The notes under the pieces are model-generated. The model saw nothing but the letters and a program-made list of their open reading frames with translations. It had not been told where the DNA came from and did not search any database. Made by a program: the position numbers and the translations under genes. Source: an uncultured Alphaproteobacteria bacterium (GTDB lineage: Bacteria; Pseudomonadota; Alphaproteobacteria; Rhodobacterales; Rhodobacteraceae). From it: DNA of 64,000 bases. The DNA lies in the NCBI GenBank assembly GCA_929200255.1, contig CAKMYZ010000017.1, positions 1 to 64,000 of the forward strand. The letters run 5' to 3'. This document shows positions 1 through 64,000 of the stretch, piece after piece (position 1 is the stretch's first letter; the number at the start of each line of letters is the position of its first letter).

Positions 1-11
1 CAAACTCTCTC

Positions 12-590
12 TTAAGTTAAGCTGCCATTGGTTCCAAAAACCCTGACGACGGACATCTTGATCTTATCCAGATGACGGGACTCAAGTATTGCGTCCAGAA
101 CAACGTATTCCGCGCCCTCAATGTCCATCTTGATGACAACACTGTCCGACCTGAGTTGTGCCAAGATGTCGGCGATCGAAACTGTCTCTACATCAAAATG
201 ATGTGAGTAGCTTACGTTCAATTTGCCGCTAACAATTGTCGACCCTTCGTAGAAACGCCCTGGCCTTGCCTCTTCATAAAACAGTCGGGTCGTCCCGTTC
301 TCCGCGCTGACCGCCTTTGGAAAGATAGTGATGTTTTTGTATCTTCGGGTGCGCCTCTTTAACTCTTCAAAATTGATCGGATTGGGTTCAAACGCGTGGA
401 CCTCGCCCACGCGATGCGAGAACTCAATCGCGGATTTTCCGACATGTGCCCCCAGGTCAATTACACAGTCCTCCTTACCAAAAAGTTCAGCCATGCGACG
501 CATCCCGCGCATGTCGGACTCTAGGAATCTACTGGGCAACCGAATGCCGAGCCGTATCAGTGCGTTCCGCAATACATGCTTTGGTTTCAT
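12..590 (-). CDS. FkbM family SAM-dependent methyltransferase, probably C-terminally shortened
   Basis: The 192-residue product has a class I methyltransferase core: VIDLGAHVGKSA (SAM-binding loop, about residues 43-54), HAFEPNP (acidic loop) and the FkbM signature KMDIEGAEYVVLDAIL near residues 154-169. FkbM proteins O-methylate sugars or other small hydroxyl groups; the substrate here is unknown. The ATG follows a good ribosome site (GCAGGAGGCCCC). Family members usually continue after this signature with a hydrophobic strand ending in an acidic motif; here the text after KIKM diverges and stops within 15 residues, and neither other frame restores it, so truncation is likely. The gene is visibly richer in A+T than its neighbours and occupies the slot next to rplO where rpmD is normally found, which suggests insertion or transfer. 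Confidence 0.8.
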   Translation of the reverse strand: MKPKHVLRNALIRLGIRLPSRFLESDMRGMRRMAELFGKEDCVIDLGAHVGKSAIEFSHRVGEVHAFEPNPINFEELKRRTRRYKNITIFPKAVSAENGTTRLFYEEARPGRFYEGSTIVSGKLNVSYSHHFDVETVSIADILAQLRSDSVVIKMDIEGAEYVVLDAILESRHLDKIKMSVVRVFGTNGSLT

Positions 591-733
591 GGGGCCTCCT
601 GCTACCGCTACAACTGATAGAACTACTTGAAGTTGAAGCCAACCGCCATGTCAAAAGAAGATCGTATGGCTGCCTAATCTCCTCCTCCTCCGGATCTGCA
701 TTTGCGGTATTTTTGGTGGATCAATCGTAATTC

Positions 734-762
734 TTGACGCACCTCCGCACCCCGTCTATACG
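734..762 (+). promoter_or_regulatory. sigma70-like promoter for rplO-secY-adk
   Basis: TTGACG at 734-739 and TATACG at 757-762 are separated by exactly 17 bases, about 95 bases upstream of the rplO ATG. It resembles the element before rpsM at 3514-3542 (both begin TTGACGC). A local promoter makes sense because the usual upstream r-protein genes are not adjacent here. The rest of 591-858 holds no supported gene. Confidence 0.6.
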
Positions 763-858
763 CCCCCGGTCGGACACCATAACCCCGACTCACAAACGTA
801 ACGCCGTGTTTGGCCGCTCCCGTCGCTGGGGGCCAATTCCGGCAAAAGGAGAAGCGAC

Positions 859-1332
859 ATGAAACTGAATGAACTTTCCGACAATCCTGGCGCAACCCAG
901 CGCAAAAAGCGTATTGGCCGTGGCCCGGGTTCCGGCATGGGTAAGACCGGTGGCCGTGGTATCAAAGGTCAGAAATCACGCTCTGGTGTGGCGATCAAAG
1001 GCTACGAGGGTGGCCAGATGCCGCTCTACCAGCGTCTGCCAAAGCGCGGCTTCAATAAGCCGAACCGTAAGACATTTGCTGTCATCAACCTCGGCCTGAT
1101 CCAGAAATTCATCGACGAAGGCAAGATCGACGCCAAGGCCGATATTACCGAAGATGCATTGATTGCATCTGGTCTGGTCCGTCGCAAAAAGGACGGCATC
1201 CGCGTGCTGGCTAAGGGTGATTTCAAGGCCAAAGCCAAGATCACAGTCACCGGCGCGTCAAAGGGTGCTGTTGAAGCTGTCGAAAAGGCTGGCGGCTCAC
1301 TGACTGTCACAACAGCGGCAGCGGCTGAGTAA
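859..1332 (+). CDS. rplO: 50S ribosomal protein L15
   Basis: L15 is a late-assembling large-subunit protein. The 157-residue product opens with [18 protein letters not shown] and a Gly/Arg/Lys-rich N-terminal tail (residues 18-45) that penetrates 23S rRNA, followed by the globular L15 domain; the length is normal for the family. A clear ribosome site (AAAGGAGAAG) stands before the ATG. It is the first gene of the rplO-secY-adk group in this window. In most bacteria rpmD (L30) directly precedes rplO, but here the neighbour is an FkbM methyltransferase on the other strand, so transcription probably starts at the promoter at 734-762. A strong hairpin separates it from secY. Confidence 0.97.
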
Positions 1333-1382
1333 GGCCTTGTGAGCGGCGGTTCCGTCGCTTACATAACTCTTCGAGCTTTCCC

Positions 1383-1418
1383 AAACGCCGCGCACCGGGG
1401 AACGGTGTCGCGGCGTTT
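1383..1418 (+). terminator. strong hairpin between rplO and secY (partial terminator or attenuator)
   Basis: AAACGCCGCG (1383-1392) pairs perfectly with CGCGGCGTTT (1409-1418), and inside it CACCG (1393-1397) pairs with CGGTG (1403-1407) around a GGGAA loop, with one bulged T. CTTATAAAAAA follows. It could reduce read-through into secY or act as a processing or stabilising element; the following T-run is poor, so complete termination is unlikely. Confidence 0.6.
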
Positions 1419-1438
1419 CTTATAAAAAAGAGACCCAT

Positions 1439-2797
1439 ATGGCTTCTGCAGCAGAGCAAATGGCAGCCAACGTCAGTTGGAGCGCCTTCGGCAAAGCAAC
1501 TGAATTGCGTCAGCGGATCATGTTCACGATCGGTTTGCTGATCATTTACCGCCTTGGCACGTTCATCCCGGTTCCGGGGATCGACGCCATTGCATTGCAG
1601 CAGTTCATGGAAGACGCCCAATCCGGTATTGGCGGTATTCTGTCGATGTTCACCGGTGGTGCATTGTCGCGGATGGCGATCTTTACCCTTGGGATTATGC
1701 CTTACATTTCTGCCTCTATCGTGATGCAGCTGTTGGGGTCGATGTGGGAGCCACTGAAAAACCTCAAGAAAGAGGGTGAGGCAGGGCGCCGCAAGCTGAA
1801 CCAATATACACGCTATGGTACCGTGGTGCTGGCCACAGCGCAGGCATATGGCCTTGCCGTCAGTCTGGAGGCCGGCGGTCTAGCCGCTGACCCGGGTCTG
1901 TTTTTCCAGGCTTCCACCGTGATCACCATCGTCGGCGGCACCATGTTCCTGATGTGGCTGGGCGAACAGATCACCGCGCGCGGTATCGGCAACGGGATTT
2001 CGCTGATCATCTTTGTCGGCATCATCGCCGAGATACCCGCCGCCATGGCGCAGTTCCTGTCCCAGGGCCGCTCTGGCGCGATCAGCCCGCTTGTTGTCAT
2101 CGGCATTATTGTGATGCTGGCCGTTGTGCTGACCTTTGTAGTCTTTATGGAAAGGTCTCTGCGCAAGATCCACATCCAGTATCCGCGCCAGCAGCGTGGC
2201 ATGAAGGTCTATGACGGATCCACCAGCCACCTGCCGATCAAGGTGAACCCGGCCGGCGTGATCCCTGCGATCTTTGCCTCGGCCTTGTTGCTGCTGCCGA
2301 CCACGATCAGCACATTCAGCGGTGGCACCTCTGGCGCTGTGATGTCTACGATCCTTGCGCTGTTTGGTCCCGGCCAGCCGCTGTATCTGATTTTCTTTGG
2401 CGGGATGATCATATTCTTCACGTATTTCTATACCCGTGAAGTTGCATTCAAGACCGAGGATGTCGCCGAGAACCTCAAGAACCAGAATGGTTTCGTTCCC
2501 GGCATTCGCCCCGGAAAGAAAACTGAGGAGTATCTGGATTACGTGGTGACACGTATCCTTGTTCTGGGTTCCGGATATCTTGCTTTGGTTGCCCTGCTGC
2601 CAGAGATTATCCGGGCCGAACTGTCGATCCCGTTCTACTTTGGCGGTACCTCGATCCTGATTATTGTGTCGGTTGGTATGGACACTATCCAACAAATCCA
2701 GTCTCATCTGGTGGCACATCAATACGAAGGCCTGATTGAGAAATCTCAATTGCGTGGCAAGCGTAATGGAAAACGTAAAGGGCCATCGCGTCGATGA
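1439..2797 (+). CDS. secY: protein translocase subunit SecY
   Basis: SecY forms the protein-conducting channel of the inner membrane with SecE and SecG and passes unfolded proteins from SecA or ribosomes. The 452-residue product has the typical N-terminus with [20 protein letters not shown] (residues 21-40) as first membrane segment, [20 protein letters not shown] around the plug region, ten hydrophobic segments, and a basic cytoplasmic tail ending KGPSRR. The ATG at 1439 gives the usual start. Its stop overlaps the adk start (ATGA), indicating translational coupling. The hairpin at 1383-1418 stands between rplO and secY, where it could lower secY output relative to the r-proteins. Confidence 0.98.
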
Positions 2798-3438
2798 ACA
2801 TCATTCTGCTGGGGCCGCCGGGGGCGGGTAAGGGAACACAGGCACGCAAGCTTGTCGAAGAACGCAACATGGTGCAGCTCAGCACCGGTGATATGCTGCG
2901 CGCAGCCCGAACCAGTGGAACGGCGATGGGCGAGAAAGTTGCCGCCGTCATGGACCGCGGTGATCTTGTGACCGACGACATTGTGATCGGATTGATCCGC
3001 GAACAGCTTGAAAGCGATGAAGGCAAAGGCGGCTATATCTTTGACGGCTTCCCCCGGACGCTGGCGCAGGCAGATGCGCTTGGCAATCTATTGATCGAGA
3101 TGGGCGAAAACCTGGATTGCGTGATCGAGATGCAGGTTGACGACGATGCACTTGTGGACCGCATCACGGCACGTGCGACCTGTGCCGATTGTGGTGAGGT
3201 CTACAACGACAACACGAAGCCGATCCCGGCGGACGGCAAATGTGCGAACTGTGGATCTTCAAAGATTCAACGCCGTGCGGATGACAACGAAGAAAGCCTG
3301 CGCACCCGTTTGATGGCCTATTACAAGCAGACCAGCCCGTTGATTGGCTACTACTATGCCAAGGATGACCTGAAATCTGTGGACGGTTTGGCTAGCATGG
3401 ATGAAGTTGCGGCGAGTATCGCCGCAGCGCTTGGGTAA
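2794..3438 (+). CDS. adk: adenylate kinase, zinc-LID type
   Basis: Adenylate kinase interconverts ATP + AMP and 2 ADP in the cytoplasm. The 214-residue product has the P-loop GPPGAGKGT at residues 7-15, the AMP-binding region [19 protein letters not shown] near residue 84, and a long LID domain (about 122-159). Four cysteines, C130, C133, C150 and C153, form two CxxC pairs, the pattern of zinc-binding LIDs found in many Gram-positive and alphaproteobacterial enzymes but not in E. coli. It begins inside the secY stop codon (ATGA overlap), the standard secY-adk arrangement. No obvious terminator follows; the next unit has its own promoter at 3514. Confidence 0.97.
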
Positions 3439-3513
3439 GGCGAACATTTTCGACAGAAATTGTTCTGTGCAGAAGGCATTTTTGGGAAATTCCTTACCGC
3501 TGCCTTGGGTCTC

Positions 3514-3542
3514 TTGACGCCTGTCGCATTGCCCCCTACACA
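3514..3542 (+). promoter_or_regulatory. sigma70-like promoter for rpsM-rpsK-rpoA-rplQ
   Basis: TTGACG (3514-3519) and TACACA (3537-3542) are 17 bases apart, leaving a leader of roughly 150 bases before the rpsM GTG. The same TTGACGC block with 17-base spacing occurs before rplO. The leader contains the hairpin listed at 3618-3643. Confidence 0.55.
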
Positions 3543-3617
3543 GCGCCATCCCACAAGGGAATCAATTTGTGGTTAACGGGTCGCGCCCGCCAACTACAGA
3601 ATACCTCGATATGACGC

Positions 3618-3643
3618 AGCCCGGCGCCCTATAGGTCCGGGCT
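3618..3643 (+). promoter_or_regulatory. hairpin in the rpsM 5' leader
   Basis: AGCCCGG (3618-3624) pairs perfectly with CCGGGCT (3637-3643). It lies in the untranslated leader upstream of rpsM, where many bacteria place r-protein autoregulatory structures. Whether this one binds a ribosomal protein is not visible; the S4 gene that regulates the E. coli alpha operon is not in this cluster. Confidence 0.35.
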
Positions 3644-3700
3644 TCCGTTGTGAAAAAAGGGTCTGGAATGACGGACCCGCAACGAAAAGGAATTGCACAC

Positions 3701-4069
3701 GTGGCACGTATTGCCGGCGTAAACATCCCGACTGCAAAGCGGGTTCCAATCGCCCTTACCTACATTACCGGTATTGGTTCTGCCAAAGCCGAAGAAATCT
3801 GCGAAGCGGTCAAGATTGACCGCGCGCGTCGTGTTAACCAGTTGTCTGACGCAGAAGTGCTGTCGATCCGCGAATACATCGACGCCAATCTGATGGTTGA
3901 AGGCGATCTGCGTCGCGAGACACAGATGAATATCAAGCGCCTTATGGACCTTGGTTGCTACCGTGGTTTGCGCCACCGTCGTAATTTGCCGGTCCGTGGC
4001 CAGCGTACATCTACAAATGCACGTACACGCAAGGGTCCTGCAAAGGCCATTGCTGGTAAGAAGAAATAA
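3701..4069 (+). CDS. rpsM: 30S ribosomal protein S13
   Basis: S13 sits in the head of the small subunit and contacts S19, tRNA and the large subunit. The start is the GTG at 3701 (product beginning [20 protein letters not shown], 122 residues, normal for the family), because AAGGA at 3687-3691 stands nine bases upstream; the reading frame is open further 5' but those residues do not match S13. The H2TH-like region and the basic tail [19 protein letters not shown] are intact. It is the first gene of the alpha-type operon and is followed after 14 bases by rpsK. Confidence 0.97.
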
Positions 4070-4083
4070 GGGAGGCTTGATCA

Positions 4084-4473
4084 ATGGCACGTGATACAAA
4101 ACGCACCAAAAAGAAGGTTTCCAAGAACATCGCAGCTGGTGTTGCGCATGTGAACTCTTCTTTCAACAACACAAAAATCCTGATCTCTGACGTGCAGGGC
4201 AACGCCATTTCCTGGTCGTCTGCTGGCACCATGGGTTTTAAGGGGTCGCGGAAATCCACGCCCTACGCCGCACAGATGGCTGCTGAGGATGCGGGCAAGA
4301 AAGCACAAGATCACGGTGTGAAAACACTCGAGGTCGAAGTGCAGGGCCCTGGTTCCGGTCGTGAAAGCGCGCTGCGTGCATTGGCCGCTGTTGGTTTCAA
4401 CATCACATCAATCCGTGACGTGACCCCAATGGCCCACAACGGTTGTCGCCCACCAAAGCGTCGCCGCGTATAG
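4084..4473 (+). CDS. rpsK: 30S ribosomal protein S11
   Basis: S11 forms part of the small-subunit platform near the E site. The 129-residue product shows the standard order: basic N-tail ([20 protein letters not shown]), [39 protein letters not shown] and the C-terminal [20 protein letters not shown]. It follows rpsM by 14 bases and precedes rpoA, as in almost all bacteria. The region after its stop contains a nested hairpin before rpoA. Confidence 0.98.
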
Positions 4474-4481
4474 GACAATCC

Positions 4482-4547
4482 AAACGCCTTGGGGCCCGTG
4501 TTTCGGCACGGCCCCAATCCGTCATTTCAACCTCGGGCGTTTGCCTT
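4482..4547 (+). terminator. nested hairpin plus T-run between rpsK and rpoA (attenuator-like)
   Basis: An inner stem TTGGGGC (4489-4495)/GCCCCAA (4511-4517) continues as CGTG (4497-4500)/CACG (4507-4510). It can be enclosed by AAACGCC (4482-4488)/GGCGTTT (4536-4542), followed by GCCTTTTT. This looks like a partial terminator in front of rpoA, fitting a need to lower RNA polymerase alpha output relative to r-proteins. The long-range outer stem is inferred. Confidence 0.45.
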
Positions 4548-4582
4548 TTTGGACATGAAGGCAGACAAGTATGGAGGGACAT

Positions 4583-5599
4583 ATGATCCACAAGAACTGG
4601 GCTGAGTTGATCAAACCAACTCAATTGGAAGTAAAGCCGGGCAACGATCCCGCGCGTCAGGCAACCGTCATTGCAGAACCGCTTGAGCGTGGTTTTGGTC
4701 TGACTTTGGGCAACGCCCTGCGCCGTATTTTGATGAGCTCCCTTCAGGGTGCTGCCATCACTGCCGTTCAGATCGATAACGTATTGCATGAGTTCTCATC
4801 CGTGTCTGGTGTACGTGAAGACGTCACCGACATCGTGCTGAACCTCAAAGGCGTGGCAATCCGGATGGAAGTCGAAGGACCAAAGCGTCTTTCCGTGCAG
4901 GCCAAAGGTCCTGGCGTTGTGACGGCTGCGGATATCTCTGAGACAGCCGGTATCGAGATCCTCAACAAGGATCACGTTTTGTGCCACCTTGATGATGGCG
5001 CCGATCTGTACATGGAACTGACTGTGAATACCGGTAAGGGCTATGTCTCTGCCGACAAGAACAAACCAGAAGATGCGCCGATTGGCATGATGTCGATTGA
5101 TGCCATCTACTCTCCTGTCAAAAAGGTCAGCTACGACGTGCAGCCGACCCGCGAAGGTCAGGTGCTTGATTATGACAAGCTGACCATGAAGGTCGAAACC
5201 GACGGGTCGCTGACACCTGACGATGCTGTGGCTTATGCCGCGCGTATCCTTCAGGACCAACTGTCGATCTTCGTCAACTTTGATGAGCCTGAGTCCGCAC
5301 AGACCGGTGCTGATGACGATGGTCTTGAGTTCAATCCGCTTCTGCTGAAGAAAGTGGACGAACTGGAGCTGTCTGTCCGTTCGGCAAACTGCCTCAAGAA
5401 CGACAACATCGTCTATATCGGCGATCTGATCCAGAAGACCGAAGCAGAGATGCTGCGCACACCGAACTTTGGCCGCAAATCCTTGAACGAGATCAAGGAA
5501 GTGCTGTCAGGCATGGGTCTTCACCTGGGGATGGACGTCGAGGACTGGCCACCGGACAACATCGAAGATCTGGCCAAGAAGTTCGAAGACCAGTTTTAA
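4583..5599 (+). CDS. rpoA: DNA-directed RNA polymerase subunit alpha
   Basis: RpoA dimerises to scaffold beta and beta-prime, and its C-terminal domain binds UP elements and activators. The 338-residue form starting [17 protein letters not shown] is chosen; an in-frame ATG four codons upstream (4571) is closer to, and partly inside, the GGAGGG ribosome site and is less likely. Visible parts are the N-terminal assembly domain with [16 protein letters not shown] (about residues 37-52) and the C-terminal helix-hairpin-helix region [19 protein letters not shown] near 296-314. It sits in the standard rpsK-rpoA-rplQ order. Confidence 0.98.
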
Positions 5600-5609
5600 G
5601 AATTCGTGG

Positions 5610-5627
5610 GGCGGGGTTATCCCCGCC
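5610..5627 (+). terminator. hairpin after rpoA
   Basis: GGCGGGG (5610-5616), loop TTAT, CCCCGCC (5621-5627), followed only by TTACATACG. It is a compact GC hairpin in the rpoA-rplQ gap without a real T-run, so it is more likely a processing or stability element or a weak attenuator than a full terminator. Confidence 0.4.
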
Positions 5628-5742
5628 TTACATACGAAAATGCCCGCACTGACGGGGAACATCCTGGGCATGGTGCCCCACTAACGGAGCCAGCGACACG
5701 CATCGCATCGGCCCATCGATAAAACAAAATGGAGACTATCAC

Positions 5743-6162
5743 ATGCGTCACGCAAGAGGTTACCGCCGCCTGAACCGCACACATGAACACCGCAAAGCGC
5801 TGTTCGCGAACATGGCTGGCTCGCTCATCGAACATGAGCAGATCAAGACAACACTGCCCAAGGCCAAAGAACTGCGCCGGATCGTTGAAAAGCTGGTCAC
5901 ACTCGGCAAGCGCGGCGATCTGCACGCGCGCCGTCAGGCCAACGCGCAGCTGAAGCAGGAAATGCACACAGCTAAGCTGTTTGACGTCATCGGCCCACGC
6001 TACAAAGAGCGTCAGGGCGGTTACATCCGCATTATCAAAGCGGGCTTCCGCTATGGTGACATGGCCCCCATGGCGATCATCGAATTCGTGGACCGCGATG
6101 TGGATGCCAAGGGTGCCGCCGATAAGGTGCGTCTGGAAGAATACGAGAACGCCGAAGATTAA
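5743..6162 (+). CDS. rplQ: 50S ribosomal protein L17
   Basis: L17 is a large-subunit protein near the exit tunnel. The 139-residue product starts [20 protein letters not shown] and carries the family pattern [20 protein letters not shown] and a C-terminal extension rich in Glu/Asp ([11 protein letters not shown]), typical of alphaproteobacteria. The gene ends the rpsM-rpsK-rpoA-rplQ unit; a strong intrinsic terminator follows 27 bases after its stop. Confidence 0.98.
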
Positions 6163-6188
6163 ATCCCTCGCGGATTGAACGTCATAGA

Positions 6189-6219
6189 CCTCTCGCTGCA
6201 GCGCAGCGGGAGGTTTTTT
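6189..6219 (+). terminator. intrinsic terminator of the rpsM-rplQ operon
   Basis: CCTCTCGCTG (6189-6198) pairs with CAGCGGGAGG (6204-6213), with one U-G pair and loop CAGCG, and is followed by TTTTTTG. This is the clearest rho-independent terminator in the ribosomal protein region. Confidence 0.85.
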
Positions 6220-6236
6220 GTTAAGAAGGGTGCTGC

Positions 6237-7292
6237 ATGTCAATTTTGGACCAAATCCCGGAACGGATTTCAGGACCCGCTGCGTGGGTTGGTCAGGATA
6301 TGGCGGCCGACCCGGCCCGCTGGTTGGTTGTGTTGACGCCTGACGACATTGCGGACCTGCATCAAGCCACCGTGCATTTCCTGTCACTTGGCAAGGACAT
6401 AGGGGAGATTACTGCGGCCGATTTCCCGCTAACCACATTTGCCGCCCATCTTGCTGATCTACGGATGCAATTGACGAGTGGTTACGGTGTCCAAGTGATC
6501 AGTGGTTTGGATGTGAACAGCATGCCACGTGAGGTTGCCGCAACGGTCTTTTGCGGCATCGGTGCCCATTTGGGCAGCGCCCGGTCCCAAAACGCCGCTG
6601 GTCATATTCTGGGGCATGTGCGCGATGTGGGCGCGGATGCAAATGACGCAAACACCCGCATCTACCAAACGTCTCAGCGTCAGACCTTTCACACTGATAG
6701 CGCGGATGTTGTTGGCCTCCTGTGTTTGCGGGATGCACAAGAAGGTGGGGAATCGTTGCTCGTTAGCGCCGTCACCATCTACAACTGCATGCGTGCGGAA
6801 CGCCCGGATCTGTTGGAGCGCCTGTTTGATCCGATCGCGACCGACCGCCGCGGTGAAGTGCCCCAAGGTGAAAAACCCTACATGGAGATCCCACCGCTCA
6901 GCTGGCACGAGGGCAAGTTGACCGTGTTTTACCAGCGCCAATATATAGATAGCGCCCAACGGTTTGACGGTGTGCTAAAGCTGACCCGCGATCACATCGC
7001 GGCGCTGGATATGTTTGATGCGCTTGCCAATGATCCAACGCTACACTTTGGCATGCGGCTGCAACCTGGCGATATGCAGTTTGTGTACAATCATTCCCAA
7101 CTGCACGACCGCACCGGGTTCATCGATTGGCCAGACTTGGACCAGCGTCGCCATTTGCTGCGCCTTTGGCTCTCACTGCCCGGCGATCGGGCGTTGCCGG
7201 AAAGCTTCAAGCAGCGTTACGGTTCCATTGAGATTGGCAACCGGGGTGGTATCGTGACCAAGGAAACGAAACTTAACGCACCACTGGACTAG
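6237..7292 (+). CDS. TauD/TfdA-like Fe(II)/2-oxoglutarate dioxygenase
   Basis: The 351-residue product has the jelly-roll dioxygenase pattern: HTDSADVVGLLC around residue 151 supplies the HxD iron ligands, and NHSQLHDRTGF near 285-295 supplies the distal His, with a downstream Arg (HLLRLWLSL) expected to bind 2-oxoglutarate. Enzymes of this fold hydroxylate small substrates and split taurine, carnitine-precursor or similar compounds; the substrate cannot be read from the sequence and this subgroup is longer than TauD (about 280). A good ribosome site (AAGAAGGG) precedes the ATG. The stop touches the ATG of rarA with no gap, so the two are cotranscribed despite no obvious functional link. Confidence 0.82.
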   Translation: MSILDQIPERISGPAAWVGQDMAADPARWLVVLTPDDIADLHQATVHFLSLGKDIGEITAADFPLTTFAAHLADLRMQLTSGYGVQVISGLDVNSMPREVAATVFCGIGAHLGSARSQNAAGHILGHVRDVGADANDANTRIYQTSQRQTFHTDSADVVGLLCLRDAQEGGESLLVSAVTIYNCMRAERPDLLERLFDPIATDRRGEVPQGEKPYMEIPPLSWHEGKLTVFYQRQYIDSAQRFDGVLKLTRDHIAALDMFDALANDPTLHFGMRLQPGDMQFVYNHSQLHDRTGFIDWPDLDQRRHLLRLWLSLPGDRALPESFKQRYGSIEIGNRGGIVTKETKLNAPLD

Positions 7293-8603
7293 ATGGCCGA
7301 TCTATTCGACAGCACGCCAACCGACACCCCCGGAGGCCCGCGCCCGCTGGCGGATCGGTTGCGGCCCAAGGCATTGTCCGAGGTTATCGGTCAACAGCAG
7401 GTACTTGGCCCAGACGCGCCGTTAGGCACGATGCTGGCCTCTGGTTCGTTGTCTTCTTTGATTTTCTGGGGGCCGCCCGGCGTGGGCAAGACGACGATCG
7501 CTCGCTTGCTGGCGGATGAAACCGACCTGCATTTTGTTCAGATCAGCGCGATTTTCACCGGTGTGCCCGAATTGCGCAAGGTGTTCGAGGCCGCCAAGAT
7601 GCGCCGCCAAAATGGCAAGGGCACGCTGTTATTCGTGGACGAAATTCACCGCTTTAACAAAGCGCAGCAGGATGGGTTTTTGCCTTATATGGAGGATGGC
7701 ACGATCCTGTTGGTGGGGGCCACGACCGAGAATCCCAGTTTTGAGTTGAATGCTGCCGTGCTCAGCCGCTCTCAGGTATTCATCCTGACCCGGCTTGACC
7801 TCAAAGACCTTGAATTGCTGTCGCAACGGGCGGAGAAGGAGTTGGACAAGAGCCTGCCGCTGGACGGCCCAGCCCGTGAGGCGTTGCTAGAGATGGCTGA
7901 CGGTGATGGCCGCGCACTGCTGAACCTCATCGAACAAGTCAGCGCTTGGAAAACGGATGCCAAGCTGACCTGCGATGATCTGACCAAACGCCTGATGAAG
8001 CGTGCTGTCAAATACGACAAATCAGGGGATGAGCATTACAACCTGATCAGTGCTTTGCACAAATCCGTGCGGGGGTCGGACCCAGATGCAGCACTTTATT
8101 GGTTTGCCCGCATGCTGGCAGGCGGCGAAGACCCGCGGTTCCTGGCGCGTCGGATTACGCGGATGGCGGTCGAGGATATCGGCCTTGCCGATCCACAGGC
8201 GCAAGCCGTTTGCTTGCAGTCGTGGGAAACCTATGAGCGCCTTGGCAGCCCCGAAGGTGAACTGGCCCTGGCGCAGGCTGTCACATATCTGGCGCTCGCA
8301 CCCAAATCAAATGCGACTTATGTGGCCTATAAAGGGGCGGTGGCCGCGGCCAGGCAAACAGGGTCAGAGCCGCCGCCTGCCCACATTCTGAACGCGCCAA
8401 CGACGCTGATGAAAGAACAGGGCTTTGGTGCAGGCTACAACTATGACCACGACGCCCAGGATGGCTTTAGCGGGCAGAACTATTTTCCCGACACTATGAA
8501 GCGCGGTGTCTACTACATCCCGGTGGATCGCGGGTTTGAACGTGAGCTGAAAAAGCGGGTCGATTACTTTGCTGGCCTGCGCAGCAAGCGCGGCAAGAAT
8601 TGA
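7293..8603 (+). CDS. rarA: replication-associated recombination protein A (AAA+ ATPase)
   Basis: RarA (MgsA), related to eukaryotic WRNIP1, acts at stalled replication forks with SSB. The 436-residue protein has Walker A GPPGVGKTTIARLLA (about residues 56-70), Walker B LLFVDEIHRFNKAQQDGFLP (about 110-129), sensor GATTENPSFELNAAVLSR, and a C-terminal tetramerisation domain with GSDPDAALYWFARML and a conserved end (VDRGFERELKKRVDYF). The N-terminus (RPLADRLRPKALSEVIGQQQ) is canonical. The ATG directly follows the stop of the dioxygenase gene. Confidence 0.95.
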   Translation: MADLFDSTPTDTPGGPRPLADRLRPKALSEVIGQQQVLGPDAPLGTMLASGSLSSLIFWGPPGVGKTTIARLLADETDLHFVQISAIFTGVPELRKVFEAAKMRRQNGKGTLLFVDEIHRFNKAQQDGFLPYMEDGTILLVGATTENPSFELNAAVLSRSQVFILTRLDLKDLELLSQRAEKELDKSLPLDGPAREALLEMADGDGRALLNLIEQVSAWKTDAKLTCDDLTKRLMKRAVKYDKSGDEHYNLISALHKSVRGSDPDAALYWFARMLAGGEDPRFLARRITRMAVEDIGLADPQAQAVCLQSWETYERLGSPEGELALAQAVTYLALAPKSNATYVAYKGAVAAARQTGSEPPPAHILNAPTTLMKEQGFGAGYNYDHDAQDGFSGQNYFPDTMKRGVYYIPVDRGFERELKKRVDYFAGLRSKRGKN

Positions 8604-8634
8604 CAATCCTGCAGTGAAGCCCCAAAGCACGCCC

Positions 8635-8994
8635 ATGATGACACCTGTAATCTCTGTGGCCCTTGGTGGGGCAATCGGCTCTGTCCTGCGCTATCTCGTG
8701 GGGCTGGTCGTGGCGTTTCCCTTGGGAACGCTGGCGGTCAATGTGCTGGGATCCTTTGCGATTGGTTTGGTCTGGGTGCATCTGGCAGATCGTGGCCTGC
8801 AACATTGGTTGCCCTTTCTGATGACGGGTGTCTTGGGCGGGTTCACGACGTTTTCCGCATTTACGCTGGATGCATTGCGGCTGCTGGAAGAGGGGCGCAT
8901 GACGGCAGCGGGTGCCTATGTTCTGGCCTCATTGGTTGCATCTGTTCTGGCCTGCGCGCTGGGTCTTTGGATTGCACGAGGAATGACAACATGA
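8635..8994 (+). CDS. crcB: fluoride channel CrcB/Fluc
   Basis: CrcB is a dual-topology membrane dimer that exports fluoride. The product from the ATG at 8635 is 119 residues with four hydrophobic segments. The N-terminal GGAIGSVLRYLVG and the mid-protein GVLGGFTTFSAFTLDALRLL (family motif GGxTTFSTF with Ser to Ala at one place) are diagnostic. The frame is open upstream into the end of rarA, but those residues do not match the family. No fluoride riboswitch was recognised upstream; the gene appears cotranscribed with rarA and overlaps the next gene by ATGA. Confidence 0.93.
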   Translation: MMTPVISVALGGAIGSVLRYLVGLVVAFPLGTLAVNVLGSFAIGLVWVHLADRGLQHWLPFLMTGVLGGFTTFSAFTLDALRLLEEGRMTAAGAYVLASLVASVLACALGLWIARGMTT

Positions 8995-10046
8995 GCGGTG
9001 TGCAAACACGGGTGATCGGCCCTGATGACGGTGATCAGCGGTTGGACCGTTACCTGCGCCGTCTGTTCCCGCATCTGACCCAAGGGCGCATCGAAAAAAT
9101 GTGCCGCAAGGGCGAGCTGCGCGTTGATGGTGGTCGTGTCAAATCGAATACCCGTTTGGATGTGGGGCAGACCGTCCGTATTCCGCCCTTGCCGAGTGAG
9201 GAAGAAGTCGCCGCCGCGGCGAAACTTGCCAAGCGCGGTGTGACCAAGGCGGATGCCAAGCTGATCCAGTCCTGCGTGATCTACAAAGACGACCATATCA
9301 TCGCGATCAATAAGCCCCCGGGGCTGGCGACCCAAGGTGGTTCAAAGACGACCCGCCATGTGGACGGTCTGGCCGAGGCATTGATGTTTGACTACGATGA
9401 AAAGCCGCGTCTGGTGCATCGTCTGGACAAGGACACATCAGGCGTGCTGCTTTTGGCGCGCACCCGGATGATGGCCAAACAGTTGACCGAGCATCTCAAA
9501 CACCGTGAGACGCGCAAGATTTACTGGGCTGCCGTTGCGGGGGTACCGCATCCGCGTGCTGGCACAATCAAATATGGGTTGGTCAAAGCCGCAGGCCATG
9601 GTCGCGGTGGCGAGAATGAGAAAATGCGCTGCGTACATCCGCGTGATCTCGATAGCGTTGAAGGCGCAAAGCGCGCCACCAGCGATTATGCTGTGATGGA
9701 TACATTGGCCAGCCGTGCGGCCTGGTGTGCTTTGGTTCCGATTACGGGTCGCACGCATCAGTTGCGCGCACATATGGCTGAGATTGGGCACCCAATTGTG
9801 GGCGACGGGAAATACGGCGGGTCCGGTCAGGAAAACCTAGGCGATGGTTGGGGGGCCGGCATGGGCAGTGAGATCGGGCGCAAGCTGCATCTGCACGCCC
9901 GCAGCCTGACGGTTGAACATCCCGCAACCGGAGCCACATTGCATCTGACCGCACCGCTGCCAGAGCATATGCAGAATACGTGGGATTTTGTGGGTTGGGT
10001 CGTTGGCCATGCCCCGGTTGATCCGTTTAATATGCCTGATGCGTGA
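8991..10046 (+). CDS. rluC: RluC/RluD-type 23S rRNA pseudouridine synthase
   Basis: The 351-residue product has an N-terminal S4 RNA-binding domain (about residues 18-65) and a pseudouridine synthase domain with HRLDKDTSGVLLLAR, whose Asp is the catalytic nucleophile, plus GRTHQLRAHMAEIGHPIVGD near the C-terminal third. Enzymes of this group modify 23S rRNA at U955/2504/2580 (RluC) or 1911/1915/1917 (RluD); RluC is the more likely annotation, though site choice cannot be read. The ATG at 8991 overlaps the crcB stop and follows GAGGAA; the much longer upstream open frame is inside crcB. Confidence 0.88.
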   Translation: MSGVQTRVIGPDDGDQRLDRYLRRLFPHLTQGRIEKMCRKGELRVDGGRVKSNTRLDVGQTVRIPPLPSEEEVAAAAKLAKRGVTKADAKLIQSCVIYKDDHIIAINKPPGLATQGGSKTTRHVDGLAEALMFDYDEKPRLVHRLDKDTSGVLLLARTRMMAKQLTEHLKHRETRKIYWAAVAGVPHPRAGTIKYGLVKAAGHGRGGENEKMRCVHPRDLDSVEGAKRATSDYAVMDTLASRAAWCALVPITGRTHQLRAHMAEIGHPIVGDGKYGGSGQENLGDGWGAGMGSEIGRKLHLHARSLTVEHPATGATLHLTAPLPEHMQNTWDFVGWVVGHAPVDPFNMPDA

Positions 10047-10707
10047 TTTGCGGCTGGTGATCTTCGACGTCGACGGCACACTTGTCGACAGTCAGGCCGA
10101 GATTGTGGCCGCGATGCGCCTGGCCTTTGCGGCTGAGGATTTGGTGATGCCGCCGCGCACACAGGTTTTGTCGATTGTGGGTCTGTCACTGGCCGAAGCT
10201 TTTGCGCGGCTGGTCCCGGCGACCGACGCCGCGCAGCGGCACCGTTTGGTCGAAGCCTACAAAAACGCCTTTGTCAGCCTGCGCAACGACAACAAGGAAA
10301 TGGGGCCGCTGTTCCCCGGCGCGCTGGCAGCGCTGGAGATCTTGCAAGGGCAGGATCACACCTTGCTTGCCGTTGCCACTGGAAAATCCCGGCGCGGATT
10401 GGACAAGGTGTTGGACCGGCATGGCCTTACCGGCGTGTTCCATAGTGAACAGGTGGCCGACCATCACCCATCGAAACCGCATCCTGCGATGGTCTTGACG
10501 GCCATCGCCGAGACAGGCGTAAGTGCTGAACGCGCTGTGATGCTGGGCGATACAACTTACGACATGGATATGGCGCGCGCGGCTGGGATCAAAACGATTG
10601 GCGTCAGCTGGGGGTATCATCCCGCCGAGACCCTGAAGCCTGATATTATGATTGATGAGTTTGCAGCGCTGCCCGGCGCTGTGGACGCGCTGATAGGGGC
10701 TGAATGA
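10039..10707 (+). CDS. HAD-superfamily phosphatase, phosphoglycolate phosphatase-like
   Basis: The 222-residue protein carries the HAD motifs in order: DVDGTLVDS (motif I, nucleophile Asp, about residues 9-17), VATGKS (motif II), a conserved Lys in HHPSKPHPAMV (motif III) and GDTTYDMDMARAAG (motif IV). A helical cap between I and II makes it a subclass I member like Gph/PGPase. The substrate is not determined. Start at 10039 overlaps the end of the pseudouridine synthase gene by eight bases; the stop overlaps the ATP12 start. In Rhodobacterales this phosphatase is regularly found between the pseudouridine synthase and ATP12. Confidence 0.88.
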   Translation: MRDLRLVIFDVDGTLVDSQAEIVAAMRLAFAAEDLVMPPRTQVLSIVGLSLAEAFARLVPATDAAQRHRLVEAYKNAFVSLRNDNKEMGPLFPGALAALEILQGQDHTLLAVATGKSRRGLDKVLDRHGLTGVFHSEQVADHHPSKPHPAMVLTAIAETGVSAERAVMLGDTTYDMDMARAAGIKTIGVSWGYHPAETLKPDIMIDEFAALPGAVDALIGAE

Positions 10708-11417
10708 TGAGCGACTGGAAACCCAAAAGATTCTGGAAAGTGGCGACGGCGATGCCGATTGATGGGGGCTATACCGTATTGCTGGATGATCGTCCGGTGC
10801 GCACGCCTGCCAAGGCAGCGCTGACGGTGCCCACGATGGCCATGGCAGAGGCGATTGCCGCAGAATGGGACGCACAAGAAGAGCAGTTTGACCCCGGCAC
10901 CATGCCTGTGACCCGTGGCGCGAATGCGGCGATCGATAAGGTGCGCGTGCAACGGACCGAGGTTGTGGCTTTGCTGGCCGAATACGGAGACAGCGACCTT
11001 CTGTGTTACCGGGCGGCGGGGCCGGATGCATTGATTGCCAAGCAAGCGGAAGGCTGGGACCCGATGCTGGATTGGGCGGCGCGTGTCTTGGATGCCCCGC
11101 TGTCCGTTGGCGAAGGCGTAATGCATGTCACTCAAAAGCCCGAAACGTTGGGGCGGTTGACTGCGGAGATCGCCCGATTTGACGACTTTGCGCTGGCCGC
11201 AGCGCATGACCTGATCAGCATGTCTGGATCACTCGTCCTGGCGTTAGCGGTAACAAAAGAAGCACTTTCCGCGACCGATGCCTGGCTGCTGTCACGGATT
11301 GATGAGCACTGGCAAATCTCGCAATGGGGCGAAGATGAAGAGGCCGCCGCGACGGAGGCTGCCAAATGCGCCGCATTTTTGGACGCTGATCGGTTCTATC
11401 GGCTTTCTCAGAATTGA
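10704..11417 (+). CDS. ATP12 family F1-ATPase assembly chaperone
   Basis: ATP12 chaperones bind the alpha subunit of F1-ATPase during assembly in mitochondria and alphaproteobacteria. The 237-residue product shows FWKVATAMPIDGGYTVLLDD at the N-terminus, the conserved EWDAQEEQFDPGTMPVTR block near residues 53-70 and a helical C-terminal domain with ALAVTKEALSATDAWLLSRIDEHWQ as usual for the family. ATGATG offers two starts (10704 or 10707); the first overlaps the phosphatase stop. It is the last gene of the crcB-rlu-phosphatase-ATP12 run; no clear terminator follows. Confidence 0.92.
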   Translation: MMSDWKPKRFWKVATAMPIDGGYTVLLDDRPVRTPAKAALTVPTMAMAEAIAAEWDAQEEQFDPGTMPVTRGANAAIDKVRVQRTEVVALLAEYGDSDLLCYRAAGPDALIAKQAEGWDPMLDWAARVLDAPLSVGEGVMHVTQKPETLGRLTAEIARFDDFALAAAHDLISMSGSLVLALAVTKEALSATDAWLLSRIDEHWQISQWGEDEEAAATEAAKCAAFLDADRFYRLSQN

Positions 11418-11595
11418 ACGAAACAGTGCGTTTCCCGATGATCGTAAAAAAAATGCCTAATAATGTAGCATTTGCTGCCTGATTTACGTCAGTTGCTCTT
11501 GACTCTATGCGCGATAAATCAAACTCTTGGCGCATTGGGAGGGGGAGGCCCTTCTCATTTCACCATGACTGTCCAAGGGACGGGAAAAAAATTGG

Positions 11596-11612
11596 CCACC
11601 CTAGAGGGGTGG
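11596..11612 (+). promoter_or_regulatory. leader hairpin just upstream of aapJ
   Basis: CCACCC (11596-11601) pairs with GGGTGG (11607-11612), ending 21 bases before the aapJ ATG, close to its ribosome site. The 11418-11632 interval probably holds the aap promoter; TTGACT at 11499 and TTGCTC at 11493 are possible -35 elements, but no convincing -10 partner with normal spacing was found. Confidence 0.3.
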
Positions 11613-11632
11613 AAACTCAGGAAGAGGTTAAA

Positions 11633-12652
11633 ATGAAAAAAACCGCATTTTACGGCGCGCTGGCTGTTGCTGGTCTTGCTGCATCAACGGCATCTGCTGC
11701 GACACTTGACGACGTCAAAGCACGTGGCGTGTTGAACTGTGGCGTGACAACTGGTCTTGTCGGCTTTGCATCGCCAGATGCGAATGGCGTTTGGAACGGT
11801 TTCGACGTTGGCGTATGCCGCGCAGTTGCTGCTGCCGTACTTGGCGATAGCGACGCAGTCGAGTTCGTCCCAACAACTGGTAAGACACGCTTTACTGCGC
11901 TGGCTTCCGGTGAGATCGACATGCTGGCACGTAACACCACATGGACATTCAGCCGTGACGTAGACCTGAAGTTCGAATTTGTTGGCATCAACTACTACGA
12001 TGGTCAAGGCTTCATGGTTCCACGTGATCTGGGCGTTGCATCAGCAAAAGACCTTGATGGCGCAACCGTCTGCATCCAGACAGGCACAACAACAGAGCTG
12101 AACCTGGCCGACTTCTTCCGCGCCAACGGCATCAGCTATGAGCCTGTGCCAGTTGAAACAAACGCTGAAGCACAAGTGCAGTACGTTGCTGGCGCGTGCG
12201 ATGTTTACACAACTGACGCATCCGGTCTGGCTGCGACACGTGCATCCTTTGAGACACCTGGCGACCACGTTCTGCTGCCAGAAATCATCTCAAAAGAGCC
12301 ACTCGGCCCGCTTGTTCGCCACGGCGACAACGACTGGGGTGACATCGTACGTTGGTCGCTGAACGCGCTGATCGCAGCTGAAGAGCTGGGCGTGACATCT
12401 GCCAACATCGAAGAGCTGGGCGCTGCACCAACAGGCAACCCAGAAATCAACCGCCTGCTGGGCACCGAAGGTGAACTGGGCGCGATGCTGGGTCTGGACG
12501 CTGACTGGGCGAAGAACGCGATCGCTGCTGGTGGTAACTATGGTGAACTGTTCGAGAAGAACGTCGGTGAGAACACACCAATCGGTCTGGCGCGCGGCCT
12601 GAACGCGCAGTGGACAGATGGCGGTCTGCTCTACGCACCACCATTCCGCTAA
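11633..12652 (+). CDS. aapJ: general L-amino acid ABC transporter substrate-binding protein
   Basis: AapJ captures a broad set of L-amino acids in the periplasm for the AapQMP importer. The start at 11633 gives 339 residues with a clean signal peptide (MKKTAFYGALAVAGLAASTA..., cleavage after about residue 22) and follows AGGAAGAGG. The mature part begins ATLDDVKARGVLNCGVTTGL and is full length for the AapJ/BztA family, with FDVGVCRAVAAAVLGD and RNTTWTFSRDVDLKFEF as typical blocks. The open frame upstream lacks a signal-compatible start. A 12-bp hairpin separates it from aapQ, probably letting aapJ accumulate in excess. Confidence 0.95.
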   Translation: MKKTAFYGALAVAGLAASTASAATLDDVKARGVLNCGVTTGLVGFASPDANGVWNGFDVGVCRAVAAAVLGDSDAVEFVPTTGKTRFTALASGEIDMLARNTTWTFSRDVDLKFEFVGINYYDGQGFMVPRDLGVASAKDLDGATVCIQTGTTTELNLADFFRANGISYEPVPVETNAEAQVQYVAGACDVYTTDASGLAATRASFETPGDHVLLPEIISKEPLGPLVRHGDNDWGDIVRWSLNALIAAEELGVTSANIEELGAAPTGNPEINRLLGTEGELGAMLGLDADWAKNAIAAGGNYGELFEKNVGENTPIGLARGLNAQWTDGGLLYAPPFR

Positions 12653-12669
12653 GTTTTAGCGACACGATC

Positions 12670-12697
12670 AAAGGGCGCGGTTTCGACCGCGCCCTTT
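12670..12697 (+). terminator. 12-bp perfect hairpin between aapJ and aapQ
   Basis: AAAGGGCGCGGT (12670-12681) pairs perfectly with ACCGCGCCCTTT (12686-12697) around a TTCG tetraloop. It lacks a long T-run and lies inside the operon, so it most likely protects the aapJ 3' end or partly terminates transcription. Confidence 0.75.
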
Positions 12698-12783
12698 CAC
12701 CACTTACGACAAGAAAAATCGACGCATCCGAACTGCAACAAATGCAGTCAGAAAGATAAACGTCGAAACAACGGGGAAAATTT

Positions 12784-14010
12784 ATGACATCGATTACAGA
12801 CCCGCCACGGGGGTCATTCCAGCTGTCGATGCTGATCAACGACACGCGCTATCGATCCTATACCTTTCAGGCGATCGCGTTCATTGTTCTGGCGCTTTCG
12901 ATTGGCTTCCTGATCAACAACCTGTTCACCAATCTGGCAGCGCAAGGTTTGGATATCAATTTTGGGTTTCTCGGCGCACCTGCCGGTTATGATATCAACC
13001 AACGCCTGATCGAATACACGAGCCAATCGACCAACCTGCAGGCTGCCTTTGTCGGCATTTTGAACACGCTGCTCGTCGCGTTTCTTGCGTGTGTAACAGC
13101 CACAATATTTGGCGTTCTTGCCGGTGTTCTGCGCCTGTCCAATAACTGGCTCGTCAGGAAACTGATGGCGATCTATGTCGAGATTTTCCGCAATATCCCG
13201 GTCCTGATCTGGATCCTGATCATCTTTACGATCATGATCGCCGTACTGCCGGGGCCACGGGAATTTCGCGGCGACGATCCTGCTGCAACCATGTTCCTGG
13301 GCATTTCCGCTTTCACCAATCGTGGTGTCTACATTCCCTTACCGTACTTTGAGCGCGGTTTTGGTGGTGGTCTTGATTTTCTGATGATGCTTGTCGTGTT
13401 GGTGGGGTCATTCTTTGGCGCGCGCGCCGTCACTGCCCGCGCCACCCGCATTCAGGAAGCAACGGGTGAACGTCCCGCAACACTGTTGACTAACCTTGCT
13501 ATTTGGTTCGGCCCAGTGATCGCCATCTTCCTGATCTTTGGGCTGCGCTTCGAAGTGCCAGAGCTGAAGGGCTTTAACTTTGCTGGCGGGATTAAGGTTG
13601 GCGGTCCGCTGATCGCGATCTGGTTTGCGCTTTCGATCTACACCGGCGCTTTTATTGCAGAAAACGTGCGGGCCGGTATTCAGGCCGTATCCAAAGGCCA
13701 GACAGAGGCCGCAGGCGCGCTGGGCATTCGCCCCGGCCGTATTATGAGCCTTGTTGTTCTGCCACAGGCGCTGCGGGTGATCATTCCGCCGCTGATCTCA
13801 AACTATCTTAACATTACCAAGAACTCTTCCTTGGCGATTTTGGTGGGATATGCGGATGTGACTGCGACTTTGGGTGGGATCACGTTGAACCAGACCGGTC
13901 GCGCGATCGAATGCATCCTTTTGCTGATGTTGTTCTACCTTACGATCTCTTTGCTGATTTCTGCGGTGATCAACGTCTACAACAACGCAATCAAGCTGAA
14001 GGAGCGCTAG
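12784..14010 (+). CDS. aapQ: general L-amino acid ABC transporter permease AapQ
   Basis: AapQ pairs with AapM to form the inner-membrane channel. The 408-residue product has multiple hydrophobic segments, the first at about residues 34-55, and the cytoplasmic ABC-coupling EAA loop EAAGALGIRPGRIMSLVVLP around residues 310-330, followed by ITKNSSLA. It is much longer than simple HisM-type permeases, as expected for the Aap/Bzt group. It follows the aapJ hairpin and is three bases from aapM, whose ribosome site lies in its last codons. Confidence 0.94.
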   Translation: MTSITDPPRGSFQLSMLINDTRYRSYTFQAIAFIVLALSIGFLINNLFTNLAAQGLDINFGFLGAPAGYDINQRLIEYTSQSTNLQAAFVGILNTLLVAFLACVTATIFGVLAGVLRLSNNWLVRKLMAIYVEIFRNIPVLIWILIIFTIMIAVLPGPREFRGDDPAATMFLGISAFTNRGVYIPLPYFERGFGGGLDFLMMLVVLVGSFFGARAVTARATRIQEATGERPATLLTNLAIWFGPVIAIFLIFGLRFEVPELKGFNFAGGIKVGGPLIAIWFALSIYTGAFIAENVRAGIQAVSKGQTEAAGALGIRPGRIMSLVVLPQALRVIIPPLISNYLNITKNSSLAILVGYADVTATLGGITLNQTGRAIECILLLMLFYLTISLLISAVINVYNNAIKLKER

Positions 14011-14013
14011 GAT

Positions 14014-15303
14014 ATGGTTGATCGTACAATCGCGTTCGTCCGCACCGAAGACGTTCCCGCAATGCCGCCGCCGCCCAATGCAGCGGGGCCGGTCAAATGG
14101 CTCAAGGACAATCTGTTTGCGACACCCGCCAACAGTGTCCTGACGATCCTCGCGATACTGGCCATTTACATGATCCTGACCGGTACGGTGCCTTGGATGC
14201 TGAATGGTATCTGGGAAGCACCCAGCCTCGCGGCTTGTCGTGAGGTTCTGAATGGTGCATCTGGTGCGTGCTTTGCTGTATTGGCAGAGCGGTGGAACCA
14301 GCTTTTGTTTGGTTTCCAGTACCCCGCTGACCTGTACTGGCGTCCAGGGCTGGCGTTTTTGCTGCTGTTCCTTGCAGCAGCGCCTGTGCTGTTCTTTGAT
14401 CTGCCACGCAAGTTGCTGCTCTTTACGGCACTGTATCCCTTCATCGCTTACTGGCTGATTTGGGGTGGTTCTATCTTCGGCCCACTGCTTGCACTTGTTG
14501 GCATCGTTGCGGGGGCATTGTTCTACCAGCGGTTCGTTAAAAGCAGCTTTGCGTTAGGGTTCTTTGGCGCAATTGCCACAGCCTTGATCGTCTGGACTTT
14601 AGGTGGATATATCATCCCTGACGGTGAGATTGCCGAAGGGGCCATGCGCTCGGTTCAAAGCCGTGACCTTGGTGGCTTCATGCTGAATATGATGCTGGGT
14701 GTGACCTGCGTGTCATTGTCCTTGCCCATCGGCATTGCATTGGCACTTGGTCGTCAATCCAGCATGCCGATCATCAAGTACATCTGCGTGATCTTTATCG
14801 AGTTCATCCGTGGTGTGCCGTTGATCACCTTGCTGTTCGTGGCCAATGTCATGTTGGGTTACTTCTTCCCTCCGGGGTCGGGCGTTGACCTGTTCTTGCG
14901 GGTTGTGATCATGATCACCATGTTCTCGGCCGCCTATATTGCCGAGGTGATCCGCGGTGGTCTGGCCGCGCTGCCAAAGGGCCAATACGAAGCCGCTGAC
15001 AGCCTTGGGTTGGATTACGCGCAGGCCATGCGCCTGATCATCCTGCCACAGGCGCTCAAGATCTCGATCCCGGGCATCGTGAACGTGGCGGTGGGGCTGT
15101 TCAAAGACACCACGCTCGTCTCGGTCATTTCGATGTTCGATTTGGTCGGCATGATCCGCGGCCCGATTCTGGCATCTGTTGAATGGCAGGGTGTTTATTG
15201 GGAGCTCTTTGGCTTCGCGGCACTTCTGTTCTTCATTGTTTGCTACGGCATTTCACAATACTCACAATGGTTGGAGCGTAGGCTCGCAACCGACCATCGC
15301 TAA
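14014..15303 (+). CDS. aapM: general L-amino acid ABC transporter permease AapM
   Basis: Second channel subunit, 429 residues with an N-terminal cytoplasmic stretch, a long block of membrane segments and the EAA loop [20 protein letters not shown] near residues 328-347, followed by [11 protein letters not shown]. The ribosome site AAGGAGCG is in the end of aapQ, giving tight coupling. The extended N-terminal half with several extra hydrophobic segments is typical of AapM/BztC rather than of smaller polar amino acid permeases. Confidence 0.94.
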
Positions 15304-15317
15304 GGGAGGCTGAACTA

Positions 15318-16085
15318 ATGGCCGAAGCAAAACAAATGCAGGTATCCGACGAACTTGCGATCACCATCGAGAACATGAACAAGTGGTACGGGTCGTTTCA
15401 CGTGCTGCGCGATATCGATCTGTCTGTGTATCAGGGTGAACGCATCGTCATCTGTGGCCCATCCGGGTCAGGGAAATCGACGCTGATCCGCTGCATCAAC
15501 GCATTGGAAGAGCACCAGCAAGGCAAGATCGTGGTGGATGGCACAATCCTGTCATCTGACCTCAAGAACATCGACAAAATCCGGTCAGAGGTTGGCATGT
15601 GCTTTCAGCACTTTAACCTTTTCCCGCATTTGACGATCCTTGAAAACTGCACGCTGGCCCCGATCTGGGTGCGTAAAACGCCCAAGAAAGAAGCCGAAGA
15701 AACAGCGATGCACTTCCTTGAGAAGGTGAAAATCCCAGAGCAGGCCGACAAATATCCCGGCCAGCTTTCGGGTGGTCAGCAGCAGCGTGTGGCGATTGCC
15801 CGTTCGCTCTGCATGCGTCCGCGCATCATGTTGTTCGACGAACCGACATCAGCGCTTGATCCTGAGATGATCAAAGAGGTGCTGGATACGATGATCGAGC
15901 TGGCCGAAGAAGGCATGACCATGCTTTGCGTCACCCACGAGATGGGCTTTGCCCGTCAGGTGGCCAACCGCGTGATCTTTATGGACCAAGGCCAGATCGT
16001 GGAACAGAACGAGCCGGAAGAGTTCTTCAACAACCCCAAGTCCGACCGGACACAGTTGTTCCTGAGCCAGATTCTGGGTCACTGA
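15318..16085 (+). CDS. aapP: general L-amino acid ABC transporter ATPase AapP
   Basis: AapP powers the importer. The 255-residue protein has Walker [10 protein letters not shown] (about residues 48-56), Q-loop [10 protein letters not shown], signature [15 protein letters not shown] (about 150-164), Walker [13 protein letters not shown] and the switch His in [13 protein letters not shown]. All catalytic motifs are intact. GGGAGG lies before the ATG. It is the last aap gene and a strong terminator follows. Confidence 0.96.
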
Positions 16086-16103
16086 GATAGGTCAAAGACC
16101 GTC

Positions 16104-16133
16104 AGAAAGCCCCGGTGAGAACCGGGGCTTTCT
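16104..16133 (+). terminator. intrinsic terminator of aapJQMP
   Basis: AGAAAGCCCCGGT (16104-16116) and ACCGGGGCTTTCT (16121-16133) form a perfect 13-bp stem with a GAGA loop, followed by TGTTTGG. Confidence 0.8.
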
Positions 16134-16227
16134 TGTTTGGGGGTGGGGCTTGCGCGGCTTTAAAGTGGCGAATTTCGGCGTTGCGAAACCGGGAACGCCC
16201 CAACGGGAACCGCCTCAGGTTTTGCGC

Positions 16228-16539
16228 CTAAACGCTGCCCGCCTTTTCGATCACCAAAGCCCGGACAGGCCCATCAGGATGAGCGACATGCTCATCGCCG
16301 TTTTCGGCATGAAAGATGTCACCAACTTTCAGTCTGAGAACGTCTTCGACACCGTCTTTGCGGATGTGCATATCCACCTCGCCGTCCAGCACGACAAAAA
16401 CTTCAGGCCCATCGTTAACGTGCCATTTGTAGGGCGCGTCTGTCCAATGCAGCCGTACAGTCGCATCTTCAATCCGTTCGATGTCCCGCGCATCCCATGC
16501 GCGGGAGCCTGTGAATTCGCTCGCGGTGATCTTTTCCAT
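16228..16539 (-). CDS. small cupin-domain protein
   Basis: The ATG at 16539 follows AGAGGAGAA and gives a 103-residue single-domain cupin. WHVNDGPEVFVVLDGEVDMH is cupin motif 1 with its His/Glu metal ligands, and GDIFHAENGDEHVAHPDGPV is motif 2. Such small cupins bind a metal and act as sugar or amino-acid related enzymes or sensors; no substrate can be given. It is divergent from the Lrp/AsnC regulator gene with a 97-base gap, so the regulator may control it. The longer frame upstream lacks a ribosome site. Confidence 0.82.
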   Translation of the reverse strand: MEKITASEFTGSRAWDARDIERIEDATVRLHWTDAPYKWHVNDGPEVFVVLDGEVDMHIRKDGVEDVLRLKVGDIFHAENGDEHVAHPDGPVRALVIEKAGSV

Positions 16540-16636
16540 GTAACATTCTCCTCTTTGCGCTCTATTCTTGCGCCAAGCGTGTGGAAAACAAAGTTGCGGA
16601 TCGACGTGATACGGCTGCGAACCGAGGGAAATAAGT

Positions 16637-17053
16637 TTGGATAGCACAGATCAAAGGATATTGCGGGCATTGGAGCGGAACGCCCGGATGAGTTTCTCTG
16701 CGCTGGGGCGCGAGATTGGCTTGTCGAGGACTGCCATTCAGGATCGTGTGACAAAGCTCGAAACGGCGGGCGTGATCACTGGGTACTTTACCGACTACTC
16801 TTTTGACAGGTCGGGACTGATTAGCGCCATGCTTTTTGTTAAAATCGCGGAACGTCCGTGCGATCATGCGTTGGATTGGCTCGCATCCCTTGAGGGTGTT
16901 CAGGAGGTCCAATCCCTTTCAGGACCTATTGATGCTATCGCCAGATGCCTTGTCCGGACACCACAGGACTTGACTGAGCTCAATGACAAGATCGGGGCGA
17001 GCACTCTGATTGAATCCTCGACTTCATCCATCGTGCTCGCAACCCGGACGTAG
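16637..17053 (+). CDS. Lrp/AsnC family transcriptional regulator
   Basis: The 138-residue product has an N-terminal winged helix-turn-helix (TDQRILRALERNARMSFSAL, recognition helix near LSRTAIQDRVTKLE, residues 4-45) and a shortened C-terminal RAM-like ligand domain. The start is TTG at 16637 preceded by GAGGGA; a start further in would damage the first helix. Family members sense amino acids and often regulate adjacent exporters. It lies divergent from the cupin gene and 211 bases upstream of a LysE-type exporter, the likely target. Confidence 0.88.
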   Translation: MDSTDQRILRALERNARMSFSALGREIGLSRTAIQDRVTKLETAGVITGYFTDYSFDRSGLISAMLFVKIAERPCDHALDWLASLEGVQEVQSLSGPIDAIARCLVRTPQDLTELNDKIGASTLIESSTSSIVLATRT

Positions 17054-17264
17054 CCGCCCCAAAAGACAACCGTTTGCTGAATGGCCATGCAGTTTGATGC
17101 GCCGCCATCAGGAACCGACCCAGAGATGATCGAATATCCGGCTTTCTTATTTGTGGGTTCGGGCCGCTCAGCTGACCTGCGGCACCGCAACAATCTGCCA
17201 AATACTCTCTTTACAGCTCGCGGATGCTGTGGCTGGCTGACGGGGGCAAAAGAAAGGTATTCCA

Positions 17265-17894
17265 ATGGATTTTCAAATTTGGCTGGCATTTGTTGCCGCA
17301 TCCACAGCTCTGCTTCTCATTCCAGGGCCAACGGTTCTGCTCGTCCTTAGCTACGCCATAAGTCAAGGTAAGAGAGTCGCCCTCGCAACCGTTGGCGGCG
17401 TCGCGTTCGGAGACCTGATAGCGATGTCTGCGTCACTGGCCGGCTTGGGGGCGTTGGTTCTGGCGTCTGCAACCATGTTTATCGTGTTGAAGTGGATTGG
17501 TGCAGCATATCTGATCTATTTGGGGATCAAACTTTTTCGCAGCGCGTCGACGGCTTCGCTGGGCGATCTTGAGAAGGTTACGGATATGCGAGCATCCAGC
17601 GTTTTTGGCCATGCGGCAGCGGTGACAGCGCTCAACCCTAAGTCCATAGTGTTCTTCATCGCATTTGTACCCCAATTCGTTGTCGTGGATCGCCCGTTGC
17701 TCCCTCAGTTTGCGATACTGGTCGCCACGTTTGTCGGACTGGCCGCCATCAATGCGCTTGCATATGCGCTGTTGGCCGACCGGTTACGCGCGAAAATCGC
17801 GCGGCCGTCAGTCTTGTCATGGTTCTCTCGGTTGGGCGGTGGCACCCTGGTTGCGATGGGCGTTGCAACCGCTGCATTTAAGCGTGGGCATTAA
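17265..17894 (+). CDS. LysE/RhtB family amino-acid exporter
   Basis: The 209-residue membrane protein has about six hydrophobic segments and the family block IPGPTVLLVLSYAISQGKR (residues 20-38), GVAFGDLIAMSASLAGLG and WIGAAYLIYLGIKLFRS. LysE/RhtB proteins export lysine, homoserine, threonine or related compounds. The gene follows an Lrp/AsnC regulator in the same direction, a common sensor-exporter pairing. The 17054-17264 gap holds no supported gene. Confidence 0.9.
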   Translation: MDFQIWLAFVAASTALLLIPGPTVLLVLSYAISQGKRVALATVGGVAFGDLIAMSASLAGLGALVLASATMFIVLKWIGAAYLIYLGIKLFRSASTASLGDLEKVTDMRASSVFGHAAAVTALNPKSIVFFIAFVPQFVVVDRPLLPQFAILVATFVGLAAINALAYALLADRLRAKIARPSVLSWFSRLGGGTLVAMGVATAAFKRGH

Positions 17895-17931
17895 ACAAAA
17901 CAGAACGTCTGCAAAGTCCGCAAACCTCCAT

Positions 17932-18459
17932 CTACTCAATGTCCTGTGCCGAGGTCCCGATCAGGTCACGCGGCACCATGAAATCGACCGCCTTGCCCTG
18001 GCGCGACTGGATAGCTGACCACGCGGAGATATCAAAATCAATCACCGTCGTCGCGCAAGTCGGATAGTCGTTGAACCGGTGATGATCTGCAGCTTCCTGT
18101 ACCAACCCGTTCGCCACCATCCCAATGCCGGGATTGTGCCCAATGACACCGACGGTTTGCACCTCTTGCCGCCTGATCAGGTCCAGGATCGTGTCTGGCG
18201 CAGCGTGGTAGAGCCGCGCCGAGAGCCGTAGCCGGGGCGAAGGTGTGAGTGCCGGTATGATCAGGACGGCCGTCTCCCGTGTCCGTTCTGAATCCGAGCA
18301 GAGAATGACATCCGGCACATAGTTCTGAGCGGCCAGCCATTGCCCGATGGCAGATGCAGACGCTTTGCCGCGTTCATTCAGCACACGAGCATGATCATCT
18401 GCAAAGGGATCGACCCAGCTGGATTTGGCATGGCGGATCAGGATTAGGCGCAGGCTCAA
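17932..18459 (-). CDS. SixA-like histidine phosphatase
   Basis: The 175-residue product begins MSLRLILIRHAKSSW, containing the RHG-type catalytic motif RHA with the phosphorylatable His at residue 9, and has a second catalytic His in VGVIGHNPGIGMV near residue 110. SixA-type enzymes remove phosphate from His phosphotransfer proteins or small substrates; the real target here is unknown. The start is TTG within the stop codon of the upstream iron-sulfur protein gene (TTGA overlap), with GGAGG seven bases upstream. The two are therefore translationally coupled. Confidence 0.87.
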   Translation of the reverse strand: MSLRLILIRHAKSSWVDPFADDHARVLNERGKASASAIGQWLAAQNYVPDVILCSDSERTRETAVLIIPALTPSPRLRLSARLYHAAPDTILDLIRRQEVQTVGVIGHNPGIGMVANGLVQEAADHHRFNDYPTCATTVIDFDISAWSAIQSRQGKAVDFMVPRDLIGTSAQDIE

Positions 18460-19070
18460 AGGAAGGCCTCCATATGGAATGTGGCTTGTGCGGGCAGGCG
18501 GGTGCCTTGTCCCACGGGGCAGGCGCGACGCGCCAGACAGCCCGCTGCGCGGCAGTCTGCACCTGCGTCAGAGGCGACATGGGCTTTGCAACCGGCAACG
18601 TCATAGCCGTTGTTGAATGCCCCGACAGGGCAGGCTGTCGCGCAGGGCTGATGGGTGCAGGTCAGGCAGGGTTGTTCTGAGGCGGCCGTTTGGGCCGGAC
18701 CATTCCAACGCAGAGCGCCGCGAAAGGATGCGAAAAGCCCGGCATCGTCATGCACCAGAAACCCGATGGGTGATGGCCAAAATCGACCTGATTGCACAGC
18801 CCAGGTATAAAAGGGCGCATAGGGCGGCCCGCCAAAGGGGAACAGTGGTTCAGCGTTCATTCGTGCTGCAACCGCATTGATTACCCGGCGTGACCACCGA
18901 TCCAGCGGATCAGCCTCGCCGTCCCGGTATTCGGGACTGTCACAAAAAATTGGCCAGAAGCGCGGCTCGTCCGGGCCGATCAGCGTGATCGTGTCCGTAC
19001 CCTCCGGGCAGTCGCCCATCTGTCGCAGCCCATATTGATGCAGCGCTGTGTCGAGTTCCTCAGATACCAT
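18456..19070 (-). CDS. 4Fe-4S ferredoxin-type domain protein
   Basis: The product (about 204 residues from the ATG at 19070; a GTG at 19079 is also possible) carries one clear cluster motif CLTCTHQPCATACPVGAF and a second cysteine-rich part with C in GCKAHVA, ADCRAAGCLARRACPVG. The pattern suggests one or two iron-sulfur clusters at the C-terminal half, while the N-terminal half (about 1-120) has no recognised domain. It may pass electrons to an unknown partner; the fusion resembles epoxyqueuosine-reductase-like tails only in the cluster part. It is coupled to the SixA-like gene downstream. Neither start has a strong ribosome site. Confidence 0.7.
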   Translation of the reverse strand: MVSEELDTALHQYGLRQMGDCPEGTDTITLIGPDEPRFWPIFCDSPEYRDGEADPLDRWSRRVINAVAARMNAEPLFPFGGPPYAPFYTWAVQSGRFWPSPIGFLVHDDAGLFASFRGALRWNGPAQTAASEQPCLTCTHQPCATACPVGAFNNGYDVAGCKAHVASDAGADCRAAGCLARRACPVGQGTRLPAQATFHMEAFL

Positions 19071-19110
19071 CTGCCACACATTAAGTAGCTTTTACGTAAT
19101 CACAACTGCC

Positions 19111-19629
19111 TTAGCGGCGACGCCAGAGTCTTGGCATGCGGTTGGCGTTGGCTGCGCCGCCGGTCAACGCTTCAAACCGGAGCGTATCGCCAGCACATTC
19201 AAACCAACCAATGCCGCCGCCGCCCAGTCCGGTATCGGATGAAAACGGAATGTCCATTGTCTGGCCAAGGACGTCTGCTGATCCCACAAGGCTGTAGTCA
19301 TCCACCGTGGCCAGGAATGCGTTGCCAGACGCGTCCATTTGACCAGCACTATAGCCAACAACTTTGACGTCCATGGCCGGGACACTAGGAACCTGGACAT
19401 TGATGATCATATCATCAGCAAGCAGGGTAAAGCTGCCATCCGCTGCGATCTGCATCGACACCTCACCACTCACTGGCATCGCACTCCCCTGCATCTGGAG
19501 AGCCATCATATCGGCGATATCGCCCATATCCGCGATCCAGGTATCAACCATGCAGGTCTCTACATCGGCGTGAACTGGGTGCGCCGTTGCGGCGATCAGC
19601 AGCGCGATTGCAGGCAGGGCGGGTTTCAT
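19111..19629 (-). CDS. exported hypothetical protein
   Basis: The ATG at 19629 follows GGAGGTT and begins a signal peptide (MKPALPAIALLIAATAHPVHA, cleavage expected after HADV or just before). The 172-residue product has two cysteines (C24-like after the signal region and WFECAG near the C-terminal third) and a beta-rich central part with alternating hydrophobic residues. I do not recognise a family. It ends RMPRLWRRR. It sits alone between the iron-sulfur protein gene and argB, same strand as both. Confidence 0.6.
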   Translation of the reverse strand: MKPALPAIALLIAATAHPVHADVETCMVDTWIADMGDIADMMALQMQGSAMPVSGEVSMQIAADGSFTLLADDMIINVQVPSVPAMDVKVVGYSAGQMDASGNAFLATVDDYSLVGSADVLGQTMDIPFSSDTGLGGGGIGWFECAGDTLRFEALTGGAANANRMPRLWRRR

Positions 19630-19693
19630 GGGAACCTCCACTATGATCCACCTAGAGGCTAGCACGGGGCGGTGAGGGCCCAAAGTAGGGATA

Positions 19694-20569
19694 TTATGAC
19701 CTTGGTTCGCGGATCAGCGACCCGGCCCCGTGATCCGTGAACAGTTCCAGCAAGCAGGCGTTGGGGGCCCGCCCATCCAGAATTACCACCGCGCGCACAC
19801 CGTCTTTTATGGCGGCAAGGGCAGTTTCGGTCTTCGGGATCATCCCGCCCGCGATGGTGCCATCTGCGATCAGTTCGGGGATCTTGCTGGGTGCGATTTC
19901 GGTCAGCACTTCGCCTGATTTGTCCTTCACCCCTTCGACGTCTGTCAGCAACAACAAACGATCCGCATTCAGAGCACCGGCAACTGCGCCTGCGGCTGTG
20001 TCGCCGTTGATGTTGAATGTCTCACCGTTGCGTCCCATCCCCAAGGGTGCAATGACGGGGATCGCATGGGCCGCGTGCAGATCGCGCAGGATCGTCGGAT
20101 CCACATCGGCAGGTGTGCCAACAAAGCCAAGGGTTGGGTCGGTTTGATCGCAGACGATCAGGTTTGCATCTTTGCCTGACAGGCCGACTGCTTTGCCACC
20201 CTCTTCGCTGATGGCTTGGACCAGTCTATTGTTCACTTGTCCTGACAGCACCATTTCAACCACGTCCATCGTGGCCTGATCGGTGACACGCTTGCCATCC
20301 ACGAACTCCGAAGGGATATCCAGCTTGGCCAGCATCTCGTTGATCATCGGGCCGCCACCGTGAACGATCACGGGGTTCAGGCCGACCTGCCGCATCAGCA
20401 CGACATCGCGGGCAAAGCTGCGCATGGCCCCATCACTGCCCATCGCGTGGCCGCCAAGTTTGATCACAATCGTCGCGCCTGCATAGCGCTGCATATAGGG
20501 CAGAGCCTGGCTGAGTGTCTGCGCAGTGGCGATCCAGTCACGGTTCATCTTTTGATCCCTTGTCTTCAT
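19694..20569 (-). CDS. argB: acetylglutamate kinase
   Basis: ArgB phosphorylates N-acetyl-L-glutamate, the second step of arginine synthesis. The product (291 residues from ATG 20569; a second ATG at 20548 preceded by AAGGGA gives 284) shows [11 protein letters not shown] (phosphate-binding), [14 protein letters not shown] (substrate loop), the [19 protein letters not shown] block and [13 protein letters not shown] near the C-terminus. The N-terminal helix ([20 protein letters not shown]) is the arginine-inhibition helix found in hexameric, feedback-regulated enzymes. The first ATG overlaps the engB stop (ATGA), so translation is coupled to engB. Confidence 0.95.
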
Positions 20570-21213
20570 TGGATGCCGGCAATGACCGCCCGCAGGGTGG
20601 GGATGCCGTCGCCTTTTTCGGATGATGTCAGGACTATTTCGGGGAAGGCGGCGGGATGTTTGGCCAAGGCGGCACGGGTCTTGTCCAGTGAGGCCTGCAA
20701 CGCGTCGCCCTTCAGCTTGTCCACCTTTGTCATCACCACCTGAAATGTCACCGCTGCGCTGTCGAGCAGTGACATGATTTCCTCGTCCACGGCCTTGGCC
20801 CCATGCCGAGCGTCGATCAGGACAAAGACCCGGCGCAGCGTTTGGCGACCGGACAGGTATTGCTTGAGCAGCCGCTGCCATTTTTCGACCACTGCAACCG
20901 GTGCGTTGGCAAAGCCATATCCGGGCAAGTCGACCACATAAATGTCGCCAGCAGTGAAGAAGTTAATTTCTTGCGTGCGCCCCGGCGTGTTAGAGGCACG
21001 TGCCAACCCCTTGCGTCCGGTGAGTGCATTGATCAGAGATGATTTGCCCACATTTGATCGACCTGCAAAGCAAATCTCTGTCCGGTCCGCGGGGGGCAGG
21101 CCGTCCATCGCCACGACACCTTTGACAAAGTCAGTCTCGCCCGCGAACAACAGGCGACCTTGTTCCAGTGTCGGTGCGTCGGGCGTTTCCACTTCGGGAA
21201 AGCGCATTTCCAT
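20566..21213 (-). CDS. engB: ribosome biogenesis GTP-binding protein EngB/YsxC
   Basis: EngB is an essential GTPase of large-subunit assembly. The 215-residue product has G1 [14 protein letters not shown] (about residues 46-59), G2 [12 protein letters not shown]3 DLPGYGFA and G4 MTKVDK (about 161-166). It lies one base after the MOSC gene and overlaps argB, in the yidC-MOSC-engB-argB string typical of Rhodobacterales. An additional ATG two codons in cannot be excluded as the start. Confidence 0.95.
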
Positions 21214-21214
21214 C

Positions 21215-21970
21215 TCAGATCACCTCGATCTTGTCGTTGACAGCCACCTTACCGCCCTTGGTAACGGTCGCATAGACGCCAAAATCCTGATGATCCCAAC
21301 CATCGCGCAACGCACCTAATGTGTCCATGTCGCGCTGACCGCTGTGGGGATTGGCCGTCGTGTGCGCGCAGCGCTGGATCCGATCTTTGATCGCAAATTC
21401 GGCCTCACCAATGCGCAGGCTGCGCCCCAGCCATTCAAATTCTTCCCACGGGCCGAGCCCCTCAAGCCAGATATTGCCACGCCAACGCTCGGGTTCCAGC
21501 GAACGGCCCAGTTTGTCTGCGACAGCGCGATGGGATGACATATTCATGATGGATACAGATGCGAAGTCTGTATCAGTCATGCCGCGATCAGGGATTTTTA
21601 CGATGGCGCTGGGTTGTCGTTTGTCCGGTGGACATAAGGGTAACACCCAATGCATGAAGCCGGCCCAGTCATCGGGATTATCTGGCTGAAAGACATGGGT
21701 GCCAAGGGTCGCATGGGTCAAGGTCAGGGTGCCACTGTTTTCATCCAGTGCCGCACTGATCGCCGCCAGTCCCGGTGTTGCCGCGCCAATCATGAAGTTG
21801 CGGCACATCACCCATTTGGGGTCGGCGGCATCAAATTTGCTGACCCCATGGGTCACAGCCCAGTGCCTGTCCCAAGGCATCGTCTGCCCTGCGATCAGGG
21901 TCACAGCATCCAGTTCTTCGCGGCCGTGGCTTTTGATTGGATGCCGCCACATTGTTGCGACATGCGCCAT
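21215..21970 (-). CDS. MOSC-domain protein
   Basis: The 251-residue product has the MOSC N-terminal beta-barrel start MAHVATMWRHPIKSHGREEL and the C-terminal MOSC domain with RWRGNIWLEGLGPWEEFEWL and CAHTTANPHSGQRD, including the conserved Cys thought to carry sulfur in molybdenum-cofactor sulfurases and YcbX/YiiM-like proteins. It may act in metal-sulfur cluster or N-hydroxylated compound metabolism. The ATG directly abuts the yidC stop with AAGGA inside the end of yidC. Confidence 0.88.
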   Translation of the reverse strand: MAHVATMWRHPIKSHGREELDAVTLIAGQTMPWDRHWAVTHGVSKFDAADPKWVMCRNFMIGAATPGLAAISAALDENSGTLTLTHATLGTHVFQPDNPDDWAGFMHWVLPLCPPDKRQPSAIVKIPDRGMTDTDFASVSIMNMSSHRAVADKLGRSLEPERWRGNIWLEGLGPWEEFEWLGRSLRIGEAEFAIKDRIQRCAHTTANPHSGQRDMDTLGALRDGWDHQDFGVYATVTKGGKVAVNDKIEVI

Positions 21971-23788
21971 TTACTTGTCCTTTGGTTTGTCAGCGTCATC
22001 CGACCGTTTGCGTAGACTGGCCCTGATATTGCCAAAGACGTCAGGTTTGGCCCCGTGGCTGCGCATGATCGCGTATTGCTGGATAAAAGTAATCACGTTG
22101 TTGGCAATCCAGTACAGCACCAGACCAGAGGCGAATGACCCCAGCATGAACATGAAAACCCAGGGCATCCAGGCAAAGATCATCTGCTGTGTGGGGTCTG
22201 TTGGCGCTGGGTTCAGCTTTTGCTGCAACCACATGGAAACGCCCAGGAGAATAGGCAGGATACCGATCATGATCACAGCCAAGATCGACCCGGGCTCTGG
22301 CCCTGCAAAGGGCAGCAGGCCAAAAAGATTTAGAATTGAAGATGGGTCAGGCGCGCTAAGGTCATTAATCCAGCCGATCCAGGGCGCATGCCGCAACTCA
22401 ATGGTGACAAAGATCACCTTATAAAGCGAAAAGAAGATCGGGATCTGCAGCAGGATCGGCAGACAACCGGCTGCTGGGTTCACCTTGTTGTCCTTGTAAA
22501 GCTTCATCATGCCCTGCTGCATGGCCTGCCTGTCGTCGCCGGACCTTTCTTTGAGCTTTTCCATCTCTGGCTGCAGCTCTTTCATCTTCGCCATAGAGAC
22601 GTAGGATTTATAGGCCAGTGGCAGCACAATGATTTTCAGGATGACGGTCAGGGCAAGGATCGACCAGCCCATGTTGCCGATGATGATGTTCAGGTAGTGC
22701 AGCAGCACAAAGATAGGCTTGGTCAGGAAAAAGAACCAGCCCCAGTCGATGCTATCAAGAAAACCCGACACGCCGTCTTCGTTCTCATAACCGCGGATTG
22801 CTTCCCATTCCTTTGCCCCGGCAAACAAACGGGTTGTCACGGTTGCAGAGGCACCGGCTTCTACGGTTTCGATGGGCATCACTGCTTCGGCCTGAAACAG
22901 GTCACGGGTGTCATAGTATTTCGAGGTCGAGCGGAACGGCGTTGACTGATCGGGGATCAGCGTTGTCATCCAGAAGTGGTCGGTATAGCCCAGCCAGCCC
23001 GACGCGGTCACGTCCAGACGTTCGGCCTGTGTGCGCTCGCGCGGATCAACATCGTAATCGGCAATGTCATCATAGTCGGTTTCTTGCAGCTCACCATCCG
23101 TCATCCGCACCAGACCTTCGTGCAGGATAAAGAAGTTCTTCAGGTCATCGGGCTGCCCGTGTCTGCGCAGCAAACCATAAGGTCGCGCGGCAATGGTCGT
23201 GCTGCTGACGTTCTCAATGCTTTGGGCGAAGGTAAACATGAAGGCGTCGTCAACCGAGATTTCGGTGCGGAAGATCTGACCTGCGCCATTGTCCCATGAT
23301 AAAGTCACCGGGCTGGATGGTGTCAGGGTATCACCACTGTCCAAAGTCCAGATGGTTTCGGGGCCGGGCACGGCGCTGGCGTCGATACCCTCCGTCGCGG
23401 TCCAGCCGAAAGAGGCGAAGTAGGCACCATTTTCACCCACGGGCCGGAGGAGGCGCACCACATCAGCATTTTCATCGGTTGTTTCACGGTATTGGGTCAG
23501 GGCCAGGTCATCGATCCGCCCGCCCCGCAATGAGATGGAGCCTGCAAACTGCGGCGTCTCGATTGCAACGCGAGGGGCTTCAGCAGCAGGTTCTGACGCT
23601 TGGGACGGGGCTGTCGCGGTGGGGGCAACAGGGTCAGATGCGGGCAGCGTTGGGTCATTCGCAACTTGTGCCGTTTCGGTGCCCGGTTCGATAGGCGGGT
23701 CCTCGGGCGGAAAGAGGGTGCTCCAGGCCACAATGACGACAAAGCTCAACACCGTCGCCAAGATCAGGTTCTTATTCTGGTCGTCCAT
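21971..23788 (-). CDS. yidC: membrane protein insertase YidC
   Basis: YidC inserts and folds inner-membrane proteins, alone or with SecYEG. The start MDDQNKNLILATVLSFVVIV at 23788 gives 605 residues with the N-terminal membrane segment (about 8-25), a Pro/Ala-rich linker (about 30-70), the large periplasmic P1 domain (to about 345) and the conserved C-terminal core: GWSILALTVILKIIVLPLAY, AAGCLPILLQIPIFFSLYKV and FMFMLGSFASGLVLYWIANN. The rnpA gene that usually precedes yidC is not adjacent; a 55-residue gene lies upstream instead. Confidence 0.97.
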   Translation of the reverse strand: MDDQNKNLILATVLSFVVIVAWSTLFPPEDPPIEPGTETAQVANDPTLPASDPVAPTATAPSQASEPAAEAPRVAIETPQFAGSISLRGGRIDDLALTQYRETTDENADVVRLLRPVGENGAYFASFGWTATEGIDASAVPGPETIWTLDSGDTLTPSSPVTLSWDNGAGQIFRTEISVDDAFMFTFAQSIENVSSTTIAARPYGLLRRHGQPDDLKNFFILHEGLVRMTDGELQETDYDDIADYDVDPRERTQAERLDVTASGWLGYTDHFWMTTLIPDQSTPFRSTSKYYDTRDLFQAEAVMPIETVEAGASATVTTRLFAGAKEWEAIRGYENEDGVSGFLDSIDWGWFFFLTKPIFVLLHYLNIIIGNMGWSILALTVILKIIVLPLAYKSYVSMAKMKELQPEMEKLKERSGDDRQAMQQGMMKLYKDNKVNPAAGCLPILLQIPIFFSLYKVIFVTIELRHAPWIGWINDLSAPDPSSILNLFGLLPFAGPEPGSILAVIMIGILPILLGVSMWLQQKLNPAPTDPTQQMIFAWMPWVFMFMLGSFASGLVLYWIANNVITFIQQYAIMRSHGAKPDVFGNIRASLRKRSDDADKPKDK

Positions 23789-23941
23789 CTGAAAACTGCC
23801 CATTTTCACTAAGAAAGTCTGGGGGCCGTTCAACCTGTCAGGGGCCAAAAGGTCAAGCTGTTTTCAGTGAGATTGGGCCGATTGCGGCGACTGGCACGAC
23901 GCCATCGTCGCCCTCGATGATCTGCGGTAATTGTCAGATGA

Positions 23942-24109
23942 TCAGTTTTTCTGTTCCTTGAAACGCCGTTTGACGTTCTGAAAGGCTTTCACAAGGCGTG
24001 GGTCCTGACTGGACAGCTTTGATACCATTTCGAAAAATGCATCGTCATCTTGCCCGTAAAATGCCTGAGCTGCCTCTTGTGGGCTCATGGATTGGGATAC
24101 AGACTTCAT
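23942..24109 (-). CDS. 55-residue hypothetical protein
   Basis: A short open frame of 55 codons starts at ATG 24109 with a good ribosome site (AAAGGTGAA, about six bases upstream). The product begins MKSVSQSMSPQEAAQAFYG, continues with QDDDAFFEMVSKLSSQDPRL and ends FQNVKRRFKEQKN. It is charged and helical in appearance, without a signal peptide or membrane segment. I do not recognise a family. A perfect 10-5-10 inverted repeat lies 27 bases upstream of its start, suggesting regulated expression. Codon choice looks like the neighbouring genes. It ends 150 bases before yidC on the same strand. Confidence 0.6.
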   Translation of the reverse strand: MKSVSQSMSPQEAAQAFYGQDDDAFFEMVSKLSSQDPRLVKAFQNVKRRFKEQKN

Positions 24110-24135
24110 ACGTGTTCACCTTTCGCACCTGCTAA

Positions 24136-24160
24136 CAGATACATCCTACTGATGTATCTG
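24136..24160. promoter_or_regulatory. perfect inverted repeat, candidate operator of the 55-residue gene
   Basis: CAGATACATC (24136-24145), spacer CTACT, GATGTATCTG (24151-24160). Both arms match exactly. The size (25 bp) is that of a dimeric regulator site, and it sits 27 bases upstream of the start codon at 24109, where an operator would overlap the promoter. The remaining 24161-24392 is A+T-rich and shows no gene. Confidence 0.55.
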
Positions 24161-24392
24161 GGTGAAAATGCGGCCGTATTGGGGCCATCGTTCTGATATG
24201 CCTGCGTGCATAGAATGTCACGCGAAGGCCGTATTGAGCACTATTACGACTAAGCAGATCAGCTATGAGTCGCTCTATAAATTACGTTTACGTTAGTTGC
24301 CACATTCAACCGACTTGCTGCCGGCTTTTCAAGGCCGATCTTTCTTCAATATTACCAATGTTTTAACAATAAATGCCGATGGCGTGATTGTC

Positions 24393-25694
24393 TTACAACT
24401 TATCCCTGAAACTGTACCACATCATTGCAAGCAGAAGCAGAGGGCTGCGCAAAGCTGGGCCGCCGGGGAATCTCTGTGTGGGCACCTTTGCCATGACATC
24501 GAACCTTTCAGCCTGTCCACCGATGGCTTCTGCCATAACCTGACCGGATAACGTCGCGAGGGCGACACCGGCCCCTGAAAATCCTGATGCCGTCAGGACA
24601 TTCCCGCCGATCCGCTCAAAGTGCGGCATGCGGTTCATGGTAATCCCCAGTGTGCCGCCCCACGCATGATCGATGTCAATGTCCTTGATCTGCGGAAATA
24701 TTTCGGCGAGCGGTTTGCGCACCATAGAGGTGATATCAGCCGGGAACTTGTAACCGTAACTTTCCGTGCCGCCAAAGAGCAGCCTGTGATCTTCGGAAAA
24801 CCGAAAGTAATTCACAACGAACTTGCCATCGGCCACGGCATGGTTGTTGCGCAGGATCATTTCCTGATCTTCGGGTGTCATCGGGGTGGTGGCGACAATG
24901 TAGTTGTTGATGGGCATCACCCGCTGCGCCACATGCGGCTGGATCGCCCCAAGATAGCCATTACACCCCAGCACGACATATGCGGCCTTGATCTGCGCCT
25001 GATTGGTGCTGATCGTGGCAGGGTCGCCCTCGGCAATGCCGGTGACTTTGCTTTGTTCAAAGATACGCGCGCCGGATTTTATTGCGAGCCTTGCCAGACC
25101 TAAGGCCAGTTCAAGCGGGTTCACATGCCCGGCCCCCATATCCAGCGTGCCACCATGATAGGCGGGCGAGTTCACCAGATACCGGCATTCGTCGGGTTCA
25201 AGTACCCGCAGTTTGTCGTAGCCGTACTCTGTGGCCATGTGATCAACGTAAGCGTGGTTGTGACGGTGGTCACGTTTGCGATGAACCGTATGGATGATGC
25301 CGTCGTTGAAACCGGTGCGCACTTCATCTTTGCGGCAAAGGTCCCGCACGAGGCTCACGGCCTGACTGCCGATTTCCCAAAGTTGGTGGGCGTGTGCTGC
25401 GCCTACCATCTGTTCAAGCTCATCCTGATCGCGGCGCTGTCCCATGCTGACCTGACCGCCATTGCGCCCTGATGCACCAAAGCCCACGCGCTGGGCTTCG
25501 AGCAGGATGACGTCATAACCCCGCTGGGCCAGATGGTAGGCGGTGGACAGGCCAGTGAAACCGCCGCCCACCACACAAACATCGCATGTCAGCGCACCTT
25601 GGGCGCTAGGAAAGCGGTCCAGCTTTTGCGCATGCGCCGCGTAATATGACGGTGGGTATTCCCCCTGCCGGTCATTGGCAGTTAGCAGGTCCAT
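24393..25694 (-). CDS. puuB: FAD-dependent amine oxidase, gamma-glutamylputrescine oxidase-like
   Basis: The 433-residue product starts at ATG 25694 and has the dinucleotide motif VVGGGFTGLSTAYHLAQRG at residues 41-59, then GASGRNGGQVSMGQRRDQDE, typical of the DadA/OrdL/PuuB group, and a C-terminal FAD clamp with VLTASGFSGAGVALATLSGQ. PuuB oxidises gamma-glutamylputrescine to the aldehyde; the putrescine context supports this, but other secondary amines cannot be excluded and no PuuA ligase is in the window. It starts five bases after the aminotransferase stop and belongs to the same transcript. There is no clear ribosome site. Confidence 0.78.
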   Translation of the reverse strand: MDLLTANDRQGEYPPSYYAAHAQKLDRFPSAQGALTCDVCVVGGGFTGLSTAYHLAQRGYDVILLEAQRVGFGASGRNGGQVSMGQRRDQDELEQMVGAAHAHQLWEIGSQAVSLVRDLCRKDEVRTGFNDGIIHTVHRKRDHRHNHAYVDHMATEYGYDKLRVLEPDECRYLVNSPAYHGGTLDMGAGHVNPLELALGLARLAIKSGARIFEQSKVTGIAEGDPATISTNQAQIKAAYVVLGCNGYLGAIQPHVAQRVMPINNYIVATTPMTPEDQEMILRNNHAVADGKFVVNYFRFSEDHRLLFGGTESYGYKFPADITSMVRKPLAEIFPQIKDIDIDHAWGGTLGITMNRMPHFERIGGNVLTASGFSGAGVALATLSGQVMAEAIGGQAERFDVMAKVPTQRFPGGPALRSPLLLLAMMWYSFRDKL

Positions 25695-25699
25695 ATCGG

Positions 25700-27091
25700 T
25701 CAGCCCGCGTTCATCAAACCGTCTGCCAGCACTTGTTCGTAGCACTCATCCAGGGATTTGCGGGCACGCGCAATCAGGATGTCGATTTCATCTATCGTGA
25801 TGGTCAGCGGGGGCGAAATGATCAACCGATCCCCAACGCTGCGCATGATGATGTTATTGGCAAAACAGCGGTCACGGCAGATGAATCCGACTGTGCCGGG
25901 CTCTGGGAAGGCCGCGCGTGTGGCTTTGTCCGGTGTCAGCGCAACAGAGGCCATCATGCCGACGATCTTGGCCTCGCCCACCAGCGGGTGATCCATCAGG
26001 CTCTCCCATTGCTGCTTTAGGTAAGGCGCTGTCAGATCGCGCACAGTGTCGACGACCTTTTCCTCTTCCAGAATGCGCAGGTTTTCCAGCGCGACAGCGC
26101 AGGCAACGGGATGGCCGGAATAAGTGTAGCCGTGGTTGAATTCGGTGTCGCGCAGCACTTCGGCCACTTTGTCAGTCACCATGGAGCCACCGATAGGGAT
26201 GTAGCCAGAGCTGAGGCCCTTGGCGATGGTGATCACATCGGGTTTGATTCCAACGGTTTCGAAACCAAACCAATTGCCAGTGCGCCCAAAGCCACAGATG
26301 ACCTCATCCGCGATCATCAGGATGCCATATTTGTCCACAATTCGCTGGATTTCAGGCCAGTAAGTTTCGGGTGGCACGATCACGCCGCCTGCGCCCTGAA
26401 TAGGTTCGGCGATGAAGGCCCCCACCTTGTCCGGCCCGATCTCCTTGATCTTTGCTTCAAGTTGTTGCGCGCGTTCCAACCCGAATTCTTCGGGCGTCAA
26501 GTCGCCGCCTTCGGCCCACCAGTTTGGTTGGTCGATAAATGCAATGCCGGGGATCGGCAGGCTGCCTTGCCCGTGCATCCCTTTCATGCCGCCCAGTGAC
26601 GTCCCGCCTATGGTGGAGCCGTGATAGGCATTCCAGCGCGAGATGATCACATCGCGCTCAGGCTGGCCTTTCTCGGCCCAGTAGGTGCGTATAAGGCGGA
26701 TGTTGGTGTCATTGGCATCAGATCCGCCAGTGGCAAAGAACACGTGGTTCAGATCACCGGGCGCCAGTTCCGCCAGTTTCTGCGCGAGCATGATCGCGGG
26801 GACATGGGTCGTTTGGAAAAACGTGTTGTAGTATGGCAGCTCGCGCATCTGACGGGCGGCGGCTTCGGCCAATTCATCCCGGCCATAGCCGATGTTCACA
26901 CACCACAGCCCCGCCATACCGTCGATGATGTCTTCGCCTTCGCTGTCCTTCAGCCAGACACCTTTGGCTGCGGTGATGACGCGCGGGCCCTTCTTTGCCA
27001 ATGCATTGGAATGGGTAAAGGGGTGCAGGTGGTGGGCGGCGTCCATTTCCTGGAGCTCGGCCGTGGGCGGATAGTTTGCAAGGGTATTCAT
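25700..27091 (-). CDS. spuC: class III aminotransferase, putrescine-pyruvate type
   Basis: The 463-residue PLP enzyme has the omega-aminotransferase order: GMAGLWCVNIGYGRDEL (about 58-74), FFATGGSDANDTNIRL (118-133), ADEVICGFGRTG (261-272) and the PLP Lys K291 in TIAKGLSSGYIPIGG. Close family members transfer the amino group of putrescine or other polyamines to pyruvate (SpuC). The neighbouring polyamine importer and amine oxidase make this the best call, though taurine or beta-alanine aminotransferases look alike. Ribosome site GAGGTCG precedes ATG 27091. It is divergent from the potF gene. Confidence 0.82.
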   Translation of the reverse strand: MNTLANYPPTAELQEMDAAHHLHPFTHSNALAKKGPRVITAAKGVWLKDSEGEDIIDGMAGLWCVNIGYGRDELAEAAARQMRELPYYNTFFQTTHVPAIMLAQKLAELAPGDLNHVFFATGGSDANDTNIRLIRTYWAEKGQPERDVIISRWNAYHGSTIGGTSLGGMKGMHGQGSLPIPGIAFIDQPNWWAEGGDLTPEEFGLERAQQLEAKIKEIGPDKVGAFIAEPIQGAGGVIVPPETYWPEIQRIVDKYGILMIADEVICGFGRTGNWFGFETVGIKPDVITIAKGLSSGYIPIGGSMVTDKVAEVLRDTEFNHGYTYSGHPVACAVALENLRILEEEKVVDTVRDLTAPYLKQQWESLMDHPLVGEAKIVGMMASVALTPDKATRAAFPEPGTVGFICRDRCFANNIIMRSVGDRLIISPPLTITIDEIDILIARARKSLDECYEQVLADGLMNAG

Positions 27092-27216
27092 TGCGACCTC
27101 GGATCATGCTGTTGCTTGGGCGGAGGTTGACACCGATTTGGTGTTTCGAAAAGCCCTGCGGAGTATCCGTTGAGGTTTTTGCAAGCTGTGGATGTGTTTG
27201 ACCTGCCCTAGATAGC

Positions 27217-27231
27217 GAATCCGTGGGATTC
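27217..27231. promoter_or_regulatory. 6-3-6 inverted repeat in the spuC/potF divergent region
   Basis: GAATCC (27217-27222), GTG, GGATTC (27226-27231). It lies in the 215-base gap between two divergent transcripts and also contains GAATC and GATTC, both GANTC sites. It could bind a dimeric regulator of the polyamine genes or be chance. A second short repeat, ACACC/GGTGT, lies nearby. No convincing promoter pair was found. Confidence 0.3.
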
Positions 27232-27306
27232 AGGACATTCTAATTGCAAAAGTGCAGTTCTTGTTCAAGACTTCGTCGGTGAAGTGAAATCCTAGGGGAG
27301 ACAGGG

Positions 27307-28395
27307 ATGCTTAAGATGAAAACCAGCGTCATTCTGGCCGCCGCTGTTGCAACAGCGCAAGCAGGCTGGGCCGAGGAAGTACGGGTCTACAACTGGTCCG
27401 ATTACATTGACGAAGACCTGCTGACCAAATTCGAAGAAGAAACCGGGTATGAGCTGATCTACGATGTCTTTGACAGCAACGAGGTGCTGGAAACAAAACT
27501 GCTTGCCGGTGGATCGGGGTATGATGTTGTGGTGCCATCAGGCACGTTCTTGCAGCGCCAGATCGCAGCAGGTGCGTTTCAGCCGCTGGATACATCCCTG
27601 CTGCAAAATGCGGGCAACCTCTGGGACGTGGTCCAGGCGCGCACCGAAACCTACGATCCGGGCGGGCAGTATTCGATCAACTACATGTGGGGCACCACGG
27701 GAATTGGTGTGAATGTCGACAAGGTGACAGAGCTTCTGGGTGAGGATGCGCCGATTGCGTCGCTCGATTTGATTTTTAACCCCGAGAACATGGAAAAACT
27801 GGCCGATTGCGGCGTGCATTTCCTTGATGCCCCGTCCGAGATTATCCCTGCCGCGCTGCAATACATCGGTGAAGACCCCGACAGTAAGGACGAGGACGTA
27901 TTGGCCAAGGCAGAGCCGATCCTGACAGCCGTGCGCCCATACGTGCAGAAGTATCACAGTTCTGAGTACATTTCGGCGCTGGCTAATGGTGATATCTGCG
28001 TGGCCTTTGGCTGGTCCGGCGACATCCTGCAATCGCGCGACCGCGCGTGGGAAGCCGACAACGGGGTAGAGGTCGCCTACAACGCGCCATCCGAGGGGGC
28101 GTTGATGTGGTTTGACCAAATGGCGATCCCTGTGGACGCGCCGAACCCCGCAGGTGCGCACGCCTTCCTTGATTTCATCATGGATGCGGAGAACATGGCT
28201 GCGGCGTCGAACTATGTCTACTACGCCAACGGCAACCTGGCATCGCAACCTTTGCTTGAGGAAGATGTGATCGGTGATCCGGCAATCTATCCAGATGCCG
28301 CAACGCTAGAGACGCTTTATACAACCACGCCTTATGACGCACGTGCGCAGCGCTTCGTGACCCGGATGTGGACACGTATCAAATCTGGTACCTAA
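27307..28395 (+). CDS. potF: polyamine ABC transporter substrate-binding protein
   Basis: PotF/SpuD-type proteins bind putrescine or spermidine in the periplasm. The 362-residue product begins with a signal peptide (MLKMKTSVILAAAVATAQAG, cleavage near A22), then EEVRVYNWSDYIDEDLLTKF, the typical polyamine-binding start, and YDVVVPSGTFLQRQIAAGAF. AGGGGAGACAGGG precedes the ATG. Preference between putrescine and spermidine depends on a few pocket residues I cannot assign safely. A 10-bp hairpin separates it from the ATPase gene. It heads the potFGHI-type operon. Confidence 0.92.
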   Translation: MLKMKTSVILAAAVATAQAGWAEEVRVYNWSDYIDEDLLTKFEEETGYELIYDVFDSNEVLETKLLAGGSGYDVVVPSGTFLQRQIAAGAFQPLDTSLLQNAGNLWDVVQARTETYDPGGQYSINYMWGTTGIGVNVDKVTELLGEDAPIASLDLIFNPENMEKLADCGVHFLDAPSEIIPAALQYIGEDPDSKDEDVLAKAEPILTAVRPYVQKYHSSEYISALANGDICVAFGWSGDILQSRDRAWEADNGVEVAYNAPSEGALMWFDQMAIPVDAPNPAGAHAFLDFIMDAENMAAASNYVYYANGNLASQPLLEEDVIGDPAIYPDAATLETLYTTTPYDARAQRFVTRMWTRIKSGT

Positions 28396-28404
28396 ATGCC
28401 GTGC

Positions 28405-28428
28405 CCGGCCCGCCATCCGGCGGGCCGG
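28405..28428 (+). terminator. 10-bp perfect hairpin between potF and potG
   Basis: CCGGCCCGCC (28405-28414), loop ATCC, GGCGGGCCGG (28419-28428). Very stable, no T-run, located just after the binding-protein gene and inside the operon. It probably stabilises the potF message or reduces downstream transcription. Confidence 0.7.
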
Positions 28429-28467
28429 ATTACTTTCCAGTCCCGGCCCCCGGAGCCCTGACCACAT

Positions 28468-29601
28468 ATGTCCCAAAACGAATTCGCGCCTTGGAATGAC
28501 CCTGCCGCAAAACCGTTGATCCAGTTCAAGAATGTCACCAAGCAATTCGGGGATTTTACCGCCGTCGATGATCTGAGTATCGACATCTACGAAAAAGAAT
28601 TCTTTGCTCTGCTTGGCCCATCTGGCTGTGGCAAAACAACGATGATGCGTATGCTGGCCGGGTTCGAAAAACCCACAAGCGGAACGATCCTGCTGGATGG
28701 CAAGGACATCTCGCCCATTCCACCAAACAAGCGCAGCGTGAACATGATGTTCCAGTCCTATGCGCTGTTCCCGCATCTGACGGTCTATGACAACATCGCC
28801 TTTGGTCTGAAGCGTTCAGCCATGCCCAGGGATGAAATCGATGGCCGGGTGAAAGACATGCTGCGTCTTGTCCAAATTGAACAGTTTGCCAGCCGCAAGC
28901 CAGAACAGATTTCCGGTGGACAGCGCCAGCGCGTGGCCTTGGCCCGTGCGCTGGCGAAAGCGCCCAAGCTGCTGTTGTTGGACGAGCCGCTTTCGGCGCT
29001 CGATAAAAAGTTGCGTCAGGACACCCAGTTTGAACTGATGGACATTCAGGAAAAGACCGGCACGACCTTTGTGATCGTGACCCATGATCAGGAAGAGGCA
29101 ATGACCGTCGCTTCTCGGGTCGCTGTGATGAATTTCGGCAAACTGGTGCAGGTCGATACACCCACCCAGATTTACGAGGCACCAAACAGTGCCTACGTGG
29201 CTGATTTCATCGGTGACGTGAATATCATCGAAGGCAATGTAACAAAGGATGGCGACAGGGTATCCATCGCATGGGCCGAGGGCCAGCCAGAGATTGTTGG
29301 CACCCCGTCACAGCCCATAGGCGATGGCCGGGTGAGCTTTATCATCCGTCCCGAAAAGATCGCGATTTCCTCAGACAAACCCGCCGACAGGCGCAACGCT
29401 GTGCGGGGCAAGGTGCTCGACATTGCGTATCTTGGCAACATGTCGACCTATCACGTGGAAATGCCTAACGGCACGGTGATCAAGGCGCAGGCCGCCAACC
29501 AGCGCCGTCGCGACAGCCTGCCGTTTACATGGGAAGACCCGGTGTGGCTGTCATGGAGCGATACCGCCGGTGTCGTGCTGGCGGGGTCGGGGCAAGTATG
29601 A
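28468..29601 (+). CDS. potG: polyamine ABC transporter ATPase
   Basis: The 377-residue protein has Walker A GPSGCGKTTMMRMLAG (about residues 50-65), Q-loop FQSYALFPHLTV, signature ISGGQRQRVALARAL (about 149-163), Walker B LLLDEPLSALD and switch His VTHDQEEAMTVA, followed by a TOBE domain (from about residue 290: VSFIIRPEKIAIS). This layout matches PotA/PotG, which drive putrescine or spermidine import. Its stop overlaps the potH start (ATGA). Confidence 0.93.
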   Translation: MSQNEFAPWNDPAAKPLIQFKNVTKQFGDFTAVDDLSIDIYEKEFFALLGPSGCGKTTMMRMLAGFEKPTSGTILLDGKDISPIPPNKRSVNMMFQSYALFPHLTVYDNIAFGLKRSAMPRDEIDGRVKDMLRLVQIEQFASRKPEQISGGQRQRVALARALAKAPKLLLLDEPLSALDKKLRQDTQFELMDIQEKTGTTFVIVTHDQEEAMTVASRVAVMNFGKLVQVDTPTQIYEAPNSAYVADFIGDVNIIEGNVTKDGDRVSIAWAEGQPEIVGTPSQPIGDGRVSFIIRPEKIAISSDKPADRRNAVRGKVLDIAYLGNMSTYHVEMPNGTVIKAQAANQRRRDSLPFTWEDPVWLSWSDTAGVVLAGSGQV

Positions 29602-30494
29602 ACTGGCGCCGCATTGCACTGATCTCTGTGCCATATGTGTGGCTGCTGGGGCTGTTTCTTGTCCCCTTTTTTATCGTTCTCAAGATATCGCTGTCAGACA
29701 TTGCATTGGCGATCCCGCCCTACACACCGACCCTGGAATTGTCCGAAGGCTGGTCTGGCCTGCGCGACCTGTTGGCACAACTGGATTCTGAGAATTTCGC
29801 TTTTCTGGCGGATGATGATCTGTACTGGAAAAGTTATCTATCCAGCGTGCAGATTGCCCTTATTTCGACGCTCATCTGTTTGCTGATCGGCTTTCCCATT
29901 GCCTATGGTATGGCTAACGCCCCAACCGAATGGCAACCGACCCTGATGCTTCTGGTGATCCTGCCGTTCTGGACCAGCTTTCTGATCCGGGTTTATTCGC
30001 TGATCGGCTTGCTGAGCCAGGAAGGGATGATTAATCAGTTCCTGATGTGGACCGGGATCATCAATGAACCGCTGATGATCCTCAATACCAATTGGGCTGT
30101 CTACATCGGGATCGTCTACACCTATTGCCCGTTCATGATCCTGCCGATTTACGCCACGCTGATCAAACAGGATGGGTCGCTTTTGGAAGCCGCCGAAGAT
30201 CTGGGCTGTTCCCGGACCGAGGCCTTTTGGCGTATCACCGTCCCGCTGTCCAAGGCGGGTATCATCGCAGGATGTTTCCTTGTCTTCATCCCTGCGCTGG
30301 GCGAATTTGTGATCCCGTCGCTGCTTGGCGGCTCTGGTACCCTGATGATCGGTAAGGTCCTGTTTGAGGAGTTCTTTGCCAACCGTGACTGGCCGGTGGC
30401 CAGTGCGGTTGCGGTGATCCTGCTGCTGATCCTGATCATCCCCATCGTGATGTACCAGCGCAATGAACAGAAAATGATGGAGGCCGACACATGA
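29598..30494 (+). CDS. potH: polyamine ABC transporter permease PotH-like
   Basis: The start at 29598 (MNWRRIALISVPYVWLLGLF) overlaps the ATPase stop and gives 298 residues. There are six hydrophobic segments and the coupling loop LLEAAEDLGCSRTEAFWRIT around residues 196-215, followed by PLSKAGIIAGCFLVFIPALG. This is the PotB/PotH type of permease. The frame is open upstream, inside the ATPase gene, but carries no permease features. It overlaps potI by ATGA. Confidence 0.93.
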   Translation: MNWRRIALISVPYVWLLGLFLVPFFIVLKISLSDIALAIPPYTPTLELSEGWSGLRDLLAQLDSENFAFLADDDLYWKSYLSSVQIALISTLICLLIGFPIAYGMANAPTEWQPTLMLLVILPFWTSFLIRVYSLIGLLSQEGMINQFLMWTGIINEPLMILNTNWAVYIGIVYTYCPFMILPIYATLIKQDGSLLEAAEDLGCSRTEAFWRITVPLSKAGIIAGCFLVFIPALGEFVIPSLLGGSGTLMIGKVLFEEFFANRDWPVASAVAVILLLILIIPIVMYQRNEQKMMEADT

Positions 30495-31309
30495 GACGGC
30501 TGACATGGTTCAATGCCACTTCACTGACGTTGGGTTTCGCATTCCTCTACATCCCGATGATCATCGTGATCATCTACAGCTTTAACGAAAGCCGCCTTGT
30601 CACAGTCTGGGGCGGGTTTTCGACCAAATGGTACGGCGAGCTTTTCCAGAATGAAGCGTTTCTGGATGCCGCCTTGGTCACGTTCCAGGTTGGCTTGATC
30701 TCATCCTTCATTGCCACGGTTTTGGGCACGATGGGGGCCTATGTTCTGGTGCGAGGCGGGCGGTTTTTTGGACGCACGCTGTTTTCCGGCATGATCTACG
30801 CACCGCTTGTGATGCCCGAAGTCATCACGGGTCTGTCGTTGCTGCTTCTCTTCATCTCAATCGGGCTGGACCGGGGGATGACCACAATCGTGCTGGCCCA
30901 CGCGACCTTTTCGATGTGCTACGTTTCGGTCGTGGTCAGCTCGCGATTGGTCAGCTTTGACCGTTCCGTGGAAGAGGCCGCCCTTGACTTGGGGTGTACG
31001 CCTTTTGATGCGTTTTGCTGTGTTACCTTGCCAATCATTGCACCGGCTGTGATTTCTGGTTGGTTGCTGGCGCTAACACTGTCGCTTGATGATCTGGTGA
31101 TCGCGTCTTTTGTGGCCGGGCCGTCGTCGACAACACTGCCGATCAAGGTCTTCAGTTCGGTCCGGCTAGGCGTCAGCCCGGAAATCAACGCACTATCTAC
31201 GATCCTGATCGGGATTGTCACGATTGGTACAGTTGCGGTCTCGCTGACAACAAAGCGGGCCGCGCTACGCCGCAAACGGGAACAGCAGATGGCTGAACAG
31301 GCAAGCTAG
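30491..31309 (+). CDS. potI: polyamine ABC transporter permease PotI-like
   Basis: The 272-residue second permease has six membrane segments and the coupling loop VEEAALDLGCTPFDAFCCVT near residues 157-176, then PIIAPAVISGWLLALTLSLDD, the PotC/PotI hallmark. Its ATG lies in the potH stop. It ends the importer operon; a weak hairpin lies 50 bases downstream. Confidence 0.93.
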   Translation: MRRLTWFNATSLTLGFAFLYIPMIIVIIYSFNESRLVTVWGGFSTKWYGELFQNEAFLDAALVTFQVGLISSFIATVLGTMGAYVLVRGGRFFGRTLFSGMIYAPLVMPEVITGLSLLLLFISIGLDRGMTTIVLAHATFSMCYVSVVVSSRLVSFDRSVEEAALDLGCTPFDAFCCVTLPIIAPAVISGWLLALTLSLDDLVIASFVAGPSSTTLPIKVFSSVRLGVSPEINALSTILIGIVTIGTVAVSLTTKRAALRRKREQQMAEQAS

Positions 31310-31361
31310 CCCCCGATGACGCTCGGGAGCCCGGGAAATTGGCTGTCGATTCTATGATCGG

Positions 31362-31389
31362 ACCCGGAACTTCGGAAGGGAATCCGGGT
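31362..31389 (+). terminator. weak hairpin downstream of potI
   Basis: ACCCGGA (31362-31368) pairs with TCCGGGT (31383-31389) around a 14-base loop; C- and T-rich sequence follows without a true T-run. It may end the potFGHI transcript. Confidence 0.35.
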
Positions 31390-31463
31390 TCCCAGTCCCC
31401 CTCTATTTCGCCAGGGACGCGTTAAGCTATTGTAAAATATAAGTTTACCTTCTTCTTGAGGTA

Positions 31464-31500
31464 TGAACAGTTTGTGAACGCCATGTTTCGAACCGGTTCA
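31464..31500. promoter_or_regulatory. two PhoP-box-like 6-5-6 direct repeats in opposite orientation
   Basis: On the minus strand 31480-31464 reads CGTTCA-CAAAC-TGTTCA, and on the plus strand 31484-31500 reads TGTTTC-GAACC-GGTTCA. Both have the hexamer-5-hexamer geometry of the PhoP box (consensus TGTTTA or GGTTTA twice). They are three bases apart and lie about 80 bases before the 60-codon gene of a unit that ends in a PhoP/PhoQ-like pair. Function is inferred. Confidence 0.45.
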
Positions 31501-31579
31501 CCGCCTCTATGTCAATTACGACTAGTAGGGCGAATACTCGCGAATCTGCTGGTTCGTTGAGTTTGAGGAGAAAGACGGA

Positions 31580-31762
31580 ATGACCGCGACCAATTTTAGC
31601 TTTTTGAAGGATACCAGTGCGGAAGAATTCCGTCATAACGAGATAGAGATCATGACCGGTGCGATTGATGCGGTTGCAACAGAATCCGCTCGTTTTCCCA
31701 GTATTGATAGCGTTGTTTGTGATCTTGAAGAAAGATGGGAAACATTTGCTCTTGTAGCATAA
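31580..31762 (+). CDS. 60-residue hypothetical protein
   Basis: The ATG follows an excellent ribosome site (GAGGAGAAAG, five bases spacing). The acidic product starts MTATNFSFLKDTSAEEFRHN, continues EIEIMTGAIDAVATESARFP and ends WETFALVA. There is no signal peptide or membrane segment and I do not recognise a family. It is 37 bases upstream of the PepSY gene in the same direction and downstream of the PhoP-box-like sites, so it is probably the first gene of that unit. The region 31310-31579 before it holds only the sites described. Confidence 0.6.
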   Translation: MTATNFSFLKDTSAEEFRHNEIEIMTGAIDAVATESARFPSIDSVVCDLEERWETFALVA

Positions 31763-31799
31763 ACCCCATGTCAACAAATATGAAAGCCGACCGCTGAAA

Positions 31800-32315
31800 A
31801 TGGGTATTCAATTTAGAGCAGTTATGCTCGCAGCCATATTGGGTTTACCACCGCACAGCGCCGCGGCTGACATGCGCGAACTGTCTCAGGAACAGATGCG
31901 CCAACTGGTTGTACAGCAACAAGTCCTGGGTGCCGAGGCCATCATGACGAATGCTGCCGCGATGTTTGGCGGCGATGTGATGGACATCCGCGGGTTCCTT
32001 TCCGAAGGCCGGATGACATATCGCCTGCTTCTGAAGCGCGACGACGGGTCGGTCATTGAAGTACTTTTTAATGGGGTGAACGGTCAGCGGGTTTCCGACA
32101 ATAGCGAAATGGGGCGGAGCGTTTCGGCAAGTGCACGAAGCAACAACGGCAACGGTAACTCCGGCAACAACGGCAACGGCAACTCTGGCAACAACGGCAA
32201 CGGTAACTCTGGCAACAACGGCAACGGTAACTCTGGCAACAACGGCAACGGTAACTCTGGCAACAACGGCAACGGCAACTCTGGTGGCGGAAAAGGTAAC
32301 GGTCGCGGTAACTAG
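31800..32315 (+). CDS. exported PepSY-domain protein with NNGNGNSG repeat tail
   Basis: The 171-residue product has a signal peptide (MGIQFRAVMLAAILGLPPHS, cleavage near A23), a compact PepSY-like domain at about residues 25-98 (GGDVMDIRGFLSEGRMTYRL then LLKRDDGSVIEVLFNGVNGQ), and a low-complexity tail of six NNGNGNSG units (residues 115-162) ending GGGKGNGRGN. PepSY domains often occur in periplasmic proteins that modulate sensor kinases or proteases. Directly downstream are a response regulator and a kinase, so it may be an accessory sensor or a target of that system. The tail is very Asn/Gly-rich and may bind wall, metal or ions; this is inference. Confidence 0.75.
   Translation: MGIQFRAVMLAAILGLPPHSAAADMRELSQEQMRQLVVQQQVLGAEAIMTNAAAMFGGDVMDIRGFLSEGRMTYRLLLKRDDGSVIEVLFNGVNGQRVSDNSEMGRSVSASARSNNGNGNSGNNGNGNSGNNGNGNSGNNGNGNSGNNGNGNSGNNGNGNSGGGKGNGRGN
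32142..32285 (+). repeat. six tandem 24-bp coding repeats (NNGNGNSG)
   Basis: Six in-frame copies of a 24-base unit (AACAACGGCAACGGTAACTC plus four bases), differing only at third positions such as GGT/GGC and TCC/TCT. They encode the tail of the PepSY protein. High identity at synonymous sites indicates recent expansion by slippage or unequal exchange, so copy number may vary among strains. Confidence 0.95.
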
Positions 32316-32368
32316 GTCCGTGTGCATTTTTCTGGCAATTTCGAACACATCTCACTAGCAGTTGATGT

Positions 32369-33031
32369 ATGCGTATTCTTGTTGTCGAAGATGATGTCGA
32401 ACTCGCGGATCAAGTGAAGCTTTCCCTGTCTAGGGAAGGGCATGCAATTGATCTGGCCGCCGATGGCGAAGAGGCAAAGTTTCTAGGGGAAACTGAGCCC
32501 TATGACCTGATCGTGCTGGACCTTGGATTGCCCAATCTGGACGGTATCACTGTTCTGAAAGCGTGGCGAAACGCTGGTATCGACATCCCCATTCTCATTC
32601 TCACCGCCCGCGATGGGTGGGCGGACCGTGTTGACGGGCTTGATGCGGGCGCGGACGACTATCTGACAAAGCCCTTTCATGTACCTGAGTTGCTGGCGCG
32701 TTCGCGCGCCTTGCTGCGTCGTAATTCGACGCAACGCAATCCGGTGTTCAAAAAGAATGGCGTTAGCTTTGATAGCAGGAATGGTCGGGTCACTCTTGAT
32801 CAGCTTCAAGTCATCTTGACGGCTCAGGAAACTGCGGTGCTGTCCTATCTCTTCCACAATGCCAATCGTCCGATTTCGCGGACAGAACTGTCCGAACATA
32901 TCTATGAATATGGCGACGATCGCGATTCCAACACGATTGCGGTCTTTGTCACTCGGCTGCGCAAGAAGTTGGGGAATGATTTGATCCAAACGGAACATGG
33001 TCGAGGCTATTCGATCCAGCTTGATACGTGA
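32369..33031 (+). CDS. OmpR/PhoP family response regulator
   Basis: The 220-residue protein has a receiver domain (acidic E7 D8 D9, phospho-acceptor D51 in VLDLGLPNLDG, T79, K101 in LTKPF) and a winged-helix DNA-binding domain from about residue 125 (NRPISRTELSEHIYEYGDDR). The sequence resembles PhoP/QseB regulators. It lies 53 bases after the PepSY gene and overlaps the kinase start, and could bind the PhoP-box-like sites at 31464-31500. Confidence 0.93.
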   Translation: MRILVVEDDVELADQVKLSLSREGHAIDLAADGEEAKFLGETEPYDLIVLDLGLPNLDGITVLKAWRNAGIDIPILILTARDGWADRVDGLDAGADDYLTKPFHVPELLARSRALLRRNSTQRNPVFKKNGVSFDSRNGRVTLDQLQVILTAQETAVLSYLFHNANRPISRTELSEHIYEYGDDRDSNTIAVFVTRLRKKLGNDLIQTEHGRGYSIQLDT

Positions 33032-34362
33032 AGTCGCTTCGCAGCCGCGCTGTTGCCGGTGGGGCGGTATGGGCCACAGTTGTCACCGTGGCAGGTACAA
33101 ATGCTGTTGGCAGTTATCTTGATAACCTGACACTTTCGCGGTTTGATGAATTCCTGACGGCGCGGCATGCGCAGGTTGTTGTGGCATTGGCAAACAGCCA
33201 CGGCGAGGCCGAGGAGATGCCACACCAGATTGGTGATCCTGTCTATCAAAGACCATTTTCGGGAACTTACTGGCAGGCCCAAAGCGATGACGGGCGGGTA
33301 CTTGTCTCCCGATCAATGGCCGATACCCTTTTGCCGGCAATTCCATCCCCCGGAACCGATCCTACCGTGCAGAACCTAACTGGACCTGCCAATCAGGAAT
33401 TGCGTGCGTTGTCCCAAGAGGTGATGCTTGACGATGGATCGACCTGGATTGTCAAAGTTGCCTTATCGACCAACGCGATGGAAGCTGATCAAAACGAACT
33501 CAGACGCCGGTTGAACGTCTCTTTCGCTTTTGTTGGTGTTTTGGCGATTGCCGGCGCCTTGCTGATTGTCTGGTTTACGCTCAGGCCGCTATCGCAGCTG
33601 CGCAGGGATGTCATCGCGCGTCACGAATATGAAGGCGAACTGCCAACCGAAGACTATCCGCTGGAAGTTCGCCCGCTTGTCATTGAAATCAACAATCTTC
33701 TGGATCGGAACCGGGATATTGTTGATCGGTCCCGTAGGCAGACCGCTGATCTGGCCCATGCGATCAAGACTCCGTCCTCGGTGCTGCGCAATGAGTTGTT
33801 TGAACTGCAGTTGAGTGGCGCAGCTGTGCAAAGTGGCATTAATGCGCTTGATCGTCTGGACGCCCAGCTCAACCGTTCGTTTGCGCGGATGAAAGCCTCG
33901 CAAGATGGGGCATCGGAAAAAGAAGTCACCAGTCTGGATGTCAGTCTGGCCCGTCTGGGGCGCGCATTTACGGCATTGGCCAAAAACAAACACCGCGAGG
34001 TGATACTGGATATTCCGCCCGACCTTCACGCTAAAATTAACCAGATCGACTTTGAAGAGATCCTAGGCAATCTTCTGGATAACGCGCTCAAGTGGTCGAA
34101 TACTGCGATCTGCCTCAGCGCGGCGTCCTCTGATGAATGGGTGCAGATAAGCGTTGAAGATGACGGTGACGGCATTGCGCAAGACGGCGAGAAACGGGTG
34201 CTGATCAGCGGCCAACGTCTGGACGAGACCAAACCGGGGACCGGCTTGGGGCTGGCGATCGCATCTGATCTGGTTGCGGCCTATCAAGGCACGATTGATG
34301 TTGGCCGCTCTCAGACGATGGGCGGCGCGAGGATCGCCGTGAAATTGCCGTGCGCAGAATAG
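33028..34362 (+). CDS. PhoQ-like sensor histidine kinase
   Basis: The 444-residue membrane kinase starts at GTG 33028, overlapping the regulator stop. It has a first membrane segment (about 8-28), a periplasmic sensor region (about 30-163), a second segment (about 164-186) and a HAMP-like stretch. The phospho-acceptor H244 sits in DLAHAIKTP, a PhoQ-style box (PhoQ has DLTHSLKTP) rather than the usual DLSHELRTP. The catalytic domain has N347/N352 in NLLDNALKW, the G1 box DDGDGIA and TGLGLAIA. The stimulus is unknown; divalent cations or cationic peptides would be expected of a true PhoQ. Confidence 0.9.
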   Translation: MKSLRSRAVAGGAVWATVVTVAGTNAVGSYLDNLTLSRFDEFLTARHAQVVVALANSHGEAEEMPHQIGDPVYQRPFSGTYWQAQSDDGRVLVSRSMADTLLPAIPSPGTDPTVQNLTGPANQELRALSQEVMLDDGSTWIVKVALSTNAMEADQNELRRRLNVSFAFVGVLAIAGALLIVWFTLRPLSQLRRDVIARHEYEGELPTEDYPLEVRPLVIEINNLLDRNRDIVDRSRRQTADLAHAIKTPSSVLRNELFELQLSGAAVQSGINALDRLDAQLNRSFARMKASQDGASEKEVTSLDVSLARLGRAFTALAKNKHREVILDIPPDLHAKINQIDFEEILGNLLDNALKWSNTAICLSAASSDEWVQISVEDDGDGIAQDGEKRVLISGQRLDETKPGTGLGLAIASDLVAAYQGTIDVGRSQTMGGARIAVKLPCAE

Positions 34363-34494
34363 TAGGTCACCCGGTCAGATCAGATAGGTGGATCGGAAGG
34401 ATTGGGCAAATACATGGCTGTCAAAAACGTCCGGCACGCGGCACAGATTTCGTAACCTCGGAAACCGCGGTGTGCAATTGGCAAGGCCTAGTGT

Positions 34495-34519
34495 CGCAAT
34501 GCACTGGATTTCCATTGCG
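34495..34519. promoter_or_regulatory. inverted repeat upstream of the glycerol-type operon, within the 34363-34667 gap
   Basis: CGCAATG (34495-34501) and CATTGCG (34513-34519) are exact arms 11 bases apart, followed by a strongly A+T-rich stretch (about 34522-34592). This is a plausible operator next to a promoter. TTGACA at 34590-34595 is a possible -35 but its -10 partner is weak. Nothing else was seen in the 305-base gap between the kinase and the binding-protein gene. Confidence 0.4.
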
Positions 34520-34667
34520 CAAAGTAGTTAAAAATATTGTTATAAAATAATGTGTTATCCATACATAACTCTTCTACTAAAATATTAGTTTGACAGATTC
34601 ACCTTTCCGCGCTCACATTAGCGTGTCGGCGAAAACCGGCACAAAACATCTCAAGGGAGGAGAAAAG

Positions 34668-36404
34668 ATGCGCAAGTATCTGCTCTCCGCGGTTGCAGTG
34701 TCTGCTGTGATTGCGGGGTCCAATAGCGCTTTGGCTGACGAAGCGGCCGCACAGCGCTGGATTGATCAGGAATTCCAGCCGTCGACACTGTCCAAGGACG
34801 AACAGATGGCTGAAATGCAGTGGTTCATTGAAGCCGCACAACCCTATGCCGGGATGGAGATCAACGTACTCTCCGAAGGCATTCCAACCCATTCCTACGA
34901 AAGCGAAGTGCTGACACGCGCATTCGAGGAAATCACCGGCATCAAGGTGAACCACCAAATTCTGGGCGAAGGCGAGGTTGTTCAAGCCGTGCAGACGCAG
35001 ATGCAGACAGGCCGGAACCTTTATGATGCTTATGTCAACGACAGCGATCTGATCGGCACACACTCGCGCTTGCAACTGGCACGCAACCTGACCGACTTCA
35101 TGGCGGGCGAAGGTGCGGCGGTGACAAACCCGAACCTCGATCTGGATGACTTCATGGGTATTCAGTTCACCACTGGTCCCGATGGCGATCTTTATCAAAT
35201 GCCGGATCAGCAGTTTGCGAACCTCTACTGGTTCCGCAAGGATTGGTTCGATGACGCGGAAAACAAAGCCGCGTTTGAAGCCAAATATGGCTATGAGCTG
35301 GGCGTGCCGGTGAACTGGTCCGCTTACGAGGATATCGCCGAGTTCTTCAGCAACGACGTGCAGGAAATCGATGGTGTGCGCATCTATGGTCATATGGACT
35401 ACGGCAAACGTGCGCCTGACCTTGGCTGGCGCATGACCGATGCTTGGCTCTCAATGGCCGGTGCCGGTTCCGTGGGTGAGCCGAACGGTGTGCCTATCGA
35501 CGAGTGGGGCATCCGAATGGAGGCGGGCACATGTAACCCTGTTGGTGCGTCGGTTACGCGCGGCGGTGCCGCCAACGGCCCCGCTGCGGTCTATGCAATC
35601 CGCAAATGGGACGAATGGTTGCGGGCTTATGCACCTCCGGGTGCGGCAAGTTATGACTTCTACCAATCGCTGCCTGCTTTGGCGCAAGGCAACGTGGCCC
35701 AGCAAATCTTCTGGTACACTGCCTTTACCGCAGACATGGTTGCGCCGCAGTCTGCGGGCAACAACACCGTGGATGCCGATGGCAACCCACTGTGGCGCAT
35801 GGCCCCGTCCCCGCATGGTCCATACTGGGAAGAAGGCCAGAAGGTCGGCTATCAGGACGTCGGATCATGGACGATTCTGAATTCAACACCATTGGATCGT
35901 GCGCAGGCGGCTTGGCTTTATGCACAGTTTGTAGTGTCCAAGACGGTTGATGTGAAAAAGTCCCACGTAGGCCTGACCTTCATCCGTGACAGCACGGTTA
36001 ACCATGAGTCTTTCTCTGAGCGCGCACCACAGTTGGGTGGGTTGGTTGAGTTCTACCGCTCGCCCGACCGCGTGGCATGGTCACCAACTGGGGTCAATGT
36101 GCCTGACTATCCAAAGCTGGCCCAGATCTGGTGGCAGCAGATTGGTGACGTGAACTCTGGTGCGTTTACTCCACAAGAGGCGATGGACCGCCTGGCTGAG
36201 GAAATGGACATCACCATGTCTCGGATGCAGGCCGCTGATGAGGCTGCCAACGTCTATGGCGGCTGTGGCCCACGTCTGAATGAAGAGCGCACTGCGGAAT
36301 ACTGGTATCAGAACGGCGGCGCCAAGCCACCGCTCGAGAACGAGAAACCGCAGGGCGAAACTGTCAACTACGACGAGTTGGTTGCCCGCTGGGCATCTCA
36401 ATAA
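34668..36404 (+). CDS. glpV: glycerol-type ABC transporter substrate-binding protein
   Basis: The product starts at ATG 34668 after AAGGGAGGAG and has 578 residues, with a signal peptide (MRKYLLSAVAVSAVIAGSNS, cleavage near A23-D24). It is unusually long for a sugar-binding protein and matches the size of the GlpV-like group of the rhizobial GlpSTPQUV glycerol transporter. Mature features are the RAFEEITGIKVNHQILGEGE block and several Trp-rich stretches. The complete gene set downstream, including a DUF2160-like small membrane protein, supports glycerol or a related polyol as the cargo. Confidence 0.85.
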   Translation: MRKYLLSAVAVSAVIAGSNSALADEAAAQRWIDQEFQPSTLSKDEQMAEMQWFIEAAQPYAGMEINVLSEGIPTHSYESEVLTRAFEEITGIKVNHQILGEGEVVQAVQTQMQTGRNLYDAYVNDSDLIGTHSRLQLARNLTDFMAGEGAAVTNPNLDLDDFMGIQFTTGPDGDLYQMPDQQFANLYWFRKDWFDDAENKAAFEAKYGYELGVPVNWSAYEDIAEFFSNDVQEIDGVRIYGHMDYGKRAPDLGWRMTDAWLSMAGAGSVGEPNGVPIDEWGIRMEAGTCNPVGASVTRGGAANGPAAVYAIRKWDEWLRAYAPPGAASYDFYQSLPALAQGNVAQQIFWYTAFTADMVAPQSAGNNTVDADGNPLWRMAPSPHGPYWEEGQKVGYQDVGSWTILNSTPLDRAQAAWLYAQFVVSKTVDVKKSHVGLTFIRDSTVNHESFSERAPQLGGLVEFYRSPDRVAWSPTGVNVPDYPKLAQIWWQQIGDVNSGAFTPQEAMDRLAEEMDITMSRMQAADEAANVYGGCGPRLNEERTAEYWYQNGGAKPPLENEKPQGETVNYDELVARWASQ

Positions 36405-36435
36405 CCTCCCTGTTGGCGCAAATTGCGTCGACTTC

Positions 36436-36462
36436 GACCGGGGCCTGTTGTGGGCCTCGGTC
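36436..36462 (+). terminator. hairpin between the binding-protein gene and the first ATPase
   Basis: GACCGGGGCC (36436-36445) pairs with GGCCTCGGTC (36453-36462) with one G-U pair and a seven-base loop. No T-run. It is the third such hairpin behind a binding-protein gene in this window. Confidence 0.6.
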
Positions 36463-36491
36463 ACCCACTCCGACCGCTCAGTAGGGCACTT

Positions 36492-37565
36492 ATGACACTG
36501 CAAGTTAAGAATATTACCAAGGTCGTTGCTGGCCAGGTCCACATCAAGCCGGTAACGCTGACGCTGGAGACCGGTCATTTTAACGTTCTTTTGGGCGAGA
36601 CGGGATCGGGGAAGACATCGTTGATCAAGTTGATGGCAGGGCTAGACCCGATCGCAGATGGTCAGATTTTGATGGATGGTGAGGACGTCACCCGATTGAG
36701 CACGCAGAAGCGCAATATCTCATTGGTGCATCAGTTCTTCGTCAACTACCCGCATATGACCGTCTATGACAACATCGCCTCACCTTTGAAGGTTGCAGGT
36801 ATGGCGAAATCCGAAATTCAAGGTCGCGTCGAAGAAGCCGCCGATATCCTACAATTGCGCCCCATGCTGAACCGTCGGCCACATGAGCTATCGGGCGGTC
36901 AGCAGCAGCGCACGGCGCTGGCCCGTGCGATTGCCAAGGAAAGTCGGGCTGTGTTTCTGGATGAGCCTTTGGCGAACCTAGATTACAAGCTGCGCGAAGA
37001 GTTGCGAGAGCAACTGCCAGAGCTTTTTGCAGGCCGTGGCGCCGTTGTGGTCTATGCCACATCCGAGCCGGAAGAGGCGTTGCTGCTGGGTGGTTACACA
37101 GGCCTCATGGATGATGGCAACGTTGTCCAGTTTGGGCGCACGGCGGACCTGTACCGCAGGCCGGGGTCACTGGCTGCGGCGGCTGTGTTTTCGGATCCGC
37201 CGATCAACAAGGCTGCGGTGATCAAGCAAGGCGATCAGATCAGGATGGGGGACGCGGCGTGGGCCGCCCAAGGACTGGTGAAGAACCTGTCGGATGGCGA
37301 ATATGTTGTCGCGGTCCGCCCGCATCACGTCACCCCAACCTCCAGCGCGCGGAATACAGTGCCATTGACGGGTCACGTCTTGGTGACCGAGCTGTCAGGG
37401 TCTGAAAGCTCTGCCCATTTCCGGCTGCCTGTTGGCGACTGGGTGTCCCTGTCCCACGGTGTTCATCCATATGAGGTTGGCGCGGATCATCCGTTCTACC
37501 TTGACCCCTCTGCTTGTTTTTACTTCGCACCCGATGGTGCCACCGTTGCAGGAGCTGCCATCTGA
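36492..37565 (+). CDS. glpS: glycerol-type ABC transporter ATPase 1 (GlpS-like, no switch His)
   Basis: The 357-residue ATPase starts at ATG 36492. Walker A GETGSGKT is at residues 35-42, Q-loop Gln at 81, a canonical signature [14 protein letters not shown] at 133-146 and Walker B VFLDEPLANLD with E158. The switch region reads VVYATSEPEEA: the usual His is replaced by S191. A C-terminal TOBE-like part follows. Together with the second ATPase this predicts one normal and one defective ATP site. Its stop overlaps the next ATG (TGATG). Confidence 0.87.
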   Translation: MTLQVKNITKVVAGQVHIKPVTLTLETGHFNVLLGETGSGKTSLIKLMAGLDPIADGQILMDGEDVTRLSTQKRNISLVHQFFVNYPHMTVYDNIASPLKVAGMAKSEIQGRVEEAADILQLRPMLNRRPHELSGGQQQRTALARAIAKESRAVFLDEPLANLDYKLREELREQLPELFAGRGAVVVYATSEPEEALLLGGYTGLMDDGNVVQFGRTADLYRRPGSLAAAAVFSDPPINKAAVIKQGDQIRMGDAAWAAQGLVKNLSDGEYVVAVRPHHVTPTSSARNTVPLTGHVLVTELSGSESSAHFRLPVGDWVSLSHGVHPYEVGADHPFYLDPSACFYFAPDGATVAGAAI

Positions 37566-38641
37566 TGGCCAAGATCACCCTGTCCAAGTTGCGGCATAGC
37601 TACATGCCCAATCCAATATCACCTGATGATTATGCGCTTAAGGAAATTGACCTCGACTGGTCGGACGGCGGCGCCTATGCGCTGCTTGGCCCTTCCGGTT
37701 GCGGAAAATCGACGTTGCTGAACATCATCTCCGGGCTGCTGGTCCCTTCCGAAGGGCGGGTGCTGTTTGATGACAAGGACGTGACTGCCTTGCCGCCAGA
37801 CAGGCGCAACATTGCGCAGGTCTTCCAGTTTCCCGTGATCTACGACACGATGACGGTATTCGACAATCTGGCCTTCCCCTTGCGCAATCGCGGTGTGGAT
37901 GAAGCGCAAGTCGCCGCGCGCGTGTCCGAGATCGCAACGATGCTAGAGGTGACCGATCTGCTGCGCACCAAGGCGGCGGGCCTATCCCCCGACAACAAAC
38001 AAAAGATATCGATGGGTCGCGGATTGGTCCGTGACGACGTGAATGTAGTGATGTTTGACGAACCGCTGACGGTGATTGATCCGCATCTGAAGTGGAAACT
38101 GCGCTCTAAGTTGAAAGAGCTGCACCAGAAGGTGCGCGCGACGATGATCTACGTGACGCATGACCAGACAGAGGCACTGACCTTTGCCGATCAGGTTGTT
38201 GTCATGCAGGATGGCGAGGTCGTGCAGATCGGCACGCCGGTTGAACTGTTCGAACGACCGGCCCACACCTTTGTCGGTCACTTCATCGGCTCACCGGGTA
38301 TGAATGTGTTGGACGCAGACATGCGCGACGGTGGTGCGTTCTTGGGCGGGCATCATGTGGCGCTGGAAGGTGCGATCACAGCCCAAGATGGCACCCCCCA
38401 GATCGGCATCCGGCCGGAATTTGTGCGCATCAGCGACGCGGGTCTGCCCGCGACCGTGCGCAAAGTTTCCGACATTGGCCGTCACAGCGTCGTCGAGGCG
38501 ATGGTTGGTGATACCGCGGTTAAGGCCATCACCGATGAGGTGGTCCCCGAACAAGGTGCTGCCGTGCACCTGCAATTCCAACAAGATCAGACCCGACTGT
38601 ACCGCGGTGGCTGGCTGGCGACAACAGGTGCTGCACCATGA
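37565..38641 (+). CDS. glpT: glycerol-type ABC transporter ATPase 2 (GlpT-like, degenerate signature)
   Basis: The 358-residue ATPase starts at ATG 37565, sharing a base with the previous stop. Walker A GPSGCGKST is at residues 42-50, Q88 in the Q-loop, Walker B VMFDEPLTVID with E166 and the switch His H199 in YVTHDQTEA. The signature is LSPDNKQKISMGRGL (from L140) instead of LSGGQ, and the D-loop is TVID. A C-terminal TOBE-type domain follows (FVGHFIGSPGMNVLD). The protein most likely works only as a heterodimer with ATPase 1, which has the intact signature. Confidence 0.87.
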   Translation: MAKITLSKLRHSYMPNPISPDDYALKEIDLDWSDGGAYALLGPSGCGKSTLLNIISGLLVPSEGRVLFDDKDVTALPPDRRNIAQVFQFPVIYDTMTVFDNLAFPLRNRGVDEAQVAARVSEIATMLEVTDLLRTKAAGLSPDNKQKISMGRGLVRDDVNVVMFDEPLTVIDPHLKWKLRSKLKELHQKVRATMIYVTHDQTEALTFADQVVVMQDGEVVQIGTPVELFERPAHTFVGHFIGSPGMNVLDADMRDGGAFLGGHHVALEGAITAQDGTPQIGIRPEFVRISDAGLPATVRKVSDIGRHSVVEAMVGDTAVKAITDEVVPEQGAAVHLQFQQDQTRLYRGGWLATTGAAP

Positions 38642-39501
38642 AAACCCAATACCAAAAGGCGTGGTTCTTCGTTCTGCCAGTATTGTTGCTGGTGGCGTTC
38701 AACGCGCTGATCCCGATGATGACGGTGGTCAATTATTCGGTGCAGGAAACCTTTGGAAACAACGTATTCTTCTGGGAGGGGCTGCGCTGGTTCGACGAAC
38801 TTCTGAACTCTGACCGCTTCCATGCGGCCTTGGGGCGCCAGTTCCTGTTTACCGGGCTGATCCTTTTGATCGAGGTGCCGCTTGGGATCATTATTGCTCT
38901 GTCCATGCCCCGCAAGGGACCATGGGTGCCGGTTTGTCTGGTGCTGATGGCATTGCCCATGCTGATCCCCTGGAATGTCGTGGGGGCGATGTGGAATATC
39001 TTTACCCTGCCTGACATCGGTCTGCTGGGCTATCTGATGAACACCACGCTGGGCCTTGATTATGACATGACGCAAAGCCCCTTTGCCGCATGGGCCACGA
39101 TCATCACAATGGACGTGTGGCATTGGACGTCGTTGGTGGTGCTGCTATCCTATGCGGGCCTCGTGTCGATCCCGGATGCTTACTACCAAGCGGCGAAGAT
39201 CGACGGGGCATCACCGTTCAAGGTGTTTCGCTACATCCAACTGCCCAAGATGAAACAGGTGCTGACTATCGCAATTCTGCTGCGGTTTATGGACAGCTTC
39301 AATATCTACACAGAGGTCTTTGTTTTGACCGGCGGCGGGCCAGGGAATGCGACAACCTTGCTGTCCATCGACCTTGTGAAAATAGCCCTCGGACAATTTG
39401 ACCTTGGCCCCGCGGCGGCGATGTCACTGATCTACTTTGCCATCACGTTGCTGGTCAGTTGGCTGTTCTACACACTTATGACGAAGGACGACGCGAAATG
39501 A
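38638..39501 (+). CDS. glpP: glycerol-type ABC transporter permease 1
   Basis: The 287-residue permease begins with a short basic N-terminus (MKTQYQKAWFFVLPVLLLVA) and has six hydrophobic segments. The coupling loop is YYQAAKIDGASPFKVFRYIQ (about 182-201), followed by LPKMKQVLTIAILLRFMDSF, as in carbohydrate-type (MalF-like) permeases. Its ATG lies in the stop of ATPase 2, and its stop overlaps the next permease. Cargo is inferred from the operon. Confidence 0.88.
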   Translation: MKTQYQKAWFFVLPVLLLVAFNALIPMMTVVNYSVQETFGNNVFFWEGLRWFDELLNSDRFHAALGRQFLFTGLILLIEVPLGIIIALSMPRKGPWVPVCLVLMALPMLIPWNVVGAMWNIFTLPDIGLLGYLMNTTLGLDYDMTQSPFAAWATIITMDVWHWTSLVVLLSYAGLVSIPDAYYQAAKIDGASPFKVFRYIQLPKMKQVLTIAILLRFMDSFNIYTEVFVLTGGGPGNATTLLSIDLVKIALGQFDLGPAAAMSLIYFAITLLVSWLFYTLMTKDDAK

Positions 39502-40295
39502 AAAAGCGGTCCCTGATCCCTGTCATCTACATCGCCTTCCTAATGCTGCCAATTTACTGGCTGGTCGCGATGTCCTTCAAAACCACGAACGAGATTCTGG
39601 CAGGGTTTAGCCTCTTTCCACAAAACTTTACGCTGGAAAACTACGTCACCATCTTTACTGATCCGACGTGGTATTGGGGCTATATCAATTCAATCATCTA
39701 TGTGTCTCTCAACACGGTCATCTCGCTCGCTGTGGCGCTGCCAGCGGCCTACGCCTTTAGCCGTTACCGGTTTTTGGGCGACAAGACGCTGTTCTTTTGG
39801 CTGCTAACCAACCGGATGGCCCCGGCGGCGGTCTTTGCTTTGCCGTTCTTTCAGCTCTACTCTGCGGTTGGGTTATTTGACACTCACATTGCTGTCGCGC
39901 TTGCGCACTGCCTGTTCAATATCCCACTGGCAGTCTGGATATTGGAAGGGTTCATGAGCGGGGTACCAAAGGAGCTGGACGAAACGGCCTACGTTGACGG
40001 CTATTCCTTTCCGCGCTTCTTCACCACGATCTTTCTGCCGTCCATCAAAGCAGGAGTGGGCGTCGCCGCTTTCTTCTGTTTCATGTTCTCATGGGTGGAG
40101 CTGCTACTTGCCAAGACACTCACAGCAGTAGAGGCCAAGCCGATTGCGGCGACGATGACCAAAACCGCTTCATCAGCAGGCTATGAACTGGGGCTCTTGG
40201 CGGCTGCAGGCACGCTGACCATCATTCCCGGTGCGATTGTGATCTATTTCGTGCGTAACTACATCGCTAGGGGCTTTGCCCTGGGGAGGGTTTGA
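39498..40295 (+). CDS. glpQ: glycerol-type ABC transporter permease 2
   Basis: The 265-residue product from ATG 39498 starts MKKRSLIPVIYIAFLMLPIY and is a MalG-like permease with six membrane segments; FKTTNEILAGFSLFPQNFTL follows the first segment as in the family, and the coupling loop is LDETAYVDGYSFPRFFTTIF (about 157-176). The ATG overlaps the previous stop. It partners permease 1. The symbol glpQ is also used for an unrelated phosphodiesterase; here it refers to the transporter subunit. Confidence 0.88.
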   Translation: MKKRSLIPVIYIAFLMLPIYWLVAMSFKTTNEILAGFSLFPQNFTLENYVTIFTDPTWYWGYINSIIYVSLNTVISLAVALPAAYAFSRYRFLGDKTLFFWLLTNRMAPAAVFALPFFQLYSAVGLFDTHIAVALAHCLFNIPLAVWILEGFMSGVPKELDETAYVDGYSFPRFFTTIFLPSIKAGVGVAAFFCFMFSWVELLLAKTLTAVEAKPIAATMTKTASSAGYELGLLAAAGTLTIIPGAIVIYFVRNYIARGFALGRV

Positions 40296-40296
40296 T

Positions 40297-40575
40297 ATGT
40301 TTGGCTGGATGGCATGGACATGGCCGACGGGATTGTTCTTCATCGGGTTGTTCACCGCAATGGGGATTATCACCTTCATTGAAATCCGCTACCCCGGAAC
40401 GTCCGAGCGTAAAGGCGCCCTAGGGCTGACGACGACGCGAGGGGACAGATTGTTCCTGTCGCTGCTGGGCACGGCATACATCTTTTTGGCATGGATATTC
40501 TTTTTCGGCATGCCGCTTTGGGGGCCGCTGGCGATGAGTGTCGCATGGGGTGTGTTCTGTTTTTGGAAGGTCTGA
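40297..40575 (+). CDS. glpU: small membrane protein of the glycerol transporter (DUF2160-like, GlpU)
   Basis: The 92-residue protein starts at ATG 40297, one base after the permease stop. It opens MFGWMAWTWPTGLFFIGLFT and has two or three hydrophobic segments (about 5-27, 48-67, 69-88) with a basic loop containing ETRYPG-like EIRYPGTSERKGALGLTTTR. It matches the small conserved subunit that accompanies GlpSTPQV systems. Its role is not established; it may stabilise the permease. It is the last gene of the unit. Confidence 0.83.
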   Translation: MFGWMAWTWPTGLFFIGLFTAMGIITFIEIRYPGTSERKGALGLTTTRGDRLFLSLLGTAYIFLAWIFFFGMPLWGPLAMSVAWGVFCFWKV

Positions 40576-40640
40576 CGCGAAAATCCTTGGACTTACGAAG
40601 GTCTTAGTATTTACTCCGCGCTGGGGGAGCAGTTCAGACG

Positions 40641-41051
40641 ATGGCGGTGCGCGGTATGCGGCAGAAGAAAAAAGTTGAGTTCCTGACCGAGGTCGAGCTG
40701 GAGTTCATGACGGAACTTTGGGCGCTGGGCGAAGGCAGCGTCCGCGACGTGCTTGCGCAACTCGCACCCGAACGCAATCTTGCCTATACATCTGCCGCCA
40801 CAATCCTGCGGATCATGGAACAAAAGAATTTCGTGACCAGCGAAAAGCGGGGCAAGACATTCGTCTACAAACCCATGCTTGCCAAAGATGCCTATCAGTC
40901 GAAGACCCTGCGCAATCTGTCGGACAAACTTTTTGACGGCACGCCAGCGACCATGGTGGCGCGTTTGGTCAATGATCAAGGCATGTCAGAGCAAGCATTG
41001 GAAGAGATACGGGCACTTTTGGATAGGAGGTTGAAAGACAATGACAGCTGA
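40641..41051 (+). CDS. BlaI/MecI family transcriptional repressor
   Basis: The 136-residue product has an N-terminal winged helix (LTEVELEFMTELWALGEGSV, then TSAATILRIMEQKNFVTSEK, about residues 14-62) and a C-terminal dimerisation part with the region cleaved in MecI-type repressors. BlaI proteins repress beta-lactamase or copper genes until a partner M56 protease inactivates them. The overlapping next gene encodes such a protease, so the pair is a complete signalling module, but no beta-lactamase or penicillin-binding protein gene is adjacent. No TACA-N2-TGTA operator was recognised upstream. Confidence 0.88.
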   Translation: MAVRGMRQKKKVEFLTEVELEFMTELWALGEGSVRDVLAQLAPERNLAYTSAATILRIMEQKNFVTSEKRGKTFVYKPMLAKDAYQSKTLRNLSDKLFDGTPATMVARLVNDQGMSEQALEEIRALLDRRLKDNDS

Positions 41052-42153
41052 ACACCTACTAAGCGCCTATATCGACACAAATGTCGTTCTGATCAGTGTC
41101 GCACTCATCTGGTTTGCCTCAAAACATCTATTCGCACGGACGTCGCTGCGGCAGGCCTATCAGGTTCAGATCAACCTGCTTTACGGGCTTGTGGCCATGG
41201 TCGCCCTGTCGCCGTTCATTGCAGCCGGGGTCGAGGCTTTCCAGCGGTGGGGCGTCCTGTCAGATCACGCGGGGCCAAGCCTGTCAGACTTTTTGGTGTC
41301 CCAATATCTGCACGGCAACATTGCCCTTGCCCCAACCGAGTTTGAGCGCCTTTTGATGTGGCGCACCGAAGTCACGCATGACATTGCGTCGCTCTCTGGT
41401 TGGCTGGGTTATGCTGTCATGGGCGGGTTGATTGGCGGTTTCTGCATTATTGTTGTGCGCAATGCACGCGATACGCTTTGCCTGATGAAGATGATCCGGG
41501 GCAGTTACGTGTTGCACCGCATTGGGCGCATCGACATCCGTTTTACCCATGAAACCCGCGTGCCGTATTCAACACGTGGTTTGTTTCGCTACTATGTTGT
41601 TCTGCCCACAGACTTGCTGGCATATAAGAACGATGTGCGGATTGCCGTGTCGCACGAGCTTCAGCATATCCGCCAGCATGACCTGACATGGGAAATAGCA
41701 CTTGAGCTGATCCGCCCGTTCTTCTTTTGGAACCCGGCCTTTGCCTACTGCAAACGTGATGTAGAGCGGCTGCGCGAACTGGCTTGCGATCAGCAAATGC
41801 TGCGCAAGAACACCCATCCCGTGCGGGACTATTGCGAATGCCTTTTGCGGGTGTGCCGCACCAGTCTGATGGGCGACCGAACAAATCAGATCATCACGCC
41901 CAGCGTGCCTTTCGTGCAGTTGGACCGCCGTATGAACGCCAGCCACTCGGGCAGCTTCCTGAAGTTGCGTATCGTGTCGCTGCTGGACGGTGATGTGGCC
42001 AATGAACGGCGGCGCGTTGGTCGGGCAATCATTGCGTTTTCTGTGGTTCTGACGTTGTTTGCGACGGTTGCGCTGCGGCCCACAAACGATTGGAGCCACG
42101 ACCGGCTGATGTTGTCGACCATCGTTAATCTGGAGCGGTTGAACACCCGATAG
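41041..42153 (+). CDS. M56 family (BlaR1-like) membrane metalloprotease without penicillin-sensor domain
   Basis: The 370-residue protein has membrane segments near residues 13-30, 46-64 and 122-140, then a cytoplasmic zinc protease with HELQH at 205-209 and E247 in RLRELACD as likely third ligand, and a last segment at about 326-343. Only about 25 residues follow, so the extracellular penicillin-binding sensor of BlaR1/MecR1 is absent. AGGAGG precedes the ATG, which overlaps blaI. It presumably cleaves the BlaI partner in response to another membrane signal. Confidence 0.85.
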   Translation: MTAEHLLSAYIDTNVVLISVALIWFASKHLFARTSLRQAYQVQINLLYGLVAMVALSPFIAAGVEAFQRWGVLSDHAGPSLSDFLVSQYLHGNIALAPTEFERLLMWRTEVTHDIASLSGWLGYAVMGGLIGGFCIIVVRNARDTLCLMKMIRGSYVLHRIGRIDIRFTHETRVPYSTRGLFRYYVVLPTDLLAYKNDVRIAVSHELQHIRQHDLTWEIALELIRPFFFWNPAFAYCKRDVERLRELACDQQMLRKNTHPVRDYCECLLRVCRTSLMGDRTNQIITPSVPFVQLDRRMNASHSGSFLKLRIVSLLDGDVANERRRVGRAIIAFSVVLTLFATVALRPTNDWSHDRLMLSTIVNLERLNTR

Positions 42154-42208
42154 GACCTTGCCCCAAAAGGGTGCTTTTCGTCGGGCGTTCTGGCCCCGGG
42201 CTGACGAA

Positions 42209-42244
42209 CAATAAAAGAAGCCCCGCCGCTTTTAAGCGACGGGG
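42209..42244 (-). terminator. terminator shared by the M56 and fasciclin genes
   Basis: CCCCG-C-CGCTT (42221-42231) pairs with AAGCG-A-CGGGG (42234-42244). On the minus strand the hairpin is followed by CTTCTTTTATT, giving a good rho-independent terminator for the fasciclin gene; on the plus strand it also ends the convergent M56 transcript. Confidence 0.7.
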
Positions 42245-42262
42245 TCGTGGCGTGCTCAAATC

Positions 42263-42754
42263 TTAGGGCAGCAGAACGCTGTCGATCACGTGGATCACAC
42301 CATTTGAGGCGATGATATCCGCTGTTGTGACGTTTGCGTTTTCGACCTTCACGCCATTGGTCCCATCAATGTGGACGTTTGCACCGTTGACGGTTGCAAC
42401 GCTCAGGCGCTGACCGGCCAGTTGATCAGATGTCACAGCACCGGGGACGACGTGATATGTCAGGATCGCAACCAACTGATCCTTGTTCTCTGGCAGCAGC
42501 AGGCTATCGACAGTGCCAGCAGGCAGGGCAGCAAAGGCATCATCTGTTGGGGCGAAGACGGTGAACGGGCCGTCGCCTTTGAGTGTATCTACAAGGCCAG
42601 CGGCAGTGACAGCGGCGACCAATGTGTTGAAGTTGCCATTGGATGCGGCGATATCGACGATGTCAGGTTCGTTTTCCATCATGGGGGCGCAGGCTGCGGC
42701 GGCAGCAACACCAGCGGCGAGAATAGCAGATTTTATAGCAAAACGACGGTTCAT
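42263..42754 (-). CDS. fasciclin-domain lipoprotein
   Basis: The 163-residue product has a lipoprotein signal ([20 protein letters not shown], lipobox AAAC with C22) and one FAS1 domain at about residues 30-163. The motifs [17 protein letters not shown] (H1) and [15 protein letters not shown], plus [13 protein letters not shown] at the end (H2), are diagnostic. FAS1 domains mediate adhesion or ligand binding at the cell surface. It is convergent with the M56 gene and has its own leader with an imperfect inverted repeat upstream. Confidence 0.92.
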
Positions 42755-42769
42755 GGGGGTATCCTTTCG

Positions 42770-42800
42770 TGTCCCTGTTAACTACGTTGTTACGGGGACA
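42770..42800. promoter_or_regulatory. imperfect inverted repeat upstream of the fasciclin gene
   Basis: TGTCCC (42770-42775) and GGGACA (42795-42800) flank a partly symmetric centre, 16 bases upstream of the fasciclin start on the minus strand. It may be an operator or a leader stem affecting translation. Confidence 0.3.
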
Positions 42801-42884
42801 AATCAGGATTGGTTGTCGTTCTGACAATGAGTTTATGCGCTGTATTAATGTCATCCAAAACAGCCGTTCGGACGTAGTGGGCGG

Positions 42885-43250
42885 TCAGCTTTCGTTGCAA
42901 TGCTGGCGAAAACTCTGCTTGAGCATATCAAGCTCTGCGCGCAGCAACGCTATCTCCGCGCGCAGGTCCTGGGCCAGCACTTGCCCCGCCAGAATGGCAA
43001 AGCGGTCAAGCGTTGTACCAGCCTGATCCTGGATCAGCACCGTTTGTACCCCATCGTTGATTAGCCCCGCAGGAATAGGCACCCGTACCAGCCAAAGGTC
43101 CGCTGCGGCCCCGGCCGATACGGTGATGTGATCAAGCCTCTGCCCCTCATGTGTCGCGACCAGAACAGGTGCGCTTGTGCCGGCACCGGCCAGGGTGCCC
43201 TCCCAAACGCCCGAGGTGATCTGTGATGTGATGAAATGTGCTGTGCTCAT
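42885..43250 (-). CDS. hypothetical protein with C-terminal coiled coil
   Basis: The 121-residue product starts MSTAHFITSQITSGVWEGTL, has a beta-rich centre with hydrophobic alternation (residues 15-90) and a short heptad-like helix near the end (LRAEIALLRAELDMLKQSF). No signal peptide. I do not recognise a family. It is 12 bases downstream of the 257-residue hypothetical gene on the same strand, and the two are likely cotranscribed. Confidence 0.62.
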   Translation of the reverse strand: MSTAHFITSQITSGVWEGTLAGAGTSAPVLVATHEGQRLDHITVSAGAAADLWLVRVPIPAGLINDGVQTVLIQDQAGTTLDRFAILAGQVLAQDLRAEIALLRAELDMLKQSFRQHCNES

Positions 43251-43262
43251 GCGGGCCTCATA

Positions 43263-44036
43263 TCAGATTTCGGACCGTGGATAGCGGGCGAGGCTCAGAT
43301 CGCGAATGACGATCTTGTTCATGTGGGGGGCTGCGATCATAAGGTCAATCCACATCCGCTCGGCGCGTTTTTCATTCAACTGACCGTAGGCCAGATCAAA
43401 CTCCACCATCGTGTCCGTCGCAGCATCCGGTAAGGGCAGCAAGACCTGCTCGGTATTGGGACCATTGAGAATATTCAGGCGCGCGTCGATCCTGGTGGGC
43501 TGTTCGCGGTCGATAACGGCTGCCAATCTGATCAGATGCTTTCTGCGCAGCCCTGCACAGGCCGCGGGCGGCACTTCGATGACCAATGACAGATAACTAC
43601 CGGTAAAGTGCAGCACCTCAAGCGACAGGAAAAATGGCGCCAAATCATCGCTGCCGGTGTTGCGGGCCTGACGCAGGCTGATTTGCGGGTTCTGGCAATC
43701 ATGGAAAATGCGCAGATCGCCCCCCAACCGGGTCTTTGACATCGCCGGAGCTAATCCTTTTTCAGGCAGTCGCACGCGCCACGGCGTCGGCCGCCATGAC
43801 CAATCAGTGCCGGGTGGGCGCGGGAAGGTGGTTGACCCCGCACGGGGCAGGGCCAAACGATCCTCCGCTGTCTCGGTTACGCGTTGCAGAGGGCGCTGTA
43901 ATTGTTCGGCCATCTGCTGTTGTTGCCCCAGTGCGGTGAGGTCAGCGGTGTTTGCGGCTTTGGCTGCCCGCCGCCAACGCGCGACCGTTCGCCGATGAAG
44001 AAGCCGCACAAGCATTGCATGAAGAGAGAAAGTCAT
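43263..44036 (-). CDS. hypothetical protein, resembles DUF6478
   Basis: The 257-residue product begins MTFSLHAMLVRLLHRRTVAR (an alternative start is ATG eight codons in), has a Gln-rich helix (GQQQQMAEQLQRPLQRVTET) and a C-terminal half with LGGDLRIFHDCQNPQISLRQ and LDLAYGQLNEKRAERMWIDL-like text (read here as EFDLAYGQLNEKRAERMWID). This pattern resembles the Rhodobacterales family DUF6478, whose function is unknown; the assignment is from memory. There is no signal peptide. It is followed closely by the 121-residue hypothetical gene. Confidence 0.6.
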   Translation of the reverse strand: MTFSLHAMLVRLLHRRTVARWRRAAKAANTADLTALGQQQQMAEQLQRPLQRVTETAEDRLALPRAGSTTFPRPPGTDWSWRPTPWRVRLPEKGLAPAMSKTRLGGDLRIFHDCQNPQISLRQARNTGSDDLAPFFLSLEVLHFTGSYLSLVIEVPPAACAGLRRKHLIRLAAVIDREQPTRIDARLNILNGPNTEQVLLPLPDAATDTMVEFDLAYGQLNEKRAERMWIDLMIAAPHMNKIVIRDLSLARYPRSEI

Positions 44037-44085
44037 ACGCTCGATTGTCCATTGCCGGGCTGTGGTTTGTCAAACCTCGTCGCCG

Positions 44086-44688
44086 CTATACCTCGGGGGT
44101 GGCGTCAACCACGGTTTCCGCTGCGGCCTGCACGCCGGCAAGGATCAGTTTGAGCAGCCCGGCACCGGGTCCATCCTGCAAGGGCGCCACGGCCAATCCG
44201 CGCACGGCAATCGTGACCAAACGCCCGTTCACATCGGTAAAGGCGCGCCATTCCTCGCCCTGCAATCCCGCTACCGGTGGCGCGCCAGCATCCGAGAAAT
44301 GCACCATAACCCGCCCATCAAACGCCTGCGTTGACAGAATTTCGATGTCCTCCGCCTTGCCCGCCGGGCTGAGCAATCCGGTACCACCTTCGGTGATCAG
44401 GTAATCGCGCAGCGCGGCCTCAGCCCCTGCGACCGCCCCGCTATCAGGGGGGCCAACCTGCACGGTGGCCACGCCGACAACGCTGGGCGCAGGCGCGATT
44501 GCACCCAATGTGACGCAAGGGGCCAGCAATGCAAAACCCTGGGCGGGTTTGCTGACTTCATCATCAATGCAATAGCCCTCGGGCGATGTTGCCATGACGC
44601 CGCCGTCCAGCAGCGCCATGGACGCAGGCGGCTCTTGCGCTATGCAGGCCGAAAGCCCTAGCGCCATGGCAATTGGACGGAGGATCAA
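44086..44688 (-). CDS. hypothetical lipoprotein
   Basis: The coding frame contains LILRPIAMALGLSACIAQEP with a lipobox LSAC. A TTG at 44688 (two bases after the ilvD stop) makes a short lipoprotein signal of 14 residues; the ATG at 44667 leaves too little signal, and the ATG at 44727 lies inside ilvD. The mature part of about 186 residues has four further cysteine or glycine-rich patches, a central block LSTQAFDGRVMVHFSDAG and a C-terminal helix. I do not recognise a family. Transcription is probably with ilvD. Confidence 0.55.
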   Translation of the reverse strand: MILRPIAMALGLSACIAQEPPASMALLDGGVMATSPEGYCIDDEVSKPAQGFALLAPCVTLGAIAPAPSVVGVATVQVGPPDSGAVAGAEAALRDYLITEGGTGLLSPAGKAEDIEILSTQAFDGRVMVHFSDAGAPPVAGLQGEEWRAFTDVNGRLVTIAVRGLAVAPLQDGPGAGLLKLILAGVQAAAETVVDATPEV

Positions 44689-44689
44689 A

Positions 44690-46423
44690 TCAAAGATCCA
44701 TGTAGACGTGTTTTTCGCCTTTGGCACCTGGATGCGTCACCGCACCCAGACGCGCACCGCCGACAAGCTGTGCATACTTCCATAGCGCGCCAGAGGCATA
44801 GATCGTTTCTTTGGGGCCTTTCCAATTGGCCTTGCGTGTGGCCAGTGCGTCATCGCTGAGGTCAACCTTCAACTCGCCAGTGATGGCGTTGATGGTGATC
44901 ACATCCCCATTCTCAAGCAGACCGATTGGCCCGCCGTGGGCAGATTCCGGCCCCACGTGACCGACACAGAACCCGCGTGTCGCGCCAGAAAAACGGCCAT
45001 CGGTGATCAGAGCCACCTTTTTGCCCATGCCCTGCCCCGACAGCGCGGCAGTAGTCGCCAGCATCTCGCGCATGCCGGGCCCACCCGATGGGCCTTCGTT
45101 GCGGATCACGATGACTTCGCCTTCTTCATATTGGCGGGCTTTGACGGCCTCAAACGCGTCTTCCTCAGATTCAAACACGCGCGCGGAGCCGGTGAAGGAT
45201 TGCTCTGCCTCGCTCATGCCGGCGACTTTCACAATCGCACCTTCTGGCGCAAGGTTCCCTTTCAACCCAACAACACCACCGGTGGGCGTCAGGGGGGTTT
45301 CTACGGAATAGATGACTTTGCCATCGGCATCGCCTTTGATCATGTCCAGTTCTTCACCCATGGTTCGGCCAGAGGCTGTCATGCAATCCTCATGGATCAG
45401 ACCGGCCTTGCGCAACTCCTTCATGACGACCGGCACACCGCCCGCTTCATAAAGGTCCTTGGCCACATATTGGCCACCCGGCTTGAGATCGACGAAGTAC
45501 GGCGTATCGCGGAAGATGTCGCAGACATCAAAGAGGTCGAAATCAATTCCTGCCTCATGGGCGATGGCAGGCAGATGCAGCCCCGCATTGGTGGACCCGC
45601 CTGTGCAGGCCACAATGCGTGCGGCATTTTCCAGCGACTTGCGTGTGACGATGTCGCGGGCGCGAATGTTCTTGTCGATCAGGTTCATGACGGCTTCGCC
45701 GGATGCGATGCCATATTGGTCGCGGCTCTCATAGGGGGCCGGGGCACCGGAAGAGTTCATCAGGGCAAGGCCAATCGCCTCTGATACGCAAGCCATGGTG
45801 TTTGCAGTAAACTGACCGCCGCAGGCACCAGCGGAAGGGCAGGCCACACGTTCCAGCACTTCGAGTTCCGCATCAGACATATTGCCCGCCTGGTGCTTTC
45901 CCACGGCTTCGAATACGTCCTGCACGGTGACGTCCTTGCCTTCCAGGCGGCCCGGCAGGATTGAGCCGCCGTAGATAAAGACCGACGGCGTGTTCAGACG
46001 CACCATTGCCATCATCATACCGGGCAGGGATTTGTCGCAACCGGCAAGTCCCACGATAGCGTCATAGCAGTGGCCGCGCATTGTCAGTTCAACGGTGTCG
46101 GCAATCGCTTCACGAGAGGCAAGGGAAGAGCGCATGCCCTCATGCCCCATGGCAATGCCGTCAGTCACTGTTATGGTGGTAAATTCGCGCGGCGTACCAA
46201 AGGCTTTCTCCACGCCCAGCTTGACCGACTGCGCCTGGCGGTTCAGGGCGATATTGCAGGGGGCGGCCTCGTTCCAGCAGGTCGCAACGCCAACCCATGG
46301 TTGGGCAATCGCCTCTTCATCCAGTCCCATCGCATAGTAATACGACCGGTGCGGCGCGCGTGCAGGCCCTTCGGTGGTATGGCGGCTGGGGAGGTTGGAC
46401 TTGTCGACCTTGCCTTTGAGCAT
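44690..46423 (-). CDS. ilvD: dihydroxy-acid dehydratase
   Basis: IlvD dehydrates 2,3-dihydroxy-3-methylbutanoate and -pentanoate to the 2-oxo acids in valine, leucine and isoleucine synthesis. The 577-residue product from ATG 46423 (ribosome site AGGAGAAAG) has cluster cysteines fitting C56 in NEAAPCN, C129 in GCDKSLPG and C201 in GACGG, the substrate block [16 protein letters not shown] and [20 protein letters not shown]. The three-cysteine pattern suggests the [2Fe-2S] type. It is divergent from the CPBP gene. Confidence 0.95.
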
Positions 46424-46536
46424 CTGCTTTCTCCTGCGAAACATTCAGAACGGGTCTAAATAGTGGGGGCACCCGGCGCAAGCCCGATTGATGATGTGGT
46501 TGCGGCCCAAGGCCTGCCCGGCATAGGGTCCGCGCA

Positions 46537-47442
46537 ATGCACCCCTATGCCGCTCACTCAGACTTTGTTCGTCCCGCATGGCCCGCCCGTCAGTTCTGGC
46601 GGGTGATTGTGATGATGATCGCGTTTGAGGTTGTTTTCTACACCTCTTTTGGGATTTTCGCGGCTTTCCTGCCGGGGGAGGCAGCGGTGAACGCTTTCCA
46701 CGAAGGCACCACCGCTTTTGGCACATTAGCCCATTTTTTTGCCTTTGGGGTGTCGGCCATGGGGTTCCTGCTTTTGCTGCATATGCTACATGCGCGTGGG
46801 TTCCGGTCGTTGATCGGACCCTATGCCGGGGCGCGGCGCGATCTGATCCGCGTGGCCGGGACTGTTGGCCTGCTTTTGCTGGTCCTAGAGCTGGCGCCGC
46901 CCTGGATCAAGATATCTGAACTGGCCGAGGTGCGCGACCTAGGCGTCTGGCTGGCGCTTGTGCCCGTGACACTTGTCGCCTTGCTGATCCAGGTTGGCAC
47001 CGAAGAAATGGTGTTTCGTGGCTATCTGCAACAGCAGTTCGCCTGCCTGTCGAACAGCCGCTGGATCTGGATGGGCGTGCCATCGCTGATGTTCGGTGCG
47101 ATCCATTACTGGAATGGCAATGGGGCCGCCGAAGGAATTGCCTGGGCGATCTGGGCCACGATGCTTGGTATGGCCTGTGCGGATCTGACGGCGCGCAGCG
47201 GTAACCTGGGGGCTGCGATCGGGCTGCATCTGGCCAATAACGCATTTGCCTTGCTGGTTGTCTCTGTGCAGGGGTGGCCATCATCCGGTGTCGCGCTATT
47301 CCTGTATCCTTACGAAGACCCGGCGCTTTATGCCTATGGGACAGAGGTGCTGTTTGCGCCCTGGTATATTTTCCAGCTGCTGGTGATGCTGACGACGGTT
47401 TATGTGATGTGGCTGGCCGCAAGGATTGGCATTAAGCGCTGA
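46537..47442 (+). CDS. CPBP family intramembrane metalloprotease
   Basis: The 301-residue membrane protein has about eight hydrophobic segments and the three CPBP (CAAX protease and bacteriocin-processing) motifs: [13 protein letters not shown] with E156, E157 and R161, FGAIHYWNG, and GLHLANNAF. Members process or confer immunity to peptides or cleave prenylated-like substrates; the substrate here is unknown. It has a cytoplasmic N-terminus ([20 protein letters not shown]). It stands alone between ilvD (divergent) and accD, 59 bases before the latter. Confidence 0.9.
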
Positions 47443-47471
47443 TTGCAATTCGCGTCCGGGCATCATATTTC
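47443..47471 (+). promoter_or_regulatory. sigma70-like promoter for accD-folC
   Basis: TTGCAA (47443-47448) and TATTTC (47466-47471) are 17 bases apart, about 31 bases before the accD ATG at 47502. The element lies in the short gap after the CPBP gene. Confidence 0.4.
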
Positions 47472-47501
47472 ATCAGGCAGATTGCACCAAGGGCAGCATA
47501 T

Positions 47502-48434
47502 ATGAACTGGATCACCAATTACGTCCGTCCGACGATCAACTCGCTGTTTTCGCGGCGCGAGGTGCCGGACAATCTTTGGACCAAGTGTAACGATTGCGGC
47601 ACGATGCTGTTCCATCGCGAGTTGGCGGATAACCTGAACGTCTGCACCAACTGTGGCAATCACATGCCGATCAATGCGCGTGACAGATTGACGTCGGTCT
47701 TTGACGGTGGTGTCTTTGTCGAAGTGGCCGTGCCCGAACCAATGAGTGACCCGCTGCATTTCCGCGATCAGAAACGCTATGTTGACCGGATCAAAGAGGC
47801 ACGCAAGAAGACCGGCGAAAAAGACGCAATGCTTGTCGCCGAAGGCGAGATGGGGCGCACAGGTGTCGTTGTCGCCGTGCAGGATTTTTCCTTCATGGGC
47901 GGATCCATGTCGATGTATGTGGGCAACGCGATTGTGGCGGCTGCTGAACGTGCCATTGCCACCAAACGCCCACTGATCCTGTTTTCCGCCGCTGGTGGCG
48001 CGCGCATGCAAGAAGGCATCCTTGGCCTGATGCAAATGCCGCGCACGACAATTGCGGTGCAAATGCTCAAAGAGGCGGGCCTGCCATACATCGTCGTGCT
48101 GACCCATCCAACGACAGGTGGTGTGACGGCGTCTTATGCGATGTTGGGTGACGTGCAGATAGCCGAACCCAATGCGTTGATCGGCTTTGCCGGCGCACGG
48201 GTGATTGAACAAACCATCGGAGAAAAGCTGCCCGAGGGGTTCCAGCGGGCAGAATACCTGTTGGATCACGGGATGCTGGATCGGGTGACTAAACGCACCG
48301 ACCTAAAGGACGAACTTGTCACGATCGTACGCATGCTGATGAAGCAGGACCCGCCCATCAAAGGTGATTTACCCGCGCCCGAAATCAAATCCGAGGCGGC
48401 AGGTGAAATCGCGGCGTCGGAAGAACAGAAGTGA
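47502..48434 (+). CDS. accD: acetyl-CoA carboxylase carboxyltransferase subunit beta
   Basis: AccD with AccA transfers carboxyl from biotin to acetyl-CoA, making malonyl-CoA for fatty acid synthesis. The 310-residue product has the N-terminal zinc ribbon C29, C32, C48, C51 ([10 protein letters not shown] then [10 protein letters not shown]) and the carboxyltransferase domain with [20 protein letters not shown] and [17 protein letters not shown]. The stop overlaps the folC GTG (GTGA). Confidence 0.96.
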
Positions 48435-49705
48435 CACCCAAATCTGATGTGATCCTGGAACGGATGATGGCCTTGCATCCCAAGGTCATGGATCTGGTAT
48501 TGGATCGAGTGTGGCATTTGCTGGATGTTTTGGGCAATCCGCAAGACCGGCTGCCCCCGGTCGTCCATCTGGCTGGCACCAATGGAAAAGGCTCCACACA
48601 GGCCATGATCCGTGCGGGGCTAGAGGCAGGTGGCGCAAAGGTTCACGCTTATACTTCGCCGCATCTGGCGCGCTTTCATGAACGGATCCGGTTGGCGGGG
48701 AATTTGATTTCCGAAGAGGCGCTGACGGATGTGCTGGACCGTTGCTATGCGGCCAATGGCGGTGATCCGATCACCTATTTTGAGATCACGACCGTAGCGG
48801 GGCTCTTGGCTTTTGCCGAGACGCCTGCGGATTACACCTTGCTTGAGGTGGGCCTTGGCGGCCGCCTGGATGCGACAAACGTCGTGGGCAGGCCTGTGCT
48901 ATGTATCATTACCCCGGTCGATTTGGACCATCAGCAATTTCTGGGTGAGACGTTGGCCGAGATTGCCGGCGAAAAAGCGGGGATTATCAAGCGTGGCGTG
49001 CCTTGCGTTGTTGGCCCGCAGCACGAAGCCGCAGTGGAGGTCATCGAAGCGCGCGCAGCGGCGCTTGGCGCGCCGCTACTTGTACATGGTCAGCACTGGC
49101 ATGCGAGTGTCGAGCGGGATCGGTTGATCTATCAGGATGAAACCGGCTTGCTGGATTTGCCATTGCCCAATCTGCCCGGCCCGCATCAAATCACGAATGC
49201 AGGTGCCGCACTGGCCGCACTGCGCCATCTGGGTCGGGATGAGGCAGCCTGCGAAGCGGCCGTCACCAAAGCTTGTTGGCCTGCACGCATGGAAAAACTG
49301 ACCGTTGGTGCGTTGGTCGATCTGGCCGCCCCGGCAGAGCTTTGGCTGGACGGTGGGCACAACCCGGCGGCGGGCAGGATGCTGGCCGCCACGCTGCGCC
49401 AGCAACCGCCCCGGCCAACCCATCTGATCTGCGGGATGCTTAACACCAAGGATATCACCGGCTATCTGGCGCCACTGGCGGAGGTCGCTGAAAGCCTCAC
49501 CGGCGTGTCGATCCCCGGCGAGGCGAACACGATCCCCGGCGACAAGACCGCCCAGGAAGCGCGCAAAGTGGGGTTGCAGGCAGAGGTTGCAGAGGATGTA
49601 CAAACGGCCATCACGCAGATCACCGAAGCAACGCCCAACGCACGTATCCTGATCTGTGGCTCGCTGTATCTGGCAGGGCATGTGATCCGGGAAAATCAGG
49701 CATGA
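48431..49705 (+). CDS. folC: bifunctional folylpolyglutamate synthase/dihydrofolate synthase
   Basis: FolC adds glutamate to dihydropteroate and to folates. The 424-residue Mur-ligase-like product starts at GTG 48431 inside the accD stop. It has the ATP loop [11 protein letters not shown] (residues 47-56), [13 protein letters not shown], a central [14 protein letters not shown] block, [19 protein letters not shown] and the C-terminal domain with [15 protein letters not shown]. The accD-folC order is typical of alphaproteobacteria. The next gene overlaps its stop. Confidence 0.95.
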
Positions 49706-50208
49706 CCCGCATGTTGGCCATTGCCCTGTCGTTGATCGGCAGCCAAGCCCATGCGGTGGATTTCTACTTCTGCTGGCAAGGTGCAAATGGCTACACCATG
49801 ACAGGGCAGATGACGATCAATCCGGCGGCGCTGAACAAACCTGTGGTGACCCAAGATGACGTGTTGGAGTTTCGGATCGCGGGCTATCTGAATGGCCAGC
49901 TTTTGGGGAAATGGGATATGGCAACGCGGGATGCGGACGACAGCTGGCTGCTGAACTATGATCCGGCCCGCCGGGTGTTCATGACACCGGGCGATGTGGG
50001 GCTTGGTGTCAGTCAGGCCTGGAACGCAGATGGAACGGCAACAGACTGCGGAAACCCCGGATTTGGCTTCAATCTGGGCAATTACGCACAGGACTTCTGT
50101 GTGAACGGGTTCTGGGTCGAAGAAAGTGGCATGCCGCCAGAGACACCATTTCTGGTCAGCCCGGTGCCTGTTGACCCGCTCTGCCGGGTTTATGCCCCCA
50201 CAAGTTGA
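49702..50208 (+). CDS. exported hypothetical protein
   Basis: The 168-residue product starts in the folC stop (ATGA) and has a signal peptide ([18 protein letters not shown], cleavage near A18) followed by VDFYFCWQGANGYTMTGQMT. Four cysteines (FCW, TDCGN, DFCVN, PLCRV) could form two disulfides in the periplasm. The rest is beta-rich with several Asp/Gly turns. I do not recognise a family. It is coupled to folC but has no clear link with folate synthesis. It is the last gene of that transcript. Confidence 0.65.
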   Translation: MTRMLAIALSLIGSQAHAVDFYFCWQGANGYTMTGQMTINPAALNKPVVTQDDVLEFRIAGYLNGQLLGKWDMATRDADDSWLLNYDPARRVFMTPGDVGLGVSQAWNADGTATDCGNPGFGFNLGNYAQDFCVNGFWVEESGMPPETPFLVSPVPVDPLCRVYAPTS

Positions 50209-50211
50209 TCC

Positions 50212-50241
50212 GATTCGCGAATCAGCTGTTGACGCCGAATC
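50212..50241. promoter_or_regulatory. three clustered GANTC (CcrM-type methylation) sites
   Basis: GATTCGCGAATC (50212-50223) is a perfect 12-bp palindrome holding two GANTC sites, and GAATC follows at 50237-50241. The last site lies between the -35 and -10 of the promoter at 50229-50258. CcrM methylates GANTC in alphaproteobacteria, and such clusters mark promoters whose activity changes after replication. Confidence 0.5.
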
Positions 50242-50258
50242 ACTTCATCGCTTAGTGT
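50229..50258 (+). promoter_or_regulatory. sigma70-like promoter ahead of a non-coding stretch
   Basis: TTGACG (50229-50234) and TAGTGT (50253-50258) are 18 bases apart. The -35 is strong, the -10 weaker. Expected start is about 50265. A hairpin with T-run ends the region at about 50475. Confidence 0.4.
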
Positions 50259-50264
50259 CCAATC

Positions 50265-50475
50265 TAACGTGAAGCACCCTTAAAAACAGGTGCGTGCGGG
50301 CAGTATTGGCAGGGCAAGCGGGCAGGCCACAAGGCCTGTCTACTTGTGTTTCCCACCCACTCTCGATGAGGTGAAGCCAGACAATGCGCGGCAATCGCTT
50401 GGTTTTGACCGATCCGCAACAATTTGCCGCTACGACAATGCCTGATTTACATGCAAAGCCTTGTCAGGCATTTTT
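50265..50475 (+). ncRNA. candidate ~210-nt non-coding RNA or long leader with attenuator
   Basis: No plausible protein is encoded between the promoter at 50229-50258 and the terminator at 50437-50475. Inside is a hairpin CAGGCC (50323-50328)/GGCCTG (50333-50338) with an ACAA loop. The final stem AATGCCTGA (50437-50445)/TCAGGCATT (50464-50472) with T-run ends it 34 bases before the TPR gene start at 50509. It may be a small RNA or the leader of that gene. I do not recognise a known RNA family. Confidence 0.45.
50437..50475 (+). terminator. intrinsic terminator upstream of the TPR gene
   Basis: AATGCCTGA (50437-50445) and TCAGGCATT (50464-50472) form a 9-bp stem with an 18-base loop; TTTG and further T bases follow (50471-50475). 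It ends the candidate RNA, or attenuates transcription into the TPR gene. Confidence 0.6.
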
Positions 50476-50508
50476 GCGATCATAAAGATCAGAAGGTTTA
50501 AGCGCGCA

Positions 50509-52206
50509 GTGTTCAAACAATCCATTTTCATCACAGCATTTGCATGCCTGATTGCAGGCACAACCCCGGCAGCGGCTGGTCCTGATGCGGGCGCCTATCT
50601 GGCTGCGCGTCAGGCGGGGGTCGCCAATGATTTTGATACGGCTGCGCGATACTTTACCCAAGGCCTGATCGCGGACCCGACCAACACGTTTTTGCTTGAA
50701 AACGCGATGACGACATTCATTGCCCTGGGGCAGGTCGACCAGGCCGTTCCAATTGCACAGACCATTGTTGATCAGGAGCAGGACAGCCAGGTGGCGCATC
50801 TGATCCTCAGTGTTGCGGATGTGAAGGCGGGCGACTGGGACAATATCTTTGCCGCACTGGAACAGGGGCGCAGCATTGGCCCTTTGGTTGATGGCCTGTC
50901 GCAGGGTTGGGCACATTTGGGGCAGGGTGAGATGACCCGTGCCTTCCAAAGTTTTGATCAGGTAATCGAAACGCCGGGCATGATGATCTACGGGCTGACC
51001 CATAAGGCCTATGCGCTGGCATCGGTGGGTGATTTCGAAGGGGCGGCGGCGCTATTGCAGTCGCGCCCTGAAGGCGGGATGCGGTTCAACCGTCAAAGCG
51101 CCATCGCCTATGTCCAGATACTCAGCCAGCTGGACCGCAACGCAGATGCGCTTCGTCTGATGGATCAGGTGTTTGGCGTGCAACTTGACCCAAGCCTACA
51201 GCAGCTGCGCGATCAGTTGGGCGCGGGCGAAGCCGTCGCCTATGACGCGGTACGTACGCCAGCACAGGGGATAGCTGATCTGTTCTTGACCGTCTCGGGG
51301 CTTTTGCAAGGTGATGCGCCAGACGCGTTCCGCCTGCTTTATGCCCGTGCGGCGATGCATCTGGCCCCTGAAAACACCCAAGCGGTGCTGATGACTGCAG
51401 AATTGCTCGAAACGCTTGACCAATACGCGTTGGCCAATACGGTCTATTCCAGCGTGTCGCGCGACGATCCGTCGTTCCACGCGGCCGAGCTTGGGCGTGC
51501 GGATGTGCTGCGCAAGGCAGGTCGCGACGATGCTGCGATCGAGGTGTTGGAGGCGCTGGCCCGCAGCCACCCCGAACTGCCACAGGTTTTTGCCACCAAG
51601 GGTGACAACCTGCGCTATGCGGATCGCTACAGCGAAGCGCGTGATGCTTATTCCCGCGCACTCGATCTTTATGATGATAGCAATGCGGCCAAGTGGTTTG
51701 TTTATTACACCCGCGGCATCACCAGCCACAAAATGGATGACTGGCCCGCTGCCGAGGCAGATTTTCGCGCGGCCCTTGTCTTGCGTCCGGATCAACCGCA
51801 GGTGCTGAACTATCTGGGCTATTCCCTGGTTGAACGCGGCGAAAAGCTGAACGAGGCGCTGGGCATGATCGAAACCGCTGCGGCTGCCCGCCCTGATAAC
51901 GGGGCTATCATCGACAGCCTTGGTTGGGTGATGTTCCAACTGGGCCGCTATGATGAGGCGGTGACGCACCTTGAACAAGCCGCCTCTCTGGAACCGGTAG
52001 ATCCTGTAATCAACGATCACCTTGGTGATGCGCTCTGGGCTGTTGGTCGCGAGATGGAGGCGCGGTTCCAATGGCAGCGCGCCCTGTCCTTTGCACCAGA
52101 GGACGACGGGGCCGCGCGCATTCGCGACAAGCTGGATCGTGGGTTGGACCTTGTGCTGGTGGATGAGGGCGAAGAACCGATCCGCATTGCACGTGGCAAC
52201 GATTAA
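50509..52206 (+). CDS. exported TPR-repeat protein
   Basis: The start chosen is GTG 50509, because it gives a signal peptide (MFKQSIFITAFACLIAGTTP then AAAG, cleavage near A22) and AAGGT lies upstream; the frame is open to 50461. The 565-residue product consists mostly of tetratricopeptide-type helices (about residues 30-550), clearest at HPELPQVFATKGDNLRYADR, LRPDQPQVLNYLGYSLVERG and PVDPVINDHLGDALWAVGRE. Such periplasmic or outer-membrane TPR proteins scaffold envelope complexes (comparable to BamD/LapB-like folds). Function unknown. Its 3' end overlaps ispE by 14 bases, and the pair occurs together in Rhodobacterales. Confidence 0.85.
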   Translation: MFKQSIFITAFACLIAGTTPAAAGPDAGAYLAARQAGVANDFDTAARYFTQGLIADPTNTFLLENAMTTFIALGQVDQAVPIAQTIVDQEQDSQVAHLILSVADVKAGDWDNIFAALEQGRSIGPLVDGLSQGWAHLGQGEMTRAFQSFDQVIETPGMMIYGLTHKAYALASVGDFEGAAALLQSRPEGGMRFNRQSAIAYVQILSQLDRNADALRLMDQVFGVQLDPSLQQLRDQLGAGEAVAYDAVRTPAQGIADLFLTVSGLLQGDAPDAFRLLYARAAMHLAPENTQAVLMTAELLETLDQYALANTVYSSVSRDDPSFHAAELGRADVLRKAGRDDAAIEVLEALARSHPELPQVFATKGDNLRYADRYSEARDAYSRALDLYDDSNAAKWFVYYTRGITSHKMDDWPAAEADFRAALVLRPDQPQVLNYLGYSLVERGEKLNEALGMIETAAAARPDNGAIIDSLGWVMFQLGRYDEAVTHLEQAASLEPVDPVINDHLGDALWAVGREMEARFQWQRALSFAPEDDGAARIRDKLDRGLDLVLVDEGEEPIRIARGND

Positions 52207-53050
52207 GGCCAACGCCCCCGCCAAGGTCAATCTGACCTTGCACGTCACCGGCCAGCGTGACGATGGGTATCACCTGCTTGATAGTCTGGTGGTCTTTGCC
52301 GATGTGTCGGATAAGTTGGCGGCGACGACGGCACCGGATCTGAGGATCACAGTCACGGGCCCGTTTTCGGATGGTGTGCCAACTGATGAAAGTAACCTGA
52401 TACTGCGGGCCGCGCAGACGCTGCGCGTGGCGCGTGGCGTGACACTCGGTGCTCATCTGACACTGGAAAAACACCTGCCCCATGCGGCAGGCATTGGCAG
52501 TGGGTCATCGGATGCCGCAGCCGCGCTTGCGATGCTGGCAGAGCTGTGGGGCGTGGCCCCCATGCCAACAACCGTGCCGGAGGTCGTGGCATTAGGGGCT
52601 GACGTTCCGGTCTGCATGCGCGCACCAAACCCGACCCGCATGTCGGGTATTGGCGAGGATCTGTTGCCGGTCCCGGCTTTGCCCTCTTGCGCGCTGGTGT
52701 TGGTGCGGCCGCCAGTGAGCGTGCCGACCGGCCCCGTATTTGCCAGGCTCAAGACTAAGAACGGCAGCCCGATGACACCTCTGACAGAGGGGCTGGACTA
52801 TGACGGATTTTCACGTTGGCTGGCCGCGCAACGCAATGACCTGCTTGCCCCCGCCGAGGTGCTTGCGCCCGAAATCACCGAAGCACTGAGCAAACTGCGG
52901 ACGCTTCCAGCGGTCAGCTTTGCCAGCATGTCAGGATCGGGGGCCACCTGTTTCGCCCTGGTCAAGGATATGGCGGCAGCGCGACATGTGGCCCGGATCG
53001 TCCAGGTCGCGCATATGAACTGGTGGGTTGCCCCTGCAGAGATACTCTAG
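52193..53050 (+). CDS. ispE: 4-diphosphocytidyl-2-C-methyl-D-erythritol kinase
   Basis: IspE phosphorylates CDP-methylerythritol in the non-mevalonate isoprenoid pathway. The start GTG 52193 yields 285 residues beginning MATIKANAPAKVNLTLHVTG, with K11 and N13 at the substrate site, the GHMP kinase loop HAAGIGSGSSDAAAALAML (98-115), catalytic D137 in ALGADVPVCM and the C-terminal MSGSGATCFAL. It overlaps the TPR gene by 14 bases. The longer upstream frame lies inside the TPR gene. Confidence 0.95.
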   Translation: MATIKANAPAKVNLTLHVTGQRDDGYHLLDSLVVFADVSDKLAATTAPDLRITVTGPFSDGVPTDESNLILRAAQTLRVARGVTLGAHLTLEKHLPHAAGIGSGSSDAAAALAMLAELWGVAPMPTTVPEVVALGADVPVCMRAPNPTRMSGIGEDLLPVPALPSCALVLVRPPVSVPTGPVFARLKTKNGSPMTPLTEGLDYDGFSRWLAAQRNDLLAPAEVLAPEITEALSKLRTLPAVSFASMSGSGATCFALVKDMAAARHVARIVQVAHMNWWVAPAEIL

Positions 53051-53121
53051 GCGTGCCTATTTGAATCCGATACGGATCGTTGATGCCTGATGTGCTGTCG
53101 TCCAGTGTGGCATCGTGCAAA

Positions 53122-53679
53122 TCAGGCCTCCGCTCGCAAGAAGGCGACCCATGTATCCCCATACCGCCTTTGGTCCAGACCTATGAAGCCGTGCGGGGCG
53201 ATCTGTGCCTGAGCCTCCTCCCAGACGATGAGCGCATCGGGGGCGATCCAGCCTGCGGTCCGAGCCGCGACCAGTGCCCTGCCGCCAAGATCTTGCCCGT
53301 AGGGTGGATCAAGGAAAATCAGATCACAGGCCGTGCCCCGTGGTAGCCGCGCGGCATCAATGCCCAGAAGGGTTGTGTCCGCTTGCCTGCGCAGCTTGGT
53401 GATATTCTCGCGGATCAGTTTTTGTGCTGCCCGTCCACTATCAACAAAAGTGACCTGTGCGGCCCCCCGTGACAGCGCCTCCAGCCCCAGCGCGCCTGTG
53501 CCAGCAAAGAGATCCAGCACCTGGGAACCGGTGATCGGATCGCCAAAACGCCCGCCTTGCAGCACGTTGAACAGGCTTTCGCGTACCCGGTCGGTGGTGG
53601 GGCGCAGGTGCGCGCTCGTGTCGCCTTTGCCAACTGCCGCTAGCGCCGTGCCACGATGGGTGCCACCAATGATCCTCAC
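53122..53679 (-). CDS. rsmD: 16S rRNA (guanine-966-N2)-methyltransferase RsmD
   Basis: RsmD methylates G966 of 16S rRNA. The 185-residue product begins MRIIGGTHRGTALAAVGKGD (GTG start at 53679, inside the flavoprotein stop), has RPTTDRVRESLFNVL, the SAM-binding DLFAGTGALGLEALSRGA (about 57-74), and the catalytic LIFLDPPYGQDL with DPPY. It overlaps the upstream gene by GTGA. It ends convergent with ispE; 71 bases between them hold no gene. Confidence 0.94.
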   Translation of the reverse strand: MRIIGGTHRGTALAAVGKGDTSAHLRPTTDRVRESLFNVLQGGRFGDPITGSQVLDLFAGTGALGLEALSRGAAQVTFVDSGRAAQKLIRENITKLRRQADTTLLGIDAARLPRGTACDLIFLDPPYGQDLGGRALVAARTAGWIAPDALIVWEEAQAQIAPHGFIGLDQRRYGDTWVAFLRAEA

Positions 53680-54890
53680 GGTTTCAGCAGGGCTTTCATA
53701 TCCGTCGCAGGGTCGGTGATCTGTGCGGGTGTCGGGCGGCGCCCTGCCTCAATCAGGCGTTTGCCGATCATATAGTTGCGTGGGTCGTTCATCGCGTCCA
53801 CCGCCAGTAGCGCGTCACCCTTGTAGTACCAGTTGGACTGCACACCCGGCGCGTCGCCTTTGCGGATGTAGACATGCGTATAGCCGATGTTCAGCCCCGC
53901 AATTTGCAGTTTGCAGTCGTATTGATCCGACCAAAACCATGGTTTGGGCATATAGGGCGTGTCGCCACCTGCGATGTTCACGGCCACAGCTTCGGCCTGA
54001 TCAATGGCATTGCCGACGCTTTCGATGCGAATGGTGCCGCCTTGATAAAGGCAGGAGGCGCAGTCGCCAGCCGCCCAGATATGCGGGTCAGAGGTGCGCC
54101 CGTGGCTGTCGGTCGTGATCCCATTGCCAATGTCGATCCCGGCAGTTTCGGCAAGGATCGTGGCGGGCGAGATGCCCACCCCCACAACCGCAAAATCGAT
54201 GGCAATCTCTGTGCCGTCCGACAGCAGCGCGCCGGTGACGTGGGTATCACCCAAAAGACGGCCCAAACCGACACCTTCGCGGATCTTCACGCCGTGCGCC
54301 GTATGTAGATCGCGGAAGTAGTTGGAGGTCTCAGGCGCTGCGACCCGCTGCAAAATACGGTCACCCATCTCGACTAGCGTCACCTCCAAACCCAGTTTAG
54401 ATGCAACAGCTGCCGCCTCTAACCCTATGTAGCCACCGCCAATGATCAGCACGCGCTTGCCGGCGGTAAATGCGGGGGCCATCGCATCCGCGTCTGCCAG
54501 ATCACGTACTGCAAAGACCCCATCCAGCACGCCACCGATTGCGGCAGGCAGCGTGCGGGGATGTGCGCCGGTTGTCAGCGCCAATTCGTCATAGTTCAGA
54601 ACCTCACCATCGCTGAGTGTGATTGCCTTTGCCGCACGGTCGATGCCGGTGACGCGGGTGTCCAAACGCAAGCTGATGTTCTGATCGATGTAGAACTCGG
54701 CAGGGCGCAGATACAGGCGCTCTTCGCTCATTTCACCCAGCAGATATGCTTTGGACAGCGGTGGGCGCTGATAGGGTGGTACTTTTTCCGCGCCGATCAG
54801 CGTAATATCGCCGATGAATCCGGCATTGCGCAGCTTTGAAACCAGTGATGCGCCTGCCTGGCCTGCTCCGACAACGATGACGTGGGTCAT
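53676..54890 (-). CDS. FAD-dependent NAD(P)H:ferredoxin reductase-type flavoprotein
   Basis: The product from ATG 54890 has 404 residues: FAD motif VVGAGQAGASLVSKLR (residues 6-21), PPYQRPPLSKAYL, NAD(P)H motif VLIIGGGYIGLEAAAVASKL (about 146-165), VVGVGISPATILAETAGIDI and the FAD-binding Asp in WAAGDCASCLYQG. This is the ferredoxin-NAD reductase family used by dioxygenase and P450 systems, such as putidaredoxin reductase and rhodocoxin reductase. No partner P450 or ferredoxin is adjacent. The gene is divergent from the peroxiredoxin gene; the longer frame upstream lacks ribosome-site support. Confidence 0.9.
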   Translation of the reverse strand: MTHVIVVGAGQAGASLVSKLRNAGFIGDITLIGAEKVPPYQRPPLSKAYLLGEMSEERLYLRPAEFYIDQNISLRLDTRVTGIDRAAKAITLSDGEVLNYDELALTTGAHPRTLPAAIGGVLDGVFAVRDLADADAMAPAFTAGKRVLIIGGGYIGLEAAAVASKLGLEVTLVEMGDRILQRVAAPETSNYFRDLHTAHGVKIREGVGLGRLLGDTHVTGALLSDGTEIAIDFAVVGVGISPATILAETAGIDIGNGITTDSHGRTSDPHIWAAGDCASCLYQGGTIRIESVGNAIDQAEAVAVNIAGGDTPYMPKPWFWSDQYDCKLQIAGLNIGYTHVYIRKGDAPGVQSNWYYKGDALLAVDAMNDPRNYMIGKRLIEAGRRPTPAQITDPATDMKALLKP

Positions 54891-54978
54891 GAGGATTTCC
54901 TTTGGACCGGTGGCACTTGTTTCGCCGCACTCTATATGTGAAGCCTCCGAGGGTACAACGCGAAGAGGGGCAAGAAAT

Positions 54979-55470
54979 ATGACAATTGCGACAGGCAACA
55001 CACTGCCAAATGCGACATTGATGCAAATGGGTGACGAAGGGCCAGAGCAGGTTGCACTGGCCGACAAGCTGGCCGACCGCAAGGTCGTGATCTTTGGCTT
55101 GCCGGGGGCCTTTACCGGCACCTGTTCAACCGCGCATGTCCCCAGTTTTATGGTCACGTATGATCAGTTCATGGAAAAGGGCGTCGATGAGATTATCTGC
55201 GTGTCCGTGAACGACCCATTTGTGATGAAAGCATGGGGCGAAAGTACGCAAGCGACCGAGGCGGGGATCACGATGTTGGCCGACGCCGAGAGTGAATTCA
55301 CCCAAGCGATCGGTTTGGCCTTCAGCGCGGCACCATTGGGTTTAGTGAACCGGTCCAAGCGGTATTCTATGCTGGTCGACAATGGGGTGGTTAGCATTCT
55401 GAATGTCGAGGCGAGCCCCGGCGAGTGCGAAATCTCAGCTGGTGAGACATTGCTGGACGCGATGGGCTAA
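54979..55470 (+). CDS. peroxiredoxin, Prx5/AhpC-TSA type
   Basis: The 163-residue product starts at ATG 54979 (MTIATGNTLPNATLMQMGDE). The active-site loop is PGAFTGTCSTAHVPSF with the peroxidatic Cys near residue 49 and the family pattern PxxxTxxC; most members have Pro where Gly stands before TC. LGLVNRSKRYSMLVDNGVV and SPGECEISAGE, holding a second Cys, follow. It reduces H2O2 or organic peroxides, usually through glutathione or glutaredoxin. It is divergent from the flavoprotein gene. Confidence 0.93.
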   Translation: MTIATGNTLPNATLMQMGDEGPEQVALADKLADRKVVIFGLPGAFTGTCSTAHVPSFMVTYDQFMEKGVDEIICVSVNDPFVMKAWGESTQATEAGITMLADAESEFTQAIGLAFSAAPLGLVNRSKRYSMLVDNGVVSILNVEASPGECEISAGETLLDAMG

Positions 55471-55474
55471 AGAA

Positions 55475-55504
55475 AAATGGGCGGCCTCGGTGGGCCGCCC
55501 ATTT
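55475..55504. terminator. bidirectional terminator between peroxiredoxin and mscS
   Basis: AAATGGGCGGCC (55475-55486) pairs perfectly with GGCCGCCCATTT (55493-55504) around TCGGTG, four bases after the peroxiredoxin stop and just before the convergent MscS stop. A and T ends on both sides fit termination in both directions. Confidence 0.8.
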
Positions 55505-55505
55505 G

Positions 55506-56354
55506 CTATTCTGCGATGTCTTGCTCGCCCAGGTGAACGATCGTGCGCGTGGGGAATGGAATATCCACACCTGCGGCATCCAGCGCCTCTTTCACCTTCC
55601 GCTTCATATCGGCCTGATAAGCAAAGTAGTCGCTGCTTTTGCACCAAACCCGCACCAGAAAATCGACCGAGCTGGCATTGAGGTTATTGACCTGAAAAAA
55701 CGGTTCCGGGTTGGTCATGGAACGTGTGTCGGCCATAATCGTGTCACGGATCGTTTGTTCGGCCAGTTGCAGGTTCGCGCCATAACCCACACCAAAGACC
55801 CACTCTGCCCGGCGGGTATCGTAGGATGAGTAGTTGACGATGGTGTTTCCCCAAACCTGTGAGTTGGGGATGATAATCTGTACGTTATTCACCGATGCCA
55901 TTTCGGTAAAGTTCAACGTGATGTCTTTCACAGTGCCCATCTGGCCGTTCACCTCAACAAAATCACCTATTTTGATGGGGCGGAAAAAGACGATCATCAC
56001 GCCGGCGGCGACATTTGATAGCGTCCCTTGCAGGGCCAGACCGATGGCCAGGCCGGCGGCACCAATAACGGCGACAAAGGACGTCGTCTGGACCCCGAAT
56101 GTGTTGAGCACAAAGAGGAACGCAAAGCCGATGATGACGTAGCGCGCGACATTGCCCAGAAAGTTGAACAAGGTGATGTCCAGATGCGCGTATTTGGCAC
56201 CCAGCCCGACAAGTCGCCTGCGCACCCAGCCACCGATGATGAAGCCGATAACCAGTATCGCAATCGCGGCAAGCACGTTGCCCACGGCCGATGCAAGAAA
56301 TTCAATCGTCAAAAGATCCGAAAGGGTTTTGCCGTCCCAGATCGCGGTATTCAT
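55506..56354 (-). CDS. mscS: small-conductance mechanosensitive channel (MscS family)
   Basis: The 282-residue product from ATG 56354 has three membrane segments (about 20-45, 60-80 and 85-110), a Gly/Ala-rich TM3 (AVIGAAGLAIGLALQGTLSN then VAAG) and the beta domain GDFVEVNGQMGTVKDITLNF. It opens on membrane tension to release osmolytes. The TTG three codons upstream (56363) is an alternative. It ends the seven-gene minus-strand run. Confidence 0.92.
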   Translation of the reverse strand: MNTAIWDGKTLSDLLTIEFLASAVGNVLAAIAILVIGFIIGGWVRRRLVGLGAKYAHLDITLFNFLGNVARYVIIGFAFLFVLNTFGVQTTSFVAVIGAAGLAIGLALQGTLSNVAAGVMIVFFRPIKIGDFVEVNGQMGTVKDITLNFTEMASVNNVQIIIPNSQVWGNTIVNYSSYDTRRAEWVFGVGYGANLQLAEQTIRDTIMADTRSMTNPEPFFQVNNLNASSVDFLVRVWCKSSDYFAYQADMKRKVKEALDAAGVDIPFPTRTIVHLGEQDIAE

Positions 56355-56367
56355 CAAGGTTTCCAAT

Positions 56368-56667
56368 TCAATCTCCGGCGAGTTTGTCCAGTTTCGCACC
56401 CAGTTTCGCGTCAAGCGCGCTTAGGCCATCTGCGTCATGCGTGGTCAAGGTGACCTCGACTGTTTTATAGACGTTGGACCATTCGGGATGGTGGTTCCAT
56501 TTCTCCGCCCAGATGGCTGCACGGGTCATGAAACCAAAGGCGTCGACGAAATTCTTAAACACAAATACCTTGTGGATTGCGTCGCGCCCTTCAACCATTG
56601 CCCATCCGCTGGCCAGCAGTGGGGCGATCTTTTCGGCGCGTTCGTCCTTGGTTAGCTTGTCAGTCAT
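56368..56667 (-). CDS. phhB: 4a-hydroxytetrahydrobiopterin dehydratase
   Basis: The 99-residue pterin carbinolamine dehydratase contains [20 protein letters not shown] and the active-site motif [20 protein letters not shown] with the catalytic His pair, then [14 protein letters not shown]. It recycles pterin after aromatic amino acid hydroxylation or participates in molybdopterin metabolism in bacteria that lack the hydroxylase; no phhA is adjacent. ATG 56667 overlaps the upstream acetyltransferase-like stop (ATGA). MscS follows 13 bases later. Confidence 0.93.
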
Positions 56668-57848
56668 TGATGATCCTTCATTTTGGTTTTGCGGAATGGC
56701 CCGTAGTTGGTGAGCACTTCAATTTCATGGTCCACCGCATCGCGTTCCGCATCCAGATAACGCGCCACGGCGTCCTTGAACCCGGCATCGCCGAACCAAT
56801 GCAGCGAATGGGTGGCAACCGGCAGATAGCCACGCGCGAGCTTGTGTTCACCCTGCGCGCCTGCCTCTACGCGTGTCATCTCATGCCGGATGGCATAGTC
56901 GATCGCGCGGTAATAGCAAACTTCAAAATGCAGGCTGGGGTGGTGTTCAATGCAGCCCCAATAGCGGCCATATAGCGTCTCGCGTCCGATAAAATTCAAC
57001 GCCCCCGCAATGGGCTGCCCGTCGCGTAGTGCCAGCACCATCAGCATGTCGTCGCGCAGCGTGTCATGTGCCCTGCGAAAGAAATCGCGCGTCAAATAGG
57101 GCGTCCCCCATTTGCGGTTGCCGGTGTCCTGATAGAAAACCCAGAATGCATCCCAGTGTTCGGGCGTGATCTGATCGCCTGTCAGTTCCACAATCTTGCC
57201 GCCAAAATCATTGGCTTGCCGCCGTTCCTTGCGCAGCGTCTTACGCTTGCGACTGGAAAGTGTGGCGAGGAAGGCGTCAAAATCAGCATAGCCGTCGTTG
57301 ATCCAGTGAAACTGCTGCCCGATCCGGGGCAGTAGCCCCATTTCGGCGCCGGCCAGTGCTTCGGCCTCGGTGCAGAATGTGACGTGCAGGGATGAGATTT
57401 CGTTCTGTGCGGCCAGTTGCATGGCCCCTTGGATCAACGCTGACATGCCCAACACTTCAAACCCCTGGCGGGTCAGGAACCGCCGTCCGGTGGCGGGCGT
57501 GAACGGCACTGCGATCTGCAGTTTGGGGTAGTAGCGCCCGCCTGCATTTTCATAGGCATGCGCCCAGTTGTGATCAAAGATGTATTCGCCCTGACTGTGC
57601 CCTTTGGCATAGAGGGGGGTGGTGGCGATGATCTGGCCATCCTGTGCCGCCGACAGATACTGTGGCTGCCAGCCACTGCCGGGGCCGACCGATCCGCTGT
57701 CTTCCAGTGCCTTGAGAAACCGATGCGTGGTGAAGGGGTCCACGGGTCTGCCGTCTGCCGCCTCGGGGCAAGCACAGGCATCCCAGTCGCCAGCCTCAAT
57801 ATCATTGATGCTGCGATGGACGGTGATCTCGATGGGCCTCTCGTTCAT
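56664..57848 (-). CDS. GNAT-like (peptidogalycan/DUF482 family) protein
   Basis: The product from ATG 57848 has 394 residues, beginning [20 protein letters not shown]. It belongs by overall pattern to the DUF482/peptidogalycan-biosynthesis group, an acetyltransferase-like double-GNAT fold: [40 protein letters not shown] and [20 protein letters not shown] are characteristic, as is [20 protein letters not shown] near the end. Substrate unknown. Position is between a GDPD phosphodiesterase and phhB on the same transcript. Confidence 0.83.
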
Positions 57849-57879
57849 AGAGTGTAATTTGTGGGCTGCAGGGGCGGCG

Positions 57880-58632
57880 TCAAGCCAGATACCCTTCAAA
57901 CGTCACATTATCGACGATGCGACGGGCCTCCGCTTCGGCCTTGGCCGAACGGATGGTCCACGTGAAGATATGCGCGCCGCCTGCCTTGAGTTCCGCCACA
58001 CGCGGGCGATCCAGGTCCGAGGCCTCGTGACTGATAAAACAGGCACCAACGGGGGCGTAATCCGGGATATCGCGTAGGATGTCGCGGGTGGCGGCGGGAA
58101 CCTCAGGCCAGAACATCGCCTCATAGCTGGATGTGGTGATGCCACGCGGGGTATCCGGCGCATACTCGGCACATTTTGCAACGGCATGGGGGTTGAACGA
58201 CATCAGGGCGATATCGCCTTTGTAGTGCGTCAATGCAGAACAGGTTGCTTGTTCCAGCGGCCCTACATCCGGGCCCATTTCGCCATCCTGATCCTTGATC
58301 TCGATCAGCAGCGGAACCTGCCCCGCGACAAGTGCAAGCACAGTATCAAGGGCGGGAATAGTGCCGCCATCATCGGTCAGCGATATGGCTTCCAGTTCCG
58401 CCCGTGTGCGGGCACGGACAGGGCCGCTTTCGCTGGTCAAACGATCCAGGCCATCGTCATGAAATACCATGGCGTGCCCATCGCTGGTCAGCTGCACATC
58501 CATTTCGATCCCATAGCCTGCGGCAATTGCGGCCTCGATGGATTTTAGACTGTTCTCCACCCGCCCCGCCTTGCGGTCGTGCAGGGCGCGGTGGGTGATG
58601 GGGCGGTCGAAAAAACTGGCGGGCAGCGTCAT
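57880..58632 (-). CDS. glycerophosphodiester phosphodiesterase
   Basis: The 250-residue GDPD-fold enzyme has ITHRALHDRKAGRVENSLKS (catalytic His near residue 14 and substrate Arg; the usual ENT is ENS), EMDVQLTSDGHAMVFHDDGL with metal ligands E43, D45 and the second catalytic His, and LIEIKDQDGE with the third acidic ligand. It hydrolyses glycerophosphodiesters to glycerol 3-phosphate and an alcohol, in the cytoplasm as no signal peptide is present. The RidA gene upstream overlaps it by ATGA. Confidence 0.93.
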   Translation of the reverse strand: MTLPASFFDRPITHRALHDRKAGRVENSLKSIEAAIAAGYGIEMDVQLTSDGHAMVFHDDGLDRLTSESGPVRARTRAELEAISLTDDGGTIPALDTVLALVAGQVPLLIEIKDQDGEMGPDVGPLEQATCSALTHYKGDIALMSFNPHAVAKCAEYAPDTPRGITTSSYEAMFWPEVPAATRDILRDIPDYAPVGACFISHEASDLDRPRVAELKAGGAHIFTWTIRSAKAEAEARRIVDNVTFEGYLA

Positions 58633-59090
58633 TTGATCTGAAAGATACCTTCGATTTCGACAGCTACGCCAAATGGCAGGCTCGCTGCACTGACAGCTGA
58701 ACGTGCATGACGGCCCTTGTCACCCAATGCGGCCACCATGAAATCGGAGGCCCCGTTGATGACCTTTGGTTGATCGCCGAAATCTGCTGTGGAATTGACA
58801 AACCCGACCAGTTTGACGACCCGCACAAGCCTATCGATGTCACCACCGCAGGCATTCTTAAGTTGCGCCAAAAGGTTGATGGCACAGCTTCGCGCTGCGG
58901 CGGTGCCAGCCTCGACATCCATGTCGTCGCCCAGCTTGCCTTTGAGCATACCATCTGCATCGGCCGCGACTTGACCCGACACGTAAACCATGTCGCCCGC
59001 AATCACATAAGGTACATAGTTGGCGGCAGGTGCGGGGGCGTCCGGCAGTGTCACGCCCAGTTCGGCCAGTTTATCTTCGATCACGCTCAT
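58629..59090 (-). CDS. RidA/YjgF family protein
   Basis: The product from ATG 59090 (ribosome site GGAGAAA) has 153 residues, with VPYVIAGDMVYVSGQVAADA, the SCAINLLAQLKNACGGDIDR block and ARSAVSAASLPFGVAVEIEG with the Arg that binds carboxylates in imine deaminases. RidA proteins hydrolyse 2-aminoacrylate or other reactive enamines. This longer form with SVIEDKLAELGVTLPDAPAP at the N-terminus belongs to a side group whose substrate is less certain. It begins 54 bases after the HlyD-type gene. Confidence 0.9.
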   Translation of the reverse strand: MSVIEDKLAELGVTLPDAPAPAANYVPYVIAGDMVYVSGQVAADADGMLKGKLGDDMDVEAGTAAARSCAINLLAQLKNACGGDIDRLVRVVKLVGFVNSTADFGDQPKVINGASDFMVAALGDKGRHARSAVSAASLPFGVAVEIEGIFQIK

Positions 59091-59144
59091 TGCATTTCTC
59101 CTATCATTTGGCGCGACGCTAGCGGGCAATGATGTGCTGTGCAA

Positions 59145-60446
59145 TCAGGTCTCGCGAAAGGCTTTGGTGAAATAATCGGCCAGCGGCTTGATCAGGTAGT
59201 CCAGCGGGCTGCGGTCGGCGGTGCGCACGAAGGCCTCGACCGGCATGCCGGGGATCAAGGTCATATCATCGGGCAGGCGTTCAATTTCGCCTGCGTTCAA
59301 CTGCACTTCGGCGCGATAGAATGACAGGCCGGAGTTTTCGTTCTGAAACGCATCGGCAGAAACCAACGTGACCTTTCCGTTCAGCTCTGGTGTGCGCCGC
59401 TGGTCAAAAGCCGAAAACCGCAATGTGACATCCTGACCGACATAGATCTGATCCACATCGATCACCTGCACCTGCGTCGCAATGACCAGCGGGCGGTCTT
59501 GCGGGATCAGGAACAGCACAGGGTCCGCCGCGCGGATCACCGATTGCGGGGCAAAGACCTGCATCCCGTACACGATGCCGGACACAGGGGCGCGAATGTC
59601 CAGACGATCAAGCCGGCGCCGCAACGTGCGCCGTTGTTCCGACAATTCCAATTCGTTGAACTGTAGATCGCGCAGTTGGGTGATCGCTTCCTCGCGGCGC
59701 GAGGAGGACAGTGCAAGGATCTGAATATCGATTTCAGTCATGCGTTCGGCCGCCTGTGCCATCTGCGCAGTCAGATCACCCATGGTGCCCAGCAGACTGG
59801 CCTCTTCGCGTTGCAGGGCAAGGACACGGCTGGCCTGTGCCAGACCACGCTCAAGCAGGCTTTGCTGGTCGGCTAATTCCTGCGCGATCAGCGTTTGCTG
59901 GGTGGTCAATGCCTCTTGTTGGGCCGTGATGCCTGACAATTGGCTGGCAATCTGCGCGCGCTGCTGGGTGAACTGTTCGACCGCGCTGTTATTGGTTTCG
60001 ACCCGCACGGCAAACAGCCGTTCTTGCCCCGCCATCAGGGACTGGACATCAGCGCCGCTGGCATCCAGCAGGATCGGGCTGAAGGTCAGGCTGGTGGCGT
60101 CGTCGCGTTCTGCTTCAAGCCGGGCCCGGCGTGCGAGGATTTCAAACAATTGCCCTTCGACAATGGCCAGTTCTGATTGCAGCACAGAGGCATCAAGCCG
60201 GATCAGCAGATCGCCCGCTGCAACCGTGTCACCCTCATCCACGAGGATTTCCTCCACCACACCGCCGTCGGGGTGCTGCACGACCTGCCGGTTGCGATCT
60301 ACCTCGATCTGGCCGGATGTGATGACGGCCCCGGTGATCTGGGCACGCACGGCCCAGGTGCCAAAACCACCCACCAGAACAAGCAGCGCAAGCACGCCTA
60401 TCGTCAAGTGCCGGGTCGCGGACCAACGTTTGGTTCCATCGGTCAT
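59145..60446 (-). CDS. type I secretion periplasmic adaptor (HlyD family)
   Basis: The 433-residue membrane-fusion protein has an N-terminal membrane anchor (about residues 13-33: [20 protein letters not shown]), a lipoyl-like half ([20 protein letters not shown]), a long coiled-coil region rich in Gln/Glu/Ala (about 95-265), and the second lipoyl and beta-barrel part ([20 protein letters not shown]). It bridges the inner-membrane ABC exporter and an outer-membrane TolC-like pore; the pore gene is not in the window. Its start overlaps the ATPase gene stop. Confidence 0.92.
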
Positions 60447-62182
60447 GATACACCTCCGGCCTTGCCGGTGTTGCGCTTGATGTCGCCGTGGTTCTTGACG
60501 ATCTCGGCCAGCACTTCATCTTTGGGCCCAAAGGCGCGACGGGTGCCGTTCTCGATGGCTAGCAGTAGATCACATTCCTGAATAGCCGATGGCCTGTGGG
60601 CCATGATAAAGACGATCTTGTCTGTAGCCTTGAGATTGCGGATCGCAGTGTTCAGCGCAACGGAGCCTTCGTTATCAAGGTTCGAATTCGGCTCATCCAG
60701 TACCACCACCACTGGGTCACCATAAAGTGCGCGGGCCAGTCCGACCCGTTGAATTTGCCCACCCGATAACCGGCCACTGCTGGCAGAGACACGGGTGTCA
60801 TAGCCATCAGGCAGTTTCAAAATCATTTCATGTGCGGCGGCGGCCTTGGCGGCGGTAACAACAGCGGCATCATCAGGTTGCATACTCATACGGGCGATGT
60901 TTTCCTTGATGGTTCCGTCAAACAGTTGGACACGTTGGGGTAGATAACCCACGTGCTGACCCAGAACATCAGGGTCGTACTGGTCCAGCGCTGCACCATC
61001 CAGCCGGACCTTACCGCCGGCTGGATGCCATACGCCGGTCAGTACCCGCGCCAATGTAGATTTACCCGCGCCAGAGGTGCCGATGACACCCACCGCCTGA
61101 CCGGGTTTAACCTCAAAACTGATCATCCGTAACGCGGCCTGCTGCTCACCGGGGGGGACAACCGTCACCTGATCGGCCAGAAGGTGGGCCCGTGGCTTGG
61201 GCAGCGCGGTACGCTGGGCTTCGACCGGTATTTGCCCCAGCAGCACTGCCAGATTGCCCCACCCTTCGCGGGCGCGCTGGAACATGGCCCATTGGCCAAC
61301 AAGCTGTTCCATAGGGGCCAGTGCACGACCCAGTAGGATGGAGCCGGCGATCATTGCGCCCGGCGATAGTTCGTTGATCAGCACCAGATAGGCCCCAACG
61401 CCCAGCATGGCCGATTGCAGGAACAGTCGGAATGATTTGGTGAGCGCGGTGAACGTGCCAGAGGCATCGGCGGCCGCAATACTGGTATCCAGCGATTGCC
61501 CACGTGTGACTTGCCAGCGGTCAAACGCGGCCTCGCGCATGCCCAGCGAATGCACCATCTCGCTTTCATCACGGATCTGGGCGCCAAGCCGTTCGGAGGC
61601 AAAACTAGCCGCGTTCGCTGCCTCAATTGGCTTGCGCGTCGACCATTGGTTCAAAAGCGCCACAATGACCAAAACCGCAGCACCACTGATCGCCAAAACA
61701 CCCATCAGCGGGTGAAAGATGAAAATGCCGAAGAAGAACAGCGGCACCCAAGGCAGATCAAACAGGGCCATCAGGGCAGGCGATGTCAGCAGCCGTTGCA
61801 CTGCTTCCAGATCGCGCTGGCCAGTGGCGGCCTGTTGTGGCGCGCGGTGCAGTGTGGTGGCCTTGAGCACAGCAGCAAACACACGCCGGTCGAGCCGCGC
61901 CTGAAACCGGGCACCCACCCGGCCCATCACCCGGCCGCGTACGAAATCAAGGATACCCATCATGCCGTAAAGGAAGGCGACAAGCACCGAGAGCGCGATC
62001 AGCGTCTCAAACGACCGCGAACTCAGCACCCGGTCGTAAACATTGAGCATGTAAATCGGACCGGTCAGCATCAGCAGGTTCACAAAAAAGCTGAAGACTG
62101 CGACGATCCAATACAGCCCACGGCTTTCGCGCCGGGCTGCACTCAGCTCGGCCTGACCTGCTTTGATCTGATCATTGGACAT
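60443..62182 (-). CDS. type I secretion ABC transporter, PrtD/HlyB type
   Basis: The 579-residue half-transporter has about six membrane segments in its first 300 residues and an ATPase domain: Walker [17 protein letters not shown] (about 360-375), Q-loop [13 protein letters not shown], signature [20 protein letters not shown], Walker [12 protein letters not shown] and the switch His in [11 protein letters not shown]. No N-terminal C39 peptidase is present, so substrates are proteins with a C-terminal signal (RTX-type) rather than processed bacteriocins. No RTX substrate gene is adjacent. Genes run on into HlyD and RidA. Confidence 0.93.
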
Positions 62183-62327
62183 GCGTCTGACACACCTTTT
62201 CTATGCTCTCGGCGTTGTAACGGCAGTCGCCAATAAACACCAACAGAGTTAACGAGATACCTGTTTTTCACGCTTAGCGGGATGAATCATTGATCGGCCA
62301 CGCGGTTTGGCGCATTGTAATGCACTG

Positions 62328-62693
62328 ATGACTGCGCGTTGCCCGCATATTGCCGCACTTGCCCTGCTGTGTCCCGCCATGTTGATGGCGGGTCCGTTTG
62401 ATGGAGTCTACAAACAGACGGCCAATGCGGAATGCTCACTTGTGGGCGTCGATGGTGGTGCGCTCAAGATCGAAGAGAATATCTTTTATGGGGTGGAGGT
62501 CGAATGCCGTATGACCAGCCCGATTGATATCCTCGATATGGACGCCACGCTTTATGACATGCAATGCACCGGCGAGGGGTCCACATGGACCGAACGGGCC
62601 ATGTTGATGCGCGATGCTGAAGACGAGGGCATTTACATGATCTGGGACGGCTACGCCTTTCGGTATGACCGTTGCGAAGAGGGTGAATTCTAG
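62328..62693 (+). CDS. small exported hypothetical protein
   Basis: From ATG 62328 the 121-residue product has a signal peptide (MTARCPHIAALALLCPAMLM, cleavage near A22) followed by GPFDGVYKQTANAECSLVGV. Four cysteines in the mature part (ECS, ECR, QCT, RCE) suggest two disulfides. It ends YDRCEEGEF. I do not recognise a family. It is convergent with the penicillin-binding protein gene and divergent from the type I secretion genes; 124 bases upstream show no gene. Confidence 0.6.
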   Translation: MTARCPHIAALALLCPAMLMAGPFDGVYKQTANAECSLVGVDGGALKIEENIFYGVEVECRMTSPIDILDMDATLYDMQCTGEGSTWTERAMLMRDAEDEGIYMIWDGYAFRYDRCEEGEF

Positions 62694-62762
62694 TGGGCTG
62701 AGAGTGGTTTATTCATGAATATGGCATGCGTATTGTGCAGCCATCCTGCAGAAAAGTACCAA

Positions 62763-64000
62763 TCAATTCCCTAAAATATTCTCCAACAGGTTGATGATCG
62801 CCTCGTCAACCACCTCCCCACCCCGGCTTTCCAACAGGCCCGTCCCGGCGGGGCGTTGCGGGATTGTCATCGGCAGCGGCGTCGGCTGTCGGCCTTCCAG
62901 CACCCGCGCCATCGTTTCCTGCCAGATCGTTGCAGGCAGCCCACCGCCAGTTACACCGGTCAGACGTCTGTTGTCATCATAGCCCATCCACACACCAGTG
63001 ACGTAGTCCCCCGTAAAGCCAATAAACCATGCATCACGTGACCCCTGGGTCGTGCCGGTTTTGCCTGCAATCTGCCAACCGTTGATTCGGGCGCGTTGGC
63101 CTGTGCCCTGCTCGACCACTTTCGACATCATCCATGTCAGCTGGCGGGCGGCATCTTCACGGACAATCCGCTCTCCGATACCGGCGGTTTGGGCATCCAT
63201 CAGGACTTCATCGTCGCCCATCAGGCGCAGATCCACCAAACCATAGGGGGTCACAGCAGAACCGCCGTTCAGAATACCGGCAAATGCACCTGTCATATTG
63301 AGCAGGGTGCTTTCTGACACCCCCAGCGCAAGCGCGGGTCCGGCGGCCAGGTCACCCTGAATGCCAAAGCCGGCGGCCACGTTGCGCACCAACTCGCGGC
63401 CAACCTCCTCCGAGACAAGAATGGCAGGGATGTTACGGCTGGTCGCCAGCGCATCCACCATGCTGATGGGCCCGATAAATTCGCGGTCATAGTTCTCGGG
63501 GCACCAAGGGGGTGATCCGCGTCGGTCCCAACAGGTGGGCGCATCATCAATCAGGTCATAAGGTGACATGCCCAGATCCAGGGCGGCGGCATAGATGAAA
63601 GGTTTGAAGGCTGACCCGGTCTGGCGCAGCGCCTGTGTGGCCCGGTTGAAGGCACCCGTCGCGTTGATATTGCGCCCGCCAACCATTGCGCGCACGGCGC
63701 CATCGGCGGACATCACGACAATGGCGGCCTGCGCCTCTGATCCTTCACGGACGTCGCGTTCAAAAACCTCGATCAGCGCCTCTTCGGCGGCAGCCTGAAT
63801 GCGTTGGTCCAGCGTAGTGCGGATGATCACATCTTCGGTGGTGTCGCGGGTAAAAAACTCTGGCCCGCTTGCCATGACCCAATCGGCAAAGAACCCGCCA
63901 GTTCTGGCGCGCGCCGCCTCGGACAGGGTGGCAGGGTTGTCGCGGGCGTTTTGCGCCTCGGCGGCCGAGATATAGCCCTGATCAGCCATCAATCCGATGA
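62763..64000 (-). CDS. mrcA: class A penicillin-binding protein 1A, C-terminal part (cut by the window end)
   Basis: The frame runs off the window edge at 64000; the part visible (about 412 residues) is the end of the linker and the complete transpeptidase domain. Catalytic motifs are TGSAFKPFIYAAAL (SxxK), the S-x-N motif in TSRNIPA, and KTGTTQGSRDAWFIGFTGDY (KTG). The N-terminal glycosyltransferase domain is outside. TGV...GYDDNRRLTGVTGGGLPA is typical of PBP1A. It ends 70 bases from the convergent exported-protein gene. The C-terminal tail is short (EAIINLLENILGN). Confidence 0.9.
   Translation of the reverse strand, partial: IGLMADQGYISAAEAQNARDNPATLSEAARARTGGFFADWVMASGPEFFTRDTTEDVIIRTTLDQRIQAAAEEALIEVFERDVREGSEAQAAIVVMSADGAVRAMVGGRNINATGAFNRATQALRQTGSAFKPFIYAAALDLGMSPYDLIDDAPTCWDRRGSPPWCPENYDREFIGPISMVDALATSRNIPAILVSEEVGRELVRNVAAGFGIQGDLAAGPALALGVSESTLLNMTGAFAGILNGGSAVTPYGLVDLRLMGDDEVLMDAQTAGIGERIVREDAARQLTWMMSKVVEQGTGQRARINGWQIAGKTGTTQGSRDAWFIGFTGDYVTGVWMGYDDNRRLTGVTGGGLPATIWQETMARVLEGRQPTPLPMTIPQRPAGTGLLESRGGEVVDEAIINLLENILGN

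Follow-up and report, generated by a model that had tools for sequence, protein, structure and literature searches.

Which signalling system is encoded by a cluster of four genes in the window, a 64,000-nucleotide stretch of DNA from an uncultured member of the Rhodobacteraceae, and what controls its expression? The initial annotation described the cluster as a PhoPQ-like unit preceded by PhoP-box-like sites, in which the regulator would govern a small gene and a PepSY partner of its own. Comparison with related loci lends good support to an operon that regulates itself and includes a PepSY partner in the periplasm, and indicates that its closest described counterparts are probably FeuN-FeuP-FeuQ and DbfQRS.

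Gene organization of the locus

Four genes on the plus strand follow one another in the order small gene, secreted PepSY-like protein, OmpR-type regulator and kinase, an order read from the sequence and established by comparison with relatives. The first is an open reading frame of 60 amino acids (31580 to 31762) that lacks a signal peptide, carries a C-terminal FPx(V/I)(D/E) motif and ends in -LVA. It is followed by the gene for a protein (31800 to 32315) with a signal peptide recognised by eye, a PepSY-like domain and a G/N/S-rich tail, in which six copies of a 24-bp tandem repeat (32140 to 32284, plus strand) encode NNGNGNSG units. A response regulator of the OmpR/PhoB family (32369 to 33031; Response_reg and Trans_reg_C domains) precedes a membrane sensor histidine kinase (33028 to 34362), which combines a PhoQ-like catalytic half with a sensor domain of its own and whose start overlaps the regulator stop codon (33028 versus 33031). 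The H-box of the kinase reads DLAHAIKTP (33748 to 33774, plus strand; His codon 33757-33759), similar to the DLTHSLKTP of PhoQ. The two-component pair, the PepSY-type gene, the 60-codon gene and the H-box all lie where the initial annotation had placed them, and its observation of these genes together with a double repeat is confirmed.

A composite box precedes the operon

Upstream of the small gene lies a putative composite regulator box of 37 bp (31464 to 31500, plus strand), in which TGAAC-N6-TGAAC is followed by a weaker GTTTC-N6-GTTCA. The box consists of two opposed hexamer repeats exactly as originally written, three bases apart and 79 bases before the small open reading frame. The first, CGTTCA-N5-TGTTCA (31464 to 31480, minus strand), has an 11-bp period and contains TTCA-N7-TTCA. 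The second, TGTTTC-N5-GGTTCA (31484 to 31500, plus strand), has a strongly conserved right half-site and a weak left one; this left hexamer, with RTTYY instead of GTTCA, is the weakest part of the box.

Absence of the repeats upstream of orthologous units had been named beforehand as one result that would count against the proposal. Instead, an alignment places the 37-bp block in front of these genes in all 13 units compared, comprising that of the window and 12 relatives, while the flanks are little conserved; comparison thereby establishes both the conservation and the spacing of the box. Scans with the pattern TKAAC-N6-TKAAC-N6-TT-N8-GTTCA, allowing at most one mismatch and using the same pattern read backwards as control, found the box more often than expected by chance, both among the 56 genomes of the genus (in 26, control in 2) and in the 3.6-Mb genome to which the window belongs (two sites, control none). 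Over the wider family the excess is less marked than in the genus (19/198, control 6/198), and 8 of the 22 family sites that were read have a recognisable target.

The left pair varies among orthologues, some of which (G042, G044 and G026) carry TTAAC-N6-TTAAC or TTAAC-N6-TTAAT. Among the genus unit sites scoring at least 15, the second base of the left-pair half-sites is mostly G (19/29 and 22/29), as it is in the window.

A simpler form of the box was found throughout the class. Of 28 homologous class loci, 20 have an exact TTCA-N7-TTCA upstream of the kinase, compared with a shuffled mean of 0.20, and eight lack it. At each of the other spacer lengths between 0 and 15, TTCA pairs occur in no more than one of the 28 loci, and TTCA-N7-TTCA occurs downstream in one. 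Sixteen of the 20 sites lie roughly 70 bases or less ahead of the longest open reading frame in the PepSY position, whereas the remaining four fall inside the 5′ end of that frame, whose true start may be further in. PhoP sites have the form (T/G)GTTTA-N5-(T/G)GTTTA, and exact GTTTA-N6-GTTTA repeats are present in none of the 28 class loci, a result that, set against the 20 loci with TTCA-N7-TTCA, leaves the identification of the repeats as PhoP boxes unsupported.

The box and the small gene are inherited together

The genus contains 45 close kinase units; the box is present in 30 of them and missing from 15. The small gene accompanies 29 of the 30 units with a box and none of the 15 without, and a PepSY gene accompanies 25 of 30 and 0 of 15 (hence before the regulator in 25 of 45 genus units), counts that are not independent because the units are related and the tree implies only about two losses of the box. 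Owing to this relatedness, Fisher p-values carry no weight, either for these counts or for those of the Gly/Asn-rich gene given below. The box-less units fall into two separate clades, and comparison establishes that box and small gene were lost together. Five units keep the box and the small open reading frame and are missing PepSY, which is thus dispensable. The small gene tracks the box more closely than any other companion, the PepSY gene included. Since the box accompanies both genes across the genus, the natural reading remains the one first proposed, that the regulator would control its own small gene and PepSY partner.

The PepSY-like partner and the small protein

The assignment of the secreted protein to PepSY stands by profile comparison and fails by Pfam. 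The protein has no Pfam PepSY match at E ≤ 1, and its genome has no match to PF03413 at E ≤ 0.001, but hhalign relates it to a profile of the PepSY-type proteins from homologous loci with a probability of 97.8 (E 7.8e-13), and the relationship is established on that comparison. Six of 10 class relatives scanned match Pfam PepSY above the cut-off and three match below it. The PepSY-like domain (approximately residues 27-113) is modelled as a helix, three strands and a helix with a mean pLDDT of 78. A PDB fold search with this model returned no match at E ≤ 0.001, and the best TM-score among the matches listed was 0.49, for YpmB (E 0.68). The plasmid collection searched for the PepSY domain gave no match, and the PepSY proteins of the genus have no usable Pfam or NCBIfam name. 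In 28 of the 29 readable partners at least 65% of the tail is G, N, S or R.

The small protein has no Pfam or NCBIfam name. Its open reading frame gave dN/dS values of 0.12, 0.18 and 0.31 in three close pairs. The frames used for dN/dS and for the motif were chosen by a pattern containing FP, so that the FPx(V/I)(D/E) motif is partly a product of that choice, and the profile search for the small protein was built on 16 such frames or their C-terminal pieces. In most units of the kinase clade of the window the protein ends in -LVA, -LAS or -VAA, which we take to resemble an ssrA-like tail.

A second box precedes a secreted Gly/Asn-rich protein

The second site in the same genome, established by the same comparison, is a near-identical box before the gene for a Gly/Asn-rich secreted protein that has no usable Pfam or NCBIfam name. 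A gene of this kind is present in 19 of 25 genomes with the box versus 8 of 31 others, and matches below E 1e-30, a line drawn after the list was seen, are present in 17 of 25 versus 0 of 31. The Gly/Asn-rich gene of G021 has 263 bases of contig upstream, where the best box score is 11. In some genera, Tad-pilus parts lie behind the same box. According to the composite-box scan, neither of the two boxes with at most one mismatch in the genome of the window precedes a cyclic-glucan exporter gene such as ndvA.

Related systems and a model for the operon

In Sinorhizobium meliloti, feuN is predicted to share a transcript with the genes of a response regulator and a membrane kinase, and its product is reported to be a small periplasmic protein that binds and restrains the kinase FeuQ (PMC12486126, a preprint; PMC3616915). 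The published motif 3, a candidate FeuP site, is TTCA-N7-TTCA and also occurs at feuN (PMC3616915). DbfQ of Vibrio cholerae, a PepSY protein, is reported to bind DbfS with a Kd of 30 nM as a negative regulator, and the same source reports dbfQRS-like modules across phyla and suggests positive autoregulation (PMC12714742). Because FeuN and DbfQ are reported to bind and restrain their kinases, a function for such an arrangement has been described in other bacteria, and the original remark that none was known has been overtaken. A literature search found no paper treating both PepSY and FeuN.

Like FeuN-FeuP-FeuQ, the window encodes a small exported protein immediately beside a membrane kinase and its OmpR-type regulator and has TTCA-N7-TTCA (31464-31480, minus strand) before the operon, a likeness seen in layout and box. 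It differs in the joining of two opposed repeats into a 37-bp composite, in the small open reading frame before the PepSY gene, in the G/N/S/R-rich tail of the PepSY partner and in the second site, which lies at a Gly/Asn-rich secreted protein and not at the cyclic-glucan exporter controlled in S. meliloti. Set beside DbfQ-DbfR-DbfS by layout and description, it shares a PepSY gene upstream of regulator and kinase, which it adjoins and so falls within the four genes by which dbfQRS-like modules are recognised; the PepSY domain below Pfam detection, the extra small gene, the tail and the composite box set it apart. PepSY genes also adjoin the two-component pair BqsR-BqsS (CarRS) of Pseudomonas aeruginosa (PMC12714742), for which the signal is reported to be ferrous iron.

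We infer the following circuit for such an operon. The kinase would sense the envelope, and the phosphorylated regulator would bind the 37-bp box as dimers on TTCA half-sites spaced 11 bp apart, raising transcription of the small gene and of the PepSY, regulator and kinase genes. The exported PepSY protein would then bind the sensor domain of the kinase and shift it towards phosphatase activity, closing a negative loop, while the same box elsewhere in the genome would drive the secreted Gly/Asn-rich protein. The system type is known from other bacteria; new in the Rhodobacteraceae branch are the conserved small protein, the G/N/S/R-rich PepSY tail and a second target encoding a Gly/Asn-rich secreted protein. 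Restraint of a kinase by its periplasmic partner, as described for FeuN and DbfQ, would extend to the Rhodobacteraceae. There, the conserved promoter box allows part of the regulon to be read from the sequence, and Gly/Asn-rich secreted proteins are a likely purpose of the system.

Alternative explanations

The sign of the loop could be the reverse, with PepSY activating the kinase, binding metal or inhibiting a peptidase and the operon logic being positive. Links of PepSY domains with metals and with protease inhibition have been described, PA2659 of P. aeruginosa is reported as not predicted to bind its kinase (PMC12714742), and five units manage with no PepSY at all. However, both FeuN and DbfQ, which occur in this layout, reportedly act negatively on their kinases, and we regard positive logic as unlikely.

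A more speculative idea, to which we give little credence, is that the operon monitors assembly as a checkpoint. Through its Gly/Asn-rich tail, the PepSY inhibitor would recognise Gly/Asn-rich exports encoded behind the same box (and Tad-pilus parts in some genera). Exports accumulating in the periplasm would either pull PepSY away from the kinase or keep it bound, and output would in this way be matched to export. The small protein, with its ssrA-like tail, would act on the loop from the cytoplasm as an effector with a short lifetime.

It is improbable that the box belongs to another regulator such as CtrA, with the unit merely its client. CtrA sites have the form TTAA-N7-TTAA, which the left pairs of G042, G044 and G026 approach, but the prevailing G at the second base departs from it, the class-wide TTCA-N7-TTCA adjoins this very operon, the box disappears along with the small gene, and the genome of the window has only two sites at one mismatch or fewer.

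Least probable is a true PhoPQ system, sensing Mg2+ or cationic peptides and acting through PhoP boxes. PhoQ is the best NCBIfam match of the kinase (148 bits), its catalytic domain is the solved structure closest by sequence, and the regulator matches include PhoP (179 bits), but the cut-offs of 497 and 336 bits are missed widely, the PhoQ match spans residues 176-439 only and leaves the sensor outside, and the box is of another type. Inspection of the sensor alignment by eye showed no acidic cluster like that of PhoQ, and the sensor model (mean pLDDT 59) was too poor for a fold search. PhoPQ membership was rejected on the two curated cut-offs, the GTTCA-type box and the lack of exact GTTTA repeats in the class loci. 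A literature search found no paper joining PhoP, PhoQ and Rhodobacterales. With enterobacterial PhoP-PhoQ the window shares an OmpR-type regulator and a similar kinase catalytic domain; the missed cut-offs, the different box and the PepSY partner separate the two. The best NCBIfam match of the regulator is PmrA, at 212 bits (cut-off 330, above the score).

A conserved box heads a four-gene signalling unit

Four plus-strand genes of the window form a unit. A small ORF of 60 codons (31580-31762) is followed by a gene for a secreted 171-aa protein that bears an evident signal peptide (31800-32315), then by a regulator of the OmpR/PhoB family (32369-33031) and finally by a kinase (33028-34362), the GTG start codon of which overlaps the regulator stop. 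Ahead of them lies a 37-bp composite box (31464-31500) made of a minus-strand TGAAC-N6-TGAAC repeat and a weaker plus-strand GTTTC-N6-GTTCA repeat, both at precisely the positions reported in the initial annotation. We conclude that the box and the unit are real and functional-looking, and that they represent a Rhodobacteraceae variant of the arrangement typified by FeuN and DbfQ.

The 37-bp pattern, allowing at most one mismatch, occurs at two sites in the own genome and, when read backwards, at none. Within the genus it is present in 26 of 56 genomes versus 2 of 56 for the backward control, while in the wider family the corresponding counts of 19/198 and 6/198 place the signal nearer background. 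Scanning upstream of the same genes in relatives bore out the block, as the upstream regions of 13 units (the window's own, nine orthologues with kinase identities of 65-91% and three near 51%) show good alignment over this block alone.

Across the 56 genus genomes, each of the 45 kinase matches at E<=1e-100 was scored for the small ORF and PepSY, and for the box over 17 specified positions. Thirty units score at least 14, and the remaining 15 score 13 or less, about the level of shuffled sequence. The small ORF accompanies 29 of the 30 box units (those of L048 and L053 being recognised by eye) versus none of the 15 box-less units, and the sole exception, L200, sits in a partly masked locus. 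The PepSY gene is present in 25/30 and 0/15, respectively. In a kinase tree of 52 units, comprising these 45 and seven from other genera, the box-less genus units separate into two clades, one with 4 rows and the other with 11, which argues for about two losses rather than fifteen. Five units that carry the box and small ORF without PepSY make up two further groups; thus the small gene keeps closer to the box than PepSY.

On contig C3 of the own genome, at about 135410-137905, a paralogous second unit (kinase identity 47-48%) has a weaker box (15/17) and a small ORF, and a PepSY gene was not found in it. Elsewhere, a locus in G024 (contig C32, from about 21393) holds a box, small ORF and PepSY-type gene on a contig with no close kinase match listed at E<=1e-100, and is possibly an orphan partner set.

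A FeuP-type box across the class

Across the class sample, a kinase match at E<=1e-40 was present in 29 of 142 genomes including our own, leaving 28 other loci for comparison. Exact TTCA-N7-TTCA occurs within 1500 bases before the kinase in 20 of these, versus a shuffled mean of 0.20, and is absent in eight. Every other spacer from 0 to 15 was seen in at most 1/28 loci, the repeat lies downstream of the kinase in one, and opposite-strand TGAA-N7-TGAA precedes the kinase in two. Exact GTTTA repeats occur in 0/28. The initial annotation had spotted the unit and its repeats correctly but named them wrongly as PhoPQ-like. For the 20 boxes, the longest ORF ahead of the regulator served as reference: 16 end no more than about 70 bases from it and four lie inside its 5′ end.

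Judged by sequence, this is a FeuP-type box. In Sinorhizobium meliloti, one report proposes TTCA-N7-TTCA as the FeuP site and places it also at feuN (PMC3616915), and a preprint describes FeuN as a periplasmic, FeuQ-binding protein that prevents hyperactive signalling (PMC12486126). DbfQ of Vibrio cholerae, a PepSY protein, is described as binding the sensor of its kinase and shifting it towards phosphatase activity, in a study that also reports PepSY-kinase neighbourhoods across phyla (PMC12714742). By comparison, the Rhodobacteraceae variant has a further small protein, a box of composite structure and a Gly/Asn-rich (GN-rich) output. The FeuN and DbfQ precedents, together with the gene company, suggest that the operon is autoregulated, that the PepSY protein would restrain the kinase in the periplasm, and that the system may have an envelope role. 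OmpR-type regulators usually act as dimers on 11-bp-spaced half-sites, and regulator dimers may occupy the half-sites of this spacing in the box.

The secreted protein is PepSY-like

A Pfam scan of the window's secreted protein gave no PepSY match, whereas a profile of 16 genus proteins compared with one of 12 class proteins gave a probability of 97.8 (E 7.8e-13 for that single comparison); the PepSY label of the initial annotation thus holds by profile-profile comparison and not by Pfam. For ten same-position proteins hand-picked from the 28 class loci, six exceed the Pfam PepSY cut-off, three fall below it and one has no match. The predicted structure (helix, three strands, helix; mean pLDDT 78, from 8 sequences) gave weak PDB matches, none at E<=0.001, with YpmB of Bacillus subtilis showing the highest query-normalised TM-score (0.49) among the 50 matches listed. 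The best PDB sequence match is a PepSY protein at E 0.44. We classify the protein, on these comparisons, as PepSY-like.

It ends in a tract encoded by six 24-bp repeats (96% matches) specifying NNGNGNSG. Among 31 units, leaving aside G023 (masked) and G253 (unread), 28 of 29 readable partners have tails in which G, N, S and R together make up at least 65% of residues; the exception, G040, lacks such a tail. Named relatives of the protein are from Rhodobacteraceae, including Loktanella sp. Alg231-35.

The small ORF is a gene

Values of dN/dS for the small ORF (0.12, 0.18 and 0.31 in the three closest genomes compared) indicate a real gene. All 28 aligned proteins carry FPx(V/I)(D/E) or a near form in the C-terminal part, 27 of them having been preselected by pattern for that motif. 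In the window kinase clade, 10 of 12 small proteins, own included (31745-31762), end in -LVA, -RVA, -LAS, -VAA or -RAA, the exceptions being G015 and G013; these endings resemble ssrA-type degradation tails.

A profile built from 16 sequences matches in 30/56 genus genomes. Eight matches outside units were read, a weak ninth in G002 being left out; seven directly precede a DUF2125-type gene (the name tested on one), and the eighth, in G020, is close to a contig start. In six genomes without a close unit (L247, L249, L250, L251, L253 and L254), a related small protein with FPDVDDIL or FPDVEDIL is retained immediately ahead of a DUF2125-type gene.

A second target and boxes in other genera

On contig C4 (82857-82893, minus strand), the second box of the own genome precedes a secreted GN-rich protein of 206 aa, to which Pfam and NCBIfam gave no name. 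The gene and its near-identical 37-bp box span 82165-82893, with an ABC-type binding protein on one side and a rimP-nusA-like region on the other (names assigned by reading the sequence). Relatives of its C-terminal part occur in 27 of 56 genus genomes (19/25 with the box unit, 8/31 without), and matches below E 1e-30 in 17/25 and 0/31. A box scoring at least 15 lies upstream of 12 of the 27 genes, and the pattern scan added a thirteenth in G023. All ten weak matches lack an upstream box, as do four of the 17 strong ones: G010, G050, G052, where the gene follows immediately after the kinase, and G021, which has a contig end here. In five genomes (G043, G047, G026, G015 and G013) the GN-rich gene diverges from the unit and shares the intergenic box.

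Close kinases (E<=1e-80) occur in 7 of 120 other family genomes, six with box and PepSY; in G314, where the contig extends just 974 bases ahead of the kinase, neither was seen. Of 22 box sites read in other genera, 14 have no recognised target of the GN-rich, TadE-like or small-ORF type, four precede GN-rich proteins (G206, G347, G217 and G239) and one, in G239, a small ORF of the window type. The remaining three (G199, G253 and G364) precede TadE-like pilus genes; L149, L147 and L140 are loci of other genera with this order of composite box and TadE-like gene.
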